Assembly: GCA_030425385.1 (NCBI GenBank)
Contig: JAUIAH010000006.1
Span: forward strand, 1-64,000
DNA length: 64,000 nucleotides
Direction: 5' to 3'
From: Verrucomicrobiia bacterium
Lineage (GTDB): Bacteria; Verrucomicrobiota; Verrucomicrobiia; Verrucomicrobiales; DEV007
How positions within the stretch are numbered: the stretch's first letter is position 1; every line of letters begins with the position of its first letter. This document shows positions 1 to 64,000 of the stretch, piece by piece. The notes beneath the pieces are model-generated. The model had not been told where the DNA came from, made no database searches, and worked only from the letters and a program-made list of their open reading frames with translations. The position numbers and the translations under genes are program-made.

Positions 1-126
1 AGCCCGAATCGTCCACTCCAAATGCTAACGAACCCACATACCTGAGGAACCGTATGCCTGAGTTGGGCTCGTACGGATCTGTGGGGGGCGTCGTCTGGCC
101 AATCGGCCAGGCGGCCCTATCCCGGA
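1..126 (+). mobile_element. 3' end of a group II intron (domains V and VI), cut by the window edge
   Basis: Positions 47-79 fold as a domain V hairpin: GAACCGTA pairs with TACGGATC across a short inner stem and loop, close to the usual bacterial pattern GAGCCGTATG...GTACGGTTC. It is followed, as in real introns, by a domain VI-like stem (CTGGCC at 95-100 with GGCCAG at 105-110) and a CCCTAT end near 120-126. The upstream part, where an intron-encoded protein would lie, is outside the window. The catalytic triad position reads AAC instead of the usual AGC, and its usual G-U partner is an A-A mismatch, so this copy may be inactive. Identification is by motif and order only; no family assignment is possible here. 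Confidence 0.6.
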
Positions 127-217
127 CTGAACCCCGGCTCCGGATCGTTGTTGAAATGATTTACTCTAATTCAAACACTAGCTCAGCGATCAACGTTTCC
201 CGTCGGCCGGGGTTCAG
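127..217. repeat. Long inverted repeat between two group II intron pieces
   Basis: CTGAACCCCGGC (127-138) and GCCGGGGTTCAG (206-217) are a perfect 12-bp inverted repeat; inside it CGTTG (146-150) can pair with CAACG (191-195). The hairpin sits directly after the 3' end of one intron and 11 bp before the 5' end of the next. Group IIC introns are known to insert just downstream of terminator or attC-like hairpins, so this may be the insertion target. An integron attC site was considered, but the core sites were not convincing. Confidence 0.6.
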
Positions 218-228
218 TGGCCATCGAC

Positions 229-1075
229 GTGCGCCGAGCAAAGCGAGGCGCTTCTTATATGGTGGAAGTCCATATGCTATAAACCCTAGCCAGGAGTAAC
301 TACCGAGTGTTGCGTACATGTTAGCTAAGTCGTTAAAAATCGCGGACGGTCGCCGCGTGACCAAGACCTTGAACACCGGAAGCCGCTCCCTACAGGAGTC
401 AGAGCCGGACGGCGGAACAGCATGGACGAAGCGTACACAGGGAAGTGAGCAGGCCGTAGGGAGAATCGCACCCTCCCGAGGATTGAAACAGCCCCGTAAA
501 TGCGAGATGTGTGAAGCCGACCCTGTAACGTCAAGGGGAAGGCAGCATCCTCCCATCCGCTTTGGCAAGGATGAGAGGGTTCCACCGGGGTCGCGTAAGA
601 TCGTGGCATGTTCACAAAGAAGCGAATACAGATGACCGAAGGAGCACCGGAAAAGCCCACTTCGGCACCTCGAACTCGGGACGCCTCCCGGCCCAGCCTG
701 CTCTATTACAAGCAGGACTCTAACGCTCAACGAAAGGAAGACGATAGAGTGCCATCGGAGGAATCAGACCCATCCATAGTAGTCCGAGACGGTCGGGCCG
801 ATCACATGGCGAAGGGATGGGCAGAAGGCCAACGCCGCCACAGCACTCACGCGAGGGAGACGAATGCTCACGATACGAGTGTCAAGCACCCTGCTTGCAT
901 TAGGGCAAGGAGCTGCGAAGCTATTGGCGGCAACCGCAACCGAGCCGAGTGCGCGTCTCTGCAGGTGGGCGATATACTCTCGATACTGATGCGCACTGGA
1001 GCATCTCCCGGACATCAGGCGTCTTTAAGGATCTATTACCAATCGAGATGTGAAGGCAAAAGCTGAGGTGCACTC
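229..1075 (+). mobile_element. 5' part of a second, truncated group II intron
   Basis: The segment opens with GTGCGCC at 229, the canonical start of bacterial group II introns, and continues with intron-like blocks (CCCTAGCCAGGAG near 285, GAAGCGTACACAGGGAAGTGAGCAGGCC split across 428-455). This is the usual order of domains I to III ahead of an ORF in domain IV. The ORF that follows (608-1066) is short, and no domain V/VI is found before 1140, so the element looks cut off at about 1075. It is a fragment and probably not mobile. Family assignment would need a covariance-model search. Confidence 0.55.
608..1066 (+). pseudogene. Remnant of the N-terminal part of an intron-encoded protein
   Basis: This 152-codon frame starts where the maturase/reverse transcriptase of a group II intron normally starts, about 380 nt from the intron 5' end. 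Its first residues (MTEGAPEKPTSAPRTRD) have the Gly/Pro/Thr-rich look of such leaders. None of the reverse transcriptase blocks is present: no YADD, no palm or finger motifs, in this or the other forward frames up to 1140. It is therefore read as a 3'-truncated gene. It could also be untranslated intron RNA that happens to stay open. Confidence 0.35.
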
Positions 1076-1090
1076 TAACAAGCGCTAATC

Positions 1091-1115
1091 GGGTGGAAGC
1101 GGGATTTGAACCCGC
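1091..1115 (-). other. tRNA T-arm-like fragment
   Basis: On the minus strand GCGGG-TTCAAAT-CCCGC (1099-1115) is a perfect 5-bp T stem with a canonical T loop, followed by TTCCACCC as a possible acceptor 3' strand. No matching acceptor 5' strand, anticodon arm or D arm was found within 100 bp, so it is not a complete tRNA or tmRNA. It lies at the right border of the intron debris and may be a leftover attachment site, or chance. Confidence 0.4.
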
Positions 1116-1205
1116 TCTCCCCACACCACCACCACCGGCCATATGGGGTAATTGAGGGTTGATCATCGAGGACGTTCCTCTTACAAGGAAATCAATCTCA
1201 CAAGC

Positions 1206-1793
1206 GTGTCTGATCCCACTTTCCATGCCGGGTTGTTCGATGACCTGAGCCTCGTCCATCGCGATTCTCGCGATGCGGTCGATCCGTCGCTGCATCTCTA
1301 TTGGGAGATTAATGACGGTTTGATTTATTGGTTAGGGACCTTTGATTACTCTGATGCCATGAATGAGGAGACGCGGGGCAACTTCGCCGCGCTCAGTGTG
1401 TGGCTGGTGAGGCTCCTCTATGCGAATCGCATGGAGCCATTCGCGACCAAAGGGAGCCTCAAGATTCTGGACGCCCTGGAGTCTGCGGTGCACCCTATCA
1501 TCAATTCCAATGCGGCATCTGAAGGGGTGCGCACGGAATTGATTGCAGCCAAGCTTGGGCTCATCAGCCTGGCACCTGGCTTCGAAAACGTGGCCGTGGC
1601 CACCCTCGCGGATGACCTGGAATGTCTCATTGAGGGGGTCACGGAGGACATTGGGGTTCGCTTTCCGCCTGCCTTGCTGCCGAGTTTGTGGAGCATCGCC
1701 CAATTTCTCGAACAGCAAATCCGCGAGGCGCAGCCAGAGACGAACGAGGCACCTCCGCGCCCGGTGCACGATACGGAATTGGAGATGTTCTGA
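1206..1793 (+). CDS. Hypothetical protein, 195 aa
   Basis: I do not recognise this protein. It is soluble-looking, with no signal peptide or membrane segment. The N-terminal half has a conserved-looking aromatic stretch (LHLYWEINDGLIYWLG). The middle is helical and acidic, and the last 25 residues are Pro/Glu-rich. The GTG at 1206 was chosen because the frame upstream to the TTG at 1152 is intron/tRNA-like sequence with poor coding character; an AAGGAA lies about 12 nt upstream. It is convergent with the cytochrome fusion gene, ending 20 bp from that gene's end. No functional inference is made. Confidence 0.7.
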   Translation: MSDPTFHAGLFDDLSLVHRDSRDAVDPSLHLYWEINDGLIYWLGTFDYSDAMNEETRGNFAALSVWLVRLLYANRMEPFATKGSLKILDALESAVHPIINSNAASEGVRTELIAAKLGLISLAPGFENVAVATLADDLECLIEGVTEDIGVRFPPALLPSLWSIAQFLEQQIREAQPETNEAPPRPVHDTELEMF

Positions 1794-1813
1794 TCCGTTC
1801 GCGCGGTGATTCG

Positions 1814-4800
1814 TTAACGAAGACTGAGGACAAAGGCCTGCAGATCACGAAATTGTTCCTCTGTGAGGGCTTGTCCAAAGGTTGCCGGCATGAGTGAAAG
1901 GGAGAGCGGTTCACGTTTGGTGATCTCGTCCGCGGGAAGAGAAGATTCCTTGCCCGTGGGATCGGCGAGGATGAGTTGAGTGCCCTCTGTACGTTTGACC
2001 AAACCCACATGCACTGCGCCCGATTCCATGGTGAGGGTGGTTAGTCGGAAGGCAATGTCGACGTTGCGATGAGGGGCCAGGATGTCTTCGGTGAGGCGGG
2101 CCAAGCCGCGGCTGCCGATGCCATCCAGATTGGGCCCCAACACGGTTCCTTCACCGCCCACCTGATGGCAAATCTGACAGTGCTGCGCAAACAACGCCTG
2201 CCCGCTCGCCACCTCACCGGGGTGCTGGCGAAAGGCGGCGATGCGCGCATCGATCTCCTTTTGAAGCGAGGCGTCCTCGTCGGGTAAGGTTGCTGTGAGC
2301 GAGCGAAGTTCCGCCTTTTGTGAAGCTGTGAGAGTGGTTTGCAACGCTTCCTTCACGGTGGGTAGGCGGAGCAATTCAGCCGAGGCCCTTCCTTGGGAGG
2401 CCAGTTCTAACAAGGCAGTGGCACCATCTCGATGAGAGGCACAGGCTTGCGCCAGCTCGGCTTGGCCTTGCCGAGGGAGTGTTTGCATCCAGCGCTGGAG
2501 GAGGCTTGGCACCGCCTCTGGAGTCCGAGCAAGGATTGCTTGCAGGGTATCCGCGCGCAAGGAGCGATCAGAGGTTTGGTAGTGGAGCGTTTGCAGGATC
2601 AGATCGAGCAGGGGAGCCGGGGAGCGCTCAAGAGCGAGGAGAGCACCTGCCAAGGGGGCGCTACTGGCGCTGCTAGGACCTTGATTCTCCAGAATAGTTC
2701 TCACAGAGTCCTCAAGTTCACGGAGCCGGAACTGTTCCACCAAATGGGCAGCTTGTTCCCTGTCGGATGAGGCATTGCTTGGATTAAGGCGTGTGTGAGA
2801 GAAGCGCCCAGCGGCAAGCCAAGCGTAGGCGTCGCCCGCGTCGCCATCCACGAGTTCGATATAGACCTGCTGATCGCGATAGGGTTGGGTGTCCCAGGTG
2901 ACGCGTTGCGCCGTGTCCGATCGGGGCGGCGACGTGCGTCGGAGGACCGCACCCGTCGCAGCGTCGCAGAGGCGGACCTCGTTGCGTCCATGGAGCGCTT
3001 TGTCAGGAGGGCCATCGTGACCAGCCAGGTAGAAACTCAGCGATGCGTCAGGGGTGAAGGACGCGGAACGAAAGGTTCCCGTGCGTTGTTCGCCATGAGG
3101 AAAGCTGCTCCAGAGCAGACTGTTCGCCTGGCCATCGGCAGACGGCCGGCGCGTTGACGGCACCCAGGGATTGTCGTTGTCGGTTTGTGAGGGACTCCAA
3201 GCGAGAGGATCAAGGTCGTGGTCAGGATCACCGAGCCATTCCTGAGCCAGATCGATCGCCCATCGGCGCAGAGGGCGCATTTCTCCCGTGTCTCCATCCA
3301 CGCGATGCCCGCGCTGAACGAGTCCTTCCCGGATGGCCTGCAGAAGCTTCCCTTGCTGCACGCGGTCTTCTGCCACGTGTTCGCGAGTCACCGCCACCAC
3401 GCGCTCAAGGAACTCGGGGCCGGTTGAACGAGCTGCGAATTGCAAATACTCTGTTAATTTGTCAGGAGCCCGCTCTCGCAACGCATCGAGATGAGTGATC
3501 ACGAAGGTTCCAGCCGCGCCAAGTGGTAAAGCAAGACAAACCTCGGAAATGAAGGCGATGTCATCAGGCGAGAGCTCCAGCGCATGCACGAAGCCAAAGG
3601 CCTGTTCATTGGGGAGATGCGCTTTCAAAGCAACCTTGAGGGCATGATGACCATGAACATCTTCGGCTGCCGTCCGCGCGCGGGCTTTGAGAATGTCCGT
3701 GATGAGCGTAGTGTGAGGGCGCCGAACGCTCGCCATGGCTGCGGCCCGTCTCACCATGGGCGATTCGCTCGCAAGATGCTTTTGCAGAACTTCGAACCAG
3801 TCATGGAAAGGTCGGAGCGTCGCTGCCAATTGCACGATTTGGCAACGCAGGCCTTCGGAAGACTCGTCCTCGAAATCTCGGAGGTCTTCCGGGCGCAGTT
3901 GGTTCACACGGAAGAGCACCCATAACAGATTCCCCTTGGTTTCGGGCCGTGCGTCTGTCAGGTGCGTCCGCACGCTCGTGGACACTTCCGCAGGATCGCG
4001 TTGCTCGATTTCATCTAACAAAAGCGCGACTTGAGTCCGTCCTGTCGCCTGGGCGAGATGATCAACCAGGGCCTTGGTCGATCGCTCAGGGATTGCAGGC
4101 CATTCTTGAAAGGCGCGACTTGGAGCATCGCGACGTTTGCCATCGGGCCGATAGACGATCTTCCAAATGCGCCCGCGTTCCCGATCACGGCGGGGATGTT
4201 CCAAAGGCACTTCATAGTGGCCGATGATGCAGTTGTAGAAATCAGCCACGTAGAGCGCGCCATCGGGGCCCACTTGCAGATCGACCGGACGAAACCAGGG
4301 ATCCTCGGGGATGAGGAAATCGGGTTCCTCCTGCGCCACGACCGTCGACCCGCGCCGGACCAAGCGGTTGCGATTGATCCGTGAGGTGACAACATTGCCG
4401 CCGAAAGAGCTGTTCTGATAGACCTCAGGGAAATGTGTGTCTTCGCCTAACGCAATGCCAGCAATGCCTGTGGAGCGATGCAAGTGCTCCATGATGTTCG
4501 GGACGTAGCCAAGGCCATCGTGCGGCTTGCCGAAACTATCATGATACCCACCGGGCAGGACCAAATTGATCGGCTTGGTGTGACAGTCTGCCGTGAAGAG
4601 ATCGCCAAAGCGATCAAAGGTGAGACCGAAGGGATTCACTTGACCAAACCCGACGTGTTCCAACCGCGAGCCATCGAGACGCATGCGAAAGGTATTGCCC
4701 GATTGCATGGTGATGGCGTGGCCATCGCCCCCACTGACCGTGCTACGGTTGTTGAAGCCGTGGCACGCATAGAGCCAGCCATCGAAACCTCGGGTGAAGG

Positions 4801-6499
4801 CATTGCACATCCCATGCGTGTCACGCGTGGTGTCGAAAGGTCCATACAGTTTCTCACGCACGTCTGCCCGATCATCCCCATCCGTATCGCGCAAATGCCA
4901 GATGTAGGGAATGCTGAAGCAGATGACGCCATCATCGACCGGGTAGAGTCCCATGGGAATATTCAGGCCATCGGCAAAGGTGGTGATCTTGTCAGCCTTC
5001 CCATCGCCCGTGGTGTCTTCAAGAATCTTAATCGCATCTCGACCCACGGCACCTTCTTCCGCGCCATAGGGATATTCGTAGGAACTACTCACCCAGAGCC
5101 TGCCGCGGCCGTCGAAAGCAAGATTCATCGGTTTGGCAATGTCAGGCTCAGAGGCTACTAACTGTATTTCAAAGCCCTCTGGTAAGACGAATCCGGCCTG
5201 TTCCTCTTCGGGCGATTGCGGCAGGGCTTCACGCACGAGTCGATTGAAATCTTCCCCTCCGGCGTGGTGCCTCGTGGCACTCGAGAGCTGAGGCGCCCGT
5301 TGCGCATGATCCTCTGGTGAAACACGGACGCGTTTGGGTACCACGACAAAGGTCCCTAACTTATTCCCTACGAGCACTTCCGCAATCCCATCACCCGTCA
5401 CGTCACCCACTGTCAGTTGCGTCCCCACACCGCAGCGAGCGTCCATGAGCCAGGGCTCAAAGCGCACGCCCTCTTCGAAAGCCGTGTTGCGAAACCAGTA
5501 GAGCACGGGCAATTCCTGGGCTCCGGGATCATTGCCCCCGTGCGCGTAGTACCGTTTGCCCGTGATGAGATCGCGTCGTCCATCGCCATCGAGATCGATC
5601 AATGCCGCCGCGTGCATCTGAGAGATACTGAGACCGTAGGGATTGTCTTGAGGGTTCTTTGTTAGGATCACATGTCTCTGAAACTGTGGTTCGGCACCAT
5701 CTCCAATCTGTTCGAACCAGCAGAGCCCATACCCATGTGCATTCTGGACAGAGAGTACATCCTGATCGCCATCGCCATCCACGTCATCAGTGAACATCTG
5801 CGCCCCACCAGCCTCGGCGAAGCGCACGGGATGGAAACGGAAGCGTTCTCCCTTTGTCGCTGTCTGCTCCCACCATCCATTTGTTTCCAGGACATCCAGC
5901 CGTCCATCGCTATTCACATCTCCAATGCCCAAGCCATGGGTGAAACGCCCATAGCCACGCTCTTCTGAGATCGCTGTTGGCGCCCACGGAACGGTGGGGT
6001 TCCCCCAATCGGGCTCCGCATAGACGAGCTTCTCTTCAAACACACACACCAATTCAGGTCGACCATCACCCGTGAGATCGGTGAGGGTAGGGGATTCATT
6101 GCCTACCCAAGGGAAGGCAAGGTGTTTCTGCCAGGGAACTCCTAGCTCGCCTGGATTCTCAAACCAATGAGCGGCCTCACCCGGCATGGGAATGGCGAGA
6201 ATGTCAGGCCGATCATCGCCGTTGAAATCGTAGGTGAATGAGAAGAAATGCCTCGAATATACAGCGATGGGAAACCGCTCCGTGGGTGCGTAAGCATGGC
6301 GCTGGCGAAAGTCCGGGCCCGCATACCAGAAAGGACCTGACACGATGTCTTGATGACCGTCCTGATCAATGTCCGCGTGACACGCGCCTTCACTAAAGAA
6401 GTCCTCGCTGAGTACCCACTTCTCAAAGGTCCACAGAGTTTCGCTCGTCGCTTGGTGAAGACCGGCAAGGCTAACAAGAAGGAGTATGAAGCAACGCAT
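1814..6499 (-). CDS. Secreted FG-GAP / PVC-type dehydrogenase / HEAT / cytochrome c fusion protein
   Basis: A 1561-residue protein with a signal peptide (MRCFILLLVSLAGLHQATS). Residues 25-410 hold FG-GAP/VCBS repeats with Asp-rich calcium loops (DIDQDGHQD, DFNGDDRPD, DVDGDGDQD). From about 440 to 830 is the PVC-type membrane-bound dehydrogenase propeller, beginning FVLPEGFEIQLVASEPD. A helical HEAT-like region follows, then a region with a beta-rich insert. The C-terminal 120 residues are a heme c domain with CQICH at 1441-1445 and a possible Met ligand (LSLMPATF) near 1537. Such proteins abound in Planctomycetes and Verrucomicrobia and are thought to oxidise sugars or alcohols in the periplasm, passing electrons to the heme; the substrate is unknown. 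Ends convergent with the gene at 1206. Confidence 0.9.
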   Translation of the reverse strand: MRCFILLLVSLAGLHQATSETLWTFEKWVLSEDFFSEGACHADIDQDGHQDIVSGPFWYAGPDFRQRHAYAPTERFPIAVYSRHFFSFTYDFNGDDRPDILAIPMPGEAAHWFENPGELGVPWQKHLAFPWVGNESPTLTDLTGDGRPELVCVFEEKLVYAEPDWGNPTVPWAPTAISEERGYGRFTHGLGIGDVNSDGRLDVLETNGWWEQTATKGERFRFHPVRFAEAGGAQMFTDDVDGDGDQDVLSVQNAHGYGLCWFEQIGDGAEPQFQRHVILTKNPQDNPYGLSISQMHAAALIDLDGDGRRDLITGKRYYAHGGNDPGAQELPVLYWFRNTAFEEGVRFEPWLMDARCGVGTQLTVGDVTGDGIAEVLVGNKLGTFVVVPKRVRVSPEDHAQRAPQLSSATRHHAGGEDFNRLVREALPQSPEEEQAGFVLPEGFEIQLVASEPDIAKPMNLAFDGRGRLWVSSSYEYPYGAEEGAVGRDAIKILEDTTGDGKADKITTFADGLNIPMGLYPVDDGVICFSIPYIWHLRDTDGDDRADVREKLYGPFDTTRDTHGMCNAFTRGFDGWLYACHGFNNRSTVSGGDGHAITMQSGNTFRMRLDGSRLEHVGFGQVNPFGLTFDRFGDLFTADCHTKPINLVLPGGYHDSFGKPHDGLGYVPNIMEHLHRSTGIAGIALGEDTHFPEVYQNSSFGGNVVTSRINRNRLVRRGSTVVAQEEPDFLIPEDPWFRPVDLQVGPDGALYVADFYNCIIGHYEVPLEHPRRDRERGRIWKIVYRPDGKRRDAPSRAFQEWPAIPERSTKALVDHLAQATGRTQVALLLDEIEQRDPAEVSTSVRTHLTDARPETKGNLLWVLFRVNQLRPEDLRDFEDESSEGLRCQIVQLAATLRPFHDWFEVLQKHLASESPMVRRAAAMASVRRPHTTLITDILKARARTAAEDVHGHHALKVALKAHLPNEQAFGFVHALELSPDDIAFISEVCLALPLGAAGTFVITHLDALRERAPDKLTEYLQFAARSTGPEFLERVVAVTREHVAEDRVQQGKLLQAIREGLVQRGHRVDGDTGEMRPLRRWAIDLAQEWLGDPDHDLDPLAWSPSQTDNDNPWVPSTRRPSADGQANSLLWSSFPHGEQRTGTFRSASFTPDASLSFYLAGHDGPPDKALHGRNEVRLCDAATGAVLRRTSPPRSDTAQRVTWDTQPYRDQQVYIELVDGDAGDAYAWLAAGRFSHTRLNPSNASSDREQAAHLVEQFRLRELEDSVRTILENQGPSSASSAPLAGALLALERSPAPLLDLILQTLHYQTSDRSLRADTLQAILARTPEAVPSLLQRWMQTLPRQGQAELAQACASHRDGATALLELASQGRASAELLRLPTVKEALQTTLTASQKAELRSLTATLPDEDASLQKEIDARIAAFRQHPGEVASGQALFAQHCQICHQVGGEGTVLGPNLDGIGSRGLARLTEDILAPHRNVDIAFRLTTLTMESGAVHVGLVKRTEGTQLILADPTGKESSLPADEITKREPLSLSLMPATFGQALTEEQFRDLQAFVLSLR

Positions 6500-6537
6500 G
6501 CCTCAACTCTACCAAGCAACTGAGAGGCTTTCCAAGC

Positions 6538-6987
6538 TCAGCCTTTGGCCAAAACTTCGATTGTGCATGGCACCACCCCGGCGGAAACCATCTGGAGTTG
6601 CCGTGCTACGCTGATGGTCACATCAATGATCCTCCCTTTGATAAACGGACCGCGATCATTGATGCGCACGACTGCCGATCGGCCATTGCGAAGGTTCGTC
6701 ACGCGCACGCGAGTCCCAAAGGGGAGGGACCGATGCGCCGCCGTGGCAGCGTCATTCCTCAAGCGCTCGCCACTCGCTGTCTGCCTGCCTCCATTGGTCC
6801 GCACGCTGTAGAAAGACGCTTTCCCTTTGTGAACCTTGGCGACTCGTCGCTTCTTCTTTGCTCCAGGTGTCGACTCGGAAGACGGCGATTTCAGTTTCGG
6901 GACGGAGGACGGATCAGAAATCGGTGGGGTGACGGAGCAACTCGCGAGCAACCACGCCGCGACGGGAAGAAGAACAGCTCTGGACAT
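6538..6987 (-). CDS. rlpA: RlpA-like lipoprotein (septal ring lytic transglycosylase family)
   Basis: A 149-residue protein starting MSRAVLLPVAAWLLASC, a lipoprotein signal with lipobox LASC. The start at 6987 was preferred over the upstream start at 7023 because it puts the signal peptide at the N-terminus. A basic Ser/Pro linker leads to the double-psi beta-barrel: GKASFYS, TASGERL, LPFGTRVRVTNL, VVRINDRGPF and GRIIDV are the family signatures, including the His/Asp region associated with glycan cleavage in RlpA. There is no SPOR domain, so it is a short RlpA. It probably acts on peptidoglycan at the outer membrane. Its start lies 38 bp after the end of the upstream cytochrome gene's promoter side, and no operon partner is clear. 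Confidence 0.88.
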   Translation of the reverse strand: MSRAVLLPVAAWLLASCSVTPPISDPSSVPKLKSPSSESTPGAKKKRRVAKVHKGKASFYSVRTNGGRQTASGERLRNDAATAAHRSLPFGTRVRVTNLRNGRSAVVRINDRGPFIKGRIIDVTISVARQLQMVSAGVVPCTIEVLAKG

Positions 6988-7042
6988 GTTAGACAGCCTA
7001 ACCAAGTCACTTGAAATGTCCATTCTTTCCGTGTGGCCGCCG

Positions 7043-7942
7043 TCACGACGTCTTCGACCAGGTCAACAACTGCGCGGCAAACGCCCGGGCTGTCGTCATG
7101 AACTGCTCGGCCACGGGACTGACATAAGCGCGATGAAGGAGGCCTATGGAAATCTCTGGGAAATCGGTCAGAGGGATCTTGGTGAGATTCTTACGCAGAC
7201 GCAATCCTGGCACATCAGCTGAGAGGCCATACCCAAATCCCTCCGCCACATAAGCCTGAATGAGTTCGAATTGATTCACCACAATCTCAGGCTCCCACAC
7301 CAGTCGCCGCTTCCCTAACTCTTTCTGAAAGGTCTGGCTGATCGGCTCCTCGGGCGGGAGCGATATCAGAGGGAAGGGGAGCACGCCTTTCCTGGCGTGC
7401 TTGATCAGCCGTTTGAAATCTTTCGGCTTCGCCTCCTGAGGCGCCAGAAGGGCAAGCGGCGTGCGGAGCAGTTCTTGGCAGCGCAATCCCGTGGCGACTC
7501 TCCCGTGGAGAATGGTCACCGCTAGGTCGATCTCTTCGTCCAGCAACAACCGCTCCGAATCGGCGGCGGATAACTGTTGCAGGAGGAGACGAATGTGAGG
7601 GTGATCCGTGCGCAGACGCTTCAAGAGGCCTGGCAAGTAATGAGCCAGGGCTGTTTGCGACGCCCCCAACCGCAATCGCTGATCTTCCTCGCCCCGCAAG
7701 GAACTCGCCACCTCAGGCAGGCGTGAGAAGAAGGGATGGATAAATGCATACAACGTCTCGCCCGCCTGCGTGAGCGCAAATGGGCGGCGTTGAAAGAGCC
7801 GCACCTTGAGTTCATCCTCCAACTTCAGCAACTGGGCGCTCACCGCCGGTTGCTGGATCCCAAAGGGCATCTTGCGCACGGCTTGTGTGATCCCCTGATG
7901 CTTGGCCACGTAATAGAAAAGTTCCAGATAATGAACGTTCAC
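7043..7942 (-). CDS. LysR-type transcriptional regulator
   Basis: About 299 residues with the LysR N-terminal winged helix: YYVAKHQGITQAVRKM, then QQPAVSAQLLKLEDEL and FQRRPFALTQAGE as recognition helix and wing. The rest is the periplasmic-binding-like effector domain. The GTG at 7942 aligns best with family starts (VNVHYLELFYYVAKHQG); an upstream start at 7981 would add 13 residues. The effector and target genes cannot be told from sequence; neighbours are RlpA and a small zinc ribbon protein on the same strand. Binding to an operator in the 8226-8436 divergent gap is possible but untested. Confidence 0.9.
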   Translation of the reverse strand: MNVHYLELFYYVAKHQGITQAVRKMPFGIQQPAVSAQLLKLEDELKVRLFQRRPFALTQAGETLYAFIHPFFSRLPEVASSLRGEEDQRLRLGASQTALAHYLPGLLKRLRTDHPHIRLLLQQLSAADSERLLLDEEIDLAVTILHGRVATGLRCQELLRTPLALLAPQEAKPKDFKRLIKHARKGVLPFPLISLPPEEPISQTFQKELGKRRLVWEPEIVVNQFELIQAYVAEGFGYGLSADVPGLRLRKNLTKIPLTDFPEISIGLLHRAYVSPVAEQFMTTARAFAAQLLTWSKTS

Positions 7943-8030
7943 GGTCTGGAGCCTATACCAAGCCGCCAAAGGGGGAGGCAATGTCCGAACACTGCCGTTG
8001 GGCCAGTTGCCTTCTTCTCAAGCGGATGCG

Positions 8031-8225
8031 TCAGTTCGCCCCGCCAGGCGTAGGAGGAGCCGCCAAGCGCGGTGCCCGCACAAGGATACCGCAAGCCGGG
8101 CAGGGGCCCACCTCATGGCTGAAAGAGAGGTGCACACGTAGCCGAAGGCGGCAGGCTGGGCATTCGAAGAACACCCAGTGCGGCGTCCCACGGCGAATGG
8201 GTGAGCCTTGTGGCCAGATCGACAT
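8031..8225 (-). CDS. Small zinc ribbon protein, 64 aa
   Basis: A 64-residue protein carrying one zinc ribbon made from two CxxC knuckles (FECPACRLRLRV and GPCPACGILVRAP) 20 residues apart, which would bind one zinc ion. No membrane segment. The start at 8225 (MSIWPQGSPIRRG) was chosen because sequence further upstream in this frame overlaps the likely promoter region of the divergent chaperone gene. It ends 88 bp before the LysR start and may be cotranscribed with it. Function unknown; such ribbons can bind RNA, DNA or protein. Confidence 0.6.
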   Translation of the reverse strand: MSIWPQGSPIRRGTPHWVFFECPACRLRLRVHLSFSHEVGPCPACGILVRAPRLAAPPTPGGAN

Positions 8226-8436
8226 CGACTCACTGTGGTTTCTTGCTTTATCATAGTCAATGATTCTACCAGCTATAAGTATCAGCAATGAGAATGGATT
8301 CCGGTGCCTGCCCGAAATCCTGGCTGACTGGACCTTAAAAAGTGGTTGATGGCGGAATGCGGGCCTCTTAGTTTCAACGCCCTTCCCCGGGGAATCCGGA
8401 GGGGTTTCTCTTACACTTACACCAACCGTTTTAAAC

Positions 8437-10485
8437 ATGCTCGAACTCCTTCGCAAACATCAGCACGGGATCATGATCGTGGTGGCCTTCATCGTGATCG
8501 TGGCCTTCGCTTGGTTCTTCAATCCCTACGATACCCGGAGTGGGAATCTGAACCAAGCCCTTGCGTTCCGCATTGGTAAAGAGGGCGTTACGGTGAAAGA
8601 GGTCCAACGCCAGCAGCGTATCTGTGAGGCTGGATCGGATCTTGGATTCAACTTCATCATGCAGCTACTTCAGCCGCGTTTCGATCTGGTTGAGTTCACT
8701 CAGAATCGGATCTTGTTGCACCGCGAAGCGCGCAAGTTGGGCATTGATCCATCGGAGGCTGAGGTGGAAGAGGCGATCGCAGCTCATCCCTCCTTTCAGC
8801 GTAACGGCAGCTTTTCGGAGGATGCGTATTTGGATGCCATCGAGAATACTCTGAAGCCAGCTGGTCTCGTCGCGGGCGATTTGCGTGAGTTGGTGGCGGA
8901 CAAGATTCGTCTGGAGAAGATGACAACCTTGCTCTCAAGCGGCGCCGATGTGCCTGAGAGCTTGGTCGATATCGAATTCCAGCGGGAGCGTGAGTTGGTC
9001 ACCGCCTCCGTGGTGGATTTCAAACTCGAGGATTTCGAGAAGGACGTGGAGGTCACGGACAGTGATCTGCAGGCGTTCTACGACGAGTTAAAGGCGAGCT
9101 ACCCCTCCAAGGAGCGGCTGGCTGAGCGTGAGCCGCTCTCTGAGGACGAGCAAGCAGCCAACGATCTCCTGACGAATCCCGAGAAGCGGAAGATTGAATT
9201 TGTCTTCTTCAAAGCGCCTGACGCGCCGCTTCCCACGCCCACAACGCCGACACCGGCTCCCACCCTGACACCGCCACCGTTGTTGCAGCCCAACGCGGGT
9301 GGCTCGGCGTCGAGTTCTCCGCTCACCGCGCCTCCCATTGAGTTGAATCTGAATCCAGATGCTGAGGCAGAGCCTCCAGGGCAGGCCCCCGAAGACGCGG
9401 CTGGCGACGCGCTCGACGCGGCCGCCCAGCTTCCGGATGAGTTGCCTCCGGCACCCGATGGTGATCCCACGGACTTGGGTAATCTTGATCTCAACGTTGG
9501 CGGATTGACCGAGGACAATGCAGGCTTGGATGCTCCCAAGCTCGACCTTGATCTGGGTGGCCTTGATCTGCCGGATCTGCAGACAGCACCTGCCGCTGGG
9601 GCCGCTCCGGGTGGGGACGACGAATACGAAGCGAAGATGGACGAGCATGCCCAGCAGGTGGATGCGTTCTACACGAAGCTGTATGACGATCCTGCGCAGT
9701 TGGCGCCGTTGGCAGAGGATGAAGGTCTAGAGGTGAAGACAACGGAGCTCTTCACACTGGACGAACCCCCAACTGACCCTAACGTTCCTACCAAATTGGC
9801 CCAAGAGGTGTTCAACGCCACCATGGAAACGGATGAGGGGCTGATCGTTCCTGTCGAGGGGATGAGCCCCAAGGGATTCTACGTGGCGCGTTTGTTAGAG
9901 ATTGAGGAGGCGAGTCAGTATGCGTTTGAAGAAGCGAAGGAAGCGCTTCGCGAAGCCCTCATCGAACGGAAGGCAAAGGAGAAGCTGGACGAAGCCGCGA
10001 AGGAAGCTCGGAAGCAGTTGGTGGCAGCGTTAGAAGCGGGAAAGAGCTTTGCAGATGCGGCAAGCGAGCAGGATTTGACCGTGCGTGAGATCCCTGAGTT
10101 TTCCGTGAACAAGCGCCCCGTGGGTGCTGAAGCGGTGAATGAAATCATGCAGGCGGTGCCCAAGACGACCACGGGCTCGGTGAGTGAGGTGACTCCTGCG
10201 GGTGACAACGCTCTCCTCGTTTACGTGTCGCAGCGAGTGGCGGCCTCTGAGGAAGCGCCTGAACAACCCGCTGACGCGCCTCCCGGTGGCGCTCCTAATC
10301 CTGTCGAAGAGAAGAAGAATCTCGCCGATCGGTTAGCGCGTCAGATCGATTCCGGTGTCTTCCAACAATGGATGGCCGACCGTCGTCAGGTGGAGAATTT
10401 GGACAACGATACCAACCGCATCGATCCCATGGTCTACATTCCGCGCAACTTGTTCGGTGGTGGCGGAGGCGGGTTCGGTTTCTAA
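8437..10485 (+). CDS. PpiD/SurA-like periplasmic folding chaperone with long acidic insert
   Basis: A 682-residue protein with one N-terminal membrane anchor (residues 10-30, IMIVVAFIVIVAFAWFF) and the SurA_N/PpiD chaperone region (about 40-230). A low-complexity Pro/Thr then Asp/Leu-rich stretch occupies about 265-395, and a parvulin-like C-terminal half follows. Topology fits a periplasmic folding factor for outer membrane proteins, tethered to the inner membrane. The insert falls where PpiD proteins have a continuous fold, so isomerase activity is uncertain. The tail is Gly-rich and ends in GFGF. A possible short-leader promoter (TACACT near 8413) lies upstream. The next gene starts 14 bp downstream, so a TPR protein and MetG are likely cotranscribed. 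Confidence 0.85.
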   Translation: MLELLRKHQHGIMIVVAFIVIVAFAWFFNPYDTRSGNLNQALAFRIGKEGVTVKEVQRQQRICEAGSDLGFNFIMQLLQPRFDLVEFTQNRILLHREARKLGIDPSEAEVEEAIAAHPSFQRNGSFSEDAYLDAIENTLKPAGLVAGDLRELVADKIRLEKMTTLLSSGADVPESLVDIEFQRERELVTASVVDFKLEDFEKDVEVTDSDLQAFYDELKASYPSKERLAEREPLSEDEQAANDLLTNPEKRKIEFVFFKAPDAPLPTPTTPTPAPTLTPPPLLQPNAGGSASSSPLTAPPIELNLNPDAEAEPPGQAPEDAAGDALDAAAQLPDELPPAPDGDPTDLGNLDLNVGGLTEDNAGLDAPKLDLDLGGLDLPDLQTAPAAGAAPGGDDEYEAKMDEHAQQVDAFYTKLYDDPAQLAPLAEDEGLEVKTTELFTLDEPPTDPNVPTKLAQEVFNATMETDEGLIVPVEGMSPKGFYVARLLEIEEASQYAFEEAKEALREALIERKAKEKLDEAAKEARKQLVAALEAGKSFADAASEQDLTVREIPEFSVNKRPVGAEAVNEIMQAVPKTTTGSVSEVTPAGDNALLVYVSQRVAASEEAPEQPADAPPGGAPNPVEEKKNLADRLARQIDSGVFQQWMADRRQVENLDNDTNRIDPMVYIPRNLFGGGGGGFGF

Positions 10486-10499
10486 ACCGGGCATCCGTC

Positions 10500-10847
10500 A
10501 TGGCGTCTTCAACTGAAGCTCGAGACGCGCTCTTTGACGACGCGAATGGAGACCTTGCCATTGGCGACCTTGAGGCTGCGGTGGTGAAGTATCGACAGTG
10601 CGTCGAGATGGATCCTGAATTCTTCGATGGGTGGCACGCCTTGGGCATGGCACTGATGAAGACGGGAGAGATCAAGGCGGCCATTGGCGCGGGCCTTCAA
10701 TCCGTGACCTTGCAGCCGAACGATCTTCTTGCGTGGACGAGTCTTTCGCAGATGTATGTCAAGGACGGCCAGATCGCTGAGGCGGAGCATGCCAAGAGCA
10801 ATGCGCGCATCCTTTCACTCGGCGGCAGGGTGGTCAAAGATTCCTAA
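10500..10847 (+). CDS. TPR-repeat protein, 115 aa
   Basis: A 115-residue soluble protein made of about three tetratricopeptide repeats: AIGDLEAAVVKYRQCVEMDP, FFDGWHALGMALMKTG and LLAWTSLSQMYVKDG carry the W/L/G/Y/A/P pattern. It would act as a protein-binding scaffold. It sits between the PpiD-like gene (14 bp) and metG (3 bp), so it is almost surely in one transcript with them. The ATG at 10500 is the first in frame after the upstream stop and starts just outside the repeats. Partner unknown. Confidence 0.85.
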   Translation: MASSTEARDALFDDANGDLAIGDLEAAVVKYRQCVEMDPEFFDGWHALGMALMKTGEIKAAIGAGLQSVTLQPNDLLAWTSLSQMYVKDGQIAEAEHAKSNARILSLGGRVVKDS

Positions 10848-10850
10848 CTC

Positions 10851-12428
10851 ATGCCTAAAGACACGTTCTACATCACCACGGCGATCGACTACACCAATAG
10901 CGCGCCTCACATTGGTCATGCCTATGAGAAATTGCTAGCGGATGTCATCGCGCGGTATCAGCGGAGCTGCGGGAAGGAGGTCTATTACCTGACGGGAGTG
11001 GATCAGCATGGGCAGAAGGTCCAGCAGAGTGCCGAGCGTGAACAGATTCCTGCTCAAGAATTTGCCGACCGCAACACGGCGAAATTCATTGAGATGTGGC
11101 AATTGCTAGGATTGCAATACGATGGATGGGCGGCTACGACGCATCCGCAGCACAAGGCGGTGGTGCAGGCAATCCTGCAGAAGCTCTACGATGCGGGGCA
11201 GATTTATAAGGCGACTCACACGGGATATTATAGTGTGAGGCAGGAGCAATTTCTCACGGACAAAGAGCGCAACGAGGAAGGGGAATTTGGCCCAGAGTGG
11301 GGGGAAGTGGAGGAGCGAGAAGAGGAGAATTACTACTTCAAGCTGAGTGATCACATTGAGTGGTTGAAAGCATTTGTGCATGCCCATCCTCATTTCGTTT
11401 ATCCTGCTTTCCGTGCGAAGGAACTGGTCAATGCGCTCGAGCGCGCGGATGCCATCGATCTCTGTATCACGCGGCCGAAGTCGCGATTGGAGTGGGGGAT
11501 CGAGATTCCGTTCGACACCGATTATGTGACCTTTGTTTGGTTCGACGCGCTCATCAACTACATCAGTTTCGCCGGGTATCTCAAAGATGAGGTGGCGGTG
11601 GATACCGCGGGGCTCCCTGACTTTGAGGCGCTTTGGCCCGCGGATGTGCATTTGATAGGCAAGGATATCATGGTGCCTGCCCATGCCGTGTATTGGCCTA
11701 TTATGCTCCATGCCATCGGTTTTCCAGATGAAGCCATGCCCAAGCTAGTCGTGCACGGATTCTGGAATGACAAACGGGGGGAAAAGCTTTCCAAGTCCGA
11801 AGGCAATGTCATTGATCCCGCCACGAGGGTGGAGCGCTTTGGTAGAGAAGGATTGCGATACTACTTGATGTCGGCCATCGCCACGGGACGCGATGCCGAT
11901 TTCAATGACGAGCGCATCGAAGACGCGTATTCCCAGGACCTCGCCAAGAATTTGGGAAACTTGCTCAATCGCAGTCTCAACATGCCGAAACGGTATCGGG
12001 AGCGGGTTCTCACCAAGGATGCTGACTATGACGATGATTTGAATCGGGAGATCCGTGAAACGTTCACCACGCTTCCTGAGCGTGTGGCAGAGAAGATGGC
12101 CAACTATCAGGTGAATCTCGCCCTGGAGGTGATCTGGAGCGCGCTCACGCTCTGCAATCAATACGTGGACAAGACGGCCCCCTGGGCGCTCGCCAAGGAT
12201 GAGAATGAGGCCGTCCGGCTCGATTCCGTGCTCTACCACTTAGCCGAGGCCATGGTGCATGCGGCCTTTCACATCGCGCCGGTCATGCCGGAGACAAGTC
12301 AGCGAATGCAAGATCAGCTGAATTATCACTTCCCCGAAGGGTTCACGGTGGCCGACTTGAAGTGGGGACTCCTCCCGGATGGCCATCAACTGGGCGAGGG
12401 CACGCCCCTATTTCCTCGACTGACCTAG
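10851..12428 (+). CDS. metG: Methionyl-tRNA synthetase
   Basis: A 525-residue class I synthetase that charges tRNA-Met in the cytoplasm. The HIGH motif is at residues 20-23 (APHIGHAYE), the KMSKS loop is KLSKS near 311 (RGEKLSKSEGN), and the methionine pocket region VDQHGQKV is present. The connective insert lacks the CxxC zinc knuckles found in the long MetG form (it reads SVRQEQFLTDKE where Cys pairs would be), and there is no C-terminal tRNA-binding extension. It is therefore the short, zinc-free type also seen in some bacteria and mitochondria. The ATG directly follows the TPR gene by 3 bp, with no Shine-Dalgarno sequence. Confidence 0.96.
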   Translation: MPKDTFYITTAIDYTNSAPHIGHAYEKLLADVIARYQRSCGKEVYYLTGVDQHGQKVQQSAEREQIPAQEFADRNTAKFIEMWQLLGLQYDGWAATTHPQHKAVVQAILQKLYDAGQIYKATHTGYYSVRQEQFLTDKERNEEGEFGPEWGEVEEREEENYYFKLSDHIEWLKAFVHAHPHFVYPAFRAKELVNALERADAIDLCITRPKSRLEWGIEIPFDTDYVTFVWFDALINYISFAGYLKDEVAVDTAGLPDFEALWPADVHLIGKDIMVPAHAVYWPIMLHAIGFPDEAMPKLVVHGFWNDKRGEKLSKSEGNVIDPATRVERFGREGLRYYLMSAIATGRDADFNDERIEDAYSQDLAKNLGNLLNRSLNMPKRYRERVLTKDADYDDDLNREIRETFTTLPERVAEKMANYQVNLALEVIWSALTLCNQYVDKTAPWALAKDENEAVRLDSVLYHLAEAMVHAAFHIAPVMPETSQRMQDQLNYHFPEGFTVADLKWGLLPDGHQLGEGTPLFPRLT

Positions 12429-12497
12429 AGAGGTGCCCACACGGGGCCGCCACGAGGGGATTCTTGTTGCAAATGGCTTCCTCGGAACTATGGTAAT

Positions 12498-12503
12498 TAT
12501 AAT
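12498..12503 (+). promoter_or_regulatory. Candidate -10 box upstream of the membrane protein at 12518
   Basis: TATAAT, a perfect -10 hexamer in an AT-rich patch, starts 20 bp before the ATG at 12518. No good -35 box is seen at the right distance. Transcription would begin within about 10 bp of the start codon, giving a very short or absent leader. Confidence 0.4.
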
Positions 12504-12517
12504 AAACGCATTCAATC

Positions 12518-12913
12518 ATGCCCCACCTCGACCATCTGCTCCGAGCTCTTATGATCAGCATCCCTGTGGGGATCATCTTCGGCCTCTTCGCGGGCTTCTT
12601 GCGTAAGCGTCTTGGACAGGCGCTTGCCGAGAAGCATGCGAGCACTTGGGAAATCCTCAAGCGCACCATCTACGCTATCGGTATCTTCATGTTTGGCGTG
12701 CTGGCCTTCTACTGCATCCACATCATCAAGCAGCCCAGCTTTGGCATGGTCTATCTCGCGATGTCGGTTCTGAATGGGATCTGCCTGATCCGTTCCTTCG
12801 TGAAGAATCGCTTTGACGCCAATGGCGTGCCCATGAAGCACCATCGCGATCCCAAGAAAGTGCTCCCCAATCTTCCAGAAGACGTGCGCGTGGCGTCAGC
12901 GGTTGGAGAGTAG
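12518..12913 (+). CDS. Small integral membrane protein, 131 aa
   Basis: An unrecognised 131-residue protein with two clear hydrophobic segments (about 9-28 and 48-68) and a weaker third (about 75-92), separated by a basic loop (RKRLGQALAEKH). The C-terminal 35 residues are charged and probably cytoplasmic. The start ATG has no ribosome binding site but a TATAAT lies just upstream. Its last 18 bp overlap the convergent zinc-ribbon gene. Function not inferred. Confidence 0.75.
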   Translation: MPHLDHLLRALMISIPVGIIFGLFAGFLRKRLGQALAEKHASTWEILKRTIYAIGIFMFGVLAFYCIHIIKQPSFGMVYLAMSVLNGICLIRSFVKNRFDANGVPMKHHRDPKKVLPNLPEDVRVASAVGE

Positions 12914-13990
12914 GAAGAAGAGCAGCACCACAATGAGGATGGCCAGGGAGAGGAAGAAGATCTTCCAGGCACTCTTGGGATAGCGTCCGGCGATGGCGCC
13001 TGTGTATCCGTTGATCAGCACTTGGTGGCGCGAACGCCCAAAGTCATAGTTGAGGATCCACACAGGCACAAGGATGTGCTTGAAGGTCGGTTGGGAATAG
13101 TCCGGCCGGATTTGTAGGTTTCGAAAGGTGTCGCCCGGGACTTCCCGCGCGCATCGATCGAAGAGATAGCGATTCTTCTTCTCGCGAGCGGCTTTCGCCG
13201 CCTCTAACAAGACCACCTGGTAGTGCTCCACAATCCATCCGGACAAATAGCCGGTGTCGTAAGGGACGAGGTCTTTTGTCGGGAAGGGCTCAATCTGTGG
13301 GAGGAGCGCGGGCTCGATGACGTGAGTTCCTGAAATGAGGACATCATCAAAAGCATGGCGAATGGACCCACTGGACGGGTACCAACGCGTGTGTCGTACT
13401 CGTCGAGTGCGGCGATTTCCCTGAGCATCGCGATAGGTCTGCGTCGTATAATAGTAGTCGCCCGATGTCGCCGTCCATGGACAGTAGACCTTGGAATCAA
13501 AGGTCCAATACGGCACGTAGACACCGACCACGGTATCGACCAAGCTCCGCTTCTTAAGCGCATTGGGCGCGAGCCAACGTTGGCCTAACCAACGCTTGAT
13601 AATCTTGCGAACATCCTCACGATCAATCTGAAAAGGAAGGAGGCTCTCGGGCTTAATCGGTGCCTTGATCTCCTCGTAGTCGACCAGTTCTGGAGAACCA
13701 CAGAACTCACAATTCTGCCCCACGCGCGTGGGATCAAAGACCGAGACTGCCTTGCAACTCTGACATTTCACCGTGCGCCGCTTGGCTTGCCAGCCGCGAC
13801 TCTCCTCGGGCAAGTCGCGCAGAGCCGCCACGAGATCGTGCTCGCGAATCTTGCCGCTGTCAGACTCTAGCTCCGCAGGTCCCACCGTCCCGCAGTAGGG
13901 ACAGATGAGGGCAAGCTTGGTCGCATTCCATTCGGCCTGCGCGCCGCAGGCAGCACAGGAATGCTTTTCCAGAGCGGTCGTCTCGCTCAT
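12896..13990 (-). CDS. Zinc-ribbon membrane protein, YdjG-like (TFIIB-type zinc ribbon family)
   Basis: A 364-residue protein with two N-terminal zinc ribbons: CAACGAQAEWN with CPYCG (residues 12-36), and CQSCKAVSVF with CEFCG (about 75-100). The middle domain carries the family signature VVGVYVPYWTFDS followed by a YYY-rich beta region. A single C-terminal membrane segment (IFFLSLAILIVVLLFFLL) anchors it. Bacillus subtilis YdjG has a similar ribbon architecture and works with the SPFH protein YdjI in membrane-stress functions linked to PspA. Here the SPFH gene lies 29 bp upstream on the same strand, which supports a shared membrane complex. No PspA gene is present in the window. The ends overlap the convergent gene by 18 bp. 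Confidence 0.85.
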   Translation of the reverse strand: MSETTALEKHSCAACGAQAEWNATKLALICPYCGTVGPAELESDSGKIREHDLVAALRDLPEESRGWQAKRRTVKCQSCKAVSVFDPTRVGQNCEFCGSPELVDYEEIKAPIKPESLLPFQIDREDVRKIIKRWLGQRWLAPNALKKRSLVDTVVGVYVPYWTFDSKVYCPWTATSGDYYYTTQTYRDAQGNRRTRRVRHTRWYPSSGSIRHAFDDVLISGTHVIEPALLPQIEPFPTKDLVPYDTGYLSGWIVEHYQVVLLEAAKAAREKKNRYLFDRCAREVPGDTFRNLQIRPDYSQPTFKHILVPVWILNYDFGRSRHQVLINGYTGAIAGRYPKSAWKIFFLSLAILIVVLLFFLLSNR

Positions 13991-14019
13991 GGGCGACGTG
14001 GTGGCAACACCCTGGGGTG

Positions 14020-15096
14020 TTACTCGGCTAGGTAGGCGTCGAGAGCCGACTTCAGGATGCGGTGAGAAGCGCCAATCTTCTTGGCCTTCAATTCACCGGA
14101 CTCAATGATCGTCATCACATCAGCTTCGGTCACGCCTAACGCTTGCGCGACTTGGCCAGGATTCATCAGTTCAGGGAGCGCGCCAATGCCTCCGCTCGCC
14201 GGTGCGGGGGCTGCTGCTGCTGGCGTCGTCTGCCCGCCGAGAATGCCACCTTGCCCTTTCACCATTTCTTGAGCCACCGCCATGCCAATCGCCAATTCTG
14301 AGGCCATGCCAGCGGGGCCACCGCCAGAAGGATGCCCTAACCCTTCAGCCATCTGGTACTTCACATAATCATTGAGATCCCCCACGGCCGCCATGCTCGA
14401 ACGCTTGTCGATGGCTTCTTCGACCTCCTTCGGCACGGACACATTCTCGACCACAAAGCTCGCGATCTCCATGCCGTACTTCGAGGACATCGCTGGATTG
14501 ATCAGAGGCAGCAATGCATCGCCAAGCTCAGAGTATCGAGTCGCCACATCTAACACCGGCACATTCGACGTGGCTAGCGCTTCCGTGAAGACGCTGACCA
14601 CGCGCGAACGCATGGTGTCCGCAAACTCGTCCACACGGAAATTGTGGTCCGAACCAGCCACTTCCTTGAGGAAACGTTTCGCGTCCGTCACTCGGAAATC
14701 GTAGGTGCCATAGGCCCGTGCACGGATGATGCCGAAGTCCTGATCACGCATCATGATTGGATTGGCTGTGCCCCACTTCATGCCAGTGAAGAGGCGTGTG
14801 TTGATGTAATAGACATCAACCTTGAAAGGGCTATTGAATCCGTATTTCCACGACTTGAGCTTCGTTAGGATGGGAATGTTCTCCGTGTGCAGGCTGTGTT
14901 TGCCCGGCTCAAACGTGTCCGCGAACTCGCCGAGATAGACGAATTGGGCGACCTGCGACTCCCGCACAATCAACTGAGCGCCATTCTTGATCGCCTTGTC
15001 CTCGTCGGGAAACCGCCACACGATCGTGTCGCGTGAATCGTCCGTCCACTCGATGATCTCGAGCAGCTCTCCTTTGATGAAGTCCATGAGTCCCAT
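14020..15096 (-). CDS. SPFH/Band 7 protein, YdjI-like, with C-terminal excisionase-type HTH
   Basis: A 358-residue protein. Residues 1-240 are the YdjI-type SPFH domain (GLMDFIKGELLEIIEW, DTIVWRFPDEDKAIKNG, ARAYGTYDFRV), a membrane-microdomain scaffold that oligomerises at the inner face of the membrane. A Gly/Ala/Pro-rich linker (about 265-305) leads to a terminal 50-residue domain, MNPGQVAQALGVTEADVMTI then IESGELKAKKIGASHRI, which matches the excisionase/MerR-like HTH used for DNA binding. That fusion is unusual; related proteins more often end in zinc ribbons or short oligomerisation motifs. No transmembrane helix. It is the upstream gene of a pair with the zinc-ribbon protein. Confidence 0.88.
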   Translation of the reverse strand: MGLMDFIKGELLEIIEWTDDSRDTIVWRFPDEDKAIKNGAQLIVRESQVAQFVYLGEFADTFEPGKHSLHTENIPILTKLKSWKYGFNSPFKVDVYYINTRLFTGMKWGTANPIMMRDQDFGIIRARAYGTYDFRVTDAKRFLKEVAGSDHNFRVDEFADTMRSRVVSVFTEALATSNVPVLDVATRYSELGDALLPLINPAMSSKYGMEIASFVVENVSVPKEVEEAIDKRSSMAAVGDLNDYVKYQMAEGLGHPSGGGPAGMASELAIGMAVAQEMVKGQGGILGGQTTPAAAAPAPASGGIGALPELMNPGQVAQALGVTEADVMTIIESGELKAKKIGASHRILKSALDAYLAE

Positions 15097-15166
15097 GTTG
15101 CTGTGGTCGTTAAGGTTGTGGCTGGCACTCTGACCTCAGAGCCCTTGAAGTCAAGACAAGGCGTGT

Positions 15167-16618
15167 CTAACGGAGCGCTTCACGGAAATAGGCGTTGAAG
15201 TCATAACGGCTGTGGCGGGCGTTCGGTGCATCGCGCTTCGGGAAATGCGCACGCATCGCCTCTTTGATGGCTGTCGACGCCGTCTTGCCCGCCAGATTGT
15301 CCCATTCATGAGGGTCCACGCTGTGATCATAGAGCTCTTCACTGCCATCCTCATAACGGATGTAGCGGTGATGGAGGGACTGCAGGGCGTGATTCCCCGG
15401 TCCGTAAGTCGTGAGTGCGACGTGTGGCCATGGCGGAGATGGATTCTCTAATAATGGCCTTAGACTTCTTCCTTCGTTGCGAGCATTGGGAGGCAACCCT
15501 AGCAGATCAAGCAGGGTGGGGTAGAGATCGAGCAATTGCACGGGCGCAGCCACCTTGCGACCGGCAGGAATGCCCGGGCCCGCAATGAGAAGGGGCACAC
15601 GCGTCGCTTCCTGCCAAAGAGCCTGTTTCGCAAAGCGCCCTTTCTCGCCAAGATGATAGCCGTGATCACTCCACAGAACGATCAACGTCTCCTTGGCCAA
15701 AGGGCTCGCGTCCAGGGCATCTAGCAATTTGCCGACTTGGTGATCAGTGAAAGTGACAGACGCCAAGTAGGCCTGCAGGATGGCAGGCCAGTGCCCATGC
15801 TCCAAGACCCAATCCATGGCAGGCATGGCCGGAGCCACGTTGACGCGACGACTGATCTCGGGGAGATCATCCCAATCGTCTTTCTGATAGGGTGGCAAAC
15901 GCAATGAGCCGCGATCGTAGCGATCCAGCCATGGTGGTGGGACATACCAGGGGACATGGGGACGGCAGAAGCCCGCGGCAAGAAAGAGTGGCTGATCGGC
16001 CTGTTGCGCCCCGTGGTCGCGCAGGGCCGCGACCACCCAGGCAGCCGTCTGATGATCAGGCATGGCCTCGTCCGCATCTGGATAGGCTCCCCAATCCGTC
16101 TGCGTGTTGCCAAGGCGATCTTCAAACCAGGCGGGATCGTAGTGGAAACGGCGTTCCGGCTTGGGACCAAAGTTGGTTCCGTGGCCAAAGCGATCAAAGA
16201 CCTTGGCGCGATCCCCTTGATGGAAAAGCTTGCCACACCCCAGCGTCCGGTACCCGTGCTGCTCCAAGTAGTCTGGCAGAAACACCACTTCTTGCGTTGC
16301 GGGACTGGCCTCACGGATCTTGGCGTCTTGGATCTGGCCGTAGATCCCCGTGGTGGATGGGAGCAGCCCCGTCATGAGCGATGCACGGGAGGGGCCACAG
16401 ATGGGCGCTTGGCAATGAGCATTGGTGAAGAGAACGCCTCGCTCTGCCAAGCGATCCAGATGAGGCGTCTGTGCGTTGGGATCTCCCAGACAACCGAGGT
16501 AGCCATTCAGATCGTCAATGGCGATGAAGAGGACATGACGCGGCTTTGCAAGTGAGGTCATTGTCAGGATGGCCTGAGCCGCGAGACACACGAGATAGAT
16601 GGAAGAGCGCATCGACAT
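15167..16618 (-). CDS. Secreted sulfatase (iduronate-2-sulfatase-like)
   Basis: A 483-residue type I sulfatase with a signal peptide (MSMRSSIYLVCLAAQAIL...). The catalytic Cys that becomes formylglycine is in CGPSRASLMTG (about residue 75). Metal ligands are IAIDDLNG near the N-terminus and LWSDHGYHLGEKG in the middle. The iduronate-2-sulfatase subgroup signature PHVPWYVP (binding side) is present. It would hydrolyse sulfate esters of algal or host polysaccharides in the periplasm or outside. ATG at 16618 was chosen over a TTG 6 bp upstream. Maturation needs a formylglycine-generating or anSME enzyme, not found in the window. Confidence 0.93.
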   Translation of the reverse strand: MSMRSSIYLVCLAAQAILTMTSLAKPRHVLFIAIDDLNGYLGCLGDPNAQTPHLDRLAERGVLFTNAHCQAPICGPSRASLMTGLLPSTTGIYGQIQDAKIREASPATQEVVFLPDYLEQHGYRTLGCGKLFHQGDRAKVFDRFGHGTNFGPKPERRFHYDPAWFEDRLGNTQTDWGAYPDADEAMPDHQTAAWVVAALRDHGAQQADQPLFLAAGFCRPHVPWYVPPPWLDRYDRGSLRLPPYQKDDWDDLPEISRRVNVAPAMPAMDWVLEHGHWPAILQAYLASVTFTDHQVGKLLDALDASPLAKETLIVLWSDHGYHLGEKGRFAKQALWQEATRVPLLIAGPGIPAGRKVAAPVQLLDLYPTLLDLLGLPPNARNEGRSLRPLLENPSPPWPHVALTTYGPGNHALQSLHHRYIRYEDGSEELYDHSVDPHEWDNLAGKTASTAIKEAMRAHFPKRDAPNARHSRYDFNAYFREALR

Positions 16619-16635
16619 ATTCAAAGAAAGTTTGC

Positions 16636-16705
16636 GAAAGGTTCCAAGGCCGAATCGCCTTCTTCCTCAGGAGATTCGCGCTTGAGATTCCGTCAGGAAC
16701 CTTTC
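16636..16705. repeat. Nested inverted repeat between divergent genes
   Basis: GAAAGGTTCC (16636-16645) and GGAACCTTTC (16696-16705) are a perfect 10-bp inverted repeat enclosing a second, CGAATC with GATTCG (about 16652-16676). It lies between the divergent sulfatase and NlpC-like genes. Possible roles are operator, structured RNA or small inverted-repeat element; a second copy was not noticed in the window. Confidence 0.55.
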
Positions 16706-16822
16706 ATCGTGTGAGCTATGCGAAGAATGGAAAACTTATTGAATGGCAAATGTAAGAGGTCCGTCCATGAGGGGAACCCCGCTAGGAATGGGGTGAATGC
16801 TAACCCTCTAACACGTTCTGTT

Positions 16823-17359
16823 ATGATCGCTACCCTCACATCGATGTCAGCTAGTATAGCCATGTTCTGCAGCTCCTGCGCGATGCCCTTTCAACTGGGA
16901 TCTTCTCAAGTGAAGGCTCCTGATCGCTATCACTACAACTTCGTTTACGGACAAACCGCACTCATTCAAGACGGACGCGCCTGGGCTCCCAATGGAGCGC
17001 CTCCCCAGGTCCATCGCGCCATTGATGGAGGCAACGCGCTGCAAGGGTTCCCTTACCGGTATGGCGGCGGACACGCCAGCTTCGATGACACCGGTTACGA
17101 TTGCTCTGGCACCGTGTCCTATGTTCTCAACAAGGCAGGTTTGTTAGACCGCACCATGACCTCCTCGGATTTCCTCACCTACGGGAAACCGGGACACGGA
17201 CGATGGATCACCATCTACGCTCGCAAAGGGCACGTCTTCATGACCATCTGCGGCCTACGGATCGATACCGGTGGCACGAAAGAAGACACCGGCCCACGGT
17301 GGAAGCCCTTCGGTCGTAAGACCTCCGCATTCGTCGTGCGGCACCCTCCAGGTTTCTAG
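16823..17359 (+). CDS. NlpC/P60-like cell-wall peptidase lipoprotein
   Basis: A 178-residue protein beginning [19 protein letters not shown], a lipoprotein-type signal with Cys near 19. The catalytic Cys is in [13 protein letters not shown] (about residue 92), the His in [10 protein letters not shown] (about 140), with a following polar residue region; [14 protein letters not shown] is typical of NlpC/P60 peptidoglycan endopeptidases that cut the stem peptide. The ATG at 16823 was chosen because it starts the signal peptide; an earlier start at 16718 would place a charged 35-residue tail ahead of it. It ends with a 4-bp overlap of the convergent folD gene. Confidence 0.85.
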
Positions 17360-18249
17360 CTGTCGAGGCCTGTCTGTTGCCGGCAGGCTTTCACGGTGTT
17401 CATCATGAGCATCGCGATCGTCATGGGGCCCACGCCCCCCGGCACAGGCGTGATGGCCTGACACTTTGGCGCCACCGCATCGAAATCCACATCGCCGACC
17501 AAACGGTAGCCTTTCTTCTTGCTCGTGTCCTCCACGCGATTGATTCCCACATCGATGACCACAGCGCCTTCACGAATGTGGGTCTCTGTGAGGAAATGAG
17601 GCCGACCAATGGCCGCCACCACGATATCAGCCGAGCGGGTGATCGCTGCCAGATCTCGGGTGCGCGAATGGGCGATCGTCACAGTGGCATTCGCCGCCTC
17701 GCCCTTGGCCATGAGCAAGAGTCCTAACGATTTCCCCACAATGAGACTCCGCCCCACGACGACGACATGCGCTCCTTCAATGGGAATGTCATAGGCCGTC
17801 AAGAGTCGCTGACAGCCCAAGGGAGTGCATGGGACAAAGCCGGTGGCATCCTCCAAGGCCAGTTTCGCCACATTGGCAGGATGAAATCCATCCACGTCCT
17901 TCGCCGGGTCGAGGGCCCGCACGACGGCGGCTTCATCAATCTGCGGAGGAGGCGGCGACTGCACCAGAATGCCATGCACGCGTGGATCATCGTTTAATTC
18001 GTCAATCAGACCAAGCAGGGCCTCCTGTGTGGTGTCTGCGGGTAGCTCTTTCTTCAGAGAGAACATCCCAAGGTCATTGCAAGTGCGCTCCTTCGATCCC
18101 ACATACGCGCGTGAGGCGGGATCGTCTCCCACCAGCACCACGGCCAATCCCGGTTGCACGCCTCGATTGCTCAGAGAGGCGATCTCTGCTCGGACATCGT
18201 TCAAGGCGCTTGCTGCCACTTTCTTCCCGTCGATGATCGTTGGTTCCAT
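17356..18249 (-). CDS. folD: Bifunctional methylene-THF dehydrogenase / methenyl-THF cyclohydrolase
   Basis: A 297-residue cytoplasmic enzyme that interconverts 5,10-methylene-THF and 10-formyl-THF using NADP. Family signatures are complete: the catalytic Lys in [13 protein letters not shown] (about 54), [20 protein letters not shown], the NADP-binding [14 protein letters not shown] and the terminal [13 protein letters not shown]. Length is normal. The start has a weak AGGA 10-14 nt upstream, one of the few in this window. With the cyclo-ligase at 50127 it forms part of folate one-carbon metabolism, though the genes are not linked. Divergent from the CYTH-CHAD gene with 101 bp between. Confidence 0.97.
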
Positions 18250-18350
18250 CCCGCCATCCTACGCGCCGAATCGGAACCGACTAGCGGATTTCGTAGATTT
18301 CGAATGACACAGTTGCGATGGGGGCGGTCTTCTGAGATACATTCAAAGCC

Positions 18351-19913
18351 ATGAGCCAATCGGAACACGCGGAATGGGAAGCCAAGTTCCTCCTTGATCA
18401 GGACGAGCGGCCTCTCGAGGCCCTGGAACCCTTTCTTACCAGTCGCGGTTTCGAACTGGTGGAACAGCCAGAGATTCGCCAGGTCGATCGCTACTTTGAC
18501 ACGCCTTCTTGGGATCTCTTTCGATCCGGATGGGCATTCCGATGGCGTGATGCTGGACCCTACACCCTTCTCTGCCTGAAGTCGTTTGGTGCCGTCGCCG
18601 GCAATGTGCATCGGCGAGATGAGGTCGAGCAGGAGGTTGATGTCTTGCCGGAATCGATGGACGCCTTTCCCCGTGGGGTGGTGGCAGATCGGCTCGGCGA
18701 GTTGTTAGGCGAGGGCATGGATCCACCTCGTGAACTCTTTCGTTTGGAAACGCATCGCCGGGTCTATCGCGTGCAGAAAGGGAGCAGTGTGCTGTTGCTT
18801 TGCGTGGATGAGAGCGCGGTGTTTCCGTCGGCCAGGGAAGGCGCGACTCGAGAGGCAGCTCTGCGTTTCCATGAACTCGAATTGGAACTTGAGGAAGGAG
18901 AGGGAAACGCATTGGCGAATGTGGCGAAAGAGATAGAGCAGGAATTGGCGTTCTTGCCGGCCCGGCAGAGCAAGTTTGAGCGCGGCTTACAAGCGGTTGG
19001 TCTAGATCCTCTCACGAGCATGCGATCGCGGGCGTCCACGGCCAAGGCGTCCACGCCCAAGGGCCCCTACAGTGTCTTGCTGCGTCGCCGCCTCAGCGAA
19101 CAGTTTGAGGCCTTGCTCCGTCAAGAGCCGCGCGCCTGGGAAGGACTGGACCCTGAAGGTGTCCACCAAATGCGCGTCGCGAGCCGTCGGCTTCGAGTTG
19201 CTTTAGGAGAGCTTCGGGAGCTTCCCAAAGTGCCTCCCAAGCTCGTGGCGAAATGGCGACACGAAGTGCAATGGATTTGCCACTGCCTGGGAGCGATCCG
19301 TGACCTCGACGTGCACCAGGAGATCCTCGCCACGCGCGCGGAAGGAACGGGCCTACCGGCCTATCTGGAGGCTCGACGTGTGGAGGCTCGGGTGGCCTTG
19401 CGAGAGGCGCTGGCGAGTGAACGCTATGCTGACTTCAAGCGAATGTTCCCGTCTTTTCTCGACGGCGCGTTCTGGCGAAAGACCAAGAAGCGTTCGCCCA
19501 CCATTCGAAAAGCTGCCCGGAAAGCACTGCTGCCAGCCTTGAAAGCGTTCCGCAAACAGGGGCGACAGGTTGAGAAGCGGATGGATGCGCGCGCTTTGCA
19601 CTCCCTACGTATTCACGGAAAGCACCTGCGCTACCTCCTTGAGATCTTCAAACCCACGTTTCCCAGCGGCTTGAGAGTGTTCGTCAATGAAACCAAACGT
19701 CTACAGAATCAGTTAGGCGAACACCAAGATGCCTGCGTTGCCCTCGATCTCATTGACGCCTACGAGACATCGATTGCCGGTGAGGACCGGGCACTCATCG
19801 ATCTCAAACGCGATGCCATCGAGCGACGCCAGAACTGGCGTGCTGCTTTTCCCGAGACCTGGACCCGCTTCCGCCAAGCCGCCAAGCCCAGTAGCCTGCG
19901 CGACGCAATGTGA
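18351..19913 (+). CDS. CYTH-CHAD domain protein (inorganic polyphosphate-related)
   Basis: A 520-residue soluble protein. Residues 5-215 are a CYTH/triphosphate tunnel domain with the ExExK motif at 8-12 (EWEAK) and further basic and acidic tunnel residues (VDRYFDTP, FRWRDAG). Residues 235-510 are the helical CHAD domain with its conserved histidines (GVHQMRVASRRLRV, LHSLRIHGKHLRYLLEI). CYTH members hydrolyse tripolyphosphate or related compounds, and CHAD domains bind polyphosphate granules, so a role in polyphosphate metabolism is likely. The first ATG in frame has no Shine-Dalgarno sequence. A long basic linker (about 210-240) joins the domains. Confidence 0.93.
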   Translation: MSQSEHAEWEAKFLLDQDERPLEALEPFLTSRGFELVEQPEIRQVDRYFDTPSWDLFRSGWAFRWRDAGPYTLLCLKSFGAVAGNVHRRDEVEQEVDVLPESMDAFPRGVVADRLGELLGEGMDPPRELFRLETHRRVYRVQKGSSVLLLCVDESAVFPSAREGATREAALRFHELELELEEGEGNALANVAKEIEQELAFLPARQSKFERGLQAVGLDPLTSMRSRASTAKASTPKGPYSVLLRRRLSEQFEALLRQEPRAWEGLDPEGVHQMRVASRRLRVALGELRELPKVPPKLVAKWRHEVQWICHCLGAIRDLDVHQEILATRAEGTGLPAYLEARRVEARVALREALASERYADFKRMFPSFLDGAFWRKTKKRSPTIRKAARKALLPALKAFRKQGRQVEKRMDARALHSLRIHGKHLRYLLEIFKPTFPSGLRVFVNETKRLQNQLGEHQDACVALDLIDAYETSIAGEDRALIDLKRDAIERRQNWRAAFPETWTRFRQAAKPSSLRDAM

Positions 19914-20018
19914 ACCTCCTCAGCCGTTCGCGGCAAAGCTACAAATGTAGCGTTTCCTTGCGATTCGACTTGCCAGGGGGCGGTTGTTGTGGGTGATTTC
20001 TCGGGCATCCCGTCACCT

Positions 20019-20702
20019 ATGAAACCTTATCAGAGCTTTCTTATCATTCTCGTCATCCTCCAAGTAGGGGCTGTGGTCCTGCTGGGGATCATGACGTTCC
20101 AAGGACATCGCAGTCTCATGGAGATCGAAGAGCTGCGGGATGATTTAGAAGACATGGAAGAGGCGTTGGCCGAGCGGTCTGATGATAGTCTGCCCAATCG
20201 GGTGTCGGCGTTGGAAGCTTCTGCGGGCATGCGGGATCCGGATGCGGACCGAGCGGCGGCGGCGTTGCGTGCGCAAATGGCAGAGGCCAACGCGCTCCGG
20301 GAACGGTATCAGAAGAGCCTTGGTGGAGGAGCAGCAGCAGCGCCCGCTCCAGCGATGGGCGACATCCCCCCTCCGCCTCAACCCGAAGTGGAAGAGCCAG
20401 CCATGGCAGGGCTTTCACCGACGGAGCAAGCCATCGCCAAGCTCCCCATCGTTGCTGAGATCCTGAGCTTTGATGCGGACTGGCAGTTCTACACGGTGAA
20501 CAAGGGCCAACTTGATGGGCTGCGGGCGGATCAAGAATTTGCGGTGCGCCAGGTCGATAGTTATGAACTCTTGGCGAATGTGAAAGTGTCCCGGCTCCAC
20601 CCTCAAGATGCTATTGTGGAGCTCGTACGGGGTACCACGAAAGAAGGAGCTCCCACTCCCTCCGTTGGGGACGTGCTGATCGATATTTCCCAATTGCAGT
20701 AA
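20019..20702 (+). CDS. Membrane-anchored coiled-coil protein, 227 aa
   Basis: An unrecognised 227-residue protein. One N-terminal membrane segment (about 5-25, SFLIILVILQVGAVVLLGI) is followed by a highly charged coiled coil (28-110), a Pro/Ala-rich linker, and an 80-residue beta-rich C-terminal domain (ILSFDADWQFYTVNKGQ to the end, GDVLIDISQLQ). The C-terminal part reads like a small SH3- or FlgT/CsgG-type barrel. The ATG at 20019 (MKPYQ) is preferred over a GTG at 19989 because it places the anchor at the N-terminus. trpC starts 6 bp after its end, so the two are probably cotranscribed. Confidence 0.75.
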   Translation: MKPYQSFLIILVILQVGAVVLLGIMTFQGHRSLMEIEELRDDLEDMEEALAERSDDSLPNRVSALEASAGMRDPDADRAAAALRAQMAEANALRERYQKSLGGGAAAAPAPAMGDIPPPPQPEVEEPAMAGLSPTEQAIAKLPIVAEILSFDADWQFYTVNKGQLDGLRADQEFAVRQVDSYELLANVKVSRLHPQDAIVELVRGTTKEGAPTPSVGDVLIDISQLQ

Positions 20703-20708
20703 TCCGTG

Positions 20709-21509
20709 ATGAGTGCCCCTGCGGTTTCCAACCGCCTCCAACAGATCGTCGATCACAAGCGCACGGAGATCGAGAAGTTGCTCCCTCGCGAGGAGAAACT
20801 CCGCGCGGCGGCCCTGACGCGCGATGATTTCCGCTCCTTCGAACGCGCCCTGGATCGTGGGCCAGAGCAATTGGCGCTCATTGCTGAGGTGAAGAAGGCC
20901 TCGCCATCCGCTGGCGTCATCGCCGAAGACTTCGATCCTCTAGCGCAAGCACAAGCTTACGATGAAGCAGGTGCCGATGCCATCTCCGTCCTCACAGATG
21001 AACGCTTCTTTCAGGGGCATTTGTCCTATCTCACCCAAATCCGTGACGCGGTGCGTGTACCGGTGCTGCGCAAAGACTTCATTCTTCACCCAGCGCAGAT
21101 CTACGAAGCGGTCGTTGCGGGTGCCGATGCCATCTTGCTCATCGTGGCCTGTTTGACCCAGGAAGAATTGGTTTCTTTGCTAGACGTCGCTCATCAATGT
21201 CAGCTAGACGTTCTGGTGGAGGTGCACGACGACGACGAACTGCAACGCGCTCTCGACACAGACGCGCGAATCATTGGGGTGAACAACCGCAACCTCAAAA
21301 CGTTCGAAGTGGATCTGCTGACCTCGAAGCAATTGAGCGAGGAGATCCCCGATGAAATCATCTTCGTGAGTGAAAGCGGGATCAAATCCAGCACCGACTC
21401 CCAGGCCGTCTTTCAATGGGGTGCCGATGCCATCCTCGTGGGGGAAGCCTTAATGCGGAGCGGCAATATTGCCGACCAGGTCGCCGCGCTGACGCAGGTC
21501 GCGCCTTGA
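20709..21509 (+). CDS. trpC: Indole-3-glycerol phosphate synthase
   Basis: A 266-residue (beta/alpha)8 enzyme that closes the indole ring of CdRP in tryptophan synthesis. Signatures present: IAEVKKASPSAGVI (catalytic Lys), YDEAGADAISVLTDERFF, VLRKDFI (catalytic Lys), LDVLVEVHDDDEL, IIGVNNRNLKTF and FVSESGI. Length and order match monofunctional TrpC. No other trp gene is nearby; it stands alone between an anchored coiled-coil protein and the FG-GAP/ASPIC gene. The ATG at 20709 was chosen over the GTG directly before it. Confidence 0.96.
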   Translation: MSAPAVSNRLQQIVDHKRTEIEKLLPREEKLRAAALTRDDFRSFERALDRGPEQLALIAEVKKASPSAGVIAEDFDPLAQAQAYDEAGADAISVLTDERFFQGHLSYLTQIRDAVRVPVLRKDFILHPAQIYEAVVAGADAILLIVACLTQEELVSLLDVAHQCQLDVLVEVHDDDELQRALDTDARIIGVNNRNLKTFEVDLLTSKQLSEEIPDEIIFVSESGIKSSTDSQAVFQWGADAILVGEALMRSGNIADQVAALTQVAP

Positions 21510-21540
21510 CGGTTTCGGGGGTGTCAGGTTGGATCGAGGC

Positions 21541-24500
21541 ATGCAGTTCTGGATCCTATCGTTGCTCCTCCTCTCTCTCGCTTGGAACGTGTCCGCTCAA
21601 GTGGTGGAGGCAACGCCCTTGCCGAAGCGCTCTGGGCCCTCGGGTGAACCCTTGTTCGCGCCCCTTTCGGGCGAACAGACCGGGCTGACCTTTGCCTATG
21701 CGTGGGATCCTCCCAAGAAGTATGAGCATGAGATGGTCAACGGCGTCACGGGAGGAGGCGTCTGTCTGGGCGACTATGATGGCGATGGCCTCACCGATGT
21801 GTTTCTCACCCAGCCCTTCAAGGGCAACCGCCTCTACAAGAATCTGGGTGATTGGAAGTTCCGAGACGTCACCGCTGAAGCGGGACTAACAAAGGAACAT
21901 CTCTGGGGTACAGGAGCTTCCTTCGCGGATATCGATCATGATGGCGACCTCGATCTCTTTGTCTGCGGGTATGATTGTGAGGATCGGCTCTATCGGAATG
22001 ACGGAAAGGGAACCTTTACTGAGATCGGTGCGCAGGCTGGAGTGGCAAATCAGGGTGCCGCTGTCATGGTCGCCTTCGCCGACTACGATTTGGATGGGGA
22101 CTTGGATGCGTATCTCTGTCGAAACCACATCGATTTCGCGGAGACCCCTATTTGGAAATACACGAAGGACGCACGCGGACGTCCCATCGTTCCAGATGCA
22201 TTGAAAGGCATCGCCAAGCCCTTGTATCGCCCGGACATCCAAGACGGTAAGCTCATTCCTGCTGGTGAAAGTGATATTCTCTATCGGAACAATGGGGACG
22301 GCACTTTCACGGACGTGTCCGCCCAGGCGGGGATTCACGATGAAGACTTTGGGCTCTCGGCGACGTGGTGGGACTACGATCACGATGGGGATCCTGACCT
22401 CTACAACGCGAACGATTTCTTCGGATCGGATCACCTCTATCGGAACAATGGGGACGGCACCTTCACGGATGTGGCCGCCTTTGCGCTGCCACACACCCCT
22501 TGGTTCTCGATGGGCAGTGACGTCGCCGATCTCAATAATGACGGGCTGCTCGACTTCATGGCGTCTGACATGCAGGGGACGACGCATTTCAAACAGAAGG
22601 TCTCGATGGGAGACATGCAGGGATGGTTTCTGGAGACGGCAGTGCCACGGCAATACATGCGCAATGCACTCTACATCAACACGGGGCAGCTCCGATTCCA
22701 GGAGGCGGCTTTCCTCGCAGGAGTCGATGCGACGGACTGGACCTGGTCTTTAAAATTTGCGGATCTTGATAGTGACGGGCGTCAAGATCTCTTCGTCACC
22801 AATGGAGCCGAACGTTACTGGGATCACAGTGACATCATGGGCTTGGCGCGGGGGGCTCAGCGGCTGAACACGCCAGAACTCAAGGATGTGTGGATGAATG
22901 CGGAGGTGCGGGCCGATCCCAACCTGGCCTATCGGAATCTTGGCGATCTGAAATTTGAAGATGTCAGTGCTGAGTGGGGATTGGGTGCAGCCGAGGTCTC
23001 TTACGGAGCCGGTTTCGGAGACCTGGACAATGACGGGGACCTGGATCTCATCGTGAATAGTTTCGAGAAAGCGGTGAGTGTGTATCGCAATGATAGTCAT
23101 TCCAATGAACTGGCATCGATCACACTCAAGGGGCAGGGAATAGGCGCAATGCTGCGTGTCCGGATCGACGGTGAAGTCCGGCAAACGCTCTATCACACGC
23201 TCACGCGAGGTTACATGTCGGCCAATGACGATCGCATCCATATTGGGTTGGGAGCCGTAAGAGAGTTCGATCTCGAAATCGATTGGCCGAGCGGAAAGCG
23301 CCAGATTCTCAAGGACCTCAAGGCGGGCAACCACTACACGGTCAAAGAGGAAGGGGAGAAGGCTCCAGCAACAACGGTTTCACCGACCATGTTTGTCGTG
23401 TCTCCCGCCCTGAAAGATGCCAAACAGACGGAAAAGCCCTTTGATGACTTTGAGAGGGAACCGCTCCTCCCGAATCGTCTTTCTCAGCTTGGACCCGGCA
23501 TGGCATGGGCTGATGTGGATGGCGATGGCGACGATGATCTTTATCTTGGCGGTTCTGCAGGAAATCCTGGAGTGCTCTATCAAACCCTTAAGGCAGGTTT
23601 CCAAGCCATGGAAACACCGGCTTTCGCTCAGGATGCGGCATCGGAAGACATGGCGGCCTTGTTTCTCGATGCAGATGCTGATGGCGACAGCGACTTGGTT
23701 GTGGTGAGTGGCGGGGTCGAGCATCCGCATGGTTCGGCAGCGTTGCAGGATCGCCTTTACGTGAATGACGGCAAAGGCGGCTTTACGAAAGCTCCAAAAG
23801 GCGTCCTCCCGGATCTCGCCTTCAGTGGTAGTGCGGCGGCCGCGGCCGATTTCGATCGCGATGGCGATCTCGATGTCTTCATCGGCGGTCGAATCATCCC
23901 GGGTTCTTATCCTGAGAGCCCTCCGAGCGTGCTCCTACGAAACGATGGCGGGCGCTTCGTCGCGGTCGCAGAGTCTGCAGCCACCCAGGCTCAGCGGGTG
24001 ACGGGGGCTCTCTGGAGTGACATGAATAACGACGGTTGGCTCGACCTCTTTGTCACCACAGAGTGGGGACCGGTGGAAGTCTATCGTAATGATAGGGGAA
24101 GACTCACATCCCACACTGAGGAAGCGGGAATTGCTAATCAGTTAGGCTGGTGGAATGGCATCGCGGGCGCAGACATCGATCGTGATGGCGACATGGACTA
24201 CGCCGTGATGAATGTGGGGCTCAACACCAAGTATCACGCCTCGCCCGAGAAGCCGGCGCAGCTCTTCTATGGCGACATGGACGGCTCGGGTCGCAAACAA
24301 TTGGTGGAGGCGAAGGTGAGCAGCAAGGGGGCCTACCCAGTGCGCGGGAAGAGTTGTTCTCAAGCCGCCATGCCCGTGATCCGCGAGCGTTTTCCAACCT
24401 TTGAGAGCTTCGCCAAAGCGAGTCTGACAGAAATCTATGGCCAGCCGGTTCTTGATCAAGCGGAGGTCTATCAGGCTAATACTCTCGCATCGGGCATCTT

Positions 24501-25143
24501 GATCAATGATGGCCAGGGACGATTTCGTTTCCAGGCACTGCCGCGGATTGCTCAGATAGCGCCTGGCTGTGGTCTGGCACTTGCCGATATCGATGGAGAC
24601 GGAAACGTCGATCTCTACATCGGTCAGAATTTCTATGGCCCGCAGCCAGAAACGGGGCGGATGGATGGTGGGGTGAGTCAGCTTTTGTTAGGCAATGGCA
24701 AAGGAGCTTTCTCCCCGGTGCGGGCGGATGCTAGCGGTCTCTTTGTGCCGGGCGATGCCACCAGCCTGGGTACGGTGGATCTGAACCAGGACGGTTGGTG
24801 TGATTTCGTCGTCGCAAGCAATAACGGGCCAGCCTTCACGTTCATCCGCGTGCCTCAACAAACGGAGCATGTTCCTTTGGCGCTGCGCTTTGTTGGTAAA
24901 AAGGGAAACCCGACGGCGATCGGTGCACGGGTCACCCTGACACTGTCCGATGGAACCCAGCAGACCAGTGAAGTGTCAGGAGGGCACGGCTACCTCTCGC
25001 AGAATCCGGGGATGCTCTTCTTCGGGATTCCCTCGGGGACCACGGCGCAAACGCTCCAAGTGCGCTGGCCGGGCGGCAAGACGAGCCGCATGGATCTCAC
25101 CAAGGTTTCAGGGCGACGCCTTCAGATTGCGGATCCCTCGTGA
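21541..25143 (+). CDS. Secreted FG-GAP/VCBS protein with two ASPIC/UnbV domains
   Basis: A 1200-residue protein with a signal peptide (MQFWILSLLLLSLAWNVSAQ). About fourteen FG-GAP/VCBS repeats with Asp-rich calcium loops (DYDGDGLTDV, DIDHDGDLDLF, DYDHDGDPDLY, DLDSDGRQDLF) form probable beta propellers. The protein looks like two tandem halves: each ends in an ASPIC/UnbV-type domain (GIGAMLRVRIDGEVRQTLYH near 550, then GARVTLTLSDGTQQTSEVSG near 1140). Such proteins are very common in Planctomycetes and Verrucomicrobia, are extracellular, and their exact role is unknown; carbohydrate or matrix binding is likely. It is monocistronic-looking and convergent with the lipoprotein gene by 33 bp. Confidence 0.93.
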   Translation: MQFWILSLLLLSLAWNVSAQVVEATPLPKRSGPSGEPLFAPLSGEQTGLTFAYAWDPPKKYEHEMVNGVTGGGVCLGDYDGDGLTDVFLTQPFKGNRLYKNLGDWKFRDVTAEAGLTKEHLWGTGASFADIDHDGDLDLFVCGYDCEDRLYRNDGKGTFTEIGAQAGVANQGAAVMVAFADYDLDGDLDAYLCRNHIDFAETPIWKYTKDARGRPIVPDALKGIAKPLYRPDIQDGKLIPAGESDILYRNNGDGTFTDVSAQAGIHDEDFGLSATWWDYDHDGDPDLYNANDFFGSDHLYRNNGDGTFTDVAAFALPHTPWFSMGSDVADLNNDGLLDFMASDMQGTTHFKQKVSMGDMQGWFLETAVPRQYMRNALYINTGQLRFQEAAFLAGVDATDWTWSLKFADLDSDGRQDLFVTNGAERYWDHSDIMGLARGAQRLNTPELKDVWMNAEVRADPNLAYRNLGDLKFEDVSAEWGLGAAEVSYGAGFGDLDNDGDLDLIVNSFEKAVSVYRNDSHSNELASITLKGQGIGAMLRVRIDGEVRQTLYHTLTRGYMSANDDRIHIGLGAVREFDLEIDWPSGKRQILKDLKAGNHYTVKEEGEKAPATTVSPTMFVVSPALKDAKQTEKPFDDFEREPLLPNRLSQLGPGMAWADVDGDGDDDLYLGGSAGNPGVLYQTLKAGFQAMETPAFAQDAASEDMAALFLDADADGDSDLVVVSGGVEHPHGSAALQDRLYVNDGKGGFTKAPKGVLPDLAFSGSAAAAADFDRDGDLDVFIGGRIIPGSYPESPPSVLLRNDGGRFVAVAESAATQAQRVTGALWSDMNNDGWLDLFVTTEWGPVEVYRNDRGRLTSHTEEAGIANQLGWWNGIAGADIDRDGDMDYAVMNVGLNTKYHASPEKPAQLFYGDMDGSGRKQLVEAKVSSKGAYPVRGKSCSQAAMPVIRERFPTFESFAKASLTEIYGQPVLDQAEVYQANTLASGILINDGQGRFRFQALPRIAQIAPGCGLALADIDGDGNVDLYIGQNFYGPQPETGRMDGGVSQLLLGNGKGAFSPVRADASGLFVPGDATSLGTVDLNQDGWCDFVVASNNGPAFTFIRVPQQTEHVPLALRFVGKKGNPTAIGARVTLTLSDGTQQTSEVSGGHGYLSQNPGMLFFGIPSGTTAQTLQVRWPGGKTSRMDLTKVSGRRLQIADPS

Positions 25144-25176
25144 TCGCCATCGACGGCTTGGCGCGAACTTCGTAAT

Positions 25177-26124
25177 CTAACGAAGCGACCGATCCAGATC
25201 GGCAATGGCATTGCGGACGAACTGTTGGATCTTCTCGCCACCATAGAAGGGGCCAGTCGTGCCCATGCCACCAAGCGTGTGGGTGCTCACGAGTATCAGC
25301 TTGCCCCCCGATAGCAGGAAGGCCGGATTGCCTGAATCGCCTGCCACCATCATCTCCTTCCACGATGGGTCGAGCGTCGATTTGAAAAGGGAACCCGTGC
25401 GCATGAAGTCGATCGTGCTGGAATGGATCACGCCCGTGATCTCGAAGCGGTGAACGCGGCGTTTCCCATCCGTCACCAGGACAGGGGCTCCTTTGAGCAA
25501 TGCCTGATACTTGCCCGGGGCGGGTAGGGGGTAATAAGTGACCGTATTCGGAACTGGTCTATCAAGCACCCCAACCGTGATGTCGGGGATGGATACGCGC
25601 CCATTGGAAGGCGCACGCTTGACCGCGGCGAGCCTTCGGGTGACCGGGCGTCCATCACGTCCATGAAAGGTGATGCTCGCTCCGCGTGGGCGATCATAGT
25701 GGGCAGACATGACCACATGCCGATCAGATATCAGCGTCGCCGTGCGCGTTTGATCCCAAGAAACTCCTGAGAAATCGAGCGCCCGCATCCAGTTAGCAGC
25801 GCGCTTGCTACCGCCGCCTCCATATTGGGAGAAGACTCTCTTATCTGCCGCGGAAGCCCGCTTCGGGGCCCGCTTGGACATTTCTGCCTGCAGGCCACCT
25901 GGGGTGGTGTCTTTGAGAGCGCCTCCCGTGGGTGCTTTCCCTATCAAATAGGCGAAACGAACATTCCCTTGAGGAGCGGCCACTTGGGCGGTCTTTGGAG
26001 TGGGGGTGTGAGACGACGGCGCCTCCACCGTTTGGGGAGCGGCGATCACGGTGGGGGGAGCCATCACGGTGACGCAATGGGTGAGCAAGGGCATGCAGGC
26101 GCATGCAAGGACGAGGCGGAACAT
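25177..26124 (-). CDS. Trypsin-like serine protease lipoprotein
   Basis: A 315-residue lipoprotein: MFRLVLACACMPLLTHC provides the signal and lipid-attachment Cys (residue 17 or so). A Pro/Thr-rich linker follows. The catalytic domain shows a trypsin-like triad: His in RHVVMSAHY, Asp in IPDITVGVLD, Ser in AGDSGNPAFLL. The GDSGNP form, with Asn instead of the usual Gly, is slightly off the S1 consensus. The start at 26124 was chosen to begin the signal peptide; the open frame extends 58 codons into the downstream end of the TonB receptor gene. It lies 16 bp after that receptor on the same strand, suggesting a shared transcript and possibly processing of outer-membrane material. Confidence 0.8.
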   Translation of the reverse strand: MFRLVLACACMPLLTHCVTVMAPPTVIAAPQTVEAPSSHTPTPKTAQVAAPQGNVRFAYLIGKAPTGGALKDTTPGGLQAEMSKRAPKRASAADKRVFSQYGGGGSKRAANWMRALDFSGVSWDQTRTATLISDRHVVMSAHYDRPRGASITFHGRDGRPVTRRLAAVKRAPSNGRVSIPDITVGVLDRPVPNTVTYYPLPAPGKYQALLKGAPVLVTDGKRRVHRFEITGVIHSSTIDFMRTGSLFKSTLDPSWKEMMVAGDSGNPAFLLSGGKLILVSTHTLGGMGTTGPFYGGEKIQQFVRNAIADLDRSLR

Positions 26125-26140
26125 CCTCCCAGCATAGCGT

Positions 26141-28246
26141 TTAGAAATCCAGACGCAAACCAAGCCGCACCATCCTGGGCGCTCCCAAGGTGAGGAGGCC
26201 ATCGCCCGAGCGCCCGACGTCGATTTCCTCATCCAAGAGATTCTCCACTGACAGGAAACTGGTGACATTCTCCGACCACCGCCAACCCAAGTGAGCATTC
26301 ACAAGCAGGATGTCGGCGAGACGTCGCTCATTGCGATCATCTTCAAATACGCCATCGGTCCAGCGTCCTTCGATCTGGGCATACAGACCCGCTCCCGCGT
26401 CGTAGTGCAGTCGGATTGATGCCTGTTGAGTGGGCGCATGGGCCAGCGAGTTGCCCTCTAGTTGGGGAGCCTCGGGACTGCGATGAACGTTGGATTCGCT
26501 CAGCAAATAACTCGCCTCAATCTCCCAACCCTCACGGAACTGCCAACGCGCCATCGCTTCGAATCCAAAGAGATCGGTCTCTGCTAGGCCGCGCCGTTGG
26601 CGACCACTGCCTCCCGCCGGGATGAATCCCCATGGATCCACCACGCCGCCCCCTTCTACCATCGTCACATTGGCAATGCCGTCTTCCAGCCGATACCAGA
26701 AGCCATCGATCTGGGCGCGAAGATGTTCGTGCGGTTCCCAGGAAAAGCCCATACTACCTCCCCATAGGCGTTCGCTCTTCAATTGGGCGTTTGCCAGAGT
26801 GATATCGTTGCCGACGCGGAAGGGGCGATAGAGCTCATTGAGGGTAGGACGGCGCGTTCCGGTAAAGAGCGAGCCTTGCCACGTCCACGCGGGATCCATC
26901 TCCCATTCGATACCCATGCGTGCATTCACCTGCCATTCGGATTGGGCGTCATAGGCCATGTCAGAAAGGCGATCGCCTGAGAGCAGATCCCAGGTCTGCT
27001 CCTCGCCATCGCGGTCGTGATGGTGATCAATCCGCACGCTATTCTTGACCGAAACGCTAGGAGAGATCTGCCATGAATGGTCGACCACGATTCCAGATTC
27101 CCAGCGCTCGCCGCCCGCGCGCCGACGTCGGGTGAAGCCATCGCCAAGATTACGGTAGAACTCGTTGGTCTCTCCCTTCAGGACTCGAGTGTCTAAACCG
27201 AATGTCAGGATATGCTTGTCTGTAAGGGTATGTTGAGAACGCCATGTGAGCCCTGCGCTCCAACTGGGAACGTCGTATTGATCGAGGACGGGAAGCTCTG
27301 AACGGCGTTGATCGGTGACACGCGTGAAGGTGCTATCAAAGGCACGATGCTGCCAATAAGCGGTGAGAAATCCTTCCCATTCGTCGCCCGCGCGTTCCTT
27401 CTGAAGCGTTGCTCTAGCCGACCAGGCTTTCTGCGAGTTGCGTGCGAGAGGGGTGCCATTGCCGCGCTTTTCCTCATGGAAACGTGCCGCTGTGGTCAGG
27501 GTCCAGGCGCTGGCGAAGTCGTGGGCCATTCCCAATTGGGCAGCGGACGATTCTAACGTTGCCTTACGATCAATGCTTCCGCTTTGGCGGCTTGAAAGTA
27601 ACCGGTAACCATCGCTTTGCACACGCGACCAGTTTCCAAAGATGCGGGTATTGCCCGATGATGACGATAGGAGAAAGGCCTGCGCAAGCTGGTGGTCGAC
27701 CACATTTCCCCACGAAGCTTCCATGCTCCAATAAGGAGCGTCCAAACGGCTTTCGAAGCCTACCGCTCCGCCGAGACTCACCTGTCCCCAGGGATCTACT
27801 CCGCTAGCCTGCACAAGCGATGTCTGATCGATCGCGAGTGCATTGAGTTCGGACCAGGGCACCCAACCACCAAAGGCATCGTTCAACGGCACGCCATCCA
27901 GGTAGACCGTTGTGCGCGCCGCCGCGTTCGGTCCCGCCACGCGTAAGGCCGCGCCCTGGGTGGTCGGATGGGCTGCAAGGCTGGATTGCCGCCGGAACAA
28001 CCGGAAGCCGCCACGTCCTAACAAGCGATCACCCACCAAGGCGCCAGGTTGCCTGGCGAGGCGTTCACGGCTGAGACTCTCCCCCTGATAGCCTTCGGAG
28101 GAAGGCCATCGTGCCACCCGATCCGCCTCGACGAGGTAAGGCGCGAGGGTGTCCTCGGCGGAGACAGGGAGGAAAGTAAGTGCTAGATATGCGCATAGAG
28201 TGCGTCCGAGCGATATGCAAGGCGTGCCAATGAGACGATTGTCCAT
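26141..28246 (-). CDS. TonB-dependent outer membrane receptor
   Basis: A 701-residue receptor with a signal peptide (about 1-30). The plug domain is residues 40-170 (QGAALRVAGPNAAARTTVYL, DGVPLNDAFGGWVPWSEL, VDPWGQVSLGGAVGFES), followed by a 22-strand barrel that ends in aromatic LDF (APRMVRLGLRLDF), a typical C-terminal signature for BAM insertion. The plug has a vitamin B12/siderophore-receptor-like shape, but the ligand is not readable. There is no clear TonB box. It is divergent from the giant surface protein (54 bp) and followed by the protease lipoprotein. Confidence 0.92.
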   Translation of the reverse strand: MDNRLIGTPCISLGRTLCAYLALTFLPVSAEDTLAPYLVEADRVARWPSSEGYQGESLSRERLARQPGALVGDRLLGRGGFRLFRRQSSLAAHPTTQGAALRVAGPNAAARTTVYLDGVPLNDAFGGWVPWSELNALAIDQTSLVQASGVDPWGQVSLGGAVGFESRLDAPYWSMEASWGNVVDHQLAQAFLLSSSSGNTRIFGNWSRVQSDGYRLLSSRQSGSIDRKATLESSAAQLGMAHDFASAWTLTTAARFHEEKRGNGTPLARNSQKAWSARATLQKERAGDEWEGFLTAYWQHRAFDSTFTRVTDQRRSELPVLDQYDVPSWSAGLTWRSQHTLTDKHILTFGLDTRVLKGETNEFYRNLGDGFTRRRRAGGERWESGIVVDHSWQISPSVSVKNSVRIDHHHDRDGEEQTWDLLSGDRLSDMAYDAQSEWQVNARMGIEWEMDPAWTWQGSLFTGTRRPTLNELYRPFRVGNDITLANAQLKSERLWGGSMGFSWEPHEHLRAQIDGFWYRLEDGIANVTMVEGGGVVDPWGFIPAGGSGRQRRGLAETDLFGFEAMARWQFREGWEIEASYLLSESNVHRSPEAPQLEGNSLAHAPTQQASIRLHYDAGAGLYAQIEGRWTDGVFEDDRNERRLADILLVNAHLGWRWSENVTSFLSVENLLDEEIDVGRSGDGLLTLGAPRMVRLGLRLDF

Positions 28247-28300
28247 GGAATAAAGTTGAGGGTAGTGTAACGCTTTGAAGAATCTCCCGTCTACTGCTGA

Positions 28301-31300
28301 ATGAAGACAAGTCTAGCGCTCGCGTTCTTACTAGTGATTTCCGCTCAGAATGGCATCGGGGCTGATCAGTATTGGGGCAGTCTTAATGGCAGCATTGCGA
28401 CGTCAACAAACTGGTTTGATGGTCCTAACGGAGCCCTCAGTAATCCTGGTGCCGTGCCCAGTACCTTGGACGTGGCTATCTTTGACTACAGTTTGGACCT
28501 CTCCAATCCTTATCTCGTGACCGATCATCAGGATCGTCTTATCCGGGCTTTGAAGGTCGGCGGGGATGACGTCACATTCGATCTAGGCGGTCACTCGCTC
28601 CAGCTGATTCGCTCCACGACGTTCGGAAATCCTGCCGATGGCACCTTGGTCATGGGAGGCAGCGCCCAGGAATCAGGCTCTCTCACATTAATTGATAGCA
28701 CTCTTGAGTCGGTAGGTGAAATAGTCATCGCAGCGGCTGCAAATACGAATCAGACCCTAACAATTGGTGAAGAAGCTTTCTTGGACGTGGATTCCGTTTA
28801 TTTCGGAAGTAGCGGCCCTCGCGATCTGCACCTGGGAGTCAATGGTACAGGCTTGCTCGTCTTACAGGATGGTGGGGCGATGATTGCGCGAGATCTGCGA
28901 GTTGGGATTGAGACTGGGAGCGTGGGAACTCTTACATTGAACGCTGTGGGAGGAAATGGCACACGTGCGGATCTCCTGGGCGATACCGTCTTTGGCGAAC
29001 GAGGTACGGCGTTTGGCGTCATCTCAAATGGTGCCACCCTAACAACAACGGGGCGAAGTTCAGTCGGTGCAGACGTCACAAGTCCACATGAGAGCCTAGT
29101 CACGATCCAAAGTGGAGGGCGTTGGTTCGGCAACGCCTTTGAAATTGGTGGGCTCGCGAGTGGGCGCTTAAGTCTTTCTGATGGCAGTACTGTCAATGGG
29201 TCACTCTTCACGATCGCAAGCCGTAATCCGGGCGATGATGTCATGGGGATGATCGATCTCCAATCAGGTTCTCAGCTCCATGCTAGTGCTGGTATGCTTG
29301 TGGATGGTTCCAATGGAACGGCGCGTCTGGAAGTGCGGAGTGATTCCGACGTTGAAATCGATCATTCACTCACGGTCGGATCCAGTCAAGGTAGTGATGG
29401 ATTGGTGCTTTTGACAGGATCTGGGTCAAGCATTGATGTCATGGCTGATGTGTCCATTGGCGAGTTTGGAGAGGGCGTGATGACAATTGAGAATGGAGCG
29501 GACTTTACCAGTGAACGAGGCTATATCGGGAATCGCGTCAATGCTGTTAGTGGCATCCCATCCATCGGTCGGGTGACGGTGAGCGGTATGGGCTCCACCT
29601 GGACGAACGCCAGTTTCCTTTACCTTGGGCACTACGGAATGGGGACACTCAATGTGACGAACGGGGCGGTGATGACAGCCAAGAATCAATCGGTCTTCCT
29701 CGGGCGCTATGCGACGGGCACTGGCACTCTCACTATCACGGGAGATGGAGCCGAGGTAGACGCGACCGGTCAGTTGGTAGCTGTTGGCCGTCTCGGTAGC
29801 GGGCATCTTCGTGTTGAAGGAACGTTAGGGAAGGTGAATGTGGCAGATCCACCGCAGCTACTGGCGAAAGATTTGGTGGTCGGCTACTCAGCAGATTCGG
29901 AAGGGATGGTGACGGTCCTCAACGGGAACGGGGCCGGAAGCAATGCTGCCAGGAATCTTGTCCTTGAAGACTCCCTGACCGTCGGCCGCGCGGGTCAGGG
30001 AGAAATGTACGTGGACACCACCTATGCGACAGCCTCTCAAGTTACTATAGGCGAACTCGATGGATCCTTCGGAGACCTTCAACTAAGACAGACGCTGTTG
30101 CGAGCGCTGGATACCCTTACCGTGGGCCAAGCAGGCACGGGAACATTGCTAGTAGACGAGGGGAGCACTTTGAACCTAAAGCATCCCGAGAGGCTTGTGA
30201 TCGGTAAGCTTCCCGGCTCTGTGGGCACCATAACACTCATCGACAGTGTCATGGGACCTTGGAACGGTTCTGATTATTCCGTCCCTCATCAACCCGTCAT
30301 TGGAGATGCAGGCATGGCCTTCCTACACCTCACAGGGAGTTCTATCTATTATTCTGATGGCCCTATCGTTGGCAACCAGGCTGACAGTATGGGCACTGTG
30401 GTCATTCGAGGAGATTCAAGCGCAGGCAAAGCAGCTATTTGGAGCATCGGTGCCCAGTTTGACGGTGTCTACAGTCCGGCGATCCTCGGCAAAGAAGGTC
30501 AGGCTATGATTATTGTGGGTGAATCTGGCATCCTGGGCGCGCAATCCCTTCATGATCGCCAAATCATACTTGGCGACGAGCCTGGGAGCCAAGGAACCAT
30601 CCGCGTTGAAGCTGGTGGTTTGTTTGAATCGCAAGGCATCGTGACGATAGGCGACGGCGGTCTGGGAGAACTCATCGTGGAGCCGGGCGGACGGTCTGGA
30701 TTCGTCCACTGCCAAGTGGGCTATGGATCGGCCGGGCTCCTTTCCGTCGAGTCTGCTTCCAGTGGTGCTGGCTTCGGAGCCTTCCGCTCGTTCGAAGCTG
30801 GAGTGGGTATTGGAGGCAATGCGGAAGTGGACTTTGGACAGGCTGCAAAGGGAACTGTGGGCGAGGGCCGATTGGGAATCGATGGGGGGACTAGTGTCCT
30901 GAGGATTGATGGTGAGGGCACGCATTTCGCAGTGGAGAAGAATACGATCTCAACGACGCCCACGCTTATTCAAACTTCAGGTAGCCTTCATGTTGGCGAT
31001 TCGGGTAACGGTTCAATTGGCGTTACCGATGGCGGCCGATTAACCGTTGGCGGCTCTCTCACACTAGGCGAATTCAAGACCGGCACCGGGGCAGTCACGG
31101 TGCTCGGGGAAGCGAGCCGATTGGAGGTCGCAGAAGGCCCCTGTGTCGTTGGGGGCAAGGGAACAGGTTCTCTGTCCGTACAACTTGGAGGCTATGCCGA
31201 GTTCCCAAATCTCACCTTGTCTCAGAAGGATGCTACTTCTAGCATCGTCTCCGTACGGGGCGAATCCAGCACGCTCAGTGTTCCAAGCGGACTCCTTTGG

Positions 31301-32362
31301 GCCGGGCAGGCCGCGAGCAGTGCGATCAGCGTGCTTGATGGCGGGGAAGTCTTTGCGGATGTCGCTCGGGTGTCGAACGGATCTTCCGTCACTATCAATG
31401 GTGGGGGTTCCAGCTTCGTTACGGTTGGCGATTTCGACCTTGATGAGAATGGTATCAACGCGCTAGCGATCTTCAACAGTGGGAGGCTGGAAGTTGGAGG
31501 AACCCTCCGCATCGGCTCTGATGATACGGTGTCTCTGACCAATGCTGGCAGTCTGCATGTGACGCGCACGGTGGGCGATCTCATCAACGAAGAGGGCATT
31601 CTTAGGCCAGGTGGTGATCAGCCAGCGCTCTCTTTGATCACTGGTGACTACACTCAGCACAAGAACGCGCGGATGCTCATGGAAATAGGTGGCCTGCAGG
31701 CGGGCACTGATTTCGATACGCTTGAGATCACGGGCGTAGCGGATCTCGGAGGTACCCTAGCAATTTCTCTTGCGAACGGCTATGCGCCTCAAGCCGGACA
31801 GTCTTTCCCTCTGATCACGGCGACGGAAATCCTCCGACACTTTGATGCCTATGATCTCCCACCTCTCACGGGCCTGCGCTGGAATGTGATAGAGAAGGAT
31901 ACAAGTATCACCTTGAAAACCGTTGCCATTCCCCCCATCGAGCAATGGCGTGAGCGTCATGGTCTCGACCTCAATGGGGCAAATGACTTCGAAGATTGGT
32001 CCGAGAACGGTATCGTGAATCTGCTCTATTACGCCTTTGGCATGGGCGATCCCAGGGCGACTACGGTTCCCGATGCTGACGTCGATGCGGGACTCCTGGG
32101 GCTACCGGTGATCACACCAGGGCCCTCTTCAGACCGCTACTTTCTCGACTATGTTCGCAGGCGATCGGCGAATCCCGGAGTGTTCTACACAGAGACCTCC
32201 ACTAGTGATCCCTCTCATTATGACCATCTGAGAGGACTGGCCGGTTCACTGGCCATCCAAGGAGAACAACGCATTCCCATTGATGACGATTATGAATTTG
32301 TCCGCCTCGAACTGCTATTTGCGCATGACCGACGCTTTCACCAAATTGAAGTGAGTCATTAG
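28301..32362 (+). CDS. Giant secreted autotransporter-like repeat protein
   Basis: A 1353-residue protein with a signal peptide (MKTSLALAFLLVISAQNGIGAD). Residues 60-1150 are a series of Gly/Ser/Thr-rich repeats of roughly 50 residues (GTLTLNAVGG, GSGSSIDVMADVSIGEFGEG, GTLLVDEGSTLNLK, GQGEMYVDTTY), the pattern of autotransporter-associated beta-strand or pectate-lyase-like beta helices. The last 140 residues differ: IEQWRERHGLDLNG, then SENGIVNLLYYAFGMGDP and YFLDYVRRRS. That tail is shared with the giant protein at 59130 and probably serves sorting or anchoring. There is no autotransporter barrel at the end, so export is not by type V. Cell-surface location inferred. Confidence 0.85.
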   Translation: MKTSLALAFLLVISAQNGIGADQYWGSLNGSIATSTNWFDGPNGALSNPGAVPSTLDVAIFDYSLDLSNPYLVTDHQDRLIRALKVGGDDVTFDLGGHSLQLIRSTTFGNPADGTLVMGGSAQESGSLTLIDSTLESVGEIVIAAAANTNQTLTIGEEAFLDVDSVYFGSSGPRDLHLGVNGTGLLVLQDGGAMIARDLRVGIETGSVGTLTLNAVGGNGTRADLLGDTVFGERGTAFGVISNGATLTTTGRSSVGADVTSPHESLVTIQSGGRWFGNAFEIGGLASGRLSLSDGSTVNGSLFTIASRNPGDDVMGMIDLQSGSQLHASAGMLVDGSNGTARLEVRSDSDVEIDHSLTVGSSQGSDGLVLLTGSGSSIDVMADVSIGEFGEGVMTIENGADFTSERGYIGNRVNAVSGIPSIGRVTVSGMGSTWTNASFLYLGHYGMGTLNVTNGAVMTAKNQSVFLGRYATGTGTLTITGDGAEVDATGQLVAVGRLGSGHLRVEGTLGKVNVADPPQLLAKDLVVGYSADSEGMVTVLNGNGAGSNAARNLVLEDSLTVGRAGQGEMYVDTTYATASQVTIGELDGSFGDLQLRQTLLRALDTLTVGQAGTGTLLVDEGSTLNLKHPERLVIGKLPGSVGTITLIDSVMGPWNGSDYSVPHQPVIGDAGMAFLHLTGSSIYYSDGPIVGNQADSMGTVVIRGDSSAGKAAIWSIGAQFDGVYSPAILGKEGQAMIIVGESGILGAQSLHDRQIILGDEPGSQGTIRVEAGGLFESQGIVTIGDGGLGELIVEPGGRSGFVHCQVGYGSAGLLSVESASSGAGFGAFRSFEAGVGIGGNAEVDFGQAAKGTVGEGRLGIDGGTSVLRIDGEGTHFAVEKNTISTTPTLIQTSGSLHVGDSGNGSIGVTDGGRLTVGGSLTLGEFKTGTGAVTVLGEASRLEVAEGPCVVGGKGTGSLSVQLGGYAEFPNLTLSQKDATSSIVSVRGESSTLSVPSGLLWAGQAASSAISVLDGGEVFADVARVSNGSSVTINGGGSSFVTVGDFDLDENGINALAIFNSGRLEVGGTLRIGSDDTVSLTNAGSLHVTRTVGDLINEEGILRPGGDQPALSLITGDYTQHKNARMLMEIGGLQAGTDFDTLEITGVADLGGTLAISLANGYAPQAGQSFPLITATEILRHFDAYDLPPLTGLRWNVIEKDTSITLKTVAIPPIEQWRERHGLDLNGANDFEDWSENGIVNLLYYAFGMGDPRATTVPDADVDAGLLGLPVITPGPSSDRYFLDYVRRRSANPGVFYTETSTSDPSHYDHLRGLAGSLAIQGEQRIPIDDDYEFVRLELLFAHDRRFHQIEVSH

Positions 32363-32424
32363 AAAGTTGAGAACTAGGGTCTGAAAAGTCGCTCTGCCGT
32401 TGCAAGAAAGCGTCGAAGTGGCAA

Positions 32425-35400
32425 TCATTTCGGCGTCGGCTCGACTTGTTGGGTCGTTCGGAGATACTTCACGAGCGCTAACACTTCAGCATCAGTTAAG
32501 GTGCCGAAGAGTCCTTCGGGCATCATGGAAACGGGCACGGTTTCTCGGGATTGAATGCTTGATTTGGCCAGGACAGCGGGGTCTTGACCTACCAGACGCA
32601 GGGTCACTTGCCGATCGTCTTCATTGGCAACATTGCCAGAGTAGGTCCGTCCGTCCCGTGTGGTGATGATCACCATCTGGTAGCCTTCGGGAATCTCGCT
32701 GCTCGGCTCGATCACATTGCTGAGGATGTAGTCGAGATTGGCCCGGTTGGATCCCGTGATATCGGGACCGATCTCGCCTCCTTCACCATACATCTTGTGA
32801 CAGGCGGCACAGGTGCGGTCAAAGATGGCGCGCCCGTGAGCGGCGTCCGCCTTAGCCACGGCGTCATCGTGGAGCAAAGTCCGATATTTGGCGTAGGCGG
32901 CTGCTTTGTCCGAACTCAGTGCATCAATCGGTCCCCACACTTCGACAAACCCATTGCCGACCACGCGTCGCAACTGCCGGGCGACATAGGCGGGAACATC
33001 GCGTTTGGGAACCTTGTTCGCTTTCAAGGCTTCGGTGAGGGCCCAGCCAGATTTCGGCCGAGCCGCCAAGGTTTGCACGGCGTCGAGCTTGGCCTCCGTG
33101 GAAAAGCTTTCATAGCGCGCTAACAAAGCGCGAGGAAAGCTCTCGTCCTCATAGCTCGCCATGGCGCGAATGGCCTCGCGCTGCATGGTATCCTGGTCTA
33201 GCAATGAAATTAAGAGCGCTTTCGCTTCAGGGCGGCGCTGGGCCACCAGGCCACGGAGGGCTTCCATGCGTGCGGCGGGATCGAGGGAGGCATCCTGCAG
33301 GCGGTCGAGCATGGCCTGAGCCGCGCTGGTATCGCCGAATTGTTGGGCGAGGGCTAACGCCGCTTGGACGACGTCTTTCTGAGAATGGACGCGGAGTTGG
33401 TCGTATGTCGCGGCCCAGGAGGGCGGTGCGGAGGCATCATCGCGCCCTTCCAGGCCATCACGCATGCCTTCGAGGAGACCAAGAAGATTCTGGGAGGATG
33501 TCATTTGTCCTAACCCTTTGGCGAGTGGCTCAAGGGCATTCGCATCGGCAAGTCGACGTGCGATGAAACGATGGACGAGAGATAGTTCACTCGTGGCCGC
33601 GAGCGCCATGGCCCGTTCGGGATTCTGAGGGACGAGAGGCTCAACGCCGAACCAGATCATCTTGGGGATATTGTGATCGTTCTCATCTTCGCCACGTTGG
33701 ACGAGGGCTTCTACCAGAGCCCACTGATCTTCACGATTTGGCAAACGTTGCAAGGCAGCGGCCAAATAGAGCCGTACCACCGCGGAAGGATCCTTGGCAG
33801 CCATCTCGACGAAGCGCTCGATCGCGGTGGACGGAGCTGCGCGATCCTCACAAAGCAATTGCACGGACCACGCGCGCAAATGAGGATCGTCGTGAGCTAA
33901 CAGAGCGATCAAGTCACTCTCTTGCAAACCGCCCGTGACATGGAGAGCCCACAAGGCGCGCAATTGATAGTCGCCATTCTCGTGCGATTGAAGGATGGCT
34001 TTCAGCGCTTGGGTGGCTTCTGCCGGGAGCCCACCTTGCGCATGCGCTCGCTGTTGGAGAAGCACGCGCGCTCGGCGGGCATGCCAGGCGCTTTTGCTCA
34101 GTTGTAGCTCGATTAGGGCTTCATTATCCATCGCTGCCAAGTCGTCATAGCGGCCTTCCCAATCGACGGCCTGCGATTCCTTGGGCGTGACTCGAAAGAC
34201 GCGGCCGGTGTCTTTGTTGAGCACTTCCTTTCCGCAGATATCAGCATCATGCCAATCCAAGGCGTAAAGGTCTCCTCCGGGACCGATTTCCATGCTGAAG
34301 CCGATCCACTGTGCGTTGTTCGCATGGAGGAAATCTTCGCCATCCCGTCCGATGAAGCCCGAGCCGCTAGGGTCTAACACATCTGTCAGAATGGCGTGTT
34401 CGTGGATGTTACACATGAAGATCCGTCCATGCTGATTCTCAGGAAAGGCATCGGACAGGTAAACCCGTGCGCCACCATGGGCAGACCGATGCCGGTGATC
34501 GGCGATGGTGCGGATATCCTGATACACGTAGGGATTGAAATGGCGTCCTCCCTGGCGGTGATAGATGCCGCCAGGAATCACGTGCCAAAGGTGGGGAATG
34601 ACACACGCCGTGATAAAGATCTGCCCTTTGGCATCGTAGTCGATTCCCCAGGGATTACTGAAACCGTGGGCGACGACTTCGAAGCGATCCTTTGTGGGAT
34701 GATAGCGCCAGACGCCGCCGTTGATGTGCACACCTTCTGCGTCTAACAGGTCTGCAGGAAAGTCTTCGCCATGTTTGTAGAGGCGCCCCTTGCCCTTGGG
34801 TTTGCGGACGACGGAAGGCGTGGCGTAACCCTGACATCCATACAGCCAACCATCGGGTCCCCAGTGGAAACTGTTGAGCGTCTCGTGGCGATCACGAATG
34901 CCCCAGCCCGTGAGGCGGATCTCGATATCCTCCATCTCGGCGCGATCATCGTGATTCCGGTCGGGGACGAAGAGGAGATTGGGCGGAGCGCCTAACCAAA
35001 GCCCATCGAAGCCCACGGCTATCCCAGCGGGGAAGGGGATGCCCTCAAGGAAGATCTTCTTGCGGTCCGCCACTCCGTCCCGATCCGTATCCTCAAGGAT
35101 GGCAATGCGGCTATCGCCGGAATTGGCAAAGCCCGAGCCGCGGGTTTCGTAGTCGCGATTCTCTGCAATCCAGAGCCGCCCGCGATCATCCCAACAGAAG
35201 GCCATGGGCTGGGTGATCATGGGTTCTGACGCAAACACATTCACCTTGTAGTTCTCATTCAGTGTCATGGCCTCGACAGCCTTTTCCGGAGTGAGAAACT
35301 CGGCTTCGCGACCCTCACGTTGCGCGAGACCCCAGAGTGCGTAGGTGCCTCCCTGACCGCTGTAATGACCCCATTGCTGGGTCAAGGCGACGTCGTCGAG

Positions 35401-36234
35401 CTTGCCTGTGTAGGCAATGAGACGGTGTTTGAAGGTCTTGGTTTCCCCCGCCGGAATCGACCAATCGCCAAGACGAGCACGCGCCGGTCCCACCCCGAAT
35501 TGGTCATCAACTCGCCACGGCTGAGGGAAGCCGTCGTTGTCTGAGTGATCAAAGATGGCGATATGGGCAAGGTCATCGCGACCGGGCACTTGCAAACCCA
35601 CATCCAACCACATGGCTCGTTTGCCTTCGGCCTTGCTTCCACGATTTCGTGCCGCATTGACGATCTCTCCAGGCATCTCTGGAGCCCACGGCATGCGAAG
35701 GAAGAGCCCACCGTAGTCATACTTGCTGATGGTGATATCCGTCTCTGCTTTGCCTTCCCAGATGAGGTCCAGGGTGTAGCGATCGCCATGGTCCTCAAAG
35801 GTCCAGGTCTGGGTTTCCGTCAGGACCGTCGACCCGTCTTCAGCCAGTAAGGCATAAACGGTGCGCCAGGATGCGGTGTTGTCTGAAGCGTCCTCAGCCT
35901 TGGCCTCATCGAAAGCCATTCGTTTCCAATGGGTGCCTTCGGGATGATGAAAGTAGTCGCGCCCATTCAATCGCGTGAAGCCCCAGTAAAGGCCGGTTTG
36001 ATGGGGATGATGGCCGGGGCTGTGTTCGGTGAGGGCTCCCTTTCCATCAGGTGCCAGAATGGGATGAATGTAAGGTCTGAAATCGGCTCGCGCGTGCTGG
36101 GTGAGGATAGGCGTTTCCTCACCCTTTCGCGTGATGGTCATGGTGTCCGCGCCAAAGTCACTGATGAGTTGCGCCTGGAGAAGGGGAATTCCAAGGCTGA
36201 GAAGGGAAAGAGCCACCCGCAAATGTCGTTTCAT
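32425..36234 (-). CDS. Secreted DUF6807/PmoA-like / PVC-type dehydrogenase / HEAT / cytochrome c fusion
   Basis: A 1269-residue protein with a signal peptide (MKRHLRVALSLLSLGIPLLQAQ). Residues 25-310 are a DUF6807/PmoA-type beta domain (HHPHQTGLYWGFTRLNG, YDYGGLFLRMPW). From about 330 to 790 is the PVC-type dehydrogenase propeller (ENYKVNVFASEPMITQP, WIAENRDYE). HEAT-like repeats follow, and the C-terminus is a heme c domain with CAACH at 1142-1146 and a possible Met ligand in VPVSMMPEG. The start at 36234 is preferred because it begins the signal peptide. Same overall plan as the protein at 1814 but with a different front domain, so substrate targeting may differ. Convergent with the giant surface gene. 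Confidence 0.9.
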   Translation of the reverse strand: MKRHLRVALSLLSLGIPLLQAQLISDFGADTMTITRKGEETPILTQHARADFRPYIHPILAPDGKGALTEHSPGHHPHQTGLYWGFTRLNGRDYFHHPEGTHWKRMAFDEAKAEDASDNTASWRTVYALLAEDGSTVLTETQTWTFEDHGDRYTLDLIWEGKAETDITISKYDYGGLFLRMPWAPEMPGEIVNAARNRGSKAEGKRAMWLDVGLQVPGRDDLAHIAIFDHSDNDGFPQPWRVDDQFGVGPARARLGDWSIPAGETKTFKHRLIAYTGKLDDVALTQQWGHYSGQGGTYALWGLAQREGREAEFLTPEKAVEAMTLNENYKVNVFASEPMITQPMAFCWDDRGRLWIAENRDYETRGSGFANSGDSRIAILEDTDRDGVADRKKIFLEGIPFPAGIAVGFDGLWLGAPPNLLFVPDRNHDDRAEMEDIEIRLTGWGIRDRHETLNSFHWGPDGWLYGCQGYATPSVVRKPKGKGRLYKHGEDFPADLLDAEGVHINGGVWRYHPTKDRFEVVAHGFSNPWGIDYDAKGQIFITACVIPHLWHVIPGGIYHRQGGRHFNPYVYQDIRTIADHRHRSAHGGARVYLSDAFPENQHGRIFMCNIHEHAILTDVLDPSGSGFIGRDGEDFLHANNAQWIGFSMEIGPGGDLYALDWHDADICGKEVLNKDTGRVFRVTPKESQAVDWEGRYDDLAAMDNEALIELQLSKSAWHARRARVLLQQRAHAQGGLPAEATQALKAILQSHENGDYQLRALWALHVTGGLQESDLIALLAHDDPHLRAWSVQLLCEDRAAPSTAIERFVEMAAKDPSAVVRLYLAAALQRLPNREDQWALVEALVQRGEDENDHNIPKMIWFGVEPLVPQNPERAMALAATSELSLVHRFIARRLADANALEPLAKGLGQMTSSQNLLGLLEGMRDGLEGRDDASAPPSWAATYDQLRVHSQKDVVQAALALAQQFGDTSAAQAMLDRLQDASLDPAARMEALRGLVAQRRPEAKALLISLLDQDTMQREAIRAMASYEDESFPRALLARYESFSTEAKLDAVQTLAARPKSGWALTEALKANKVPKRDVPAYVARQLRRVVGNGFVEVWGPIDALSSDKAAAYAKYRTLLHDDAVAKADAAHGRAIFDRTCAACHKMYGEGGEIGPDITGSNRANLDYILSNVIEPSSEIPEGYQMVIITTRDGRTYSGNVANEDDRQVTLRLVGQDPAVLAKSSIQSRETVPVSMMPEGLFGTLTDAEVLALVKYLRTTQQVEPTPK

Positions 36235-36295
36235 GACTGCGGGATAGCATGCGCAGGCATTGACTTTCAAGGTGGATTGTCGGAATGGATAGGGA

Positions 36296-36904
36296 ATGAA
36301 GCCGCCAAACGCCGCCCGCAGAGTTTCCAGGAGCGCCAAGAAGCGGAGTGGCCGTGGTCCCGATCACGTGGCGCGCCTTTCCAAACTGGTGGCGGTGGAT
36401 GAACCTTTCGAGCCAGCGACGGATGAGGCTTGGGATCGCTTGGAGCGCATGCTCCGGACCAAATTTCCTTCCAGCCATCGCCGCCTCTTGAAGCGCTTCG
36501 GCACCGGCGTGTTTGGTGGGCGCTTGCTCTATCTCAACCCGGCTGCCGAGCAGGATTGGCGATCGGAATACAGCGCTCGTTGGGCCCATGGAGTCGCAAG
36601 TATGTTAGGAGGAGCTTTTCCTGAGCTCGACTTCAATCTCACGGATGATGGCTTGCTCCCGTTCGCCATGACGGGTGAGAGCGTCTACCTGTGCTTTGAT
36701 CGGACAGATCCAATGCCTTCACACTGGACGGTGCGCATCTGTTCGCTCCCTGACAAATGGACAAAACCGACCTCCCTCACGTCGGCGGCCCTCCTCTGCG
36801 ATCTCGCAGGAGAGGAAAGCGTCCTGCCCAAGGCGGCGAGCATGCGCCTCTGGCGACCAGGCCAACCTGTCTTCGAAGCAAGTTCCTACCTCATTCATCA
36901 TTGA
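36296..36904 (+). CDS. SMI1/KNR4 (SUKH)-like protein
   Basis: A 202-residue protein whose core (about 40-160) looks like the SUKH/SMI1-KNR4 fold: an N-terminal helix with WDRLERMLRTKFPSSHRRLL and the glycine-containing turn KRFGTGVFGGRLLYL, then acidic strands. SUKH proteins often serve as immunity proteins to contact-dependent toxins, but many have unrelated roles and no toxin is seen next to this gene. The first 30 residues are basic. Its last 14 bp overlap the convergent selenoprotein-like gene. The fold call is tentative. Confidence 0.6.
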   Translation: MKPPNAARRVSRSAKKRSGRGPDHVARLSKLVAVDEPFEPATDEAWDRLERMLRTKFPSSHRRLLKRFGTGVFGGRLLYLNPAAEQDWRSEYSARWAHGVASMLGGAFPELDFNLTDDGLLPFAMTGESVYLCFDRTDPMPSHWTVRICSLPDKWTKPTSLTSAALLCDLAGEESVLPKAASMRLWRPGQPVFEASSYLIHH

Positions 36905-38234
36905 GCGGAATCGAGATCGGCTGCCGCAGGAAGAGGCATTGTCCGTCAGTATCTTCGCACACGTAGTAGTAGGCACTGCCCTTGATCGCCTTCGAAGTGG
37001 CTTCTCCTTTCTTGGGACGCCATTCGAACTCGATGTGTCGCGTCTCTTCCGAGGCGATGAGATCCTTGGGAGGCGATGAGACGTGGAGGTCGCCAAGCGC
37101 CACTCCGTCCGTATCGAAGACCCAATGCAAGGGCCCGGCGTCGTTCGTCCAATGCACCTTGCGCAAGGCATCTGGAGTGAGGCGAATGTGCACCCGGAAA
37201 GCAGGTGAATCTTTCTGAGTCGATGGCACCTTGGTCGTGACGACACGGATCATCTTGGTCTCATCGATCGGGACCTTACCAAGCGGGTCCGGGTGCTCTC
37301 CGACTGCCATCGCTTCAGACGGCCCTTTCTGTGGCGTGGCAAACTCGGCCCCGCTGGGTTCGGCCCGAAGCGGGTGAGGGGTCTCTCCGCGAGCGCGCAG
37401 ATCACGACGTGCCTCATGGACCCAATCGTAGAAGGCGTAGGGTTTGTCTAAACGAGGACCATATTGCTGAATGCGCCGCCGCCAGATATACTGCGCCGGA
37501 TCCAGGGAGAGCGCCTGTTTCCACGCGTGAATCGCTCGCGAGAAATCCTCGGGATGGCGTTTGGGAGAATCAAACCGTTGACGGTAGGCGACTCCCAGCC
37601 GAAACGCTGCGGTGCTATCCTCGGGATAGGCCGCCACGCGAGCCTCGAAGGCAGCGATCGCGCCATCAAGCCTGTCATCCGTCCCCCAAAGGATCTGCCC
37701 TTCTGGCGATGTTCGCTGGGGAAAAGGTTCCGAGGATGAGGCGTCACCTTCAGGATAATCCGTCTCAAGGAAGGCCTGGAGCTCGTTGTCCTTGGGATTC
37801 ACGTAACGGACGATCCCGTGGGGATCGATCAGGAGGCTGTAAGGAATTGCCTTGCACCCTAACAGATTCGACGAGTCTAACAAGACGGGCCATTCCATCC
37901 CTTGCCACTGCATGAAGAGCCGAGTGCGATCGGGATGTTGCTCTTCGGCTATACCGAAGACGGCGAGTTGCTTCTGCTCCACGAGTTCTTTCGTCTTGGC
38001 GTGCCACCCGGGCACGTGCTTGCGGCAGCCCGCTCACCAGGAGGCGAAGAGGTGCAAGAGTACCTTCTGCCCATGATAGCGCTCGATAGAGAAACCGTCC
38101 TGCCCATCAATGGTGGGCAGTTGAAGTGTCGGAAACGCCTTACCGATCTCCCAGGGGGCCGCTGACAGACGAGGGGCGGCGAGAGTCATGGAGAGGAGGG
38201 CGACGAGTAAGAACGCTTGGGACGGAAGCCTCAT
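36891..38234 (-). CDS. Candidate selenoprotein: secreted thioredoxin-like/TPR protein with in-frame TGA at the redox motif
   Basis: Two open frames (38234-38037 and 38033-36891) lie in the same frame, separated only by a TGA at 38034-38036. Read through, they give one 447-residue protein. Its signal peptide is MRLPSQAFLLVALLSMTLAA; a TlpA-like thioredoxin fold follows. The TGA falls exactly on the first redox Cys: LFASW-(TGA)-AGC-RKHVPGW, where TlpA family proteins have WCxxC. Downstream parts align with the fold (GIAEEQHPDRTR, AIPYSLLIDPHGIVRYVN). A TPR-like region (about 190-290) and a C-terminal beta domain with a Cys pair (VCEDTDGQCLF) follow. Expected function is periplasmic thiol-disulfide chemistry. 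Alternatives: nonsense mutation or sequencing error. selA/selB/selC are not in the window. Confidence 0.7.
38000..38036 (-). promoter_or_regulatory. Candidate bacterial SECIS hairpin with its TGA
   Basis: On the mRNA strand, the TGA (38034-38036) is followed after 17 nt by a perfect 6-bp stem, CGTGCC (38016-38011) with GGCACG (38005-38000), closing a 5-nt loop CGGGT. The loop begins 23 nt after the TGA and has G at its second position, as bacterial SECIS elements require. It lies within the coding sequence, as bacterial SECIS do. The stem is short and GC-rich, so chance is not excluded. Confidence 0.5.
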
Positions 38235-38285
38235 GAACGCATGATGGCAGCGCTGGGCCGATATTCCTCCGAAAAGAAAGGGAAG

Positions 38286-38362
<77 letters not shown>

Positions 38363-38475
38363 CGGTAGGGATGGAGCATCCCAACGGTTGTTCAAGTCGT
38401 TTTTTAAAACATCTGCGAAACGCCACGGCGGCGCTCTCGGCTTGCCGCCAGCGCTTGCCTCCGTCATGGTTCGGC

Positions 38476-40593
38476 ATGAAGCCCCGTCTCTCTCTCTGGA
38501 AAGTCCTCGCGTGCGCTCTCCTTTCCGCGCCCGGCGTCATGACGACGCAGGCGCAGCACGTCCCTGCGGAGATTCGCAATGAACTGCGGAAATCGACGGT
38601 CTGGGTACGCACGGCTAACGACGGCGACTACGGCACGGGTACCGGTTTTGTCATTCGCAAAGATGGAGACGACGTCTACATCGCCACCAATCATCACGTG
38701 ACCGATGCGCAACGGCATGGCCAGGAAGTGGATATCAAGCGGACGCGCTACCGGGTGCTCTTTGCTGGAGAAGACCCCAATGGCGAAACCTATCGAGCCG
38801 ATCTCATCGCTGCAGACGCGGAGCATGATTTGGCGATCCTCAAGCTGAAGCGGGCAGATGCGCCCGAGCCCTTCAATCTCTATTCGGAGAAGCCCTTAGA
38901 GGAAACCCTTCCGGTCACCGTCTTAGGATTTCCCTCCGGCGACCGTGACATCACGATCAATAATGGCCAAATCTCAGGATTTAAGAATGATATCATCGGC
39001 GGGATGCGGCGCATCAAAGTCTTCTGCAAAGTGGATCCCGGGAACTCCGGTGGGCCTTTGGTCGATGCCGAAGGAAATCTTCTTGGAGTGATTGTCGAGA
39101 AAGACCCCAAGTTAGACAATGTGGGCTATGCGATCCCCGCCTACGAATTGCATGAAATGTTGAAGGGCCGATTGGGAAACTTTGAAGTGCGACAAGAAGG
39201 CGAAAGTGGCGACTACACCGTACAAGTCCGAGCGGATGTCTTGGATCCTTATGGCAAATTAAAGAGCGCCAAACTCCACTATATCACTGGCGCTGATTTG
39301 AAGCCGGAGCAGCTATCGAAGCATGTGGGCAGTGATGGTCTGCGTTGGTCGTTGTTCTCAAAAGAAATGAAGGCTGTTCCGGTATCCATTCGCGACGACA
39401 AAGCATCCATGACGGTGAACGTCCCGGGCGAATTTGGGGAGTTCTGTTTCATTCAATTGAGCTATCAGCGCGAGGGCATGGCGCAAAGCGTCAGCCGCCC
39501 CTTGCCAATCATTCTCGGTGGTAGCGGCGATTTGGAGGAAGGGGAAGATGGCGAGTCCAAGAAATCGCGTCCAGGACGACGGGCGCTGCCGCGTGCGCCT
39601 CAGAAATCCATTCTCGGAGAGCGGGTCGCCATCCGCGATTTCCGGGCAAACGAATGGTTGATCGATTCGGGTGAGATCATTCCGAACGTCGATTGGGACG
39701 AGAACGGGCTCTACGTTTTCATGGTCACGAAGGAGGGTGTGGTGCGTAAGATTGATCCTTTTCGCAATCAGATTGATTTGGAAATCGACTTGGAGCTTTC
39801 GGCGCAATGGGCCGTACTTAGTGGCGAAGGGGTATTAGTTCTCACAAAGGATCAGCAATTGTGGATCGTCGATGACCGCGATCTCAAAGTCCGACGAGTC
39901 ATTCGTGAGATTCCCGGAGTGATGCACGTCGCTTCCTGTCGCAAGAGCTTCTATGCATTCTGCGTGGTGGGAGATGGCACGACGCTGGAAGTGTATGACC
40001 TCGTGGACGGCGCCAAGACACAAACGTTTCAAGCGTCTGATTTCTCTCTACCCAAAGACGCGGCAAGTGGCGCATCGGCGCTGAAACGATTCAATCATCT
40101 GACCATGGGGCCTTATGGACGTTTCCTTTATGCTGAAAGTGACGGGGCCATCTATCGGTTCATGGTCACGGACGACGAGTTGACGCTCGAGGAGGCGACT
40201 CCCAAGATTGGCAAGAATCCCTCAGGCATCGTCGTCTCCGAAGATGGCCTCTATGTCTCTTTATTAGATGATGAGGGCAACCATTCCCTGCCAGAGTTAT
40301 CCATTCAACCATTCGGCGTTTATGTGTATAAGATGAATGACTTCTCACAGCCGCTCGCCGCGGTCGATGGCGGGCAGCCCACGCCTTATCTTGAGCGCGA
40401 AGATTCGAGTCGCTCCATCTTTGGCACGGTCAAGAATTCACCGCTTGTGCGCTTCGATTTGGAAGGAACGAAAGTCCGCGAATTCCCTGAGTTGGAAGGG
40501 GAGTTTGCCAAACAAATTCTCGTGTATCCGAAACGCCCTGGATTTCTGCTCGTCCTCACCGATGCCAAAGCCTACGTGCTCAAGCAGCTCTAA
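38476..40593 (+). CDS. Secreted S1C (DegP-like) serine protease with C-terminal propeller
   Basis: A 705-residue protein with a signal peptide (MKPRLSLWKVLACALLSAPGV...AQ). The trypsin-like domain (about 30-230) has the full triad: His in YIATNHHVTDA, Asp in AEHDLAILKLK, Ser in VDPGNSGGPLVD. There is no PDZ domain; instead a beta-rich region (230-340) and a long C-terminal part (about 380-705) resembling a WD/YVTN-type propeller (NVDWDENGLYVFMVTKEG, MGPYGRFLYAESDGAIYRF) follow. A role in periplasmic quality control or cleavage of bound substrates is inferred. The ATG at 38476 starts the signal peptide; the frame upstream runs into the tRNA. Confidence 0.88.
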   Translation: MKPRLSLWKVLACALLSAPGVMTTQAQHVPAEIRNELRKSTVWVRTANDGDYGTGTGFVIRKDGDDVYIATNHHVTDAQRHGQEVDIKRTRYRVLFAGEDPNGETYRADLIAADAEHDLAILKLKRADAPEPFNLYSEKPLEETLPVTVLGFPSGDRDITINNGQISGFKNDIIGGMRRIKVFCKVDPGNSGGPLVDAEGNLLGVIVEKDPKLDNVGYAIPAYELHEMLKGRLGNFEVRQEGESGDYTVQVRADVLDPYGKLKSAKLHYITGADLKPEQLSKHVGSDGLRWSLFSKEMKAVPVSIRDDKASMTVNVPGEFGEFCFIQLSYQREGMAQSVSRPLPIILGGSGDLEEGEDGESKKSRPGRRALPRAPQKSILGERVAIRDFRANEWLIDSGEIIPNVDWDENGLYVFMVTKEGVVRKIDPFRNQIDLEIDLELSAQWAVLSGEGVLVLTKDQQLWIVDDRDLKVRRVIREIPGVMHVASCRKSFYAFCVVGDGTTLEVYDLVDGAKTQTFQASDFSLPKDAASGASALKRFNHLTMGPYGRFLYAESDGAIYRFMVTDDELTLEEATPKIGKNPSGIVVSEDGLYVSLLDDEGNHSLPELSIQPFGVYVYKMNDFSQPLAAVDGGQPTPYLEREDSSRSIFGTVKNSPLVRFDLEGTKVREFPELEGEFAKQILVYPKRPGFLLVLTDAKAYVLKQL

Positions 40594-40605
40594 CGGTTCG
40601 GCTCG

Positions 40606-41013
40606 TCAACCGTCCATTTCCTGGGACTCAAACGCATCCATCTGTCGACGGTCGCGCTTGCTTGGGCGGCCACCTTCTTCGCCCTGGTAGACGCGGTTCT
40701 GCCGCATCTGTTCCCGAGCCGAACGCGCCTTTTCCCAGGCTTCGTCAGAGGTGAGGTCTTCGACATAGTCCGCGACCTGTTTGGCCCCTACCCGCTTCTC
40801 CAGTACGTCATTCACTTGCAGGACGCGTTTGACCGCGTCTTTCTCGACTTCCACAAGATCGCCCGCCCGCACGAGGCGCGAGGGCTTCACGGGTTGCCCT
40901 AAAATGGTGACTTGATTAAGCCGGCAGGCGTCCGCTGCCTGATTGCGTGTCTTGAAGATACGGATCGCCCAAAGCCATTTGTCGATACGGGCGGAGGGGC
41001 CAGATGCGTCCAT
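40606..41013 (-). CDS. S4-domain RNA-binding protein, Hsp15-like
   Basis: A 135-residue protein with an N-terminal S4 domain (RIDKWLWAIRIFKTRNQAAD, PVKPSRLVRAGDLVEVE) and a basic C-terminal tail (KARSAREQMRQNR, RPSKRDRRQMD). This is the arrangement of Hsp15/HslR, which binds free 50S subunits carrying stalled peptidyl-tRNA. ATG codons at 41043, 41022 and 41013 are all possible; the last (MDASGPSARIDKW) is nearest the domain. Divergent from the methyltransferase, and 12 bp from the end of the convergent protease gene. Confidence 0.88.
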   Translation of the reverse strand: MDASGPSARIDKWLWAIRIFKTRNQAADACRLNQVTILGQPVKPSRLVRAGDLVEVEKDAVKRVLQVNDVLEKRVGAKQVADYVEDLTSDEAWEKARSAREQMRQNRVYQGEEGGRPSKRDRRQMDAFESQEMDG

Positions 41014-41127
41014 TTCCACCATCGTGAAGCGATCGGCGAGCACGTCAACCGCTTCTCAAGTGTCAGACAAACAAACGGAATCCCTCTTGGCAGACGGCGG
41101 GGCGCGTGCGTGTATCGCCCCGCCACC

Positions 41128-42051
41128 ATGCCTGCCCTTCCCGAGCACCGCAAACTTCTCCGAGCCTTTGAGAAGCGGCGTGCGCTGATAGCGGATACGT
41201 CGACGAATGCGTATCGGCTAGTGGATGGGGAGGCCGATGGCTTCCCGGGACTCACACTCGATGCCTATGACGATGTCTGGCTCTGGTCGACGGCGGATGT
41301 CGAGCTTCCACGGGTGCTACGCCGTGCGCCTGGACCCGCTCTCAACATCCGCGCCGTGTACCACAAGCGCCTCGACCAGCGCCAGAAGGATTCCCCAGTG
41401 CACGTCTGGGGAGAACAGGTGGACGCCCCTTTCTGGATCTTGGAGAAAGGGATGCGTTTCGAGATCTCCATGCAAGCTGGCTACTCCCAGGGGATCTTTC
41501 TGGATCAACGGGACAATCGGCAGCGGGTCCGCGAAGCCGTCACGGCGGGTCAACGCCTACTCAATACGTTCAGTTATACCTGTGCCTTCTCCATTGCGGC
41601 CGCTCTCGGAGGTGCGATCACCACGAGCCTTGATCTCTCCAATCCCTACCTCGCCTGGGGCAAGCGCCACTTTCTTGGAAACGGATTGGATCCGAACGCG
41701 CACTATTTCTGCAAAGGCGATGCCCTTACCTGGATGCAGCGTTTTGCGAAACAAGGCCGCCAATTTGCTGGGGTCATCTTGGATCCACCCACTTTCTCCC
41801 GGAGTGAGGCAGGGGTCTTCCGGGTTCAGAAGGACTATGGGCTCCTAGTCGAAGCTGCCGCAGCCATCTGCGAGCCCTCGGGGTGGATCCTGGCCACGTG
41901 CAACGACCGACAGCTGAGCCATGAACGCTTCGCCACCATCATCGAGGGAGCGGTAGGGAAGGGAATGCGTATGGAACCGACATCAATGCCGTCCGATTTC
42001 GTTGGGGAACCCTATCTGAAATCGCTCTGGATTCGATTTGCCGACCCTTGA
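41128..42051 (+). CDS. RlmI-like class I SAM-dependent rRNA methyltransferase
   Basis: A 307-residue enzyme of the RlmI/YccW group (23S rRNA cytosine-5 methylation family). Features: a short N-terminal PUA-like remnant (LVDGEADGFPGLTLDAYDD), the hinge (MQAGYSQGIFLDQRDNR), SAM motif I (LLNTFSYTCAFSIAAALGGA) and motif IV (GVILDPPTFSRSEAG). The family's DPPxF motif is intact, and the motif VI Cys is in WILATCNDRQ. It is shorter than E. coli RlmI because the PUA part is reduced. The ATG at 41128 is chosen over an earlier frame start at 40912 that overlaps the divergent S4 gene. Confidence 0.88.
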   Translation: MPALPEHRKLLRAFEKRRALIADTSTNAYRLVDGEADGFPGLTLDAYDDVWLWSTADVELPRVLRRAPGPALNIRAVYHKRLDQRQKDSPVHVWGEQVDAPFWILEKGMRFEISMQAGYSQGIFLDQRDNRQRVREAVTAGQRLLNTFSYTCAFSIAAALGGAITTSLDLSNPYLAWGKRHFLGNGLDPNAHYFCKGDALTWMQRFAKQGRQFAGVILDPPTFSRSEAGVFRVQKDYGLLVEAAAAICEPSGWILATCNDRQLSHERFATIIEGAVGKGMRMEPTSMPSDFVGEPYLKSLWIRFADP

Positions 42052-42087
42052 TGTATATTTCAGGATTTGTATTGAAATTTTTATATT

Positions 42088-42093
42088 TATAAT
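42088..42093 (+). promoter_or_regulatory. Candidate -10 box of the hybrid kinase gene
   Basis: TATAAT in a strongly AT-rich 50-bp gap (42054-42105), 13 bp before the ATG at 42106; TTGTAT at 42067-42072 is a weak -35 with 15-bp spacing. Transcription would start only a few bases before the ATG, suggesting a leaderless or near-leaderless mRNA. Confidence 0.5.
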
Positions 42094-42105
42094 AATTTAT
42101 TCACT

Positions 42106-45105
42106 ATGCGTCCTGATTTCTCAGCAGCGAGCCGACGATTGCCCCTTGCGGCCATTCTCTTCTTGCTGCTCGTGTGTCGTCTATCGGGAGTCGAAGTGGT
42201 GACATCCGTCACGCAATTGACGCGATTGACTGCTGATCAGATTCGAACGGAGCCACGAGCGGAGATGGAGGGTGTGGTCACCTATGCGGATCCCACCTGG
42301 CGCATGGTCTTTCTGCATGTGGGAGATCGCTTTCTCTTCTTACAGTATGCGGAGACCACTCTTAATCCTGGCGACAGGGTGCGCATCCAAGGGAAAGTGA
42401 CCGGAGGGCATCTCGACCCCTACGTGATGGGCGAGCGCGTTGAGGTGTTGTCGACTGGCCATCCCATGCCAGAGCCGATGCCGCTCGATCTGCAGGAGTT
42501 TGATGAGAGTGCCGCTAGTGGACGTTGGGTGAAAGCAAGTGGGACGGTTGAGAATGTGGTCGTCGATTTCGGGTGGACCTCCCTCAATTGCCGCAGTGTT
42601 TCTGGAGCGATGTTCCGCATTCATGTTCCTGAAGAATCCTCCATTGATGCATCACTCGCGCTCCTTGGGAGGTCGGTCGACGTCGAAGGCAATCTCGGAA
42701 TTGCCCTCGATGCGGATGATCGCGTGTCGGGCTACATGCTGTTCGTGCAATCGAAAGACGACTTCCACGAGTCGCCTGAATCAAAGGGGTCTAGCAGTCC
42801 AGAACTGAACGAAACCGAGGACATTGTGTCTCTGAGTGAATCTCCGCAACCTCATGAAGTTGTGGACTTTGAGGGTATTTGCACGTATTCGCAGGGAGAA
42901 GTCATCACGGTGGCAGACGCGACGGGAGGCGTTCGCATCAAGGTGCCTGGAGGGATCAAACTGGCTGAGGGGATGCGGGTGCGGGTTATTGGAACCCAAG
43001 TTCTTGTGGGGATGCATCCCTCCATTACTGCGCGAGTGATTCAGCCATTGGGTGAAGGGGAGATTCCTCAGCCTGTGCGCCTGGATCATGTTTCTCCAGA
43101 TTCCGATCAGGGGAGGCTCGTGATCGTGCGTGGGGACCATCCGCGCCTGAGTAGCCATCGTGATCGCGATGGCCATCGCATGCTCGAACTCACGGATTCC
43201 CAAGGCAACTCATTCGTGGTCTCCCTGGAGGATGTGGATGAGGCGTCGCTGCGGGAGTTCATTCGAGATGCGGAACAGATCGAGGTGAGAGGTACCTGTG
43301 TCTTCGGCCTCACGAATGGATTCTTTACCCATGTGATCCATGGGCATGGGCTTGAGGCTCTCCACGTCACCAAAGAGAAGCCGCTCCTCGACTCACGTAC
43401 GATGGTCGCTCTCTTTGGGATCATGGCTGGATTGAGCCTTATCGGAGCCGTGCGCTCCGAGTGGTTACGACGAAAGGTCCATGAACGGACGACGCACCTT
43501 TCGGAAATGACGGCGCAGCTGCAAGCGGCCTACCGCGCCATCGATGAAGCAATTCTCTTCCATGATCTCGAAGAGAGAGTAGTCATGACCGATGGGCGCT
43601 TGGATCATTGGTTTGGGATCCCTGTGGCTCAGGGGGAGTCGTGCGCCAATGTCTTCGACATCCTCTGCTCGGAAAAGTGCCGCATTGTCCCCTCAAACCC
43701 GGACGAGCTTGCCGAGCCTGCCTCTCCTGAGGACGAACTCGATAGCTTCACCAAACGGCTGGCCGCCCTGCGGGCCAATCCGGATCGTTCGATGGAATTT
43801 GAGTTCACTCTCAGTGAGCCAGAAGCGCGTACCATCAAGTGTGTGATCGCTCCCGTTCAAGTGGATGGTGAGATTCTCGGGCGCATATGGGCCTTCCGTG
43901 ACCTAACGAAAGAGAAGGAACTCTATGCCAGCTTGGTTCAGGCGCAGAAGATGGAAGCCGTCGGGCGTCTTGCGGGAGGCATCGCTCACGATTTCAACAA
44001 TCTCCTCACGGGAATCACCGGCAACCTTGCCGTCGCGAAACTGAATACGGACGTGCCTTTGAGAGATTCGCTTGAGCACTTGGATGCGGCCGAAAGCGCA
44101 GCCGTGCGAGCTTCCGAACTGGTCAAACAGATGCTCGGCTTCTCTCGCAAAGCGCATCTCGAATTGAAAGTCTGCGATGTGAATGATGTCGTCACGCGGC
44201 TGAGTGAACTCATCCGCCATTCGTTGGGGGCGACGGTGGATATCAGGCTCGAGCTCGACGACGCGATTGCTCCCGTCAAGCTCGACGGGACCCAGCTTGA
44301 ACAGGTGTTGATGAATATGTGTGTCAACGCCCGCGATGCCTTGCCGGATACGGGAGGCGTCATTGAATTCAAGACGTCGACCTGTCAGCTGGAAGCATCG
44401 GAGTCCCGCCAAGCAGGCGATTACACCATGATCTCGGTAATCGACAACGGATCGGGGATGCCTCCGGAAGTGCTCTCCAAGATCTTTGAGCCCTTCTTCA
44501 CGACCAAGGAGCAGGGGAAGGGAACTGGATTGGGCCTTGCCATGTCCTTCGGCCTGGTGGAACAGCATGGCGGGTGGATCGAGTGCGATTCCGAGGTGGG
44601 CAATGGGACCGAATTTCGCATCTACTTGCCGACGCATCTAGGCCCGCTCCACCAGACCGCAGAAACGACCATCAAACGCGAAACCGCCTTGGATGCGGTG
44701 GGGGATCGGCGCAAGATCATGGTTGTCGACGATGAATCAGTGGTTCGCACAGTCGCCGCCGGGATTCTCCGGAAGTGCGACTTCGAAGTCATCACGGCTG
44801 AGAACGGTCGTGAGGCAGTGGAGAAGGCGGCAAGCGCGCTCGATTCCCTGGATGCGGTGCTTCTGGATCTCACCATGCCGGTCATGTCGGGCAAAGAGGC
44901 GCTCCGTCGCCTCAAGGATCTGAGACCCGACCTGCCCGTGATCATTTGCAGCGGCTTCCTCGTGGACCTCGACACCTTTAGCAAGGAGGTTGGTGTCGCA
45001 CCCGATGGCTTCGTGCAGAAGCCCTACGATCTCTCCGTGCTCATCGCCGCTATCCGCGAATGCCTCGCCGACACATGCGAGAATGACCTGGTCCTGGCCT
45101 CGTGA
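42106..45105 (+). CDS. Hybrid sensor histidine kinase with receiver domain
   Basis: A 999-residue kinase. The signal/anchor (about 8-28) leads to a long periplasmic sensor (30-430) made of OB-like repeats (GVVTYADPTWRMVFLHVGDR, GDRVRIQGKVTGG; a second set near 240-320, TYSQGEVITVADATGGVRIK). A membrane segment at about 432-448, a PAS-like region (480-600), HisKA with phospho-acceptor His near 627 (GGIAHDFNNLLTG), HATPase (DNGSGMPPEVLSKIFEPFF, GTGLGLAMSFG) and a terminal receiver (KIMVVDDES, acceptor Asp near 922 in LLDLTMPVMSG) follow. Phosphate probably moves from His to its own receiver and onward. It lies 47 bp upstream of the metal-signalling operon on the same strand. Confidence 0.93.
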   Translation: MRPDFSAASRRLPLAAILFLLLVCRLSGVEVVTSVTQLTRLTADQIRTEPRAEMEGVVTYADPTWRMVFLHVGDRFLFLQYAETTLNPGDRVRIQGKVTGGHLDPYVMGERVEVLSTGHPMPEPMPLDLQEFDESAASGRWVKASGTVENVVVDFGWTSLNCRSVSGAMFRIHVPEESSIDASLALLGRSVDVEGNLGIALDADDRVSGYMLFVQSKDDFHESPESKGSSSPELNETEDIVSLSESPQPHEVVDFEGICTYSQGEVITVADATGGVRIKVPGGIKLAEGMRVRVIGTQVLVGMHPSITARVIQPLGEGEIPQPVRLDHVSPDSDQGRLVIVRGDHPRLSSHRDRDGHRMLELTDSQGNSFVVSLEDVDEASLREFIRDAEQIEVRGTCVFGLTNGFFTHVIHGHGLEALHVTKEKPLLDSRTMVALFGIMAGLSLIGAVRSEWLRRKVHERTTHLSEMTAQLQAAYRAIDEAILFHDLEERVVMTDGRLDHWFGIPVAQGESCANVFDILCSEKCRIVPSNPDELAEPASPEDELDSFTKRLAALRANPDRSMEFEFTLSEPEARTIKCVIAPVQVDGEILGRIWAFRDLTKEKELYASLVQAQKMEAVGRLAGGIAHDFNNLLTGITGNLAVAKLNTDVPLRDSLEHLDAAESAAVRASELVKQMLGFSRKAHLELKVCDVNDVVTRLSELIRHSLGATVDIRLELDDAIAPVKLDGTQLEQVLMNMCVNARDALPDTGGVIEFKTSTCQLEASESRQAGDYTMISVIDNGSGMPPEVLSKIFEPFFTTKEQGKGTGLGLAMSFGLVEQHGGWIECDSEVGNGTEFRIYLPTHLGPLHQTAETTIKRETALDAVGDRRKIMVVDDESVVRTVAAGILRKCDFEVITAENGREAVEKAASALDSLDAVLLDLTMPVMSGKEALRRLKDLRPDLPVIICSGFLVDLDTFSKEVGVAPDGFVQKPYDLSVLIAAIRECLADTCENDLVLAS

Positions 45106-45152
45106 TCAGGTTCAAGTTGACCGCTCTCAAAGGCTGAACGTTCCTTCCCAGC

Positions 45153-45428
45153 GTGAGCACCAACCACGCACTCGATAAGGCGATCGACCAGGCAAGAGGG
45201 GACTCGCCACCACCGCTTCCTGGGGACTTTGCCGACCAGGTGATGGGAAGACTCCCTCTCGCAGATGGGGAGGTCTGGCCTCCGTTTGCCGTCAGCGTGC
45301 TCGGAGTCGCAGCTGGGGTCGCCTTGATCGTCTCTGGCGTCGTCGCCGCGAGTTTCGCGCGGAGTGATCACTTTCCGCAACTCGCTCTCTTTCAGGTGGA
45401 AGCGGCTACTTTTAACGCTCATCGTTGA
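45153..45428 (+). CDS. CnrY-like small membrane anti-sigma factor
   Basis: A 91-residue protein with a charged N-terminus (about 1-40) and one membrane segment (about 45-70, VSVLGVAAGVALIVSGVVAA), topology N-in. It has no recognisable zinc finger. Position, size and topology match CnrY, the anti-sigma of Cupriavidus cnrYXH, which holds the sigma factor at the membrane; sequence similarity itself is weak, so the role rests on context. GTG start at 45153. Its stop overlaps the next start by one base (TGATG). Confidence 0.65.
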   Translation: MSTNHALDKAIDQARGDSPPPLPGDFADQVMGRLPLADGEVWPPFAVSVLGVAAGVALIVSGVVAASFARSDHFPQLALFQVEAATFNAHR

Positions 45429-45865
45429 TGAATCGTTTGGGGTGGTTTGTGGGTGCGGGTGCTGTGGCCGCAGTGGTGAGTCTGGCGATGTGGGCGCTCC
45501 TTGGGCATCGGCATGCGCATGCGGAGGATGAATTACATGCCTGGATGCATGCGAACCTCGACCTCACCCCAGAGCAGGATGCCTCACTTCATCCACTCGA
45601 AGAGGCGTTTGAGGAAGAGAGACGCCAGATGCACGCGGCGATCGAAGAGGCTGGGACCAAGCTGGGAACTGCCTTGTTGAAAGGGGACCTACAGTCTCCT
45701 GAAGCCCAGACGGCTCTCGACGCGTTGGAAAGCGCGCAAGCACGCTTGCGCCGATGCACCTTGGAACACTTCTTCGCCATGAGAGACCACCTCGATCCCG
45801 AGCAATCTGAAAGACTCCTCACCTGGGTTGCCAAAAGCATTGCTCCTGATGGCTCTCACGATTGA
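45428..45865 (+). CDS. CnrX-like periplasmic nickel/cobalt sensor
   Basis: A 145-residue protein with an N-terminal membrane anchor (about 5-25) and a periplasmic four-helix domain. The ligands known for CnrX (two His four apart, a Glu, then a His and Met four apart) all have counterparts: H37 and H41 in ELHAWMHANL, E58 in HPLEEAFEEE, H114 and M118 in LEHFFAMRD. Conserved landmarks (LTPEQD, DLQSPE, ERL) also align. Binding of Ni or Co is expected to release the anti-sigma upstream. Start is the ATG at 45428, one base inside the previous stop; a TTG lies just upstream. Ends 14 bp inside the sigma gene. Confidence 0.8.
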   Translation: MNRLGWFVGAGAVAAVVSLAMWALLGHRHAHAEDELHAWMHANLDLTPEQDASLHPLEEAFEEERRQMHAAIEEAGTKLGTALLKGDLQSPEAQTALDALESAQARLRRCTLEHFFAMRDHLDPEQSERLLTWVAKSIAPDGSHD

Positions 45866-46487
45866 TCTCATCGATGCGATTGCGGACGAGGCTCAGGAGA
45901 CTGAGTTGTCCCGTCCACGCATCCAAGACTCCCATCCTCCCCATCCCGAGGAGGGCAGCTTGGTCGAGAAGGCTCGCGGAGGCGACCCGGACGCTTTCCG
46001 GGAGATTGTGGAGTATTACGAGTGGGCGGTCTACACGTTCAGTTATCGGTGGCTTCACTCTCCCGAAGATGCCCAGGAGGTGGCTCAGGATACCTTTCTT
46101 CGGGCTTACCGCGGTCTTTCCAACTATCGGCATGAGGGAAAGCTATCTACCTGGCTTTTCCAGATTGCGCTCAATCTCTGTCGGGACCGGCGTCGTTCCC
46201 CCAGACTCACGCCGCCTCCCAGTGTTCCGCTGGAATCCTCTTCCAACCTCCTTTGCAATTGTCATTCTCCCGATCAGGAAGCGACGTGGAAGAGTGACCT
46301 AACCAAGCTCACAGAAGGATTGGAGGCCCTGCCAAGACGACTGCGGGAACCCTTGATCCTGTGTGGAGTGCAAGGGCTGAGTCATGACGAAGCCTCCAGT
46401 GTCCTCAAGTGCTCACCTCGTGCCATCGAAGGGAGAGTATACCGGGCCCGACAACGTCTTGGGCAATGGTGGGAGCAGCATCGCTGA
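45852..46487 (+). CDS. ECF-type sigma-70 factor, CnrH-like
   Basis: A 211-residue ECF sigma. Region 2 spans about 45-110 (GDPDAFREIVEYYEWAVYTF, SPEDAQEVAQDTFLRAYRGL, STWLFQIALNLCRDRRR) and region 4 about 145-205 (ALPRRLREPLILCGVQGLS, KCSPRAIEGRVYRARQRL). The first 35 residues are an acidic extension. Gene order anti-sigma, sensor, sigma equals cnrYXH. It overlaps the sensor gene by 14 bp (translational coupling likely). The ATG at 45852 is preferred over a TTG at 45828. Its targets likely include the TonB receptor that starts 97 bp downstream. Confidence 0.9.
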   Translation, partial: ALTIDLIDAIADEAQETELSRPRIQDSHPPHPEEGSLVEKARGGDPDAFREIVEYYEWAVYTFSYRWLHSPEDAQEVAQDTFLRAYRGLSNYRHEGKLSTWLFQIALNLCRDRRRSPRLTPPPSVPLESSSNLLCNCHSPDQEATWKSDLTKLTEGLEALPRRLREPLILCGVQGLSHDEASSVLKCSPRAIEGRVYRARQRLGQWWEQHR

Positions 46488-46584
46488 CGCAATCTCATCT
46501 AAATGGCATCCCAAATGGGAGAAGTTTCGTAAACGAATTCGTGGGGCGTTCGGCAACCGCTCGTCTCATAAGCGAATTCCCTTT

Positions 46585-48651
46585 ATGAAACGATTCCGAT
46601 ACTTGCTCATCGCCCCATTCTTTCTCTCTCCATTGGCCCAAGGCCAGGACCTTCCTACAGAGGCATTCCCGGAGGGAATGGACACCCTTGATCCCACGGT
46701 CGTGATTGGCAAAGCCGAGGATCTCCTGGGATTCGCGGCGACTTCCAGTTCTGGCCAGGCCAATAATGAGGAACTCAGCCAGCGCCCGGTCCTGCGGCGC
46801 GGCGAATTGCTCGAAGTGGTTCCGGGCGTGGTCATTACTCAGCATTCCGGCGGCGGGAAAGCCAATCAGTATTTCGTCCGTGGGTTCAATTTGGATCACG
46901 GAACCGATTTCCACGTTTCATTGGACGGCATGCCGGTCAATTTCCGAACCCATGCCCACGGTCAAGGCTACGCGGACCTCAATTTCTTGATTCCAGAATT
47001 TATTGAACGGCTTGATTACTCGAAAGGGCCATTCAACGCACAGTTGGGAGACCTTTCCACTGCTGGAGCGGCTCAGTATCGACTCTTCCACGAACTTCCA
47101 CGAGGGCTCGCCGGCATCACCATCGGTGAGAATGACTATTTCCGCGCCGTACTCGGCGATTCCTGGGTGGTGGGAGATGGAGTTCTCACGCTCGGAGGCG
47201 AACACACGCGTGAGAATGGTCCGTGGTCTGAGCCCGACAGCTATCGCCGATTCAATGGATTCCTGCGGTATCATGTCGGGGATGATGACAACTATTTCAA
47301 TGTCACCGCGATGGCTCATGCGGGCGAATGGGATGCCACCGATCAGATCCCACGGCGTGCCATCCGCGATGGACGTCTCGGGCGTTTTGACGCCTTTGAT
47401 ACGTCTTCAGGGGGAGAAACGGCCCGTCACAGCCTGCAGATGAGCTGGCAGGCAAAGAACGCAAGCACGACGACCCACATGGACGCTTGGGTAGGCTACT
47501 ACGATCTCGATCTCTTCTCTAATTTCACCTACCTGCTGAGTGATCCCATCAACGGGGATCAATTCGAGCAGAAAGAAAGCCGGTTCTTCGCCGGGATCGA
47601 TCTCTGGCGACGCTGGGAATACGATCTGGCCGGGCTCCCAAGTCACACCACGATAGGCCTGCAAACCCAGCACGATTGGATCAACGACATTGGTCTGCAT
47701 TTGACGAAGAATCAGCAGCGCCTGGCAACGGTTCGTGAGGACGATGTTTATCAGTCGAATCTGGGCCTCTACCTGGATCACGAGACCCAGGTCACTCCAT
47801 GGCTGCGCGTGGGGGCCGGATTGCGGGCGGATGGATTTCTATTTGATGTCGATGGTGATTCCGTCAATTCGGGACAGGAAACGGACGGCATCCTTAGTCC
47901 CAAGTTTCACCTTGTCTTGGGACCCTGGGCGGAGACGGAGATCTACCTCAATGGCGGGCTCGGCTTCCATAGCAATGATGCTCGAGGCACCACGATCACC
48001 CGTGATCCGGTGTCTGGGGATGCGGTCGATGCGGTCGATCCCTTGGTGCGGACAGAAGGTCTGGAAATCGGGTTGCGCACGCAGGTCATCCCCGATCTGA
48101 CGGCTACCGTTTCCCTTTGGGGACTGCGTAGTGATAGCGAATTCGTTTACGTGGGCGATGCGGGCACGACGGAAGCGGGGCCAGCCTCGGAACGCTATGG
48201 GGTGGAAGTAGCCGCCTACTGGCGCCCCACGGATTGGCTGGCGGTGGATGCCGAATATGCGTGGAGTCATGCGCGCTTCCGTGATCTGCCTTCGAGCGAG
48301 AATCACATCCCTAATGCCGTCGAGCACATGGCGTCTGCAGGGATCACGGCGGGCAACGAAGAAGGGCTCTACACAAGCCTCCGTGCGCGTTATTTCTCGC
48401 CACGGCCCCTGGACGAATCCGGAGATATTGAAGGGGACACGAGTTTCCAGCTCAACGGGCGGATCGGCTATAGAAGGGGTCCGTGGGACTTCGCCATCGA
48501 TTGTCTGAATATTCTCGATAGAAAGGACAATGACATTGAGTATTATTATGAAAGCCGATTGCCTGGCGAGCCCGCTGAGGGAATTGCCGACGTGCATCTT
48601 CACCCTTCCGAGCCCAGGCAGTTCCGGCTGAGTGCTACCTATCGGTGGTAG
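46585..48651 (+). CDS. TonB-dependent receptor downstream of the metal-sensing operon
   Basis: A 688-residue receptor with signal peptide (MKRFRYLLIAPFFLSPLAQG). The plug has the conserved blocks RRGELLEVVPGVVITQHSGG, KANQYFVRGFNLDHGTDFHV, SLDGMPVNFRTHAHGQGY and LSTAGAAQYRLF, and the barrel ends in FRLSATYRW. The plug is His-rich near its tip (HAHGQG). Linked to a CnrYXH-like module, it may be an outer membrane entry point for Ni, Co or their chelates; this is inference from context. The ATG at 46585 begins the signal peptide; the frame upstream overlaps the sigma gene. No efflux (RND) genes follow. Confidence 0.92.
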   Translation: MKRFRYLLIAPFFLSPLAQGQDLPTEAFPEGMDTLDPTVVIGKAEDLLGFAATSSSGQANNEELSQRPVLRRGELLEVVPGVVITQHSGGGKANQYFVRGFNLDHGTDFHVSLDGMPVNFRTHAHGQGYADLNFLIPEFIERLDYSKGPFNAQLGDLSTAGAAQYRLFHELPRGLAGITIGENDYFRAVLGDSWVVGDGVLTLGGEHTRENGPWSEPDSYRRFNGFLRYHVGDDDNYFNVTAMAHAGEWDATDQIPRRAIRDGRLGRFDAFDTSSGGETARHSLQMSWQAKNASTTTHMDAWVGYYDLDLFSNFTYLLSDPINGDQFEQKESRFFAGIDLWRRWEYDLAGLPSHTTIGLQTQHDWINDIGLHLTKNQQRLATVREDDVYQSNLGLYLDHETQVTPWLRVGAGLRADGFLFDVDGDSVNSGQETDGILSPKFHLVLGPWAETEIYLNGGLGFHSNDARGTTITRDPVSGDAVDAVDPLVRTEGLEIGLRTQVIPDLTATVSLWGLRSDSEFVYVGDAGTTEAGPASERYGVEVAAYWRPTDWLAVDAEYAWSHARFRDLPSSENHIPNAVEHMASAGITAGNEEGLYTSLRARYFSPRPLDESGDIEGDTSFQLNGRIGYRRGPWDFAIDCLNILDRKDNDIEYYYESRLPGEPAEGIADVHLHPSEPRQFRLSATYRW

Positions 48652-48670
48652 CGTGAACGGTCGATGGTGA

Positions 48671-49273
48671 ATGGATAGCATGGCAACACAACAGATTCTT
48701 AATCAAGGGGGTGTCCAACGCCGGGGAGTGGTGGACCGGCCCCCAGTGCGCATTCGCTCCGCGACGATTGGAGATTTGTTTGCCATCCATGAAGTTCATC
48801 AAAGCGCTTTCGATGGAGCCGAAGGAGACCTCACATCCGACTTGGCGATTCGACTGCTGACGGAAACGGCCTCACCGGCTGTGGTATCCCTCGTTGCCGA
48901 AGAGGACGACCTTGTCGGTCATGTGGCTTTCAGCCCCATTCGACGGGCGGGGACTCGTGAGGTCGAGGGCTACCTTCTCGCGCCGTTAGGCGTGAAGCGA
49001 GCGTTCCAGGGCAAGGGCGTCGGGGCAGCTCTCGTAGAGGCAGGACTCCAGCACGTTGCGCGATTAGGCTTGCGGGTGCTGCTCGTCTATGGGGATCCCG
49101 CCTACTATGGGCGATTCGGTTTCAGTCAGGAACGCGCGGCTTCGTTCATTCCCCCATACAAACTGCGCTATCCGTTCGGGTGGCAGGCCCACACCTTTGA
49201 CAGGGGAAAGAGCTTCGTGAGACCGCACTTGATTGAGTGCTCGCCGTCGCTGGAAGATCCGGCTCTTTGGTGA
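48671..49273 (+). CDS. GNAT family N-acetyltransferase (YhbS-like)
   Basis: A 200-residue enzyme with a GNAT core (about 25-165): VRIRSATIGDLFAIHEVHQ, then the acetyl-CoA loop LGVKRAFQGKGVGAALVEAG and VLLVYGDPAYYGRFGF, the latter typical of the YhbS subfamily. The C-terminal tail (about 170-200) is variable. Substrate unknown. The start is ATG at 48671 or 48680. It follows the receptor gene by 19 bp but is probably functionally separate. Confidence 0.87.
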   Translation: MDSMATQQILNQGGVQRRGVVDRPPVRIRSATIGDLFAIHEVHQSAFDGAEGDLTSDLAIRLLTETASPAVVSLVAEEDDLVGHVAFSPIRRAGTREVEGYLLAPLGVKRAFQGKGVGAALVEAGLQHVARLGLRVLLVYGDPAYYGRFGFSQERAASFIPPYKLRYPFGWQAHTFDRGKSFVRPHLIECSPSLEDPALW

Positions 49274-49354
49274 GCAAAGCATCACGGTGATGCGGGAGGC
49301 AGGCGATCGACGAGCGCTCGGCAACGCTAAGACATCCAATCCTGGGAAGGAAAG

Positions 49355-49429
49355 TGGTGCGCGATACAGGATTTGAACCTGTGACCCCCACCGTGTCAAG
49401 GTGGTGCTCTACCCCTGAGCTAACCGCGC
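49355..49429 (-). tRNA. tRNA-Val (anticodon GAC)
   Basis: A 75-nt tRNA on the minus strand. The anticodon stem CCACC with GGTGG closes loop TTGACAC, giving GAC (Val). Acceptor GCGCGGT pairs with ATCGCGC (one G-U). The T loop is TTCAAAT and CCA is encoded. No tRNA partners are adjacent. Confidence 0.95.
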
Positions 49430-49499
49430 TTCGAACTGCGTTTGGGCCGGAATCATAGGGGCTGGCGGGTGGGGCGCAACCGATTTCTGAGCAGAGCCC

Positions 49500-50051
49500 T
49501 TACTCAGGGGAAATGCTCCAGTCGAGCGATCCATGTTGGATGCGCCAGGTCTCCAACGCGTGCATGGCGTCTTCCAGCGTGGGATCGATGACGGCCGCGA
49601 GGGCGAAGAGATACGCGGCCACGCGGTGATCGGTCGGACTGTCAGGGAGAGCGAGCAATTGCTGACCGCGACGGAGCAGGAGTTGGGCAAAGACCGCTGG
49701 CGAATGCTCCGCATGGAGTTTGGGAAAAGGGGCGTCTTGCTGATGTGCCTGCCGCGTTTGGGCCGCTCGCGGATTCTGTGGATGAAGCACCAATGCAAAG
49801 TGGAGCATGCGTGCGCACCATAACTCGCGATCATCGCGATTGGAGTCGTGGAGGTGCAACGCAACATAAGCCGCCAATTGGTTGGCCCAGGTTTCCTTCT
49901 CCAACGAAAGCATGGTGACTTTGGAAGAATCAAACCATGGCATTGAAGAAATAGGAGTCTCTGCGAAAAGCGAAATCATTAGCGAGCCTAGCACTACCAG
50001 AATCTTTCGATGGCATGCGTGCCATGGGCGGGTGATGAGAGAAGGGCACAC
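49500..50051 (-). CDS. Hypothetical protein with N-terminal hydrophobic segment
   Basis: An unrecognised protein of about 183 residues. A hydrophobic stretch (KILVVLGSLMISLFA) near the N-terminus may be a signal peptide or anchor; the rest is helical and could be a degenerate TPR-like fold (AAYVALHLHD, MLHFALVLHPQN, AYLFALAAVIDPTLEDAM). The start is uncertain: the GTG at 50051 is the first candidate that puts the hydrophobic segment near the start; an upstream start at 50105 is possible. Coding character is moderate. Confidence 0.55.
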   Translation of the reverse strand: MCPSLITRPWHACHRKILVVLGSLMISLFAETPISSMPWFDSSKVTMLSLEKETWANQLAAYVALHLHDSNRDDRELWCARMLHFALVLHPQNPRAAQTRQAHQQDAPFPKLHAEHSPAVFAQLLLRRGQQLLALPDSPTDHRVAAYLFALAAVIDPTLEDAMHALETWRIQHGSLDWSISPE

Positions 50052-50126
50052 GGTCAGATGAAAGAACTTGGAGGTGACGAAGAATGGGAGCGCAAGAAGG
50101 GCCATCTCGTGCCATCGTGAAAGTAG

Positions 50127-50720
50127 ATGACCCCCCCTGGCGGATCAAGTTCCAAGGTGGCCGCACGCCGCTGGGCGCGCGCCCTCGTCGACACGCTAAC
50201 AGACGAAGAGAAAGCGCGTGAGTCCGCGATCATTGTCTCCCAATTGATCACTCACGTGTATTCGCGTGAGCCGCGCGTGATCATGCTCTTTGCCGCCTTG
50301 CCGTGGGAACCCAATATCGATTCATTGAGAGGACTGCTTCCTAATCTGACATTCGCCTATCCGCGCGTGGTGGGGGCGGGTGAAATGCGCTGCCATGCCA
50401 TCACCTCATCGTCAGACCTCGAGCGGGGGGCGTTTGGATTGCAGGAACCCAAGGAGACTTGCCCAACGCTAGCCCCTCACGAACTCGATTTGGTCGTGGT
50501 TCCTGGTTGGGCATTTACGAGCGACGGTGCGCGCCTAGGGAAGGGGGGAGGTTACTACGACCGTCTCCTCGCAGACGTGCAAGGCGAAGGCGCTACGATA
50601 GGCGTCTGCTTTCAATGTCAGTTGTGGGACACGGTTCCGATAGAGGATCATGATAGAGCCATGGACGTTGTGCTAACAGGATCTCAGAACGCCTCTGAGG
50701 CCAATGGCGTCGTTGATTAA
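50127..50720 (+). CDS. 5-formyltetrahydrofolate cyclo-ligase family protein
   Basis: A 197-residue enzyme that converts 5-formyl-THF to 5,10-methenyl-THF using ATP. Family signatures: ALPWEPNIDSLRGLLPN, the DLVVVPGWAFTSDG stretch, and the strong RLGKGGGYYDRLLADV motif with its catalytic glycine/Lys loop. Length is typical. Together with FolD at 17356 it supports one-carbon folate metabolism. No neighbour shares this role. Divergent from the hypothetical gene. Confidence 0.92.
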   Translation: MTPPGGSSSKVAARRWARALVDTLTDEEKARESAIIVSQLITHVYSREPRVIMLFAALPWEPNIDSLRGLLPNLTFAYPRVVGAGEMRCHAITSSSDLERGAFGLQEPKETCPTLAPHELDLVVVPGWAFTSDGARLGKGGGYYDRLLADVQGEGATIGVCFQCQLWDTVPIEDHDRAMDVVLTGSQNASEANGVVD

Positions 50721-50869
50721 GCGGCGGATTCTGCAACAGCGAGAACGTCTCGCATCGCTGAGAATTCCATAATTCGGGAGATTCTCGATCGATTCCTTCG
50801 GGAAGCGATTTCTGGAAATTCTAACAGTCATGGCCGCATGGGGTTAGCTTACAGTGGCTCAGCTCGTCT

Positions 50870-50921
50870 GCGCGAATTCTCTCATAAATGGTTTGCAGGC
50901 ATGAACGGAGGCGCGAATTCT
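50870..50921. repeat. Direct repeats upstream of the OmpA-family gene
   Basis: GCGCGAATTCT occurs at 50870-50880 and 50911-50921, 41 bp apart, in the 255-bp gap before the gene at 50976. A small hairpin (GAGCG with CGCTC, around 50930-50944) follows. The arrangement could be an operator with two sites about four helical turns apart. The rest of the gap shows no gene. Confidence 0.4.
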
Positions 50922-50975
50922 TAGTAGTGAGCGGATTACGCTCATGCTAACAGAAACAACAGCCTTGAAACACTC

Positions 50976-52778
50976 ATGAAATTCGCACGTGGCCTATCAT
51001 TCCTCTTCATAGGAATGCTCACTTCGATGATCTTTCTGACCGTGGCATTCCGCCTAGATTTCAAAACGTTTGTCGCGGACGTGTTCACACCGGCGAAAGC
51101 CGATCCCTACTTCAAAGCGAGCTTTAATGCTAGTGACCGTAGCGAAGTCAAGCCCATGGTCATTCCTGAAGAAGTGGAGGAGATCGCCGTTTCCTCACAA
51201 TTGACTATCCATCGTAGTTTGGCCAATGAAGTGCATTTGTCAGGGGTGGTGCCCGATTGGCAGATCTGTGAGGATATCGAAGCTTATTGTGAGGCGATGT
51301 TTCCAGATTCCCGTTTGCGCAATGAGATTCGAGTCTTTGCAAGAGCGACCGAACCAACGTGGAAGGGGAAGCTTCGCGATTTCGCTCAAGTTGAGGGCTT
51401 GGATAGGATTAAGAATGCCTCCATTGCGATCAATGACGACCTCATTGAGATGACTGGATTTGTCACCGCATCGGAGACGAAGGCGACCCTCTTGGACGCG
51501 CTTCATGCTCAGGGTTCCGATGACCTTCCGATGGTCGCCCGCTTGAGTGTTCAAGCCATCGATCCAGAGTTTGATCTGTGGCAGGGAGCGGAAGGCGCCC
51601 TCCTCGTTCAGGGGGCTATGGACGCAGGGTCCAAGACGCGGTTGCTCACACTGATTGAAACCCACGCCACGGATGGGATGAAAGTGATCGATGCCATGGC
51701 GGTTGATGCTGAGATCAACGCCCCAAGCTGGCTTCCCGCTCTTGAGAATATGTTGCCGGACTTCCTTACCAATGTGTCGCCCGATCAATTAAAAGTGAAA
51801 GGGAAGGAAGTGGTCTTAAAAGGTGCGACCGGTTCGACCGGCGTCGCGGAGGCTTTCTCGCATTATCTTACCAAAGCGTTTCCCGAGTCTGCCTATCAGG
51901 TGTCTACCGAATTGACGATTGATGAAGCCTTGCCCAAAGGGAGGATCGTCCATCTGGATCCTGACCTGATCATCTCAGAAGGCACCTCGGTTGACTCCGT
52001 TTTGGAGGAGAGCACGATCTACTTTGGATCTGGCCGCACCGGCCTCGGCAGCAACGACCGCAAGCGGCTCCGGAAGTTGGCCATTCTCATGAAGAATGAT
52101 CCCGACATGACTCTGGAGGTGCAGGGCCACTGTGACCCCTCAGGAGACGCCGAACTCAACAAGGCCCTGGCCAAGCGCCGGTGCCGCTCGGCCATGGATT
52201 ATCTCGTTTCTCAAGGTGTCGCCGATCAACGCCTCATCATGCGGGCCGTGGGAAGCGCGGGGAAAGTGGGTGGTTCCGATTCCCAGCAGCGCCGGGTCGA
52301 ATTCAGGCCCTATGGAGAGGCATCCATCGCAAGTGCCGCGCTGGAGACCTCCCAAGAAGCCGCCTCCATGGCACCCATCGCCCTCAATGGAGATGAAGGC
52401 GCACGTCTCAAGAAGGTGAGCGACTACGCGGAGATGACGAAGGTCTACTTCGCCACCGCCAAGTGGGCCATTGCCAACTCGCACCGGCGCGAGCTTGATC
52501 AGTTGGCCAATTACCTCAACTCCTTCAAGAAGTTGAGCCCGAAGGTGAAGGTGCGTGGGTTGGCAGATCCTCGTGGGGATGCCGAGTATAATCTCTACCT
52601 GAGCCGTCAACGGTGTCAGGCCGTGGCCCGCTACCTGCGGAGCAAGGGCGTGAAAGACGACTTCATCGAGATTGAGGAGAAGGGGGCAACTGCTGTCGAT
52701 CTGGGAGATGCGGCGGCGCTACGCGAATCTCGCCGCGTCGAGTTCGAGGTCGCGCACGAGATCGTGACCTCAGCCTGA
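50976..52778 (+). CDS. Anchored periplasmic protein with two tandem OmpA domains
   Basis: A 600-residue protein. One N-terminal membrane anchor (about 8-26) is followed by a long, BON-like alpha/beta region (60-330) with repeating strands, then two OmpA-type peptidoglycan-binding domains: 345-440 (STIYFGSGRTGLG, VQGHCDPSGD, LAKRRCRSAMDYL) and 480-595 (KVYFATAKWAIANS, VRGLADPRGD, LSRQRCQAVARYL). Both keep the Asp and Arg that bind diaminopimelate. Two such domains in one chain is uncommon. It probably fixes the inner membrane to the wall. The ATG has no Shine-Dalgarno sequence. Convergent with the next gene by 13 bp. Confidence 0.9.
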   Translation: MKFARGLSFLFIGMLTSMIFLTVAFRLDFKTFVADVFTPAKADPYFKASFNASDRSEVKPMVIPEEVEEIAVSSQLTIHRSLANEVHLSGVVPDWQICEDIEAYCEAMFPDSRLRNEIRVFARATEPTWKGKLRDFAQVEGLDRIKNASIAINDDLIEMTGFVTASETKATLLDALHAQGSDDLPMVARLSVQAIDPEFDLWQGAEGALLVQGAMDAGSKTRLLTLIETHATDGMKVIDAMAVDAEINAPSWLPALENMLPDFLTNVSPDQLKVKGKEVVLKGATGSTGVAEAFSHYLTKAFPESAYQVSTELTIDEALPKGRIVHLDPDLIISEGTSVDSVLEESTIYFGSGRTGLGSNDRKRLRKLAILMKNDPDMTLEVQGHCDPSGDAELNKALAKRRCRSAMDYLVSQGVADQRLIMRAVGSAGKVGGSDSQQRRVEFRPYGEASIASAALETSQEAASMAPIALNGDEGARLKKVSDYAEMTKVYFATAKWAIANSHRRELDQLANYLNSFKKLSPKVKVRGLADPRGDAEYNLYLSRQRCQAVARYLRSKGVKDDFIEIEEKGATAVDLGDAAALRESRRVEFEVAHEIVTSA

Positions 52779-52791
52779 TCGCGAGGCCTCG

Positions 52792-54243
52792 TCACTCGGA
52801 CTCAGGGTAGGGGGTGATCCAGCCTTCCCGCACGAGTTCCACAATCTCGACCTGATTATTAGAACGGTCGTCGCCCTCAGGGAATGCCACCTTGAGGGTG
52901 GCGGCCGTTCCTATTTCTCGCCCATTGGTTGGCATCACCATGTCGCGAGTGAAGCGCGCTGTCAGGCTGCCTTTGCGCGGCGTGTAACCGTAAAGAAGCA
53001 GTTCCGGATAGACCGGATGCTTGATTCTCCAACTGGCCCATTGGCTCGCCTTGTGGAAATGGAAATTGTAGTAGTCTGAGGGGAGGAGAACGGCACGGAA
53101 GGTCTTGGGCTCGGTGCTGCCTTCCGCAATGAAATGCTCCCAGCTTTGCTCCTGGTAGCCTACCAAGATCTCCCAATCGAGCAGGTAGCCGCCATCATCC
53201 CGGCGCTGCACAATCAGGCGACGATGATCAAGCATTGGTTCCAGAATCGCGTCGACTTGGAAATAGGCATCACCCATGATCGGTGCGGGCGCGACGACGT
53301 TGCCTTGCCGACGATATCCCGTGAAGGGGTGACCATGCACCGCCTCATACGCCTCCATCAGTGGGCGGACATGACGAGCGGCCCGCACGAGAGGTAGGCG
53401 TTCCTCAAGGGATGTGGTTGAGAAATAGCGCTCCAGCAAAGCATCCACGTCCGTGATGAGAGCAGGCTCGTAGAGGCCAAGTTCCTCTTCAGGAATGGGT
53501 TGGACACCACTTTCACGGTAATCGCGTATCCAGGTGCGAATGGTGAAGAGGCCCAGGCCAAAGGCGATCACGCCTGCTCCCAGAAACGTCAGACGCCAAA
53601 GGCGACCGCGAAAGACCAATCCCGGAGAGAGGATGGTTTTCCCGAGGACGGGGAGTGAACGGATGTCTTCTTTGATGGCAGCGTTCTCATCGAATTTGGT
53701 GAACGAAGGGGTATCGACCTGTTGCTTTCCCCAGACATCTGTTTGTTCCAAGGATGCGCTGGGCTCGAGATCGTCCGTAGGCAGTGCCTCCGGCATATAC
53801 TGGGGTTTGCTCAGGCGATCTTCAGGCAGGAAATCGTGCCGGCCTCGCTGCTGCGGTTTCGTCTTCTTGGGAGTGGGCACCTCCGAGAGGAAGTCCACCA
53901 TGCCGCCTGCTTCCTCATCGTCCTCTTCCTCATCGTTCTCTTCGTCTTCTTCCTTCGCTGCTGGGAGGACTTTGTCGGTTTCGAAGGGAGTCGGCGGCGT
54001 TTCGCGGTCCAGTCTTGCCACGCGAGGGGTGACATCAAAGTCCGATAACCTGGCATCACTGGTGCTTCGGAGCTCAGAATCCTCATCCCCGCCCAGCTCC
54101 AAATCGAGGACATCACTGACGGGAGACGGAGGTGCCGTCTCTGACGGGGGCTCCACATTGGCCTCGGACTCCTTGGCTGCCGTTGTCTGTGTCTTCGGCG
54201 CTGAGGAGCGCTTCTTCTGTCTCTTCTTCCGCTTCTTACTCAT
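52792..54243 (-). CDS. Membrane protein with acidic cytoplasmic tail; paralogue of the upstream gene product
   Basis: A 483-residue protein starting MSKKRKKRQKKRS (basic), with a long disordered acidic region (about 35-160, including an E/D run), one membrane segment near 220-238 (LTFLGAGVIAFGLGLFTI) and a C-terminal periplasmic domain of about 200 residues. That domain shares motifs with the product of the gene at 54260: DYYNFHFH versus DYYNYQFQ, and VAFPEGDDRSNNQVEIVELV versus ALRFPESVHARNQVVID, each followed by GW. The start at 54243 leaves 16 bp after the upstream stop; a start at 54297 would overlap it by 38 bp. Function unknown. Confidence 0.8.
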   Translation of the reverse strand: MSKKRKKRQKKRSSAPKTQTTAAKESEANVEPPSETAPPSPVSDVLDLELGGDEDSELRSTSDARLSDFDVTPRVARLDRETPPTPFETDKVLPAAKEEDEENDEEEDDEEAGGMVDFLSEVPTPKKTKPQQRGRHDFLPEDRLSKPQYMPEALPTDDLEPSASLEQTDVWGKQQVDTPSFTKFDENAAIKEDIRSLPVLGKTILSPGLVFRGRLWRLTFLGAGVIAFGLGLFTIRTWIRDYRESGVQPIPEEELGLYEPALITDVDALLERYFSTTSLEERLPLVRAARHVRPLMEAYEAVHGHPFTGYRRQGNVVAPAPIMGDAYFQVDAILEPMLDHRRLIVQRRDDGGYLLDWEILVGYQEQSWEHFIAEGSTEPKTFRAVLLPSDYYNFHFHKASQWASWRIKHPVYPELLLYGYTPRKGSLTARFTRDMVMPTNGREIGTAATLKVAFPEGDDRSNNQVEIVELVREGWITPYPESE

Positions 54244-54259
54244 GGGAGGGGGCGCCGCG

Positions 54260-55036
54260 TCACTCGATGGCGAGTGAGGCTGGTGCGGAGGCATCATCGG
54301 TGATGACCCAGCCCGTCTGCAACCAGTGATCGATCACCACCTGATTTCGAGCATGGACCGATTCCGGGAAGCGGAGGGCCACGATCATGGGCACGTGGAT
54401 TCGCCCCTGCAACGCTTCCTGGACATGGTTGGCATCCACCGTGTTGCGCGCGAGATAGCCGATCACCGGCCGTCCGTCCACTTCGAGCTGAATGGCGAGG
54501 TATTCGTAAGATTGGAATTGATAGTTGTAGTAGTCGCTCAGGCTGGCATGAACCCGCACGTAGCGAGGCTCCGTGGGGCGCGCTTCCAAGAAGGCCTCCC
54601 ACCGGCGGGCGGCCACCTCAGGGGTAGCGGTCTCCGAGTCGACGAGAAAGCGTCCACTGGGCAATTCCTCCACCAGCAAGGAATGCACTTCTCCTGAGGC
54701 CAACGTCACCCGAACCAGGGACAGTTGGGCATGCGCTTGATCCAGTAACTGCACTTCATCCACGCGCACGGGTTCCCCGCCAAGGGACTGAGAGGAATCG
54801 ACGAAGGCGGGGCGCCGAATGGCTGCCGTCCGTCCTTGTGCCTCTTCTGCCTGGTAGAAAGCCATCACGGCTTCACGCAAGCGCTCTTCGCGGTTCTCCG
54901 AGAACGCTTCACCGTCCTGGGCTGGCGAGGACACCAGCGGCATTTCCAGAGGCTCTTCCAACCGTGGTCTGGCGTGGTGCGCCACCGCCAACCCCAAGGT
55001 CACGGTGACGAGAACTACGGAAACTTTGCCAATCAT
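54260..55036 (-). CDS. Anchored periplasmic protein, 258 aa, paralogue of the next gene product
   Basis: An unrecognised 258-residue protein with an N-terminal signal anchor (IGKVSVVLVTVTLGLAVA). The rest is an alpha/beta domain with conserved SDYYNYQFQSYEYLAIQL and RFPESVHARNQVVIDHWL motifs, matching the C-terminal domain of the larger protein encoded just downstream. The two probably arose by tandem duplication and might form a heteromeric complex. It lies in a likely operon (55629 to 52792, minus strand). Confidence 0.8.
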   Translation of the reverse strand: MIGKVSVVLVTVTLGLAVAHHARPRLEEPLEMPLVSSPAQDGEAFSENREERLREAVMAFYQAEEAQGRTAAIRRPAFVDSSQSLGGEPVRVDEVQLLDQAHAQLSLVRVTLASGEVHSLLVEELPSGRFLVDSETATPEVAARRWEAFLEARPTEPRYVRVHASLSDYYNYQFQSYEYLAIQLEVDGRPVIGYLARNTVDANHVQEALQGRIHVPMIVALRFPESVHARNQVVIDHWLQTGWVITDDASAPASLAIE

Positions 55037-55116
55037 AGTGGCCTAAACCTATCATGGCTTTGCCTGAAGGAAACGGAAATTCACCGGAGACTTGGTAGGA
55101 GAGGGATCGTCGAGAC

Positions 55117-55629
55117 CTACTCGATTTCGAGAGATCGCGAAGGCAACGCGGGGGGCTTCTCGTCTGAGGAGGTCGATTCCGTCGGACTCGACGACCAATC
55201 CAAGGCAGGCTTCGCGTTGCGCTTCTCCTCATCGGTGAGGAAGCCGGGAAAGAGATAAACGATGGTCCCCCCGTCCCCAATGTGCATTTCCGCTGAACCC
55301 GACTCTGCCATCTGCTTGAGAAATTCCCGACATTCTTCGAGGGGATAACGGGTCTCAGCGACCAGTTCCACATCCGTGATGCGCCCGTGATTCTCCTTCG
55401 CCACGCTGATCAGGCGTTGCTCGCGGCGTTTGGCATAATCGCGTTTGAGGCGCCGGTGCTCTTTGAACCAGCCAATCCCACCGACCACGGCGGACCCCAG
55501 ACCGATCACTCCCAGGCCTTCCCACACCCCACTTGCTTGCGGGTTCTGCCCAATCCACATGAAGGCTGCCCCGCCTATCGATCCGAGAACCGTGACGGAT
55601 TTGGCAAAGAACTTGGAAAGCGAATCCAT
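55117..55629 (-). CDS. Two-TM protein with C-terminal winged-helix-like domain
   Basis: A 170-residue protein with two hydrophobic segments (about 10-28, VTVLGSIGGAAFMWIG, and 38-56, GLGVIGLGSAVVGGIGW), a basic loop (KEHRRLKRDYAKRREQR), and a C-terminal 60-residue domain (NHGRITDVELVAETRYPLEE, GGTIVYLFPGF) of winged-helix type, here likely for protein rather than DNA contact. The start at 55629 (MDSLSKFF) was chosen; starts at 55641 and 55665 are possible. First gene of the minus-strand run. Function unknown. Confidence 0.75.
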   Translation of the reverse strand: MDSLSKFFAKSVTVLGSIGGAAFMWIGQNPQASGVWEGLGVIGLGSAVVGGIGWFKEHRRLKRDYAKRREQRLISVAKENHGRITDVELVAETRYPLEECREFLKQMAESGSAEMHIGDGGTIVYLFPGFLTDEEKRNAKPALDWSSSPTESTSSDEKPPALPSRSLEIE

Positions 55630-55716
55630 GACCGAGACCATCTCGACGTTCTGTCGCGGGGTCAACTTGCATTCCCTCGCACTTGCCCGTCAACGATCGC
55701 CGTCTAGGCTTTGGCC

Positions 55717-56478
55717 ATGGCGGACTTGTCGGAAATCGTGGCACACATGCAGGCCTTCTTGAGGGTAGATGGGACGCCGGATTATCCTCCGGCGCACAAT
55801 GGCTTGCAGTTGGCCAATGATGGCTATGTGCGCAAAGTGGGCGCTGCCGTGGACGCCTGTTTGCCAGTGATCGAACAGGCGGTGACGGAGGAAATCGATC
55901 TGCTCGTGGTGCATCACGGTCTCTTCTGGAGTGGTGTGCAACCGATCACCGGCGCCTATTATCAGAAACTCAAGCGCGCCCTCGAACACAATCTCGCGAT
56001 CTATGCTGTCCATATCCCGCTCGATGTCCATGAGACCCTGGGGAACAACGTGGGGCTTGCCCGCGCCCTCGGATGGGAGATCACCGAACCGTTCTTTCCA
56101 TGGAAAGGGATCTTGTTAGGGCAGAGGACGACGGTGGCGAACGAGACACGTACGCAATTGTTAGATCGTTTAGAGGGATTGTTAGGAAAGCGCCCGCATT
56201 GCGCTCCTGGCGGCCCCGAAGAGATTCGAGAGATTGGGATCATCACAGGTGGTGCCGGATCAGAAGTCGCCGCCATCGCAGCGCAAGGGATCGACACCTT
56301 CATCACTGGCGAAGGTCCTCATCACACCTATGGACTGGCTGAAGAATGGGGCGTCAATCTGATCTACGCCGGGCATTACGCGACGGAGACTTTCGGAGTC
56401 CGCGCGCTCGCCGCCCACCTCAGCGCCCAATTTCAGGGCATTGAGCACACCTTCATCGATCATCCCTCAGGGCTGTGA
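55717..56478 (+). CDS. Nif3-like dinuclear metal centre protein
   Basis: A 253-residue protein of the Nif3/YbgI/GTP cyclohydrolase I type 2 family. Metal ligands are evident: HNGLQL near the N-terminus, the LLVVHHGLFW pair, D in VHIPLDVHETLGNN, and H plus E in the C-terminal YAGHYATETFGV. The family forms a hexamer with a dinuclear metal site; its role is unclear. The short form lacks the inserted PII-like domain. ATG at 55717. Its stop overlaps the next start by 4 bp (GTGA), so the two are translationally coupled. Confidence 0.93.
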   Translation: MADLSEIVAHMQAFLRVDGTPDYPPAHNGLQLANDGYVRKVGAAVDACLPVIEQAVTEEIDLLVVHHGLFWSGVQPITGAYYQKLKRALEHNLAIYAVHIPLDVHETLGNNVGLARALGWEITEPFFPWKGILLGQRTTVANETRTQLLDRLEGLLGKRPHCAPGGPEEIREIGIITGGAGSEVAAIAAQGIDTFITGEGPHHTYGLAEEWGVNLIYAGHYATETFGVRALAAHLSAQFQGIEHTFIDHPSGL

Positions 56479-58040
56479 GAGGGATCCTCCAAGGCGTCAT
56501 CATCCTCTGGATCAGTCTTGGCGGCGTCCTATCACAGACACATTATCAAGAACCGAGATTCCGCACTCAGCTATTCGAAAGGGATCAACTCTCCCTTTCC
56601 AGAGAGCATCAGCATCGGCTCTCTTGGGCGTTGGTGGCCGTGGCGCGCAATTTCCACGAAGACGAGACCATCTCCTGGCGAGTCAAGAGCATGGCTCTTC
56701 TATTGAGTCATCATTTATTGCCATATGATCACGACACGCTCGTGACGAACTATATGCTAAGGCATCACCTCGTGCCCACGCCGACCGCGCATTTCCGCGA
56801 TCGGTCAATCATTCTTCCGATTCTGGAAGAGATTTATCAACGATTGGATCAATCTGAAGCCGATGACCGCTTGCGGCACTTGCTCCAGGATGTCATGGAC
56901 GAATGGAATCAATGTGAGGAGCTCTCCGGGGAGCGCTGGCAGGGGGCCGTGCCTTTGGCGCCGCGATCCTTGAAACGGGCGGTCACGCACATGGATGTCC
57001 TCGGTGAAGATGGGAAAGTGAATCGGTGGACGCTGCGAGCGACGGCAAGGCGGCATGAACCATTCATCATTTGGGATCGGGGCGAGCGTCGGGTGCTCTC
57101 CGAATCCTTTCGACGGAGCTTGGAACAGCAATATCCCTATTTCGCCCACCATCTGCAGGGACAGGTCACCACTGGCAGCCGGAAACGCGTGAACGACTCA
57201 GAATTCGAATGGGCGCTGCAGGTGCTGATTCATCAAGCCGCCGATGGCTGGGTCTGGGAAGACCAGGCAGCAGCCGTGCCCGCCCCTGCAGGAGATCTGC
57301 CGCAGGCCATGGCCCGCCTCGACGCTCACTTCGCCCGTGAGGGGGAGGGGAAGACAGCTGACCTACCCGTGCGGACGCTCTTTGTACCTTCACTCCCACT
57401 CACCGCTTTTCGAGATTGGATGGCGTTTGGCCAAATGCATCGGCTCGTCCGGGTGGAATTCCTGCAAGCTGCTACACCAGAAGAGTTCGCTCGCTGGCAC
57501 GATCCCGCCGAGGTGCCCCGGAAGCACGCGCGGGAAGCCTTCCAGCGTGCCCGGTTGCTCGCCAATCGGAGCCGCTTTCGCCCGGCCACCGTGGCTCCGC
57601 ACGCGGACTTCGGCGAGCGTCTCCGCAAGGAGGTGATCGCGCAGGCGCCGGATCATTTCTCGGCCAGCCTGCTCCTCAACTATGGCCAATTGCGGCACGT
57701 GCCCAAAGCCACCACCACGGCGTCACTTCATTGGTTGCGCTTCCAAGCGGACCGCGTGATGCGTGATCGCGCCAAAGAGTACACCCCCGAATTTCATCAA
57801 ACCGTCTGCGATCACACCATCTCGCAATTGCGCCGATACGGGAACATTCTACACCCTACCCATGCTGAGTTAGCGCGTGAACTCTATCGTTTTATTGAAG
57901 AACACGCCATTCCCTCATGCCGTGTCCGCACCAAATACACCGGCACCGCTCGCCGCCAATTCACCAAGCTCCTCCGCGCCAAGCGCGATTGGCTCCGCGC
58001 CTACGAGAAACTCAGGAAACGGAGCATTGGGAAGGATTGA
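56475..58040 (+). CDS. Secreted protein of unknown function, 521 aa, coupled to the Nif3-like gene
   Basis: I do not recognise this protein. An N-terminal hydrophobic segment (RGILQGVIILWISLGGVLS) suggests export. The rest is a helical, Arg/His-rich 500-residue chain with a central beta-like region (about 150-210) and aromatic patches (HQAADGWVWED). The last 100 residues are strongly basic. GTG start at 56475 overlaps the upstream stop by 4 bp, so the pair is surely cotranslated; whether they share a function is unknown. No catalytic motif was recognised. Confidence 0.8.
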   Translation: MRGILQGVIILWISLGGVLSQTHYQEPRFRTQLFERDQLSLSREHQHRLSWALVAVARNFHEDETISWRVKSMALLLSHHLLPYDHDTLVTNYMLRHHLVPTPTAHFRDRSIILPILEEIYQRLDQSEADDRLRHLLQDVMDEWNQCEELSGERWQGAVPLAPRSLKRAVTHMDVLGEDGKVNRWTLRATARRHEPFIIWDRGERRVLSESFRRSLEQQYPYFAHHLQGQVTTGSRKRVNDSEFEWALQVLIHQAADGWVWEDQAAAVPAPAGDLPQAMARLDAHFAREGEGKTADLPVRTLFVPSLPLTAFRDWMAFGQMHRLVRVEFLQAATPEEFARWHDPAEVPRKHAREAFQRARLLANRSRFRPATVAPHADFGERLRKEVIAQAPDHFSASLLLNYGQLRHVPKATTTASLHWLRFQADRVMRDRAKEYTPEFHQTVCDHTISQLRRYGNILHPTHAELARELYRFIEEHAIPSCRVRTKYTGTARRQFTKLLRAKRDWLRAYEKLRKRSIGKD

Positions 58041-58062
58041 TTGAAACACTCCGAATGAATTG

Positions 58063-58074
58063 CTGGCGCGCCAG
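58063..58074. repeat. Perfect palindrome after the 521-aa gene
   Basis: CTGGCGCGCCAG, a 12-bp perfect palindrome followed by TTTTGA, 23 bp after the stop of the gene at 56475. It can fold with a GCGC loop, so a weak terminator for the + strand is possible; it is equally a dimer-binding site candidate upstream of aqpZ. Confidence 0.35.
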
Positions 58075-58221
58075 TTTTGAAATTCTAGACTTCGCTTCGC
58101 CGATCTCCTGGTATAAATGTGACTCTTTCTCACGGTTTCGTATCCAATGGCAGTGAGGCCGTATTTCCGCCTCTGGGGCCGACTTGAATCCGGCAAATAC
58201 CAACTCACAAAAGACACGTCC

Positions 58222-58962
58222 ATGATCCCTCTCCCTAAAAAACTAACCGCCGAGTTTCTTGGCACCCTATGGCTTGTTCTAGGGGGCTGCGGCAGTGCTG
58301 TTCTCGCCGCCGCCTTCCTTGCGAGCATTGGTACCGAACCCACGAAGTTTCAATTAGGCATTGGCCTCGTGGGGGTCTCAGCGGCCTTTGGTCTCACCGT
58401 GGTGACCATGGCGTACGCCATCGGCCACATTTCCGGCTGCCACCTCAATCCGGCGGTTTCGGTTGGTCTCGCGGTCGGAGGTCGCTTCCCAAAGAGTGAA
58501 CTGGTACCCTACATCATTGCTCAGGTTCTCGGCGGTATTGTCGGTGCGGGCATTCTGCTAGCAATCGCCTCAGGCGTTGATGGCTTTGACAGAGCCGCAG
58601 GATTCGCATCCAATGGTTTTGGAGATCTTTCGCCTGGAAACTACTCTCTCGTTTCCGTCTTGATTGTCGAAGTGGTGCTGACTGGGGCCTTTCTCTTTGT
58701 CATCATGGGAGCCACTGATGGACGCGCACCCGCGGGCTTTGCTCCGCTTGCCATTGGACTTTGTCTAACGCTCATTCATCTGATCAGTATTCCGGTTTCA
58801 AATACGTCCGTGAATCCTGCCCGAAGCACGGCCACCGCGCTCTTTGCTGGAGGTGGTTACATCACCCAATTGTGGGCCTTCTGGTTGGCTCCTATTCTTG
58901 GCGGCGCGCTTGGAGCACTTGCCTATCGCTCGGTGGCCACCTCAGCGGAAAGCGACGCCTAA
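58222..58962 (+). CDS. aqpZ: Aquaporin Z
   Basis: A 246-residue, six-helix water channel of the inner membrane. Both NPA motifs are intact: [11 protein letters not shown] in the first half and [13 protein letters not shown] in the second. The selectivity-filter signature of AqpZ is consistent (Arg after the second NPA). [20 protein letters not shown] begins helix 1. The ATG at 58222 was chosen because it puts helix 1 at the N-terminus; an earlier start at 58147 would add a charged 25-residue leader. A hairpin (GAGGC with GCCTC, 58156-58174) lies in the 182-bp upstream gap. Confidence 0.97.
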
Positions 58963-59064
58963 ACGCTGCGCTATGCCATCCCTCCAGGCGGATCCACCAA
59001 GTCCACGCTCCAAAGCCCTACCCAAACCCCGGCAAATGAGTGAACCACTATCGATATCGAAGGG

Positions 59065-59084
59065 AGCTTGAGCAAGCTTGAGCA
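59065..59084. repeat. Tandem 10-bp duplication
   Basis: AGCTTGAGCA occurs twice head to tail (59065-59074 and 59075-59084) in the 167-bp gap between the convergent aquaporin and giant surface protein genes. It is probably a simple replication-slippage duplication. The gap shows no clear terminator. Confidence 0.5.
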
Positions 59085-59129
59085 CCGGGCCCTTTCAGCA
59101 AGTTTCTCTGCGATAATCCCAATGTTGTG

Positions 59130-62100
59130 TTAGGGCTTTCGATACTCGATTTGAACATATCCGAATCTTCGTGGCATGGTCGTTGAAATCGGAGAGGCAT
59201 CGAGCAGCTCTACTCTCTCCCAGCCATTCGCGAGATCAGTGATCTCACGCACCTCAAATCGACTTTCCCAGTTGGTTAGGTCGCTGGTGAAATACGGATA
59301 ATAGGAGAGGGAGGAATCTCGACGGCGCAGGTAGTTCAGAATCAAGTGATCACCCGTTTCCTCAGTAATCACTGTTCCCACAGGCAATCCTCCAAGGAAT
59401 GATCCGTTATTAGTCGAAAGGTCAAGAGGATCGCCATCGATTGGGCTCAAGCCGAATGCATACGCAACCAAATTACTGAGGCCATTGGAATTGAAATCCT
59501 GGCTAGGTTGCAAACCTTCGGCGAAGCTGGCAGCCCAAGAATCATATCCTGGGACAGTGCCACTTGGGAGAAACGACAATCGATCCATCGCCCAACTCCC
59601 ATTTGCCGAACCCCATTTGATGAAGTGTTCCCCAGGTGGCAGCTCGAGCGACGCTTGAGTCCATGGGAAGGCTTCGCCGTACACTTGATAAGGAATGCCG
59701 TTCACATCCCAAATGAGACGAGCATGGTCGTCATCGAACTTCCAGTAGAAACGGAGGAGTCCGGGACCATGCACGATTGAGGTCACAAACCCTCTCTTTC
59801 CGTCAAGGGTATCCATCCCATCTTCCGAAAGAGCACTTGGAAGCACGATAGGAGGATGGTCTGAGTCTGATTGAACAGGGAGAATCGTGTCGAGTGCATC
59901 ATTCAGATCAGATTCGGTTGGTAACTGAACGCGATCAAAGTAGGTGAATCCGCTAGTGGAAGGCTCTACGGGGCCCCATCTCAAATCGTGGGTGTGTCTA
60001 GGAACCGCGTGCCAGTCTTGAATCGATTGCCCATTCGTGTCTAAAACCTTTGTCATGACGGCAGCGAAGGTGTCTGGCAAATGGTTCACAGTGATCTGGA
60101 ATTGCTGAATGAGAGAGCTGCTGGCGTGTGGCCATATGACCAGATCGCTTCCTCTGCGCTCTAGATCCGATTGGTAATACGGCGCAAAGGCAGATGAAGC
60201 TTGGAAGATGACTGGAATATCAGCCTCAATATCTAATCCATTTCGGAGTGATTGGGACTCTTCAATTACCTTGATACTATCCATCATGGCACGGCCGCGT
60301 GATCCCAATCGCCATTTGCATAGATGCTGTCCGGGAGGAAGGGCATAGACAATATGCTGCCAATGAGGAGAGCGAGTGGAGGTGATCCGGTTTCCATTCA
60401 CAATAAATGAAATCTCTCCTCGATCTACACGCCAGTCGAAACGGATTTCCAAGGGCCCCGTGATCTCACTCTCTAGGGCATTCGATCCATCAGAAATACC
60501 ATTCCAAATGAGGAGATCCTCTGAGTCGGGAGCCACGTCTGATTGAAGGCCCTTTAAAGAAGTCGTCCCAGGCGTTAATAAAAACGCAGGGTCCAGATCC
60601 AATGAATCCTCCCAAGAAACCGGATTCCCTGGTGGAGCAAGAGGGGTGAATGCGCCTATGGTTAAATCATCGCTCCAATCCAAGACGTTGAGATGAAAGG
60701 CACTGGAATCGGTGCCCGCAGGAGATACGATATAACGTTCCCACGTTCTCCCGAATGATAATTGATTCACGGTCTCCATGAAAGCCTCTGTGAGGGAAAG
60801 TCTGGACTCACTTCTTGCCCAAAACGAAACACCCATTTCATCGAGATCGGTGAAGATCCCAGACAGACGCCCTCGTTTTAAAGTGATGGCTGGTGTTTCA
60901 CCAATATTTGTCGCCTCCCAGTCAAGATCGCTCCCTGTGAGCAGGAAAGGATATTGGGTGCTCAAAGCCGTGGCCAGCGCATTTGGGCCTGGTTCGAAAT
61001 GGACTTGATCAAGCCGTAATAATCGTGGAGAGGCCCAGCGAATTTCGTGTGTACCAGCCGGAACGGAAAGAACCCCCGTTTCCCATTGTAGGGTATCGGA
61101 CACGCCTCCCAGGGATTCACCATCAATGGATACATTTCCTCGCTCTTGCCAATCACTCGATTCCCAAACAAAGTGGAGGAGACCCGGCCCTGTCACGTCG
61201 GTCGCTATCCACGAAGATTCGCCCTGACTAGACACTGCTGAGCGGAACTCATCAATGCCGTCATAAGCCCTAGTCGTCGCAGCCGCCGTCCAAGGTAGCT
61301 CTGGATGGGTTCGGAAATTCAATGATGGATCGTCTCGTGCCGAGAGGAGATCCGGGTGCTCGTCGAGTGTGATGGAATGCAAAAGCAATGAATGATCTCT
61401 GAATTCTTGATGATCGCTGTTCCTATGCTTGAGACTCACCCAACCAGGAAAGCCATCCATTGAGAGCGTTTCCGATTGATCCAGGGAGCTTATGGGAAGA
61501 ATGGCCTCGTAAACCATATCCAGCGACTCAGGGATGCTTTTGACTCTCCAAGCAGAATTCTGTGTTTGATAGTTGATTTCCACTCTCTTGGGGGCTTTCA
61601 ACTCAAAGGCAAGAATGCTTTCAGGCAGAAACGTCGCGGGAAGAGCGCCTTGGGAAGATGGGATGTTCGGCCCATAATAAACGGCAAGTATCTCATTCGA
61701 AATGCCAAGATTTCTTGTAAGGGCAGATCGTGTGTCGTCCCATTGAAACCGTTCGAGCACGAAATGGCTTTCCATAGGCCCGCCGCCATGCAGATTCTCA
61801 ACTGTAAACGTGATTTCGTGGGTTCCCTCGGGCAAATCGATTGAGATAGATGGATTTGGATTGGTGGACCGGAATGTCGCGAGTGGTTTCCCATTAATGG
61901 TCATTGAGAGCGAGGCATGAAACCCTCCCATTTCAAAACTCAAATTCCCGGGGCCATCGATGCTGAGGTTTAGAGTGGACTCAAGTGATGGGCTTAAGAT
62001 ACCAGACCAAGAGGTTTCGTTGGGTGATCGAAAGATCACACCTTTCCATGGCTGGGAAACATCATTCGTGAAGGTAACATTGGGATTCAGGAGAGCATTG

Positions 62101-64000
62101 GCAATATCTTCCAAAGGAACCTCAGCATCCAATGCCACAAACTCAAGGGTATCCAAGAAGGCATCACCGTTTGCCGCTCGCAAACGAATCGGCTGATCAC
62201 TAGCGATGAACTGACGCACCTGAAACCAAGAATCGTTGGCGGGGACAGCGATTTGTGTGAAACGTTCTCCTTCCGTCCATAAGTCCAAATGCTGGCCACG
62301 GAGACGAAAGTTCATCCAGCCCTGTTGGATGGGGGGCACGAGGCTCACGGTGGAGGATGAAGAGGAGACTAACAGGGCATCGCCACCCTCCGCTGATTCA
62401 TCTTCTATTCGTTGGGCAAGGGTGCTGCCGTAGGATGCTATCGGGATATCGGCTCCTTCTAAAGATGCCGTCATGGGAAAGCCCGACGAGTAATTGACCT
62501 TAAAGTTGACAATTGATGCGGCGGGCCAACGAGGGCTTGTCACTGGATCATGCCTAATGTTTCCTTGGAATTCAAATTGAAGAACGTGTTCTCCTGTCGG
62601 GACTCTGATGTGCGCTTTCCTCCATGGAATTCCATCTTCCGTAGGAGCCTCCATCAATGGTTGATGATCAAGAGCGACGTGAAGGGTTCCTGAGCGAACT
62701 TGATAACCAAACGTCACCAGAGCGGGCCCCGTAATGGTGGTCGTCGTGCGTGCCAGGTTCTCCGCATTCGTTTCGGTAGCGATCAAGGCTCCGTCCCCAG
62801 GGTCAGTGCCCCCGTACCATGTCCATATCCCTTGATCCGCCTCGGCCGTCCATTCCAAGAGCATACCGAACGCATTCCGACTATCCCCGCGAATCAATTG
62901 TGAAAACCGATCGATCCATCTGGATCCGTGACTGGAGTGAAGCGAGAAATCCCATGCGATCAAATAGTGATACCGTTTCCACTCGAGGGAAGTCGACGAA
63001 AGCTCCCAATAGCGCACGAGGACGTTCGGATCAGTGTCAGCGTGAAACGAACTTCCAGGTGAGAGGTAAAGGGAGTCCTCACCATCATGTGAGGGGCTTT
63101 GCACGAGCTGAGCGCCGACGTTTGAGTAGACGACTCGATCGCTTTGATCCAGAGCCTCAGCGATAGGTGAGTTAGGACCAATAGTGAACGAGTCCAATGA
63201 CAACGATGAGATCGTGCTAGGCAAGAATTCTACCACAGTACAGGCACCGGAGATCGTCTTGGTGTATGAACCCCATTGGCCTCTCTTAGGCAGGTGGTGC
63301 TTCCCTGAATTTGTGCGTAGCGCTCCTTGCCCCTTCCAAGAAAAGCTAAGCGTCCGGTTCTGATCTGGAGTGTCGGATTCGGGCACATAGATGAGCAGGC
63401 TTGCCTCATCCAACCCATTGCTTCTTGGCAAATAGACGAAATCTGGATGCGCGGGAGTCATTGGAAAGGCGATGGCTGAAGGCGAAGTGAATGACTCCAC
63501 CGTATAGTGGCTGTCTAAAGCTTCTGCCAGGGAGGACGTATTCGAAGCGCTTGAGAACCCCGTGCAATCGACGTGGAAACCGGTGATATTCCCGTAACTC
63601 AGGGTGAGCAACCGCGAATCACTCGATACCGCCACGGAAGCAAATTGCCATGTGTTCGCCTCAGTATCCTCAAATTGCAGAAAGTTCTCCTCCATATTGG
63701 ACGCCTCATCCTCAAGCGTCCATGAGAGCTGAGGTCGGTAGGTTGTCGTAAAGGGAAGTTTCCAGGCAAAGCCGATCGTTCCCGCCTCCCGTAGTCCGAA
63801 GTGAATGGCAGGGGCGTAGTCACCTTCATTCAAATGCAAGCCGTTTCCACTCCAGCCATTGTCATGAGTGAGAAAGTGGTGGTCGTTAAGAGCAATGAAT
63901 GTCATTTCATGAGGATCGAGGCCCAGAGTCTCAAAGTAGAACAGGTCGCCTGGGATCCATTCGATGGCATCTAACAAGAGGGTGCTCGTTCCTAAGGGTG
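59130..64000 (-). CDS. Giant secreted multi-module surface protein, N-terminus outside the window
   Basis: At least 1620 residues are visible; the frame stays open to the right edge, so the N-terminus and signal peptide are missing (the TTG at 63977 is internal). About nine beta-rich modules repeat, with a core like GPGLLRFYWKF, a Trp-containing strand, LPPGEHFIKW and a final Asp-containing strand (AMDRLSFLPSG); linkers carry an ALD-type helix (SLAEALDSHY, PIAEALDQSD). The modules look like jelly-roll carbohydrate-binding domains. The last 140 residues (DFNSNGLSNLVAYAFGLSP, ILNYLRRRDS, FTSDLTNW) form the same tail as the giant protein at 28301. Extracellular attachment or adhesion is inferred. 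Confidence 0.85.
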   Translation of the reverse strand, partial: PLGTSTLLLDAIEWIPGDLFYFETLGLDPHEMTFIALNDHHFLTHDNGWSGNGLHLNEGDYAPAIHFGLREAGTIGFAWKLPFTTTYRPQLSWTLEDEASNMEENFLQFEDTEANTWQFASVAVSSDSRLLTLSYGNITGFHVDCTGFSSASNTSSLAEALDSHYTVESFTSPSAIAFPMTPAHPDFVYLPRSNGLDEASLLIYVPESDTPDQNRTLSFSWKGQGALRTNSGKHHLPKRGQWGSYTKTISGACTVVEFLPSTISSLSLDSFTIGPNSPIAEALDQSDRVVYSNVGAQLVQSPSHDGEDSLYLSPGSSFHADTDPNVLVRYWELSSTSLEWKRYHYLIAWDFSLHSSHGSRWIDRFSQLIRGDSRNAFGMLLEWTAEADQGIWTWYGGTDPGDGALIATETNAENLARTTTTITGPALVTFGYQVRSGTLHVALDHQPLMEAPTEDGIPWRKAHIRVPTGEHVLQFEFQGNIRHDPVTSPRWPAASIVNFKVNYSSGFPMTASLEGADIPIASYGSTLAQRIEDESAEGGDALLVSSSSSTVSLVPPIQQGWMNFRLRGQHLDLWTEGERFTQIAVPANDSWFQVRQFIASDQPIRLRAANGDAFLDTLEFVALDAEVPLEDIANALLNPNVTFTNDVSQPWKGVIFRSPNETSWSGILSPSLESTLNLSIDGPGNLSFEMGGFHASLSMTINGKPLATFRSTNPNPSISIDLPEGTHEITFTVENLHGGGPMESHFVLERFQWDDTRSALTRNLGISNEILAVYYGPNIPSSQGALPATFLPESILAFELKAPKRVEINYQTQNSAWRVKSIPESLDMVYEAILPISSLDQSETLSMDGFPGWVSLKHRNSDHQEFRDHSLLLHSITLDEHPDLLSARDDPSLNFRTHPELPWTAAATTRAYDGIDEFRSAVSSQGESSWIATDVTGPGLLHFVWESSDWQERGNVSIDGESLGGVSDTLQWETGVLSVPAGTHEIRWASPRLLRLDQVHFEPGPNALATALSTQYPFLLTGSDLDWEATNIGETPAITLKRGRLSGIFTDLDEMGVSFWARSESRLSLTEAFMETVNQLSFGRTWERYIVSPAGTDSSAFHLNVLDWSDDLTIGAFTPLAPPGNPVSWEDSLDLDPAFLLTPGTTSLKGLQSDVAPDSEDLLIWNGISDGSNALESEITGPLEIRFDWRVDRGEISFIVNGNRITSTRSPHWQHIVYALPPGQHLCKWRLGSRGRAMMDSIKVIEESQSLRNGLDIEADIPVIFQASSAFAPYYQSDLERRGSDLVIWPHASSSLIQQFQITVNHLPDTFAAVMTKVLDTNGQSIQDWHAVPRHTHDLRWGPVEPSTSGFTYFDRVQLPTESDLNDALDTILPVQSDSDHPPIVLPSALSEDGMDTLDGKRGFVTSIVHGPGLLRFYWKFDDDHARLIWDVNGIPYQVYGEAFPWTQASLELPPGEHFIKWGSANGSWAMDRLSFLPSGTVPGYDSWAASFAEGLQPSQDFNSNGLSNLVAYAFGLSPIDGDPLDLSTNNGSFLGGLPVGTVITEETGDHLILNYLRRRDSSLSYYPYFTSDLTNWESRFEVREITDLANGWERVELLDASPISTTMPRRFGYVQIEYRKP

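Follow-up and report, generated by a model that had tools for sequence, protein, structure and literature searches.

A gene on the minus strand of the window (the whole stretch of 64,000 nucleotides that was analysed) very probably encodes a redox protein whose first active-site residue is selenocysteine (Sec); from the sequence evidence, we put the probability of this reading at about 0.9. The frame from 38234 to 36891 runs from an ATG at 38234 to a terminal TGA at 36893-36891, specifies 447 amino acids, and contains a single internal TGA, which occupies the first redox (Cys) position of a thioredoxin motif (FASW-TGA-A-G-C). A preliminary description of this DNA had placed one TGA on the first Cys position of a WCxxC motif, with the frame open on both sides, and had proposed a Sec-x-x-Cys reading. 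Its coordinates are right, the gene lying on the minus strand, and the reading is supported by the Sec machinery of the genome, by the conservation of the TGA in every orthologue checked, and by a covarying hairpin. The features of the gene are as follows.

36891..38234, minus strand: selenoprotein gene, with the TGA read as Sec at residue 67 (frame, translation, and 61 orthologues with the same internal TGA)
38157..38234, minus strand: predicted N-terminal signal peptide, residues about 1-26, ending ...LSA-AP (read by eye; predicted helix 4-18; hydrophobic N-termini of the orthologues)
37800..38147, minus strand: AhpC-TSA / ResA-TlpA-like thioredoxin-fold domain, residues 30-145 (PF00578, E 6.8e-12; ResA/CcmG-type structures, VIA Z 11-12)
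38034..38036, minus strand: Sec TGA codon, first residue of the redox motif U-A-G-C (TGA in 61 of 61 checked orthologues)
38000..38016, minus strand: SECIS hairpin, stem 38016-38011 with 38005-38000, 5-nt loop 38010-38006 (CGGGU, G second)
37389..37692, minus strand: helical TPR-like middle region (weak PF13432 match; model helices; near-invariant QYIWRRRIQQYGPRLDKPYxFYDWV)
36894..37295, minus strand: C-terminal Ig-like domain resembling nDsbD/ScsB, with Cys426 and Cys433 as a C-x6-C pair (AlphaFold2, Foldseek, and VIA)

Homologues were searched for in 142 relatives, in 388 genomes of the phylum, in GTDB contigs, in 200 relatives of a Phycisphaerae carrier, and in 392 genomes of the phylum of that carrier. 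Across the Verrucomicrobiota and Planctomycetota, the family aligns over its whole length, and the codon is TGA in all 61 distinct orthologues checked (three batches of 14, 18, and 29); 12 further matches, outside these 61, were also reported with one TGA. The conservation of thioredoxin sequence on either side of the TGA, already pointed out in the preliminary description, is borne out by the orthologues, in which the protein remains conserved far beyond the TGA, for example in the near-invariant stretch of the middle region listed above. The motif U-A/V/Q-G-C is present in all orthologues, within a near-fixed FASWUxGCR signature; in other words, an in-frame UGA at a redox-active position is conserved across species. 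The terminal stops of the orthologous genes vary among TAA, TAG, and TGA, and the internal TGA is therefore not merely a preferred stop. An ORF caller that uses the standard code reports the gene as two short ORFs, and members of the family can therefore readily escape notice. Of the 392 planctomycete genomes, which were drawn evenly, 42 have the gene, so that it is not rare there.

The host genome (8.0 Mb in 74 contigs, Verrucomicrobiota) contains SelA, SelB, tRNA-Sec, and SelD together, all on contigs other than that of the window. SelA lies on contig C55 (8.2e-147 with the full model, PF03841 domain intact), SelB on C32 (658 amino acids, full-length, with C-terminal winged-helix matches), and tRNA-Sec on C41 (65 bits, above the gathering score; called by ARAGORN as tRNA-SeC with the anticodon TCA). 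SelD, encoded on C23 (G000:C23:120876-121799), is a selenoprotein too, with an in-frame TGA in SLSKTCG-U-AAKID, at the site known for Sec in SelD proteins. The preliminary description had seen no selA, selB, or selC in the window, which is correct, the only tRNA genes found there by ARAGORN being those for tRNA-Met and tRNA-Val. It had also proposed a search of the genome for selA to selD and had named a lack of Sec machinery, or unrelated residues in the homologues, as findings that would speak against Sec; all four components were found, and the 61 orthologues keep the TGA. Among the 142 relatives, SelA is present in all eight carriers of the gene (as a fragment only in G009) and in 63 genomes altogether, an association with p of about 0.001 in a hypergeometric test based on a hand count and uncorrected for kinship. 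Six of seven further carriers also have SelA, which makes 14 of 15 in total; SelA was not found in the remaining carrier, G500, a 2.8-Mb MAG that is probably incomplete.

The hairpin begins 17 nt past the TGA and consists of a 6-bp stem (CGUGCC/GGCACG) with the loop CGGGU; stem, loop, and spacing are as the preliminary description had given them. The two strands of the window together contain 2339 TGA triplets, and just 33 of them (1.4%) are followed, within the same zone, by any Watson-Crick hairpin of 6 bp; in a simple scan, the TGA at 38036-38034 is the only one of these with a frame open for 50 codons upstream and 80 downstream. The combination of TGA and hairpin is more than chance. Since the folding stability of the hairpin is not unusual for its composition (z 0.09), its support is positional and comparative, not energetic; a search of Rfam at gathering thresholds gave no entry at the hairpin. 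In an alignment of 14 sequences, 98.8% of the stem cells pair, and in one of 32 sequences there are 13 compensatory cells; in the latter set, none of 500 shuffles matched the observed percentage paired, compensatory count, or covariation score. When 60 distinct hairpins are compared, all 300 cells of the five inner pairs are paired (the shuffle maximum was 286), and slid registers pair in 22-64%. The second stem pair is seen as GC, CG, GU, UG, and AU, and the fourth as GC, GU, AU, CG, and UA. The outermost, sixth pair is formed in 45 of the 60 and broken in 15, so only five pairs are general. The loop always has 5 nt, with G in the second and U in the fifth position (60/60).

Because the stem lies within the coding sequence, residues 74 and 78 change jointly, the codon of the latter pairing with that of the former in every case: GTG-CAC (V,H), CTG-CAG (L,Q), GTC-GAC (V,D), GTT-AAC (V,N), and ATA-TAT (I,Y). 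The third codon positions are variable in the loop, and those in the stem are altered only together with their partners, a pattern that coding constraint alone would not predict. The codon of V74 is GTG in 14 of 14 sequences and is the most constrained of the 137 codons testable for synonymous conservation. The hairpin has the layout of a bacterial SECIS, that is, it lies just downstream of the UGA and carries G among the first two loop bases; judged from these comparisons, it is a bacterial SECIS. An intragenic hairpin that couples two amino acids in this way offers a clean example of an RNA structure constraining a protein sequence.

Could the TGA be something other than a Sec codon? A sequencing error that put TGA where a Cys or Trp codon belongs, or a pseudogene in recent decay, would account for the interruption itself and for nothing more. 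An error cannot recur in 61 independent genomes, and neither the conserved protein on both sides of the TGA nor the covarying hairpin is what this explanation predicts; we regard it as ruled out, its probability being negligible. The TGA might instead be read as Trp, Cys, or another standard residue, through a reassigned codon or a leaky stop, and read-through alone would indeed also yield a full-length protein. However, TGA is an ordinary stop elsewhere in this genome, including at the end of the selenoprotein gene, and the genome has the complete Sec machinery, to which the SECIS and the presence of SelA in nearly all carriers can be added. Reassignment is ruled out by the ordinary stops and the machinery, and reading as a standard residue is on the whole very improbable.

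Most selenoprotein families have Cys counterparts. The preliminary description expected Cys (TGC/TGT) in place of TGA in relatives, and this expectation did not hold: Cys occurs at the Sec codon in none of the 61 orthologues, no CxGC form was seen in the two phyla searched, the contig scan reaching close relatives only, and the relatives that lack the TGA have lost the whole motif. The latter have SxxC, CEAS, DSES, HAQS, and similar sequences at the Sec site, and have neither the UxGC motif nor the Cys pair of the C-terminal domain. A phylogenetic tree requires at least two changes of state between Sec and no Sec, and two sequences with Ser at the Sec site (L101 and L102) cluster with the Sec-containing L095 with full support. 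Judged by these comparisons, this looks like a Sec-only family, in which Sec and the partner Cys pair are apparently retained or lost as a unit, in few independent events. With no Cys form in the 61 checked members, the family lends itself well to asking what Sec can do and Cys cannot. It should be mentioned that the planctomycete genome G579 contains both a Sec copy (L099, G579:C1414) and a stop-free paralogue (L088, G579:C1410), in which FSTWSTKS replaces FASWUAGC and the C-terminal Cys pair is absent.

With its N-terminal signal peptide, the protein would be exported to the periplasm. The thioredoxin domain scores 45.9 bits with the AhpC-TSA model of Pfam (cut-off 26) and is nearest in both sequence and structure to ResA, StoA, CcmG, and TlpA, the superpositions having an rmsd of about 2 A across some 130 residues. 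The model of the whole protein has a mean pLDDT of 85, and the C-terminal 134 residues modelled alone with AlphaFold2 reach 90.6. For this C-terminal domain, the top Foldseek matches are nDsbD structures, with E values of 1.4e-3 and above, and the top VIA match is the N-terminal domain of ScsB (Z 8.4, with 111 residues superposed at an rmsd of 3.4 A). VIA places the nDsbD-like fold at Z 7-8, level with adaptin ear domains, which have a similar fold. These matches are weak; an Ig-like fold is likely, and kinship to nDsbD is suggestive only. A search with 18 members gave no Pfam match of this domain to a DsbD N-terminal family at E up to 1. The C-x5-6-C pair (C113 and C120 of the domain) is invariant, occurring in each of the 30 distinct orthologues whose C-termini are complete. 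A crude pattern matched a pair in 28 of the 29 later orthologues, although the match in one of them (L152) looks unrelated; the only one without a match (L151) ends in a long low-complexity tail.

We propose the following mechanism. The hairpin 17 nt downstream would recruit SelB-GTP-Sec-tRNASec, and Sec would be inserted at the UGA at 38036-38034. The product would be a periplasmic thiol-disulfide oxidoreductase with a ResA/TlpA-like thioredoxin fold and the active site Sec67-Ala-Gly-Cys70, linked through the TPR helices to the nDsbD-like domain with its pair Cys426/Cys433. The selenolate would attack a substrate disulfide or an oxidised thiol, and Cys70 would then resolve the selenenyl-sulfide, with electrons moving between the Sec67-Cys70 and Cys426/Cys433 pairs of one polypeptide. 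Such an internal relay from selenol to dithiol, whose probability we place a little under one half, is suggested mainly by the stop-free relatives, in which the UxGC motif and the Cys pair are lost together. Comparison of sequences shows the coding of Sec, the SECIS, the machinery, the layout of the domains, and the conservation and joint loss of the two redox pairs; export, the relay, the way in which electrons flow, and the substrate are inferred. A broader reading, held tentatively and at not quite even odds, is that of a Sec-only family of exported redox proteins with several domains, common in the Planctomycetota and scattered in the Verrucomicrobiota. Cys would never take the place of the first redox residue, the loss of Sec would go with a joint decay of the UxGC site and of its partner Cys pair, and a single chain would carry electrons from selenol to dithiol, the DsbD-like domain serving as output or input.

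Membrane proteins of the CcdA/DsbD type are the usual reductants of ResA, CcmG, and TlpA. The C-terminal Cys pair might be a structural disulfide that exchanges no electrons with the Sec site, and the protein a stand-alone Sec-containing reductase of the TlpA/ResA type, reduced by a separate DsbD/CcdA-like membrane partner. The weak match to the nDsbD fold fits this explanation, which deserves serious consideration even if the odds are against it. Against it, a purely structural disulfide does not predict that every complete TGA orthologue in the first set should have the pair and that the pair should be absent where UxGC is lost. It is unlikely that the protein is a peroxiredoxin-like peroxidase, in which the selenolate would reduce peroxides and Cys70 would resolve: the domain does score as AhpC-TSA, and peroxiredoxins such as Bcp and AhpE are among its structural neighbours, but its nearest relatives are the thiol-disulfide proteins named above, and WUxGC stands at the thioredoxin position and not at the PxxxTxxC site of peroxiredoxins.

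As regards known selenoproteins, reviews list the PF00578 UxxC proteins as a predicted family (PMC13188914; PMC9312934), described as Prx-like thiol:disulfide oxidoreductases with PF00578 and UxxC/UxxU (PMC13188914 Table 1), and differing Sec sites within one domain have been counted as separate subfamilies (PMC9312934). The protein of the window shares with this class the AhpC-TSA thioredoxin fold (above the Pfam cut-off), Sec in a UxxC motif, and a bacterial SECIS, and it belongs to the class as an unnamed, multidomain, apparently Sec-only variant. It differs in the added TPR region and nDsbD-like domain with its own Cys pair, in the FASWUxGCR signature, and in that no Cys version was found. 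The closest curated model is NF041054 of NCBIfam (“ResA-like WAxxUGC motif-containing protein”), a ResA-like selenoprotein whose match spans the thioredoxin domain only. In its UGC motif, Sec lies two residues before Cys, whereas in the UxGC of the window protein (FASWUAGC) it lies three before. The protein is not a member of NF041054, since it scores 64.4 bits against a cut-off of 300 and lacks the WAxxUGC motif, and no other NCBIfam model reaches its cut-off on it. ResA, StoA, CcmG/DsbE, and TlpA have the same fold and the same location of the WCxxC/WUxGC site, but they are Cys enzymes, mostly of a single domain, with no SECIS, TPR, or nDsbD-like domain. With nDsbD/ScsB, the C-terminal domain shares, within the limits of a weak match without Pfam support, a probable Ig-like fold and a C-x5-6-C pair near the end; unlike in DsbD, it follows the thioredoxin-like domain, and the membrane domain of DsbD is absent. 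The literature found on this family consists only of general reviews and one planctomycete genome paper, with a supplementary selenoprotein table that lay outside the search. Sec insertion is entirely standard here; what is new is the way the domains are combined, the Sec-only pattern, and the coupling between codons.

The gene neighbourhood gave no functional lead, the neighbours of the orthologues being unrelated (LGT, MatE, peptidase S15, DUF3187, and others). Among the orthologue neighbourhoods compared, one neighbouring gene of the window is kept, in L025 only: a convergent ORF of 202 amino acids (36296-36904, plus strand), which shares its last 14 nt with the 3' end of the selenoprotein gene, has a 62%-identical homologue following the selenoprotein orthologue there. 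The window also encodes a large protein (32425-36339, minus strand) that combines DUF6807 and DUF7133 with HEAT repeats and, at its C-terminus, a cytochrome c domain, and it contains a match to a group II intron RNA (378-603, plus strand; RF02005, 63.5 bits). Other candidate selenoproteins were also seen. Two long open frames in related genomes contain candidate Sec redoxins, VIDFWGDW[TGA]GPCRAMYP (L122, in G003) and VIDFWGTW[TGA]AGCIKAFP (L123, in G006). A third locus (L124, G064:C67) encodes a candidate selenoprotein of the UGC type, YGWASW[TGA]GCRENLPVWQ, and its hairpin, CUGCC-CGUGU-GGCAG, is identical to that of planctomycete members of the selenoprotein family of the window.

Follow-up and report, generated by a model that had tools for sequence, protein, structure and literature searches.

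A CnrX-type metal-sensing module paired with a predicted nickel/cobalt TonB receptor in Verrucomicrobia

Overview

The operon described here lies in a stretch of 64,000 nucleotides from a Verrucomicrobiia bacterium, called the window below. In it, genes for an anti-sigma factor, a CnrX-type periplasmic sensor and an ECF sigma factor are followed by a gene for a TonB-dependent outer-membrane receptor. With a probability of roughly three in four, this module is a nickel- or cobalt-responsive ECF sigma switch that acts on the receptor and is dedicated to the uptake of nickel, possibly cobalt, across the outer membrane. All of the parts belong to known kinds. What is new is the pairing of a CnrYXH sensor module with a nickel-type receptor, of which no description was found in the open-access literature searched.

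In the proposed circuit, a membrane-bound anti-sigma factor and the periplasmic sensor would hold the ECF sigma factor. Ni(II) or Co(II), placed at residues H37, H41, E58, H114 and M118 of the sensor, would alter the complex of anti-sigma factor, sensor and sigma factor. The freed sigma factor would then initiate at a CGTGGG-N16-CGTC site directly ahead of the receptor gene, and the receptor would import a nickel species. Comparison between genomes supports the identity of the sensor and its ligand site, the assignment of the sigma factor to the receptor, and a nickel or cobalt cargo. We only infer that metal is bound, which metal it is, and in which direction the switch works.

Architecture of the Locus

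The four genes and the predicted promoter are listed in Table 1. An earlier note on this DNA had described anti-sigma, sensor and sigma genes overlapping in the order of cnrYXH, with a TonB receptor as the next gene, and the ORF calls agree with it on both points. The start of the sensor gene overlaps the stop of the anti-sigma gene as ATGA (45428). The sigma gene likelier starts at an in-frame ATG overlapping the sensor stop than at the TTG of the listed ORF.

Table 1. Coordinates of the features of the locus, counted from the first letter of the window.
Feature	Position	Strand	Description
Anti-sigma factor	45153..45428	+	CnrY position; 91 aa; GTG start; one hydrophobic segment near residues 45-66
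CnrX-type periplasmic metal sensor	45428..45865	+	145 aa; N-terminal TM helix; ligands H37, H41, E58, H114, M118
ECF sigma factor	45849..46487	+	ATG 45849 is the preferred start; listed ORF from TTG 45828
Predicted ECF sigma promoter	46531..46565	+	A/T-rich stretch, CGTGGG (-35-like), 16-nt spacer, CGTC (-10-like)
TonB-dependent outer-membrane receptor, predicted nickel/cobalt transporter	46585..48651	+	688 aa; without N-terminal signalling domain

The anti-sigma factor has no match in Pfam or NCBIfam, and no FecR match. As a counterpart of CnrY it fits in position, size and its single hydrophobic segment, but similarity to CnrY itself is not detectable. Short anti-sigma homologues occupy the equivalent place in loci L059, L060 and L066. 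The ECF sigma factor contains the domains Sigma70_r2 (E 2.6e-15) and r4_2 (E 9e-12), and shows 30% identity with CnrH across 181 aa (E 3e-23), AlgU/RpoE-type sigma factors being better PDB matches than CnrH.

The sensor is a true homologue of CnrX. It matches the Pfam family Metal_resist (E 2.5e-16), and its only significant matches among PDB sequences are CnrX and NccX (best 6e-13). Its predicted model has a modest mean pLDDT of 76; CnrX-type structures are the only significant fold matches, with CnrX first. The five residues listed in Table 1 align with all five metal ligands of CnrX, as had been claimed earlier from the sequence. The earlier note had tied its reading to the conservation of these residues among orthologues, and they are unchanged in 18/18 receptor-linked sensors of a first sample and 26/26 of an enlarged one. 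Other positions set the receptor-linked sensors apart: W133 is found in 26/26 of them, compared with mostly Leu in others, and G76, F115, H121 and S137 stand where resistance-linked sensors have Asn, Val, Val and Ala.

In CnrX, binding of nickel or cobalt recruits a methionine, which frees the sigma factor, while zinc is bound without recruiting this residue (Met123) and is non-signalling (PMC7689651). Retention of the methionine argues that the site here may still discriminate nickel and cobalt. The ligand set alone cannot name the metal, since CnrX-type sensors with the identical five residues also precede copper genes.

The receptor contains a Plug domain (E 4e-15) as the only domain found; no signalling (STN) domain was found. 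Its predicted model (pTM 0.79) has the TonB-transporter fold. Sequence or fold alone does not name the substrate. The His-rich plug motif HAHGQG, pointed out earlier, is present within THAHGQGY, where H125 is invariant across distant homologues but H123 is variable. Plug residues H87, D104, H105, D108 and H125 are invariant across the proteobacterial homologues.

Linkage of Module and Receptor

Sensor and receptor were searched in 57 relatives, and the sensor also in 286 genomes of the class. Of the 26 modules of the sensor's clade, 21 are followed by a receptor gene in the same orientation. These linked modules comprise 12 that are directly adjacent to the receptor and 2 with an insert (ExbB-ExbD-TonB or a ZnuA-like gene) in the first sample, and 7 from the class-wide sample. 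One further module is divergent (L074), one is at a contig end (L059/L124, genome G013), and three are without an adjacent receptor: L063 and L069 (receptor on another contig), and L227, a second copy in a genome that already holds a linked one. Among the 57 relatives, the receptor is present in 16/16 genomes with a sensor of this clade (Fisher p 4e-9).

More distant sensors adjoin RND pumps, P-type ATPases and Cop genes. No linked RND efflux pump was found as a target at this locus, where the receptor takes that place; the RND pumps encoded in the window's genome lie on different contigs or at distances from about 100 kb upwards.

The Predicted Receptor Promoter

The regions upstream of the receptors share the ECF-promoter-like consensus TTTC-C(G/A)TGGG-N16/17-CGTT, in which C is also seen at the last position. 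The window has CGTGGG at 46540-46545 and CGTC at 46562-46565, with the start codon 19 nt downstream. In genomes with the sensor, 24/25 regions ahead of receptor genes have the site (23 as strict matches and 1, in L066, as a relaxed one), compared with a background of 0.02 per region; these counts come from related loci and thus are not independent events. The linked receptor of L070 is without it. The upstream DNA around the site does not align between the loci of the set, and the spacers differ in sequence.

Weight matrices were built from 16 loci, with the window and the class-wide loci left out of training. By these matrices, the site ahead of the window's receptor ranks first among 255,820 choices of position and spacer in the 64 kb, and the receptor site was likewise ranked first in 7/7 held-out loci. 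The site is also kept in genomes G014 and G018 (L119, L120), where receptor and module are on separate contigs. Receptors without a sensor alongside score low, the best at 11.2 (L122) and most under 4, against 20-31 for true sites. Receptors without this sensor mostly have no such site, with one regex match (L033).

One reading of such a locus is chance adjacency of a receptor that is separately regulated, and the modules without a receptor alongside (L063, L069, L227) would fit it. The 21/26 linkage, the motif at the unlinked L119 and L120, and the 7/7 held-out loci disfavour it strongly, and we regard it as very improbable. The assignment of the sigma factor to this receptor is thus supported by conserved linkage together with the promoter motif, in trans too. 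The earlier note had made its reading depend on sigma-dependent transcription of the receptor; at the level of sequence, the ECF-type promoter that this predicts is in place. It had further expected a motif shared between the regions before 45153 and 46585. The motif is found before 46585, but none is found ahead of the anti-sigma gene at 45153, where other promoter forms may serve. The module is therefore not visibly under the control of its own sigma factor.

In 13/24 sites the start codon comes 8-10 nt past CGTT, which suggests that the receptor transcripts may be leaderless in these cases.

A scan of the window's genome with the pattern CGTGGGN{16,17}CGTYTC gave 8 matches, compared with 5 for a control. 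Apart from that of the receptor, 1 match is just upstream of an ORF and the rest are mostly inside ORFs, so the regulon of the sigma factor is likely very small. These results bear on the proposal that the module serves a metal-stress or envelope response which incidentally includes a receptor of unrelated substrate. CnrX-type modules elsewhere do control copper resistance and RND pumps. However, the pattern is hardly above control here, and the single conserved target belongs to a nickel-linked family, which indicates a dedicated circuit; the stress response is accordingly given little chance.

Cargo of the Receptor

Evidence for the cargo can be provided by the neighbours of related receptors. 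Homologues were sampled on annotated proteobacterial plasmids and on the Methyloversatilis chromosome; they are 41-47% identical to the receptor (36% in Sphingopyxis). NikR adjoins the homologue in L130, L132, L134, L136, L191 and L038, the hosts including Afipia (pHCG3), Methylomagnum, Paraburkholderia, Polymorphobacter and a comamonad. A HoxN/NixA permease does so in L129, L133, L134 and L189, from Cupriavidus necator (pHG1), Bradyrhizobium, Paraburkholderia and Sphingopyxis. Genes for [NiFe]-hydrogenase or its hyp functions are adjacent in L129, L130, L133 and L038, and cobalamin genes in L131 and L189. The homologue on the Methyloversatilis chromosome is immediately preceded by genes for NikR and a hydrogenase large subunit. 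The Indioceanicola homologue, one of the annotated set, has no neighbour of nickel/cobalt type. From this context, in another phylum, the cargo of the receptor is probably nickel (or cobalt). Two proteobacterial receptors, Bll6948 and Daro_3944, are predicted nickel receptors according to Rodionov et al. 2006, as quoted in PMC7142613 and PMC11247825.

In Verrucomicrobia, the companions of the receptor are uptake machinery. ExbB-ExbD-TonB genes accompany the module in L060, between the ECF sigma factor and the receptor, and in L037, from the cultivable relative Luteolibacter marinus. In L065, L067 and L068, the receptor gene overlaps, at its stop, a gene for a ZnuA-type periplasmic protein. These neighbours, with a full ZnuABC-type operon in L060, fit zinc too, and zinc was the first cargo read from that operon before the neighbours of the proteobacterial homologues (NikR, HoxN, hydrogenase) demoted it.

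If zinc were the cargo, the receptor would resemble the zinc transporter ZnuD, and the sensor would respond to zinc. The order OMP-ZnuA-ZnuC-ZnuB after the module in L060 and the overlapping ZnuA-type genes of the three loci just named are what this would predict. However, nearly all readable proteobacterial relatives adjoin NikR, HoxN/NixA, hydrogenase or cobalamin genes, and a ZnuA-type ABC set is near the homologue only in L132, where NikR is directly adjacent. The orthologous zinc operon of the window's genome is on another contig, with a Fur-type regulator of its own, and the ZnuA-type partner in L068 appears, in a reading by eye, to be without two of the usual His ligands. Finally, zinc is the ion that CnrX binds without recruiting Met123 (PMC7689651), and the methionine is invariant here. 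Zinc uptake is therefore unlikely, though less so than the stress response.

The preferred reading, nickel or cobalt uptake, was also compared with gene content. The window's genome encodes urease, a nickel enzyme. For urease or hydrogenase, co-occurrence is weak (p 0.06), and for a NikR-domain gene it is strong (p 2e-6). This gene, which the window's genome has, was considered as a co-regulator and rejected. It sits with two DUF1989 genes, a urea/guanidine-type biotin carboxylase and an allophanate hydrolase, and because it is located in this urea/guanidine-type cluster and not by the receptor, it gives no direct support.

Evolution and Polarity of the Proposed Switch

A tree was built from the sensor and ECF sequences of 52 modules. 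All 26 receptor-linked modules form one clade (SH-aLRT 99.7 / UFBoot 100), nested among resistance-linked modules; a tree of a smaller sample shows this nesting as well. Its sister (98/97) is a module linked to efflux, from a congener of the window's organism. One nested clade is most simply explained if the sensor module was co-opted a single time, resistance giving way to uptake. The five ligands are unchanged across the putative co-option, while other sensor positions changed, and the C-terminal half carries changes that are fixed in the clade.

The earlier note had given two readings, an uptake circuit responsive to metal and an envelope response derived from efflux by rewiring. Nesting within efflux- and resistance-linked modules bears out the rewiring. 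The uptake circuit is supported by the conserved pairing, the promoter site, the nickel/cobalt gene context of the receptor homologues and the single nested clade, with the metal response itself inferred from the conserved site.

Within this uptake reading, the switch may work in either direction. It may keep the polarity of CnrX, in which nickel or cobalt frees the sigma factor, so that the substrate induces its own receptor, as in FecIR-FecA. The invariance of the five ligands, including the Met needed for CnrX signalling, is consistent with this, as are the sister modules, which drive efflux. No receptor motif precedes the sensor/sigma operon, and the fecIR operon likewise is not known to carry its own promoter motif. 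On the other hand, uptake would be on at high metal, and simultaneously with efflux where a genome has sensors of the two types; induction of uptake by its own substrate is also unusual for a toxic metal. This polarity is a tenable but tentative choice, put at somewhat under even odds.

Alternatively, the CnrX-type sensor may have been inverted in evolution, such that the metal-free form releases the sigma factor. What was a periplasmic sensor of toxic metal would then report nickel hunger and directly drive nickel import across the outer membrane, replacing control of the NikR type, a proposal put forward just as tentatively. Scarcity logic suits a toxic nutrient, and Fec-like, substrate-induced logic is parsimonious. 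We slightly favour the inverted logic, because genome G011, which holds a receptor-linked and a resistance-linked sensor with an equal ligand set, would otherwise switch uptake and efflux on together, which is self-defeating, and because changes towards the C-terminus, in the second half of the sensor, are fixed in the receptor-linked clade.

Outer-membrane nickel uptake is mainly known under the control of cytoplasmic NikR. If the proposed circuit is true, a periplasmic sensor and an ECF sigma factor serving a nickel receptor alone would place control at a point other than NikR. The metal site is shared with sister modules that drive efflux, and both kinds occur together in one relative. The lineage would thus be a clean case of a sensor that changed its job, and perhaps its sign, with its ligands unchanged, and an evolutionary reversal from detoxification to feeding could be tested directly in Verrucomicrobia. 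In addition, the promoter motif and the W133/G76 signature separate uptake-linked from resistance CnrX homologues, now labelled "periplasmic heavy metal sensor".

Comparison with Known Systems

The locus falls outside both the cnr resistance determinant, as it has no RND target, and Fec-type signalling, as it has no signalling domain. The closest parallel to the module is cnrYXH-cnrCBAT of Cupriavidus metallidurans, together with nccYXH. The gene order and overlaps, the sensor fold and the five ligands are alike, and the ECF sigma factor resembles CnrH at the identity given above. The output differs, being a TonB receptor here and an RND pump there. Further differences are an anti-sigma factor that is not recognisably CnrY, the absence of the receptor promoter motif before its gene, and the clade-specific W133, G76, F115 and S137 of the sensors.

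The predicted nickel TonB transporters of Proteobacteria, such as Bll6948 and Daro_3944, are alike by context, since homologues of the receptor adjoin NikR, HoxN/NixA and hydrogenase genes. There, the neighbouring regulator is the cytoplasmic NikR; the present locus has a periplasmic sensor and an ECF sigma factor in that place.

FecIR-FecA shares the arrangement of an ECF sigma factor and a membrane anti-sigma factor directly upstream of a receptor gene with its own sigma-dependent promoter, which is predicted in the present case. Unlike in that system, the anti-sigma factor is not FecR, the receptor is without an N-terminal signalling domain, and the signal would be read by a separate periplasmic sensor that presumably binds the metal.

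Start codons of the receptor genes

The predicted ECF promoter before the TonB-dependent receptor genes has a -10-like CGTT. At 13 of 24 loci (including L119, L120, L222, L067 and L231) the receptor start codon, often GTG, lies only 8-10 nt past this CGTT, a spacing which suggests that the mRNA is leaderless there.

Genes adjoining the module and the receptor

The anti-sigma gene starts 48 nt past the end of a hybrid histidine kinase gene, and read-through from the latter into the module is possible.

At L064, L065, L067 and L068 the receptor gene is adjoined by a gene for an orphan ZnuA-type periplasmic protein, which overlaps the receptor stop in the last three. This protein is possibly a nickel-binding partner. 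The L068 protein appears to lack two of the usual metal-binding histidines.

Features in the window and elsewhere in its own genome (G000; C, contig; L, locus)
Feature	Location	Locus
Hybrid histidine kinase (HATPase and receiver domains; strand of anti-sigma gene)	window 42106-45105	
Second Metal_resist protein (weak)	C27:94510-94890	L078
NikR-C-domain regulator cluster	C35, ~112-119 kb	L158:3152-10204
Zinc-type operon	C55, ~784.6-789.6 kb	L116:6614-11587

Other metal-related loci

The zinc-type operon encodes a 472-aa outer-membrane-like protein with no Pfam match, ZnuA, a small protein, ZnuC, ZnuB and a Fur-family regulator. In the relative G011 (L060), its orthologue follows the sensor-receptor module.

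Beside the NikR-C-domain regulator lie two DUF1989 genes, a biotin-dependent urea/guanidine-type carboxylase and allophanate hydrolase, an ORF arrangement shared by many relatives. Urease is ~14 kb away. Nickel could determine which of two routes is used, urease or a urea/guanidine route that needs no nickel.

The second Metal_resist protein has none of the five CnrX ligands; two RND gene sets flank its gene, one on each side, and an ECF sigma gene is near. Sphingomonad and Caulobacter plasmids (L184, L185, L186) carry CnrX-type sensor and ECF modules with all five. Genes for copper resistance (CopAB) or P-type ATPases follow these modules, so the presence of all five ligands is not enough to identify the metal.
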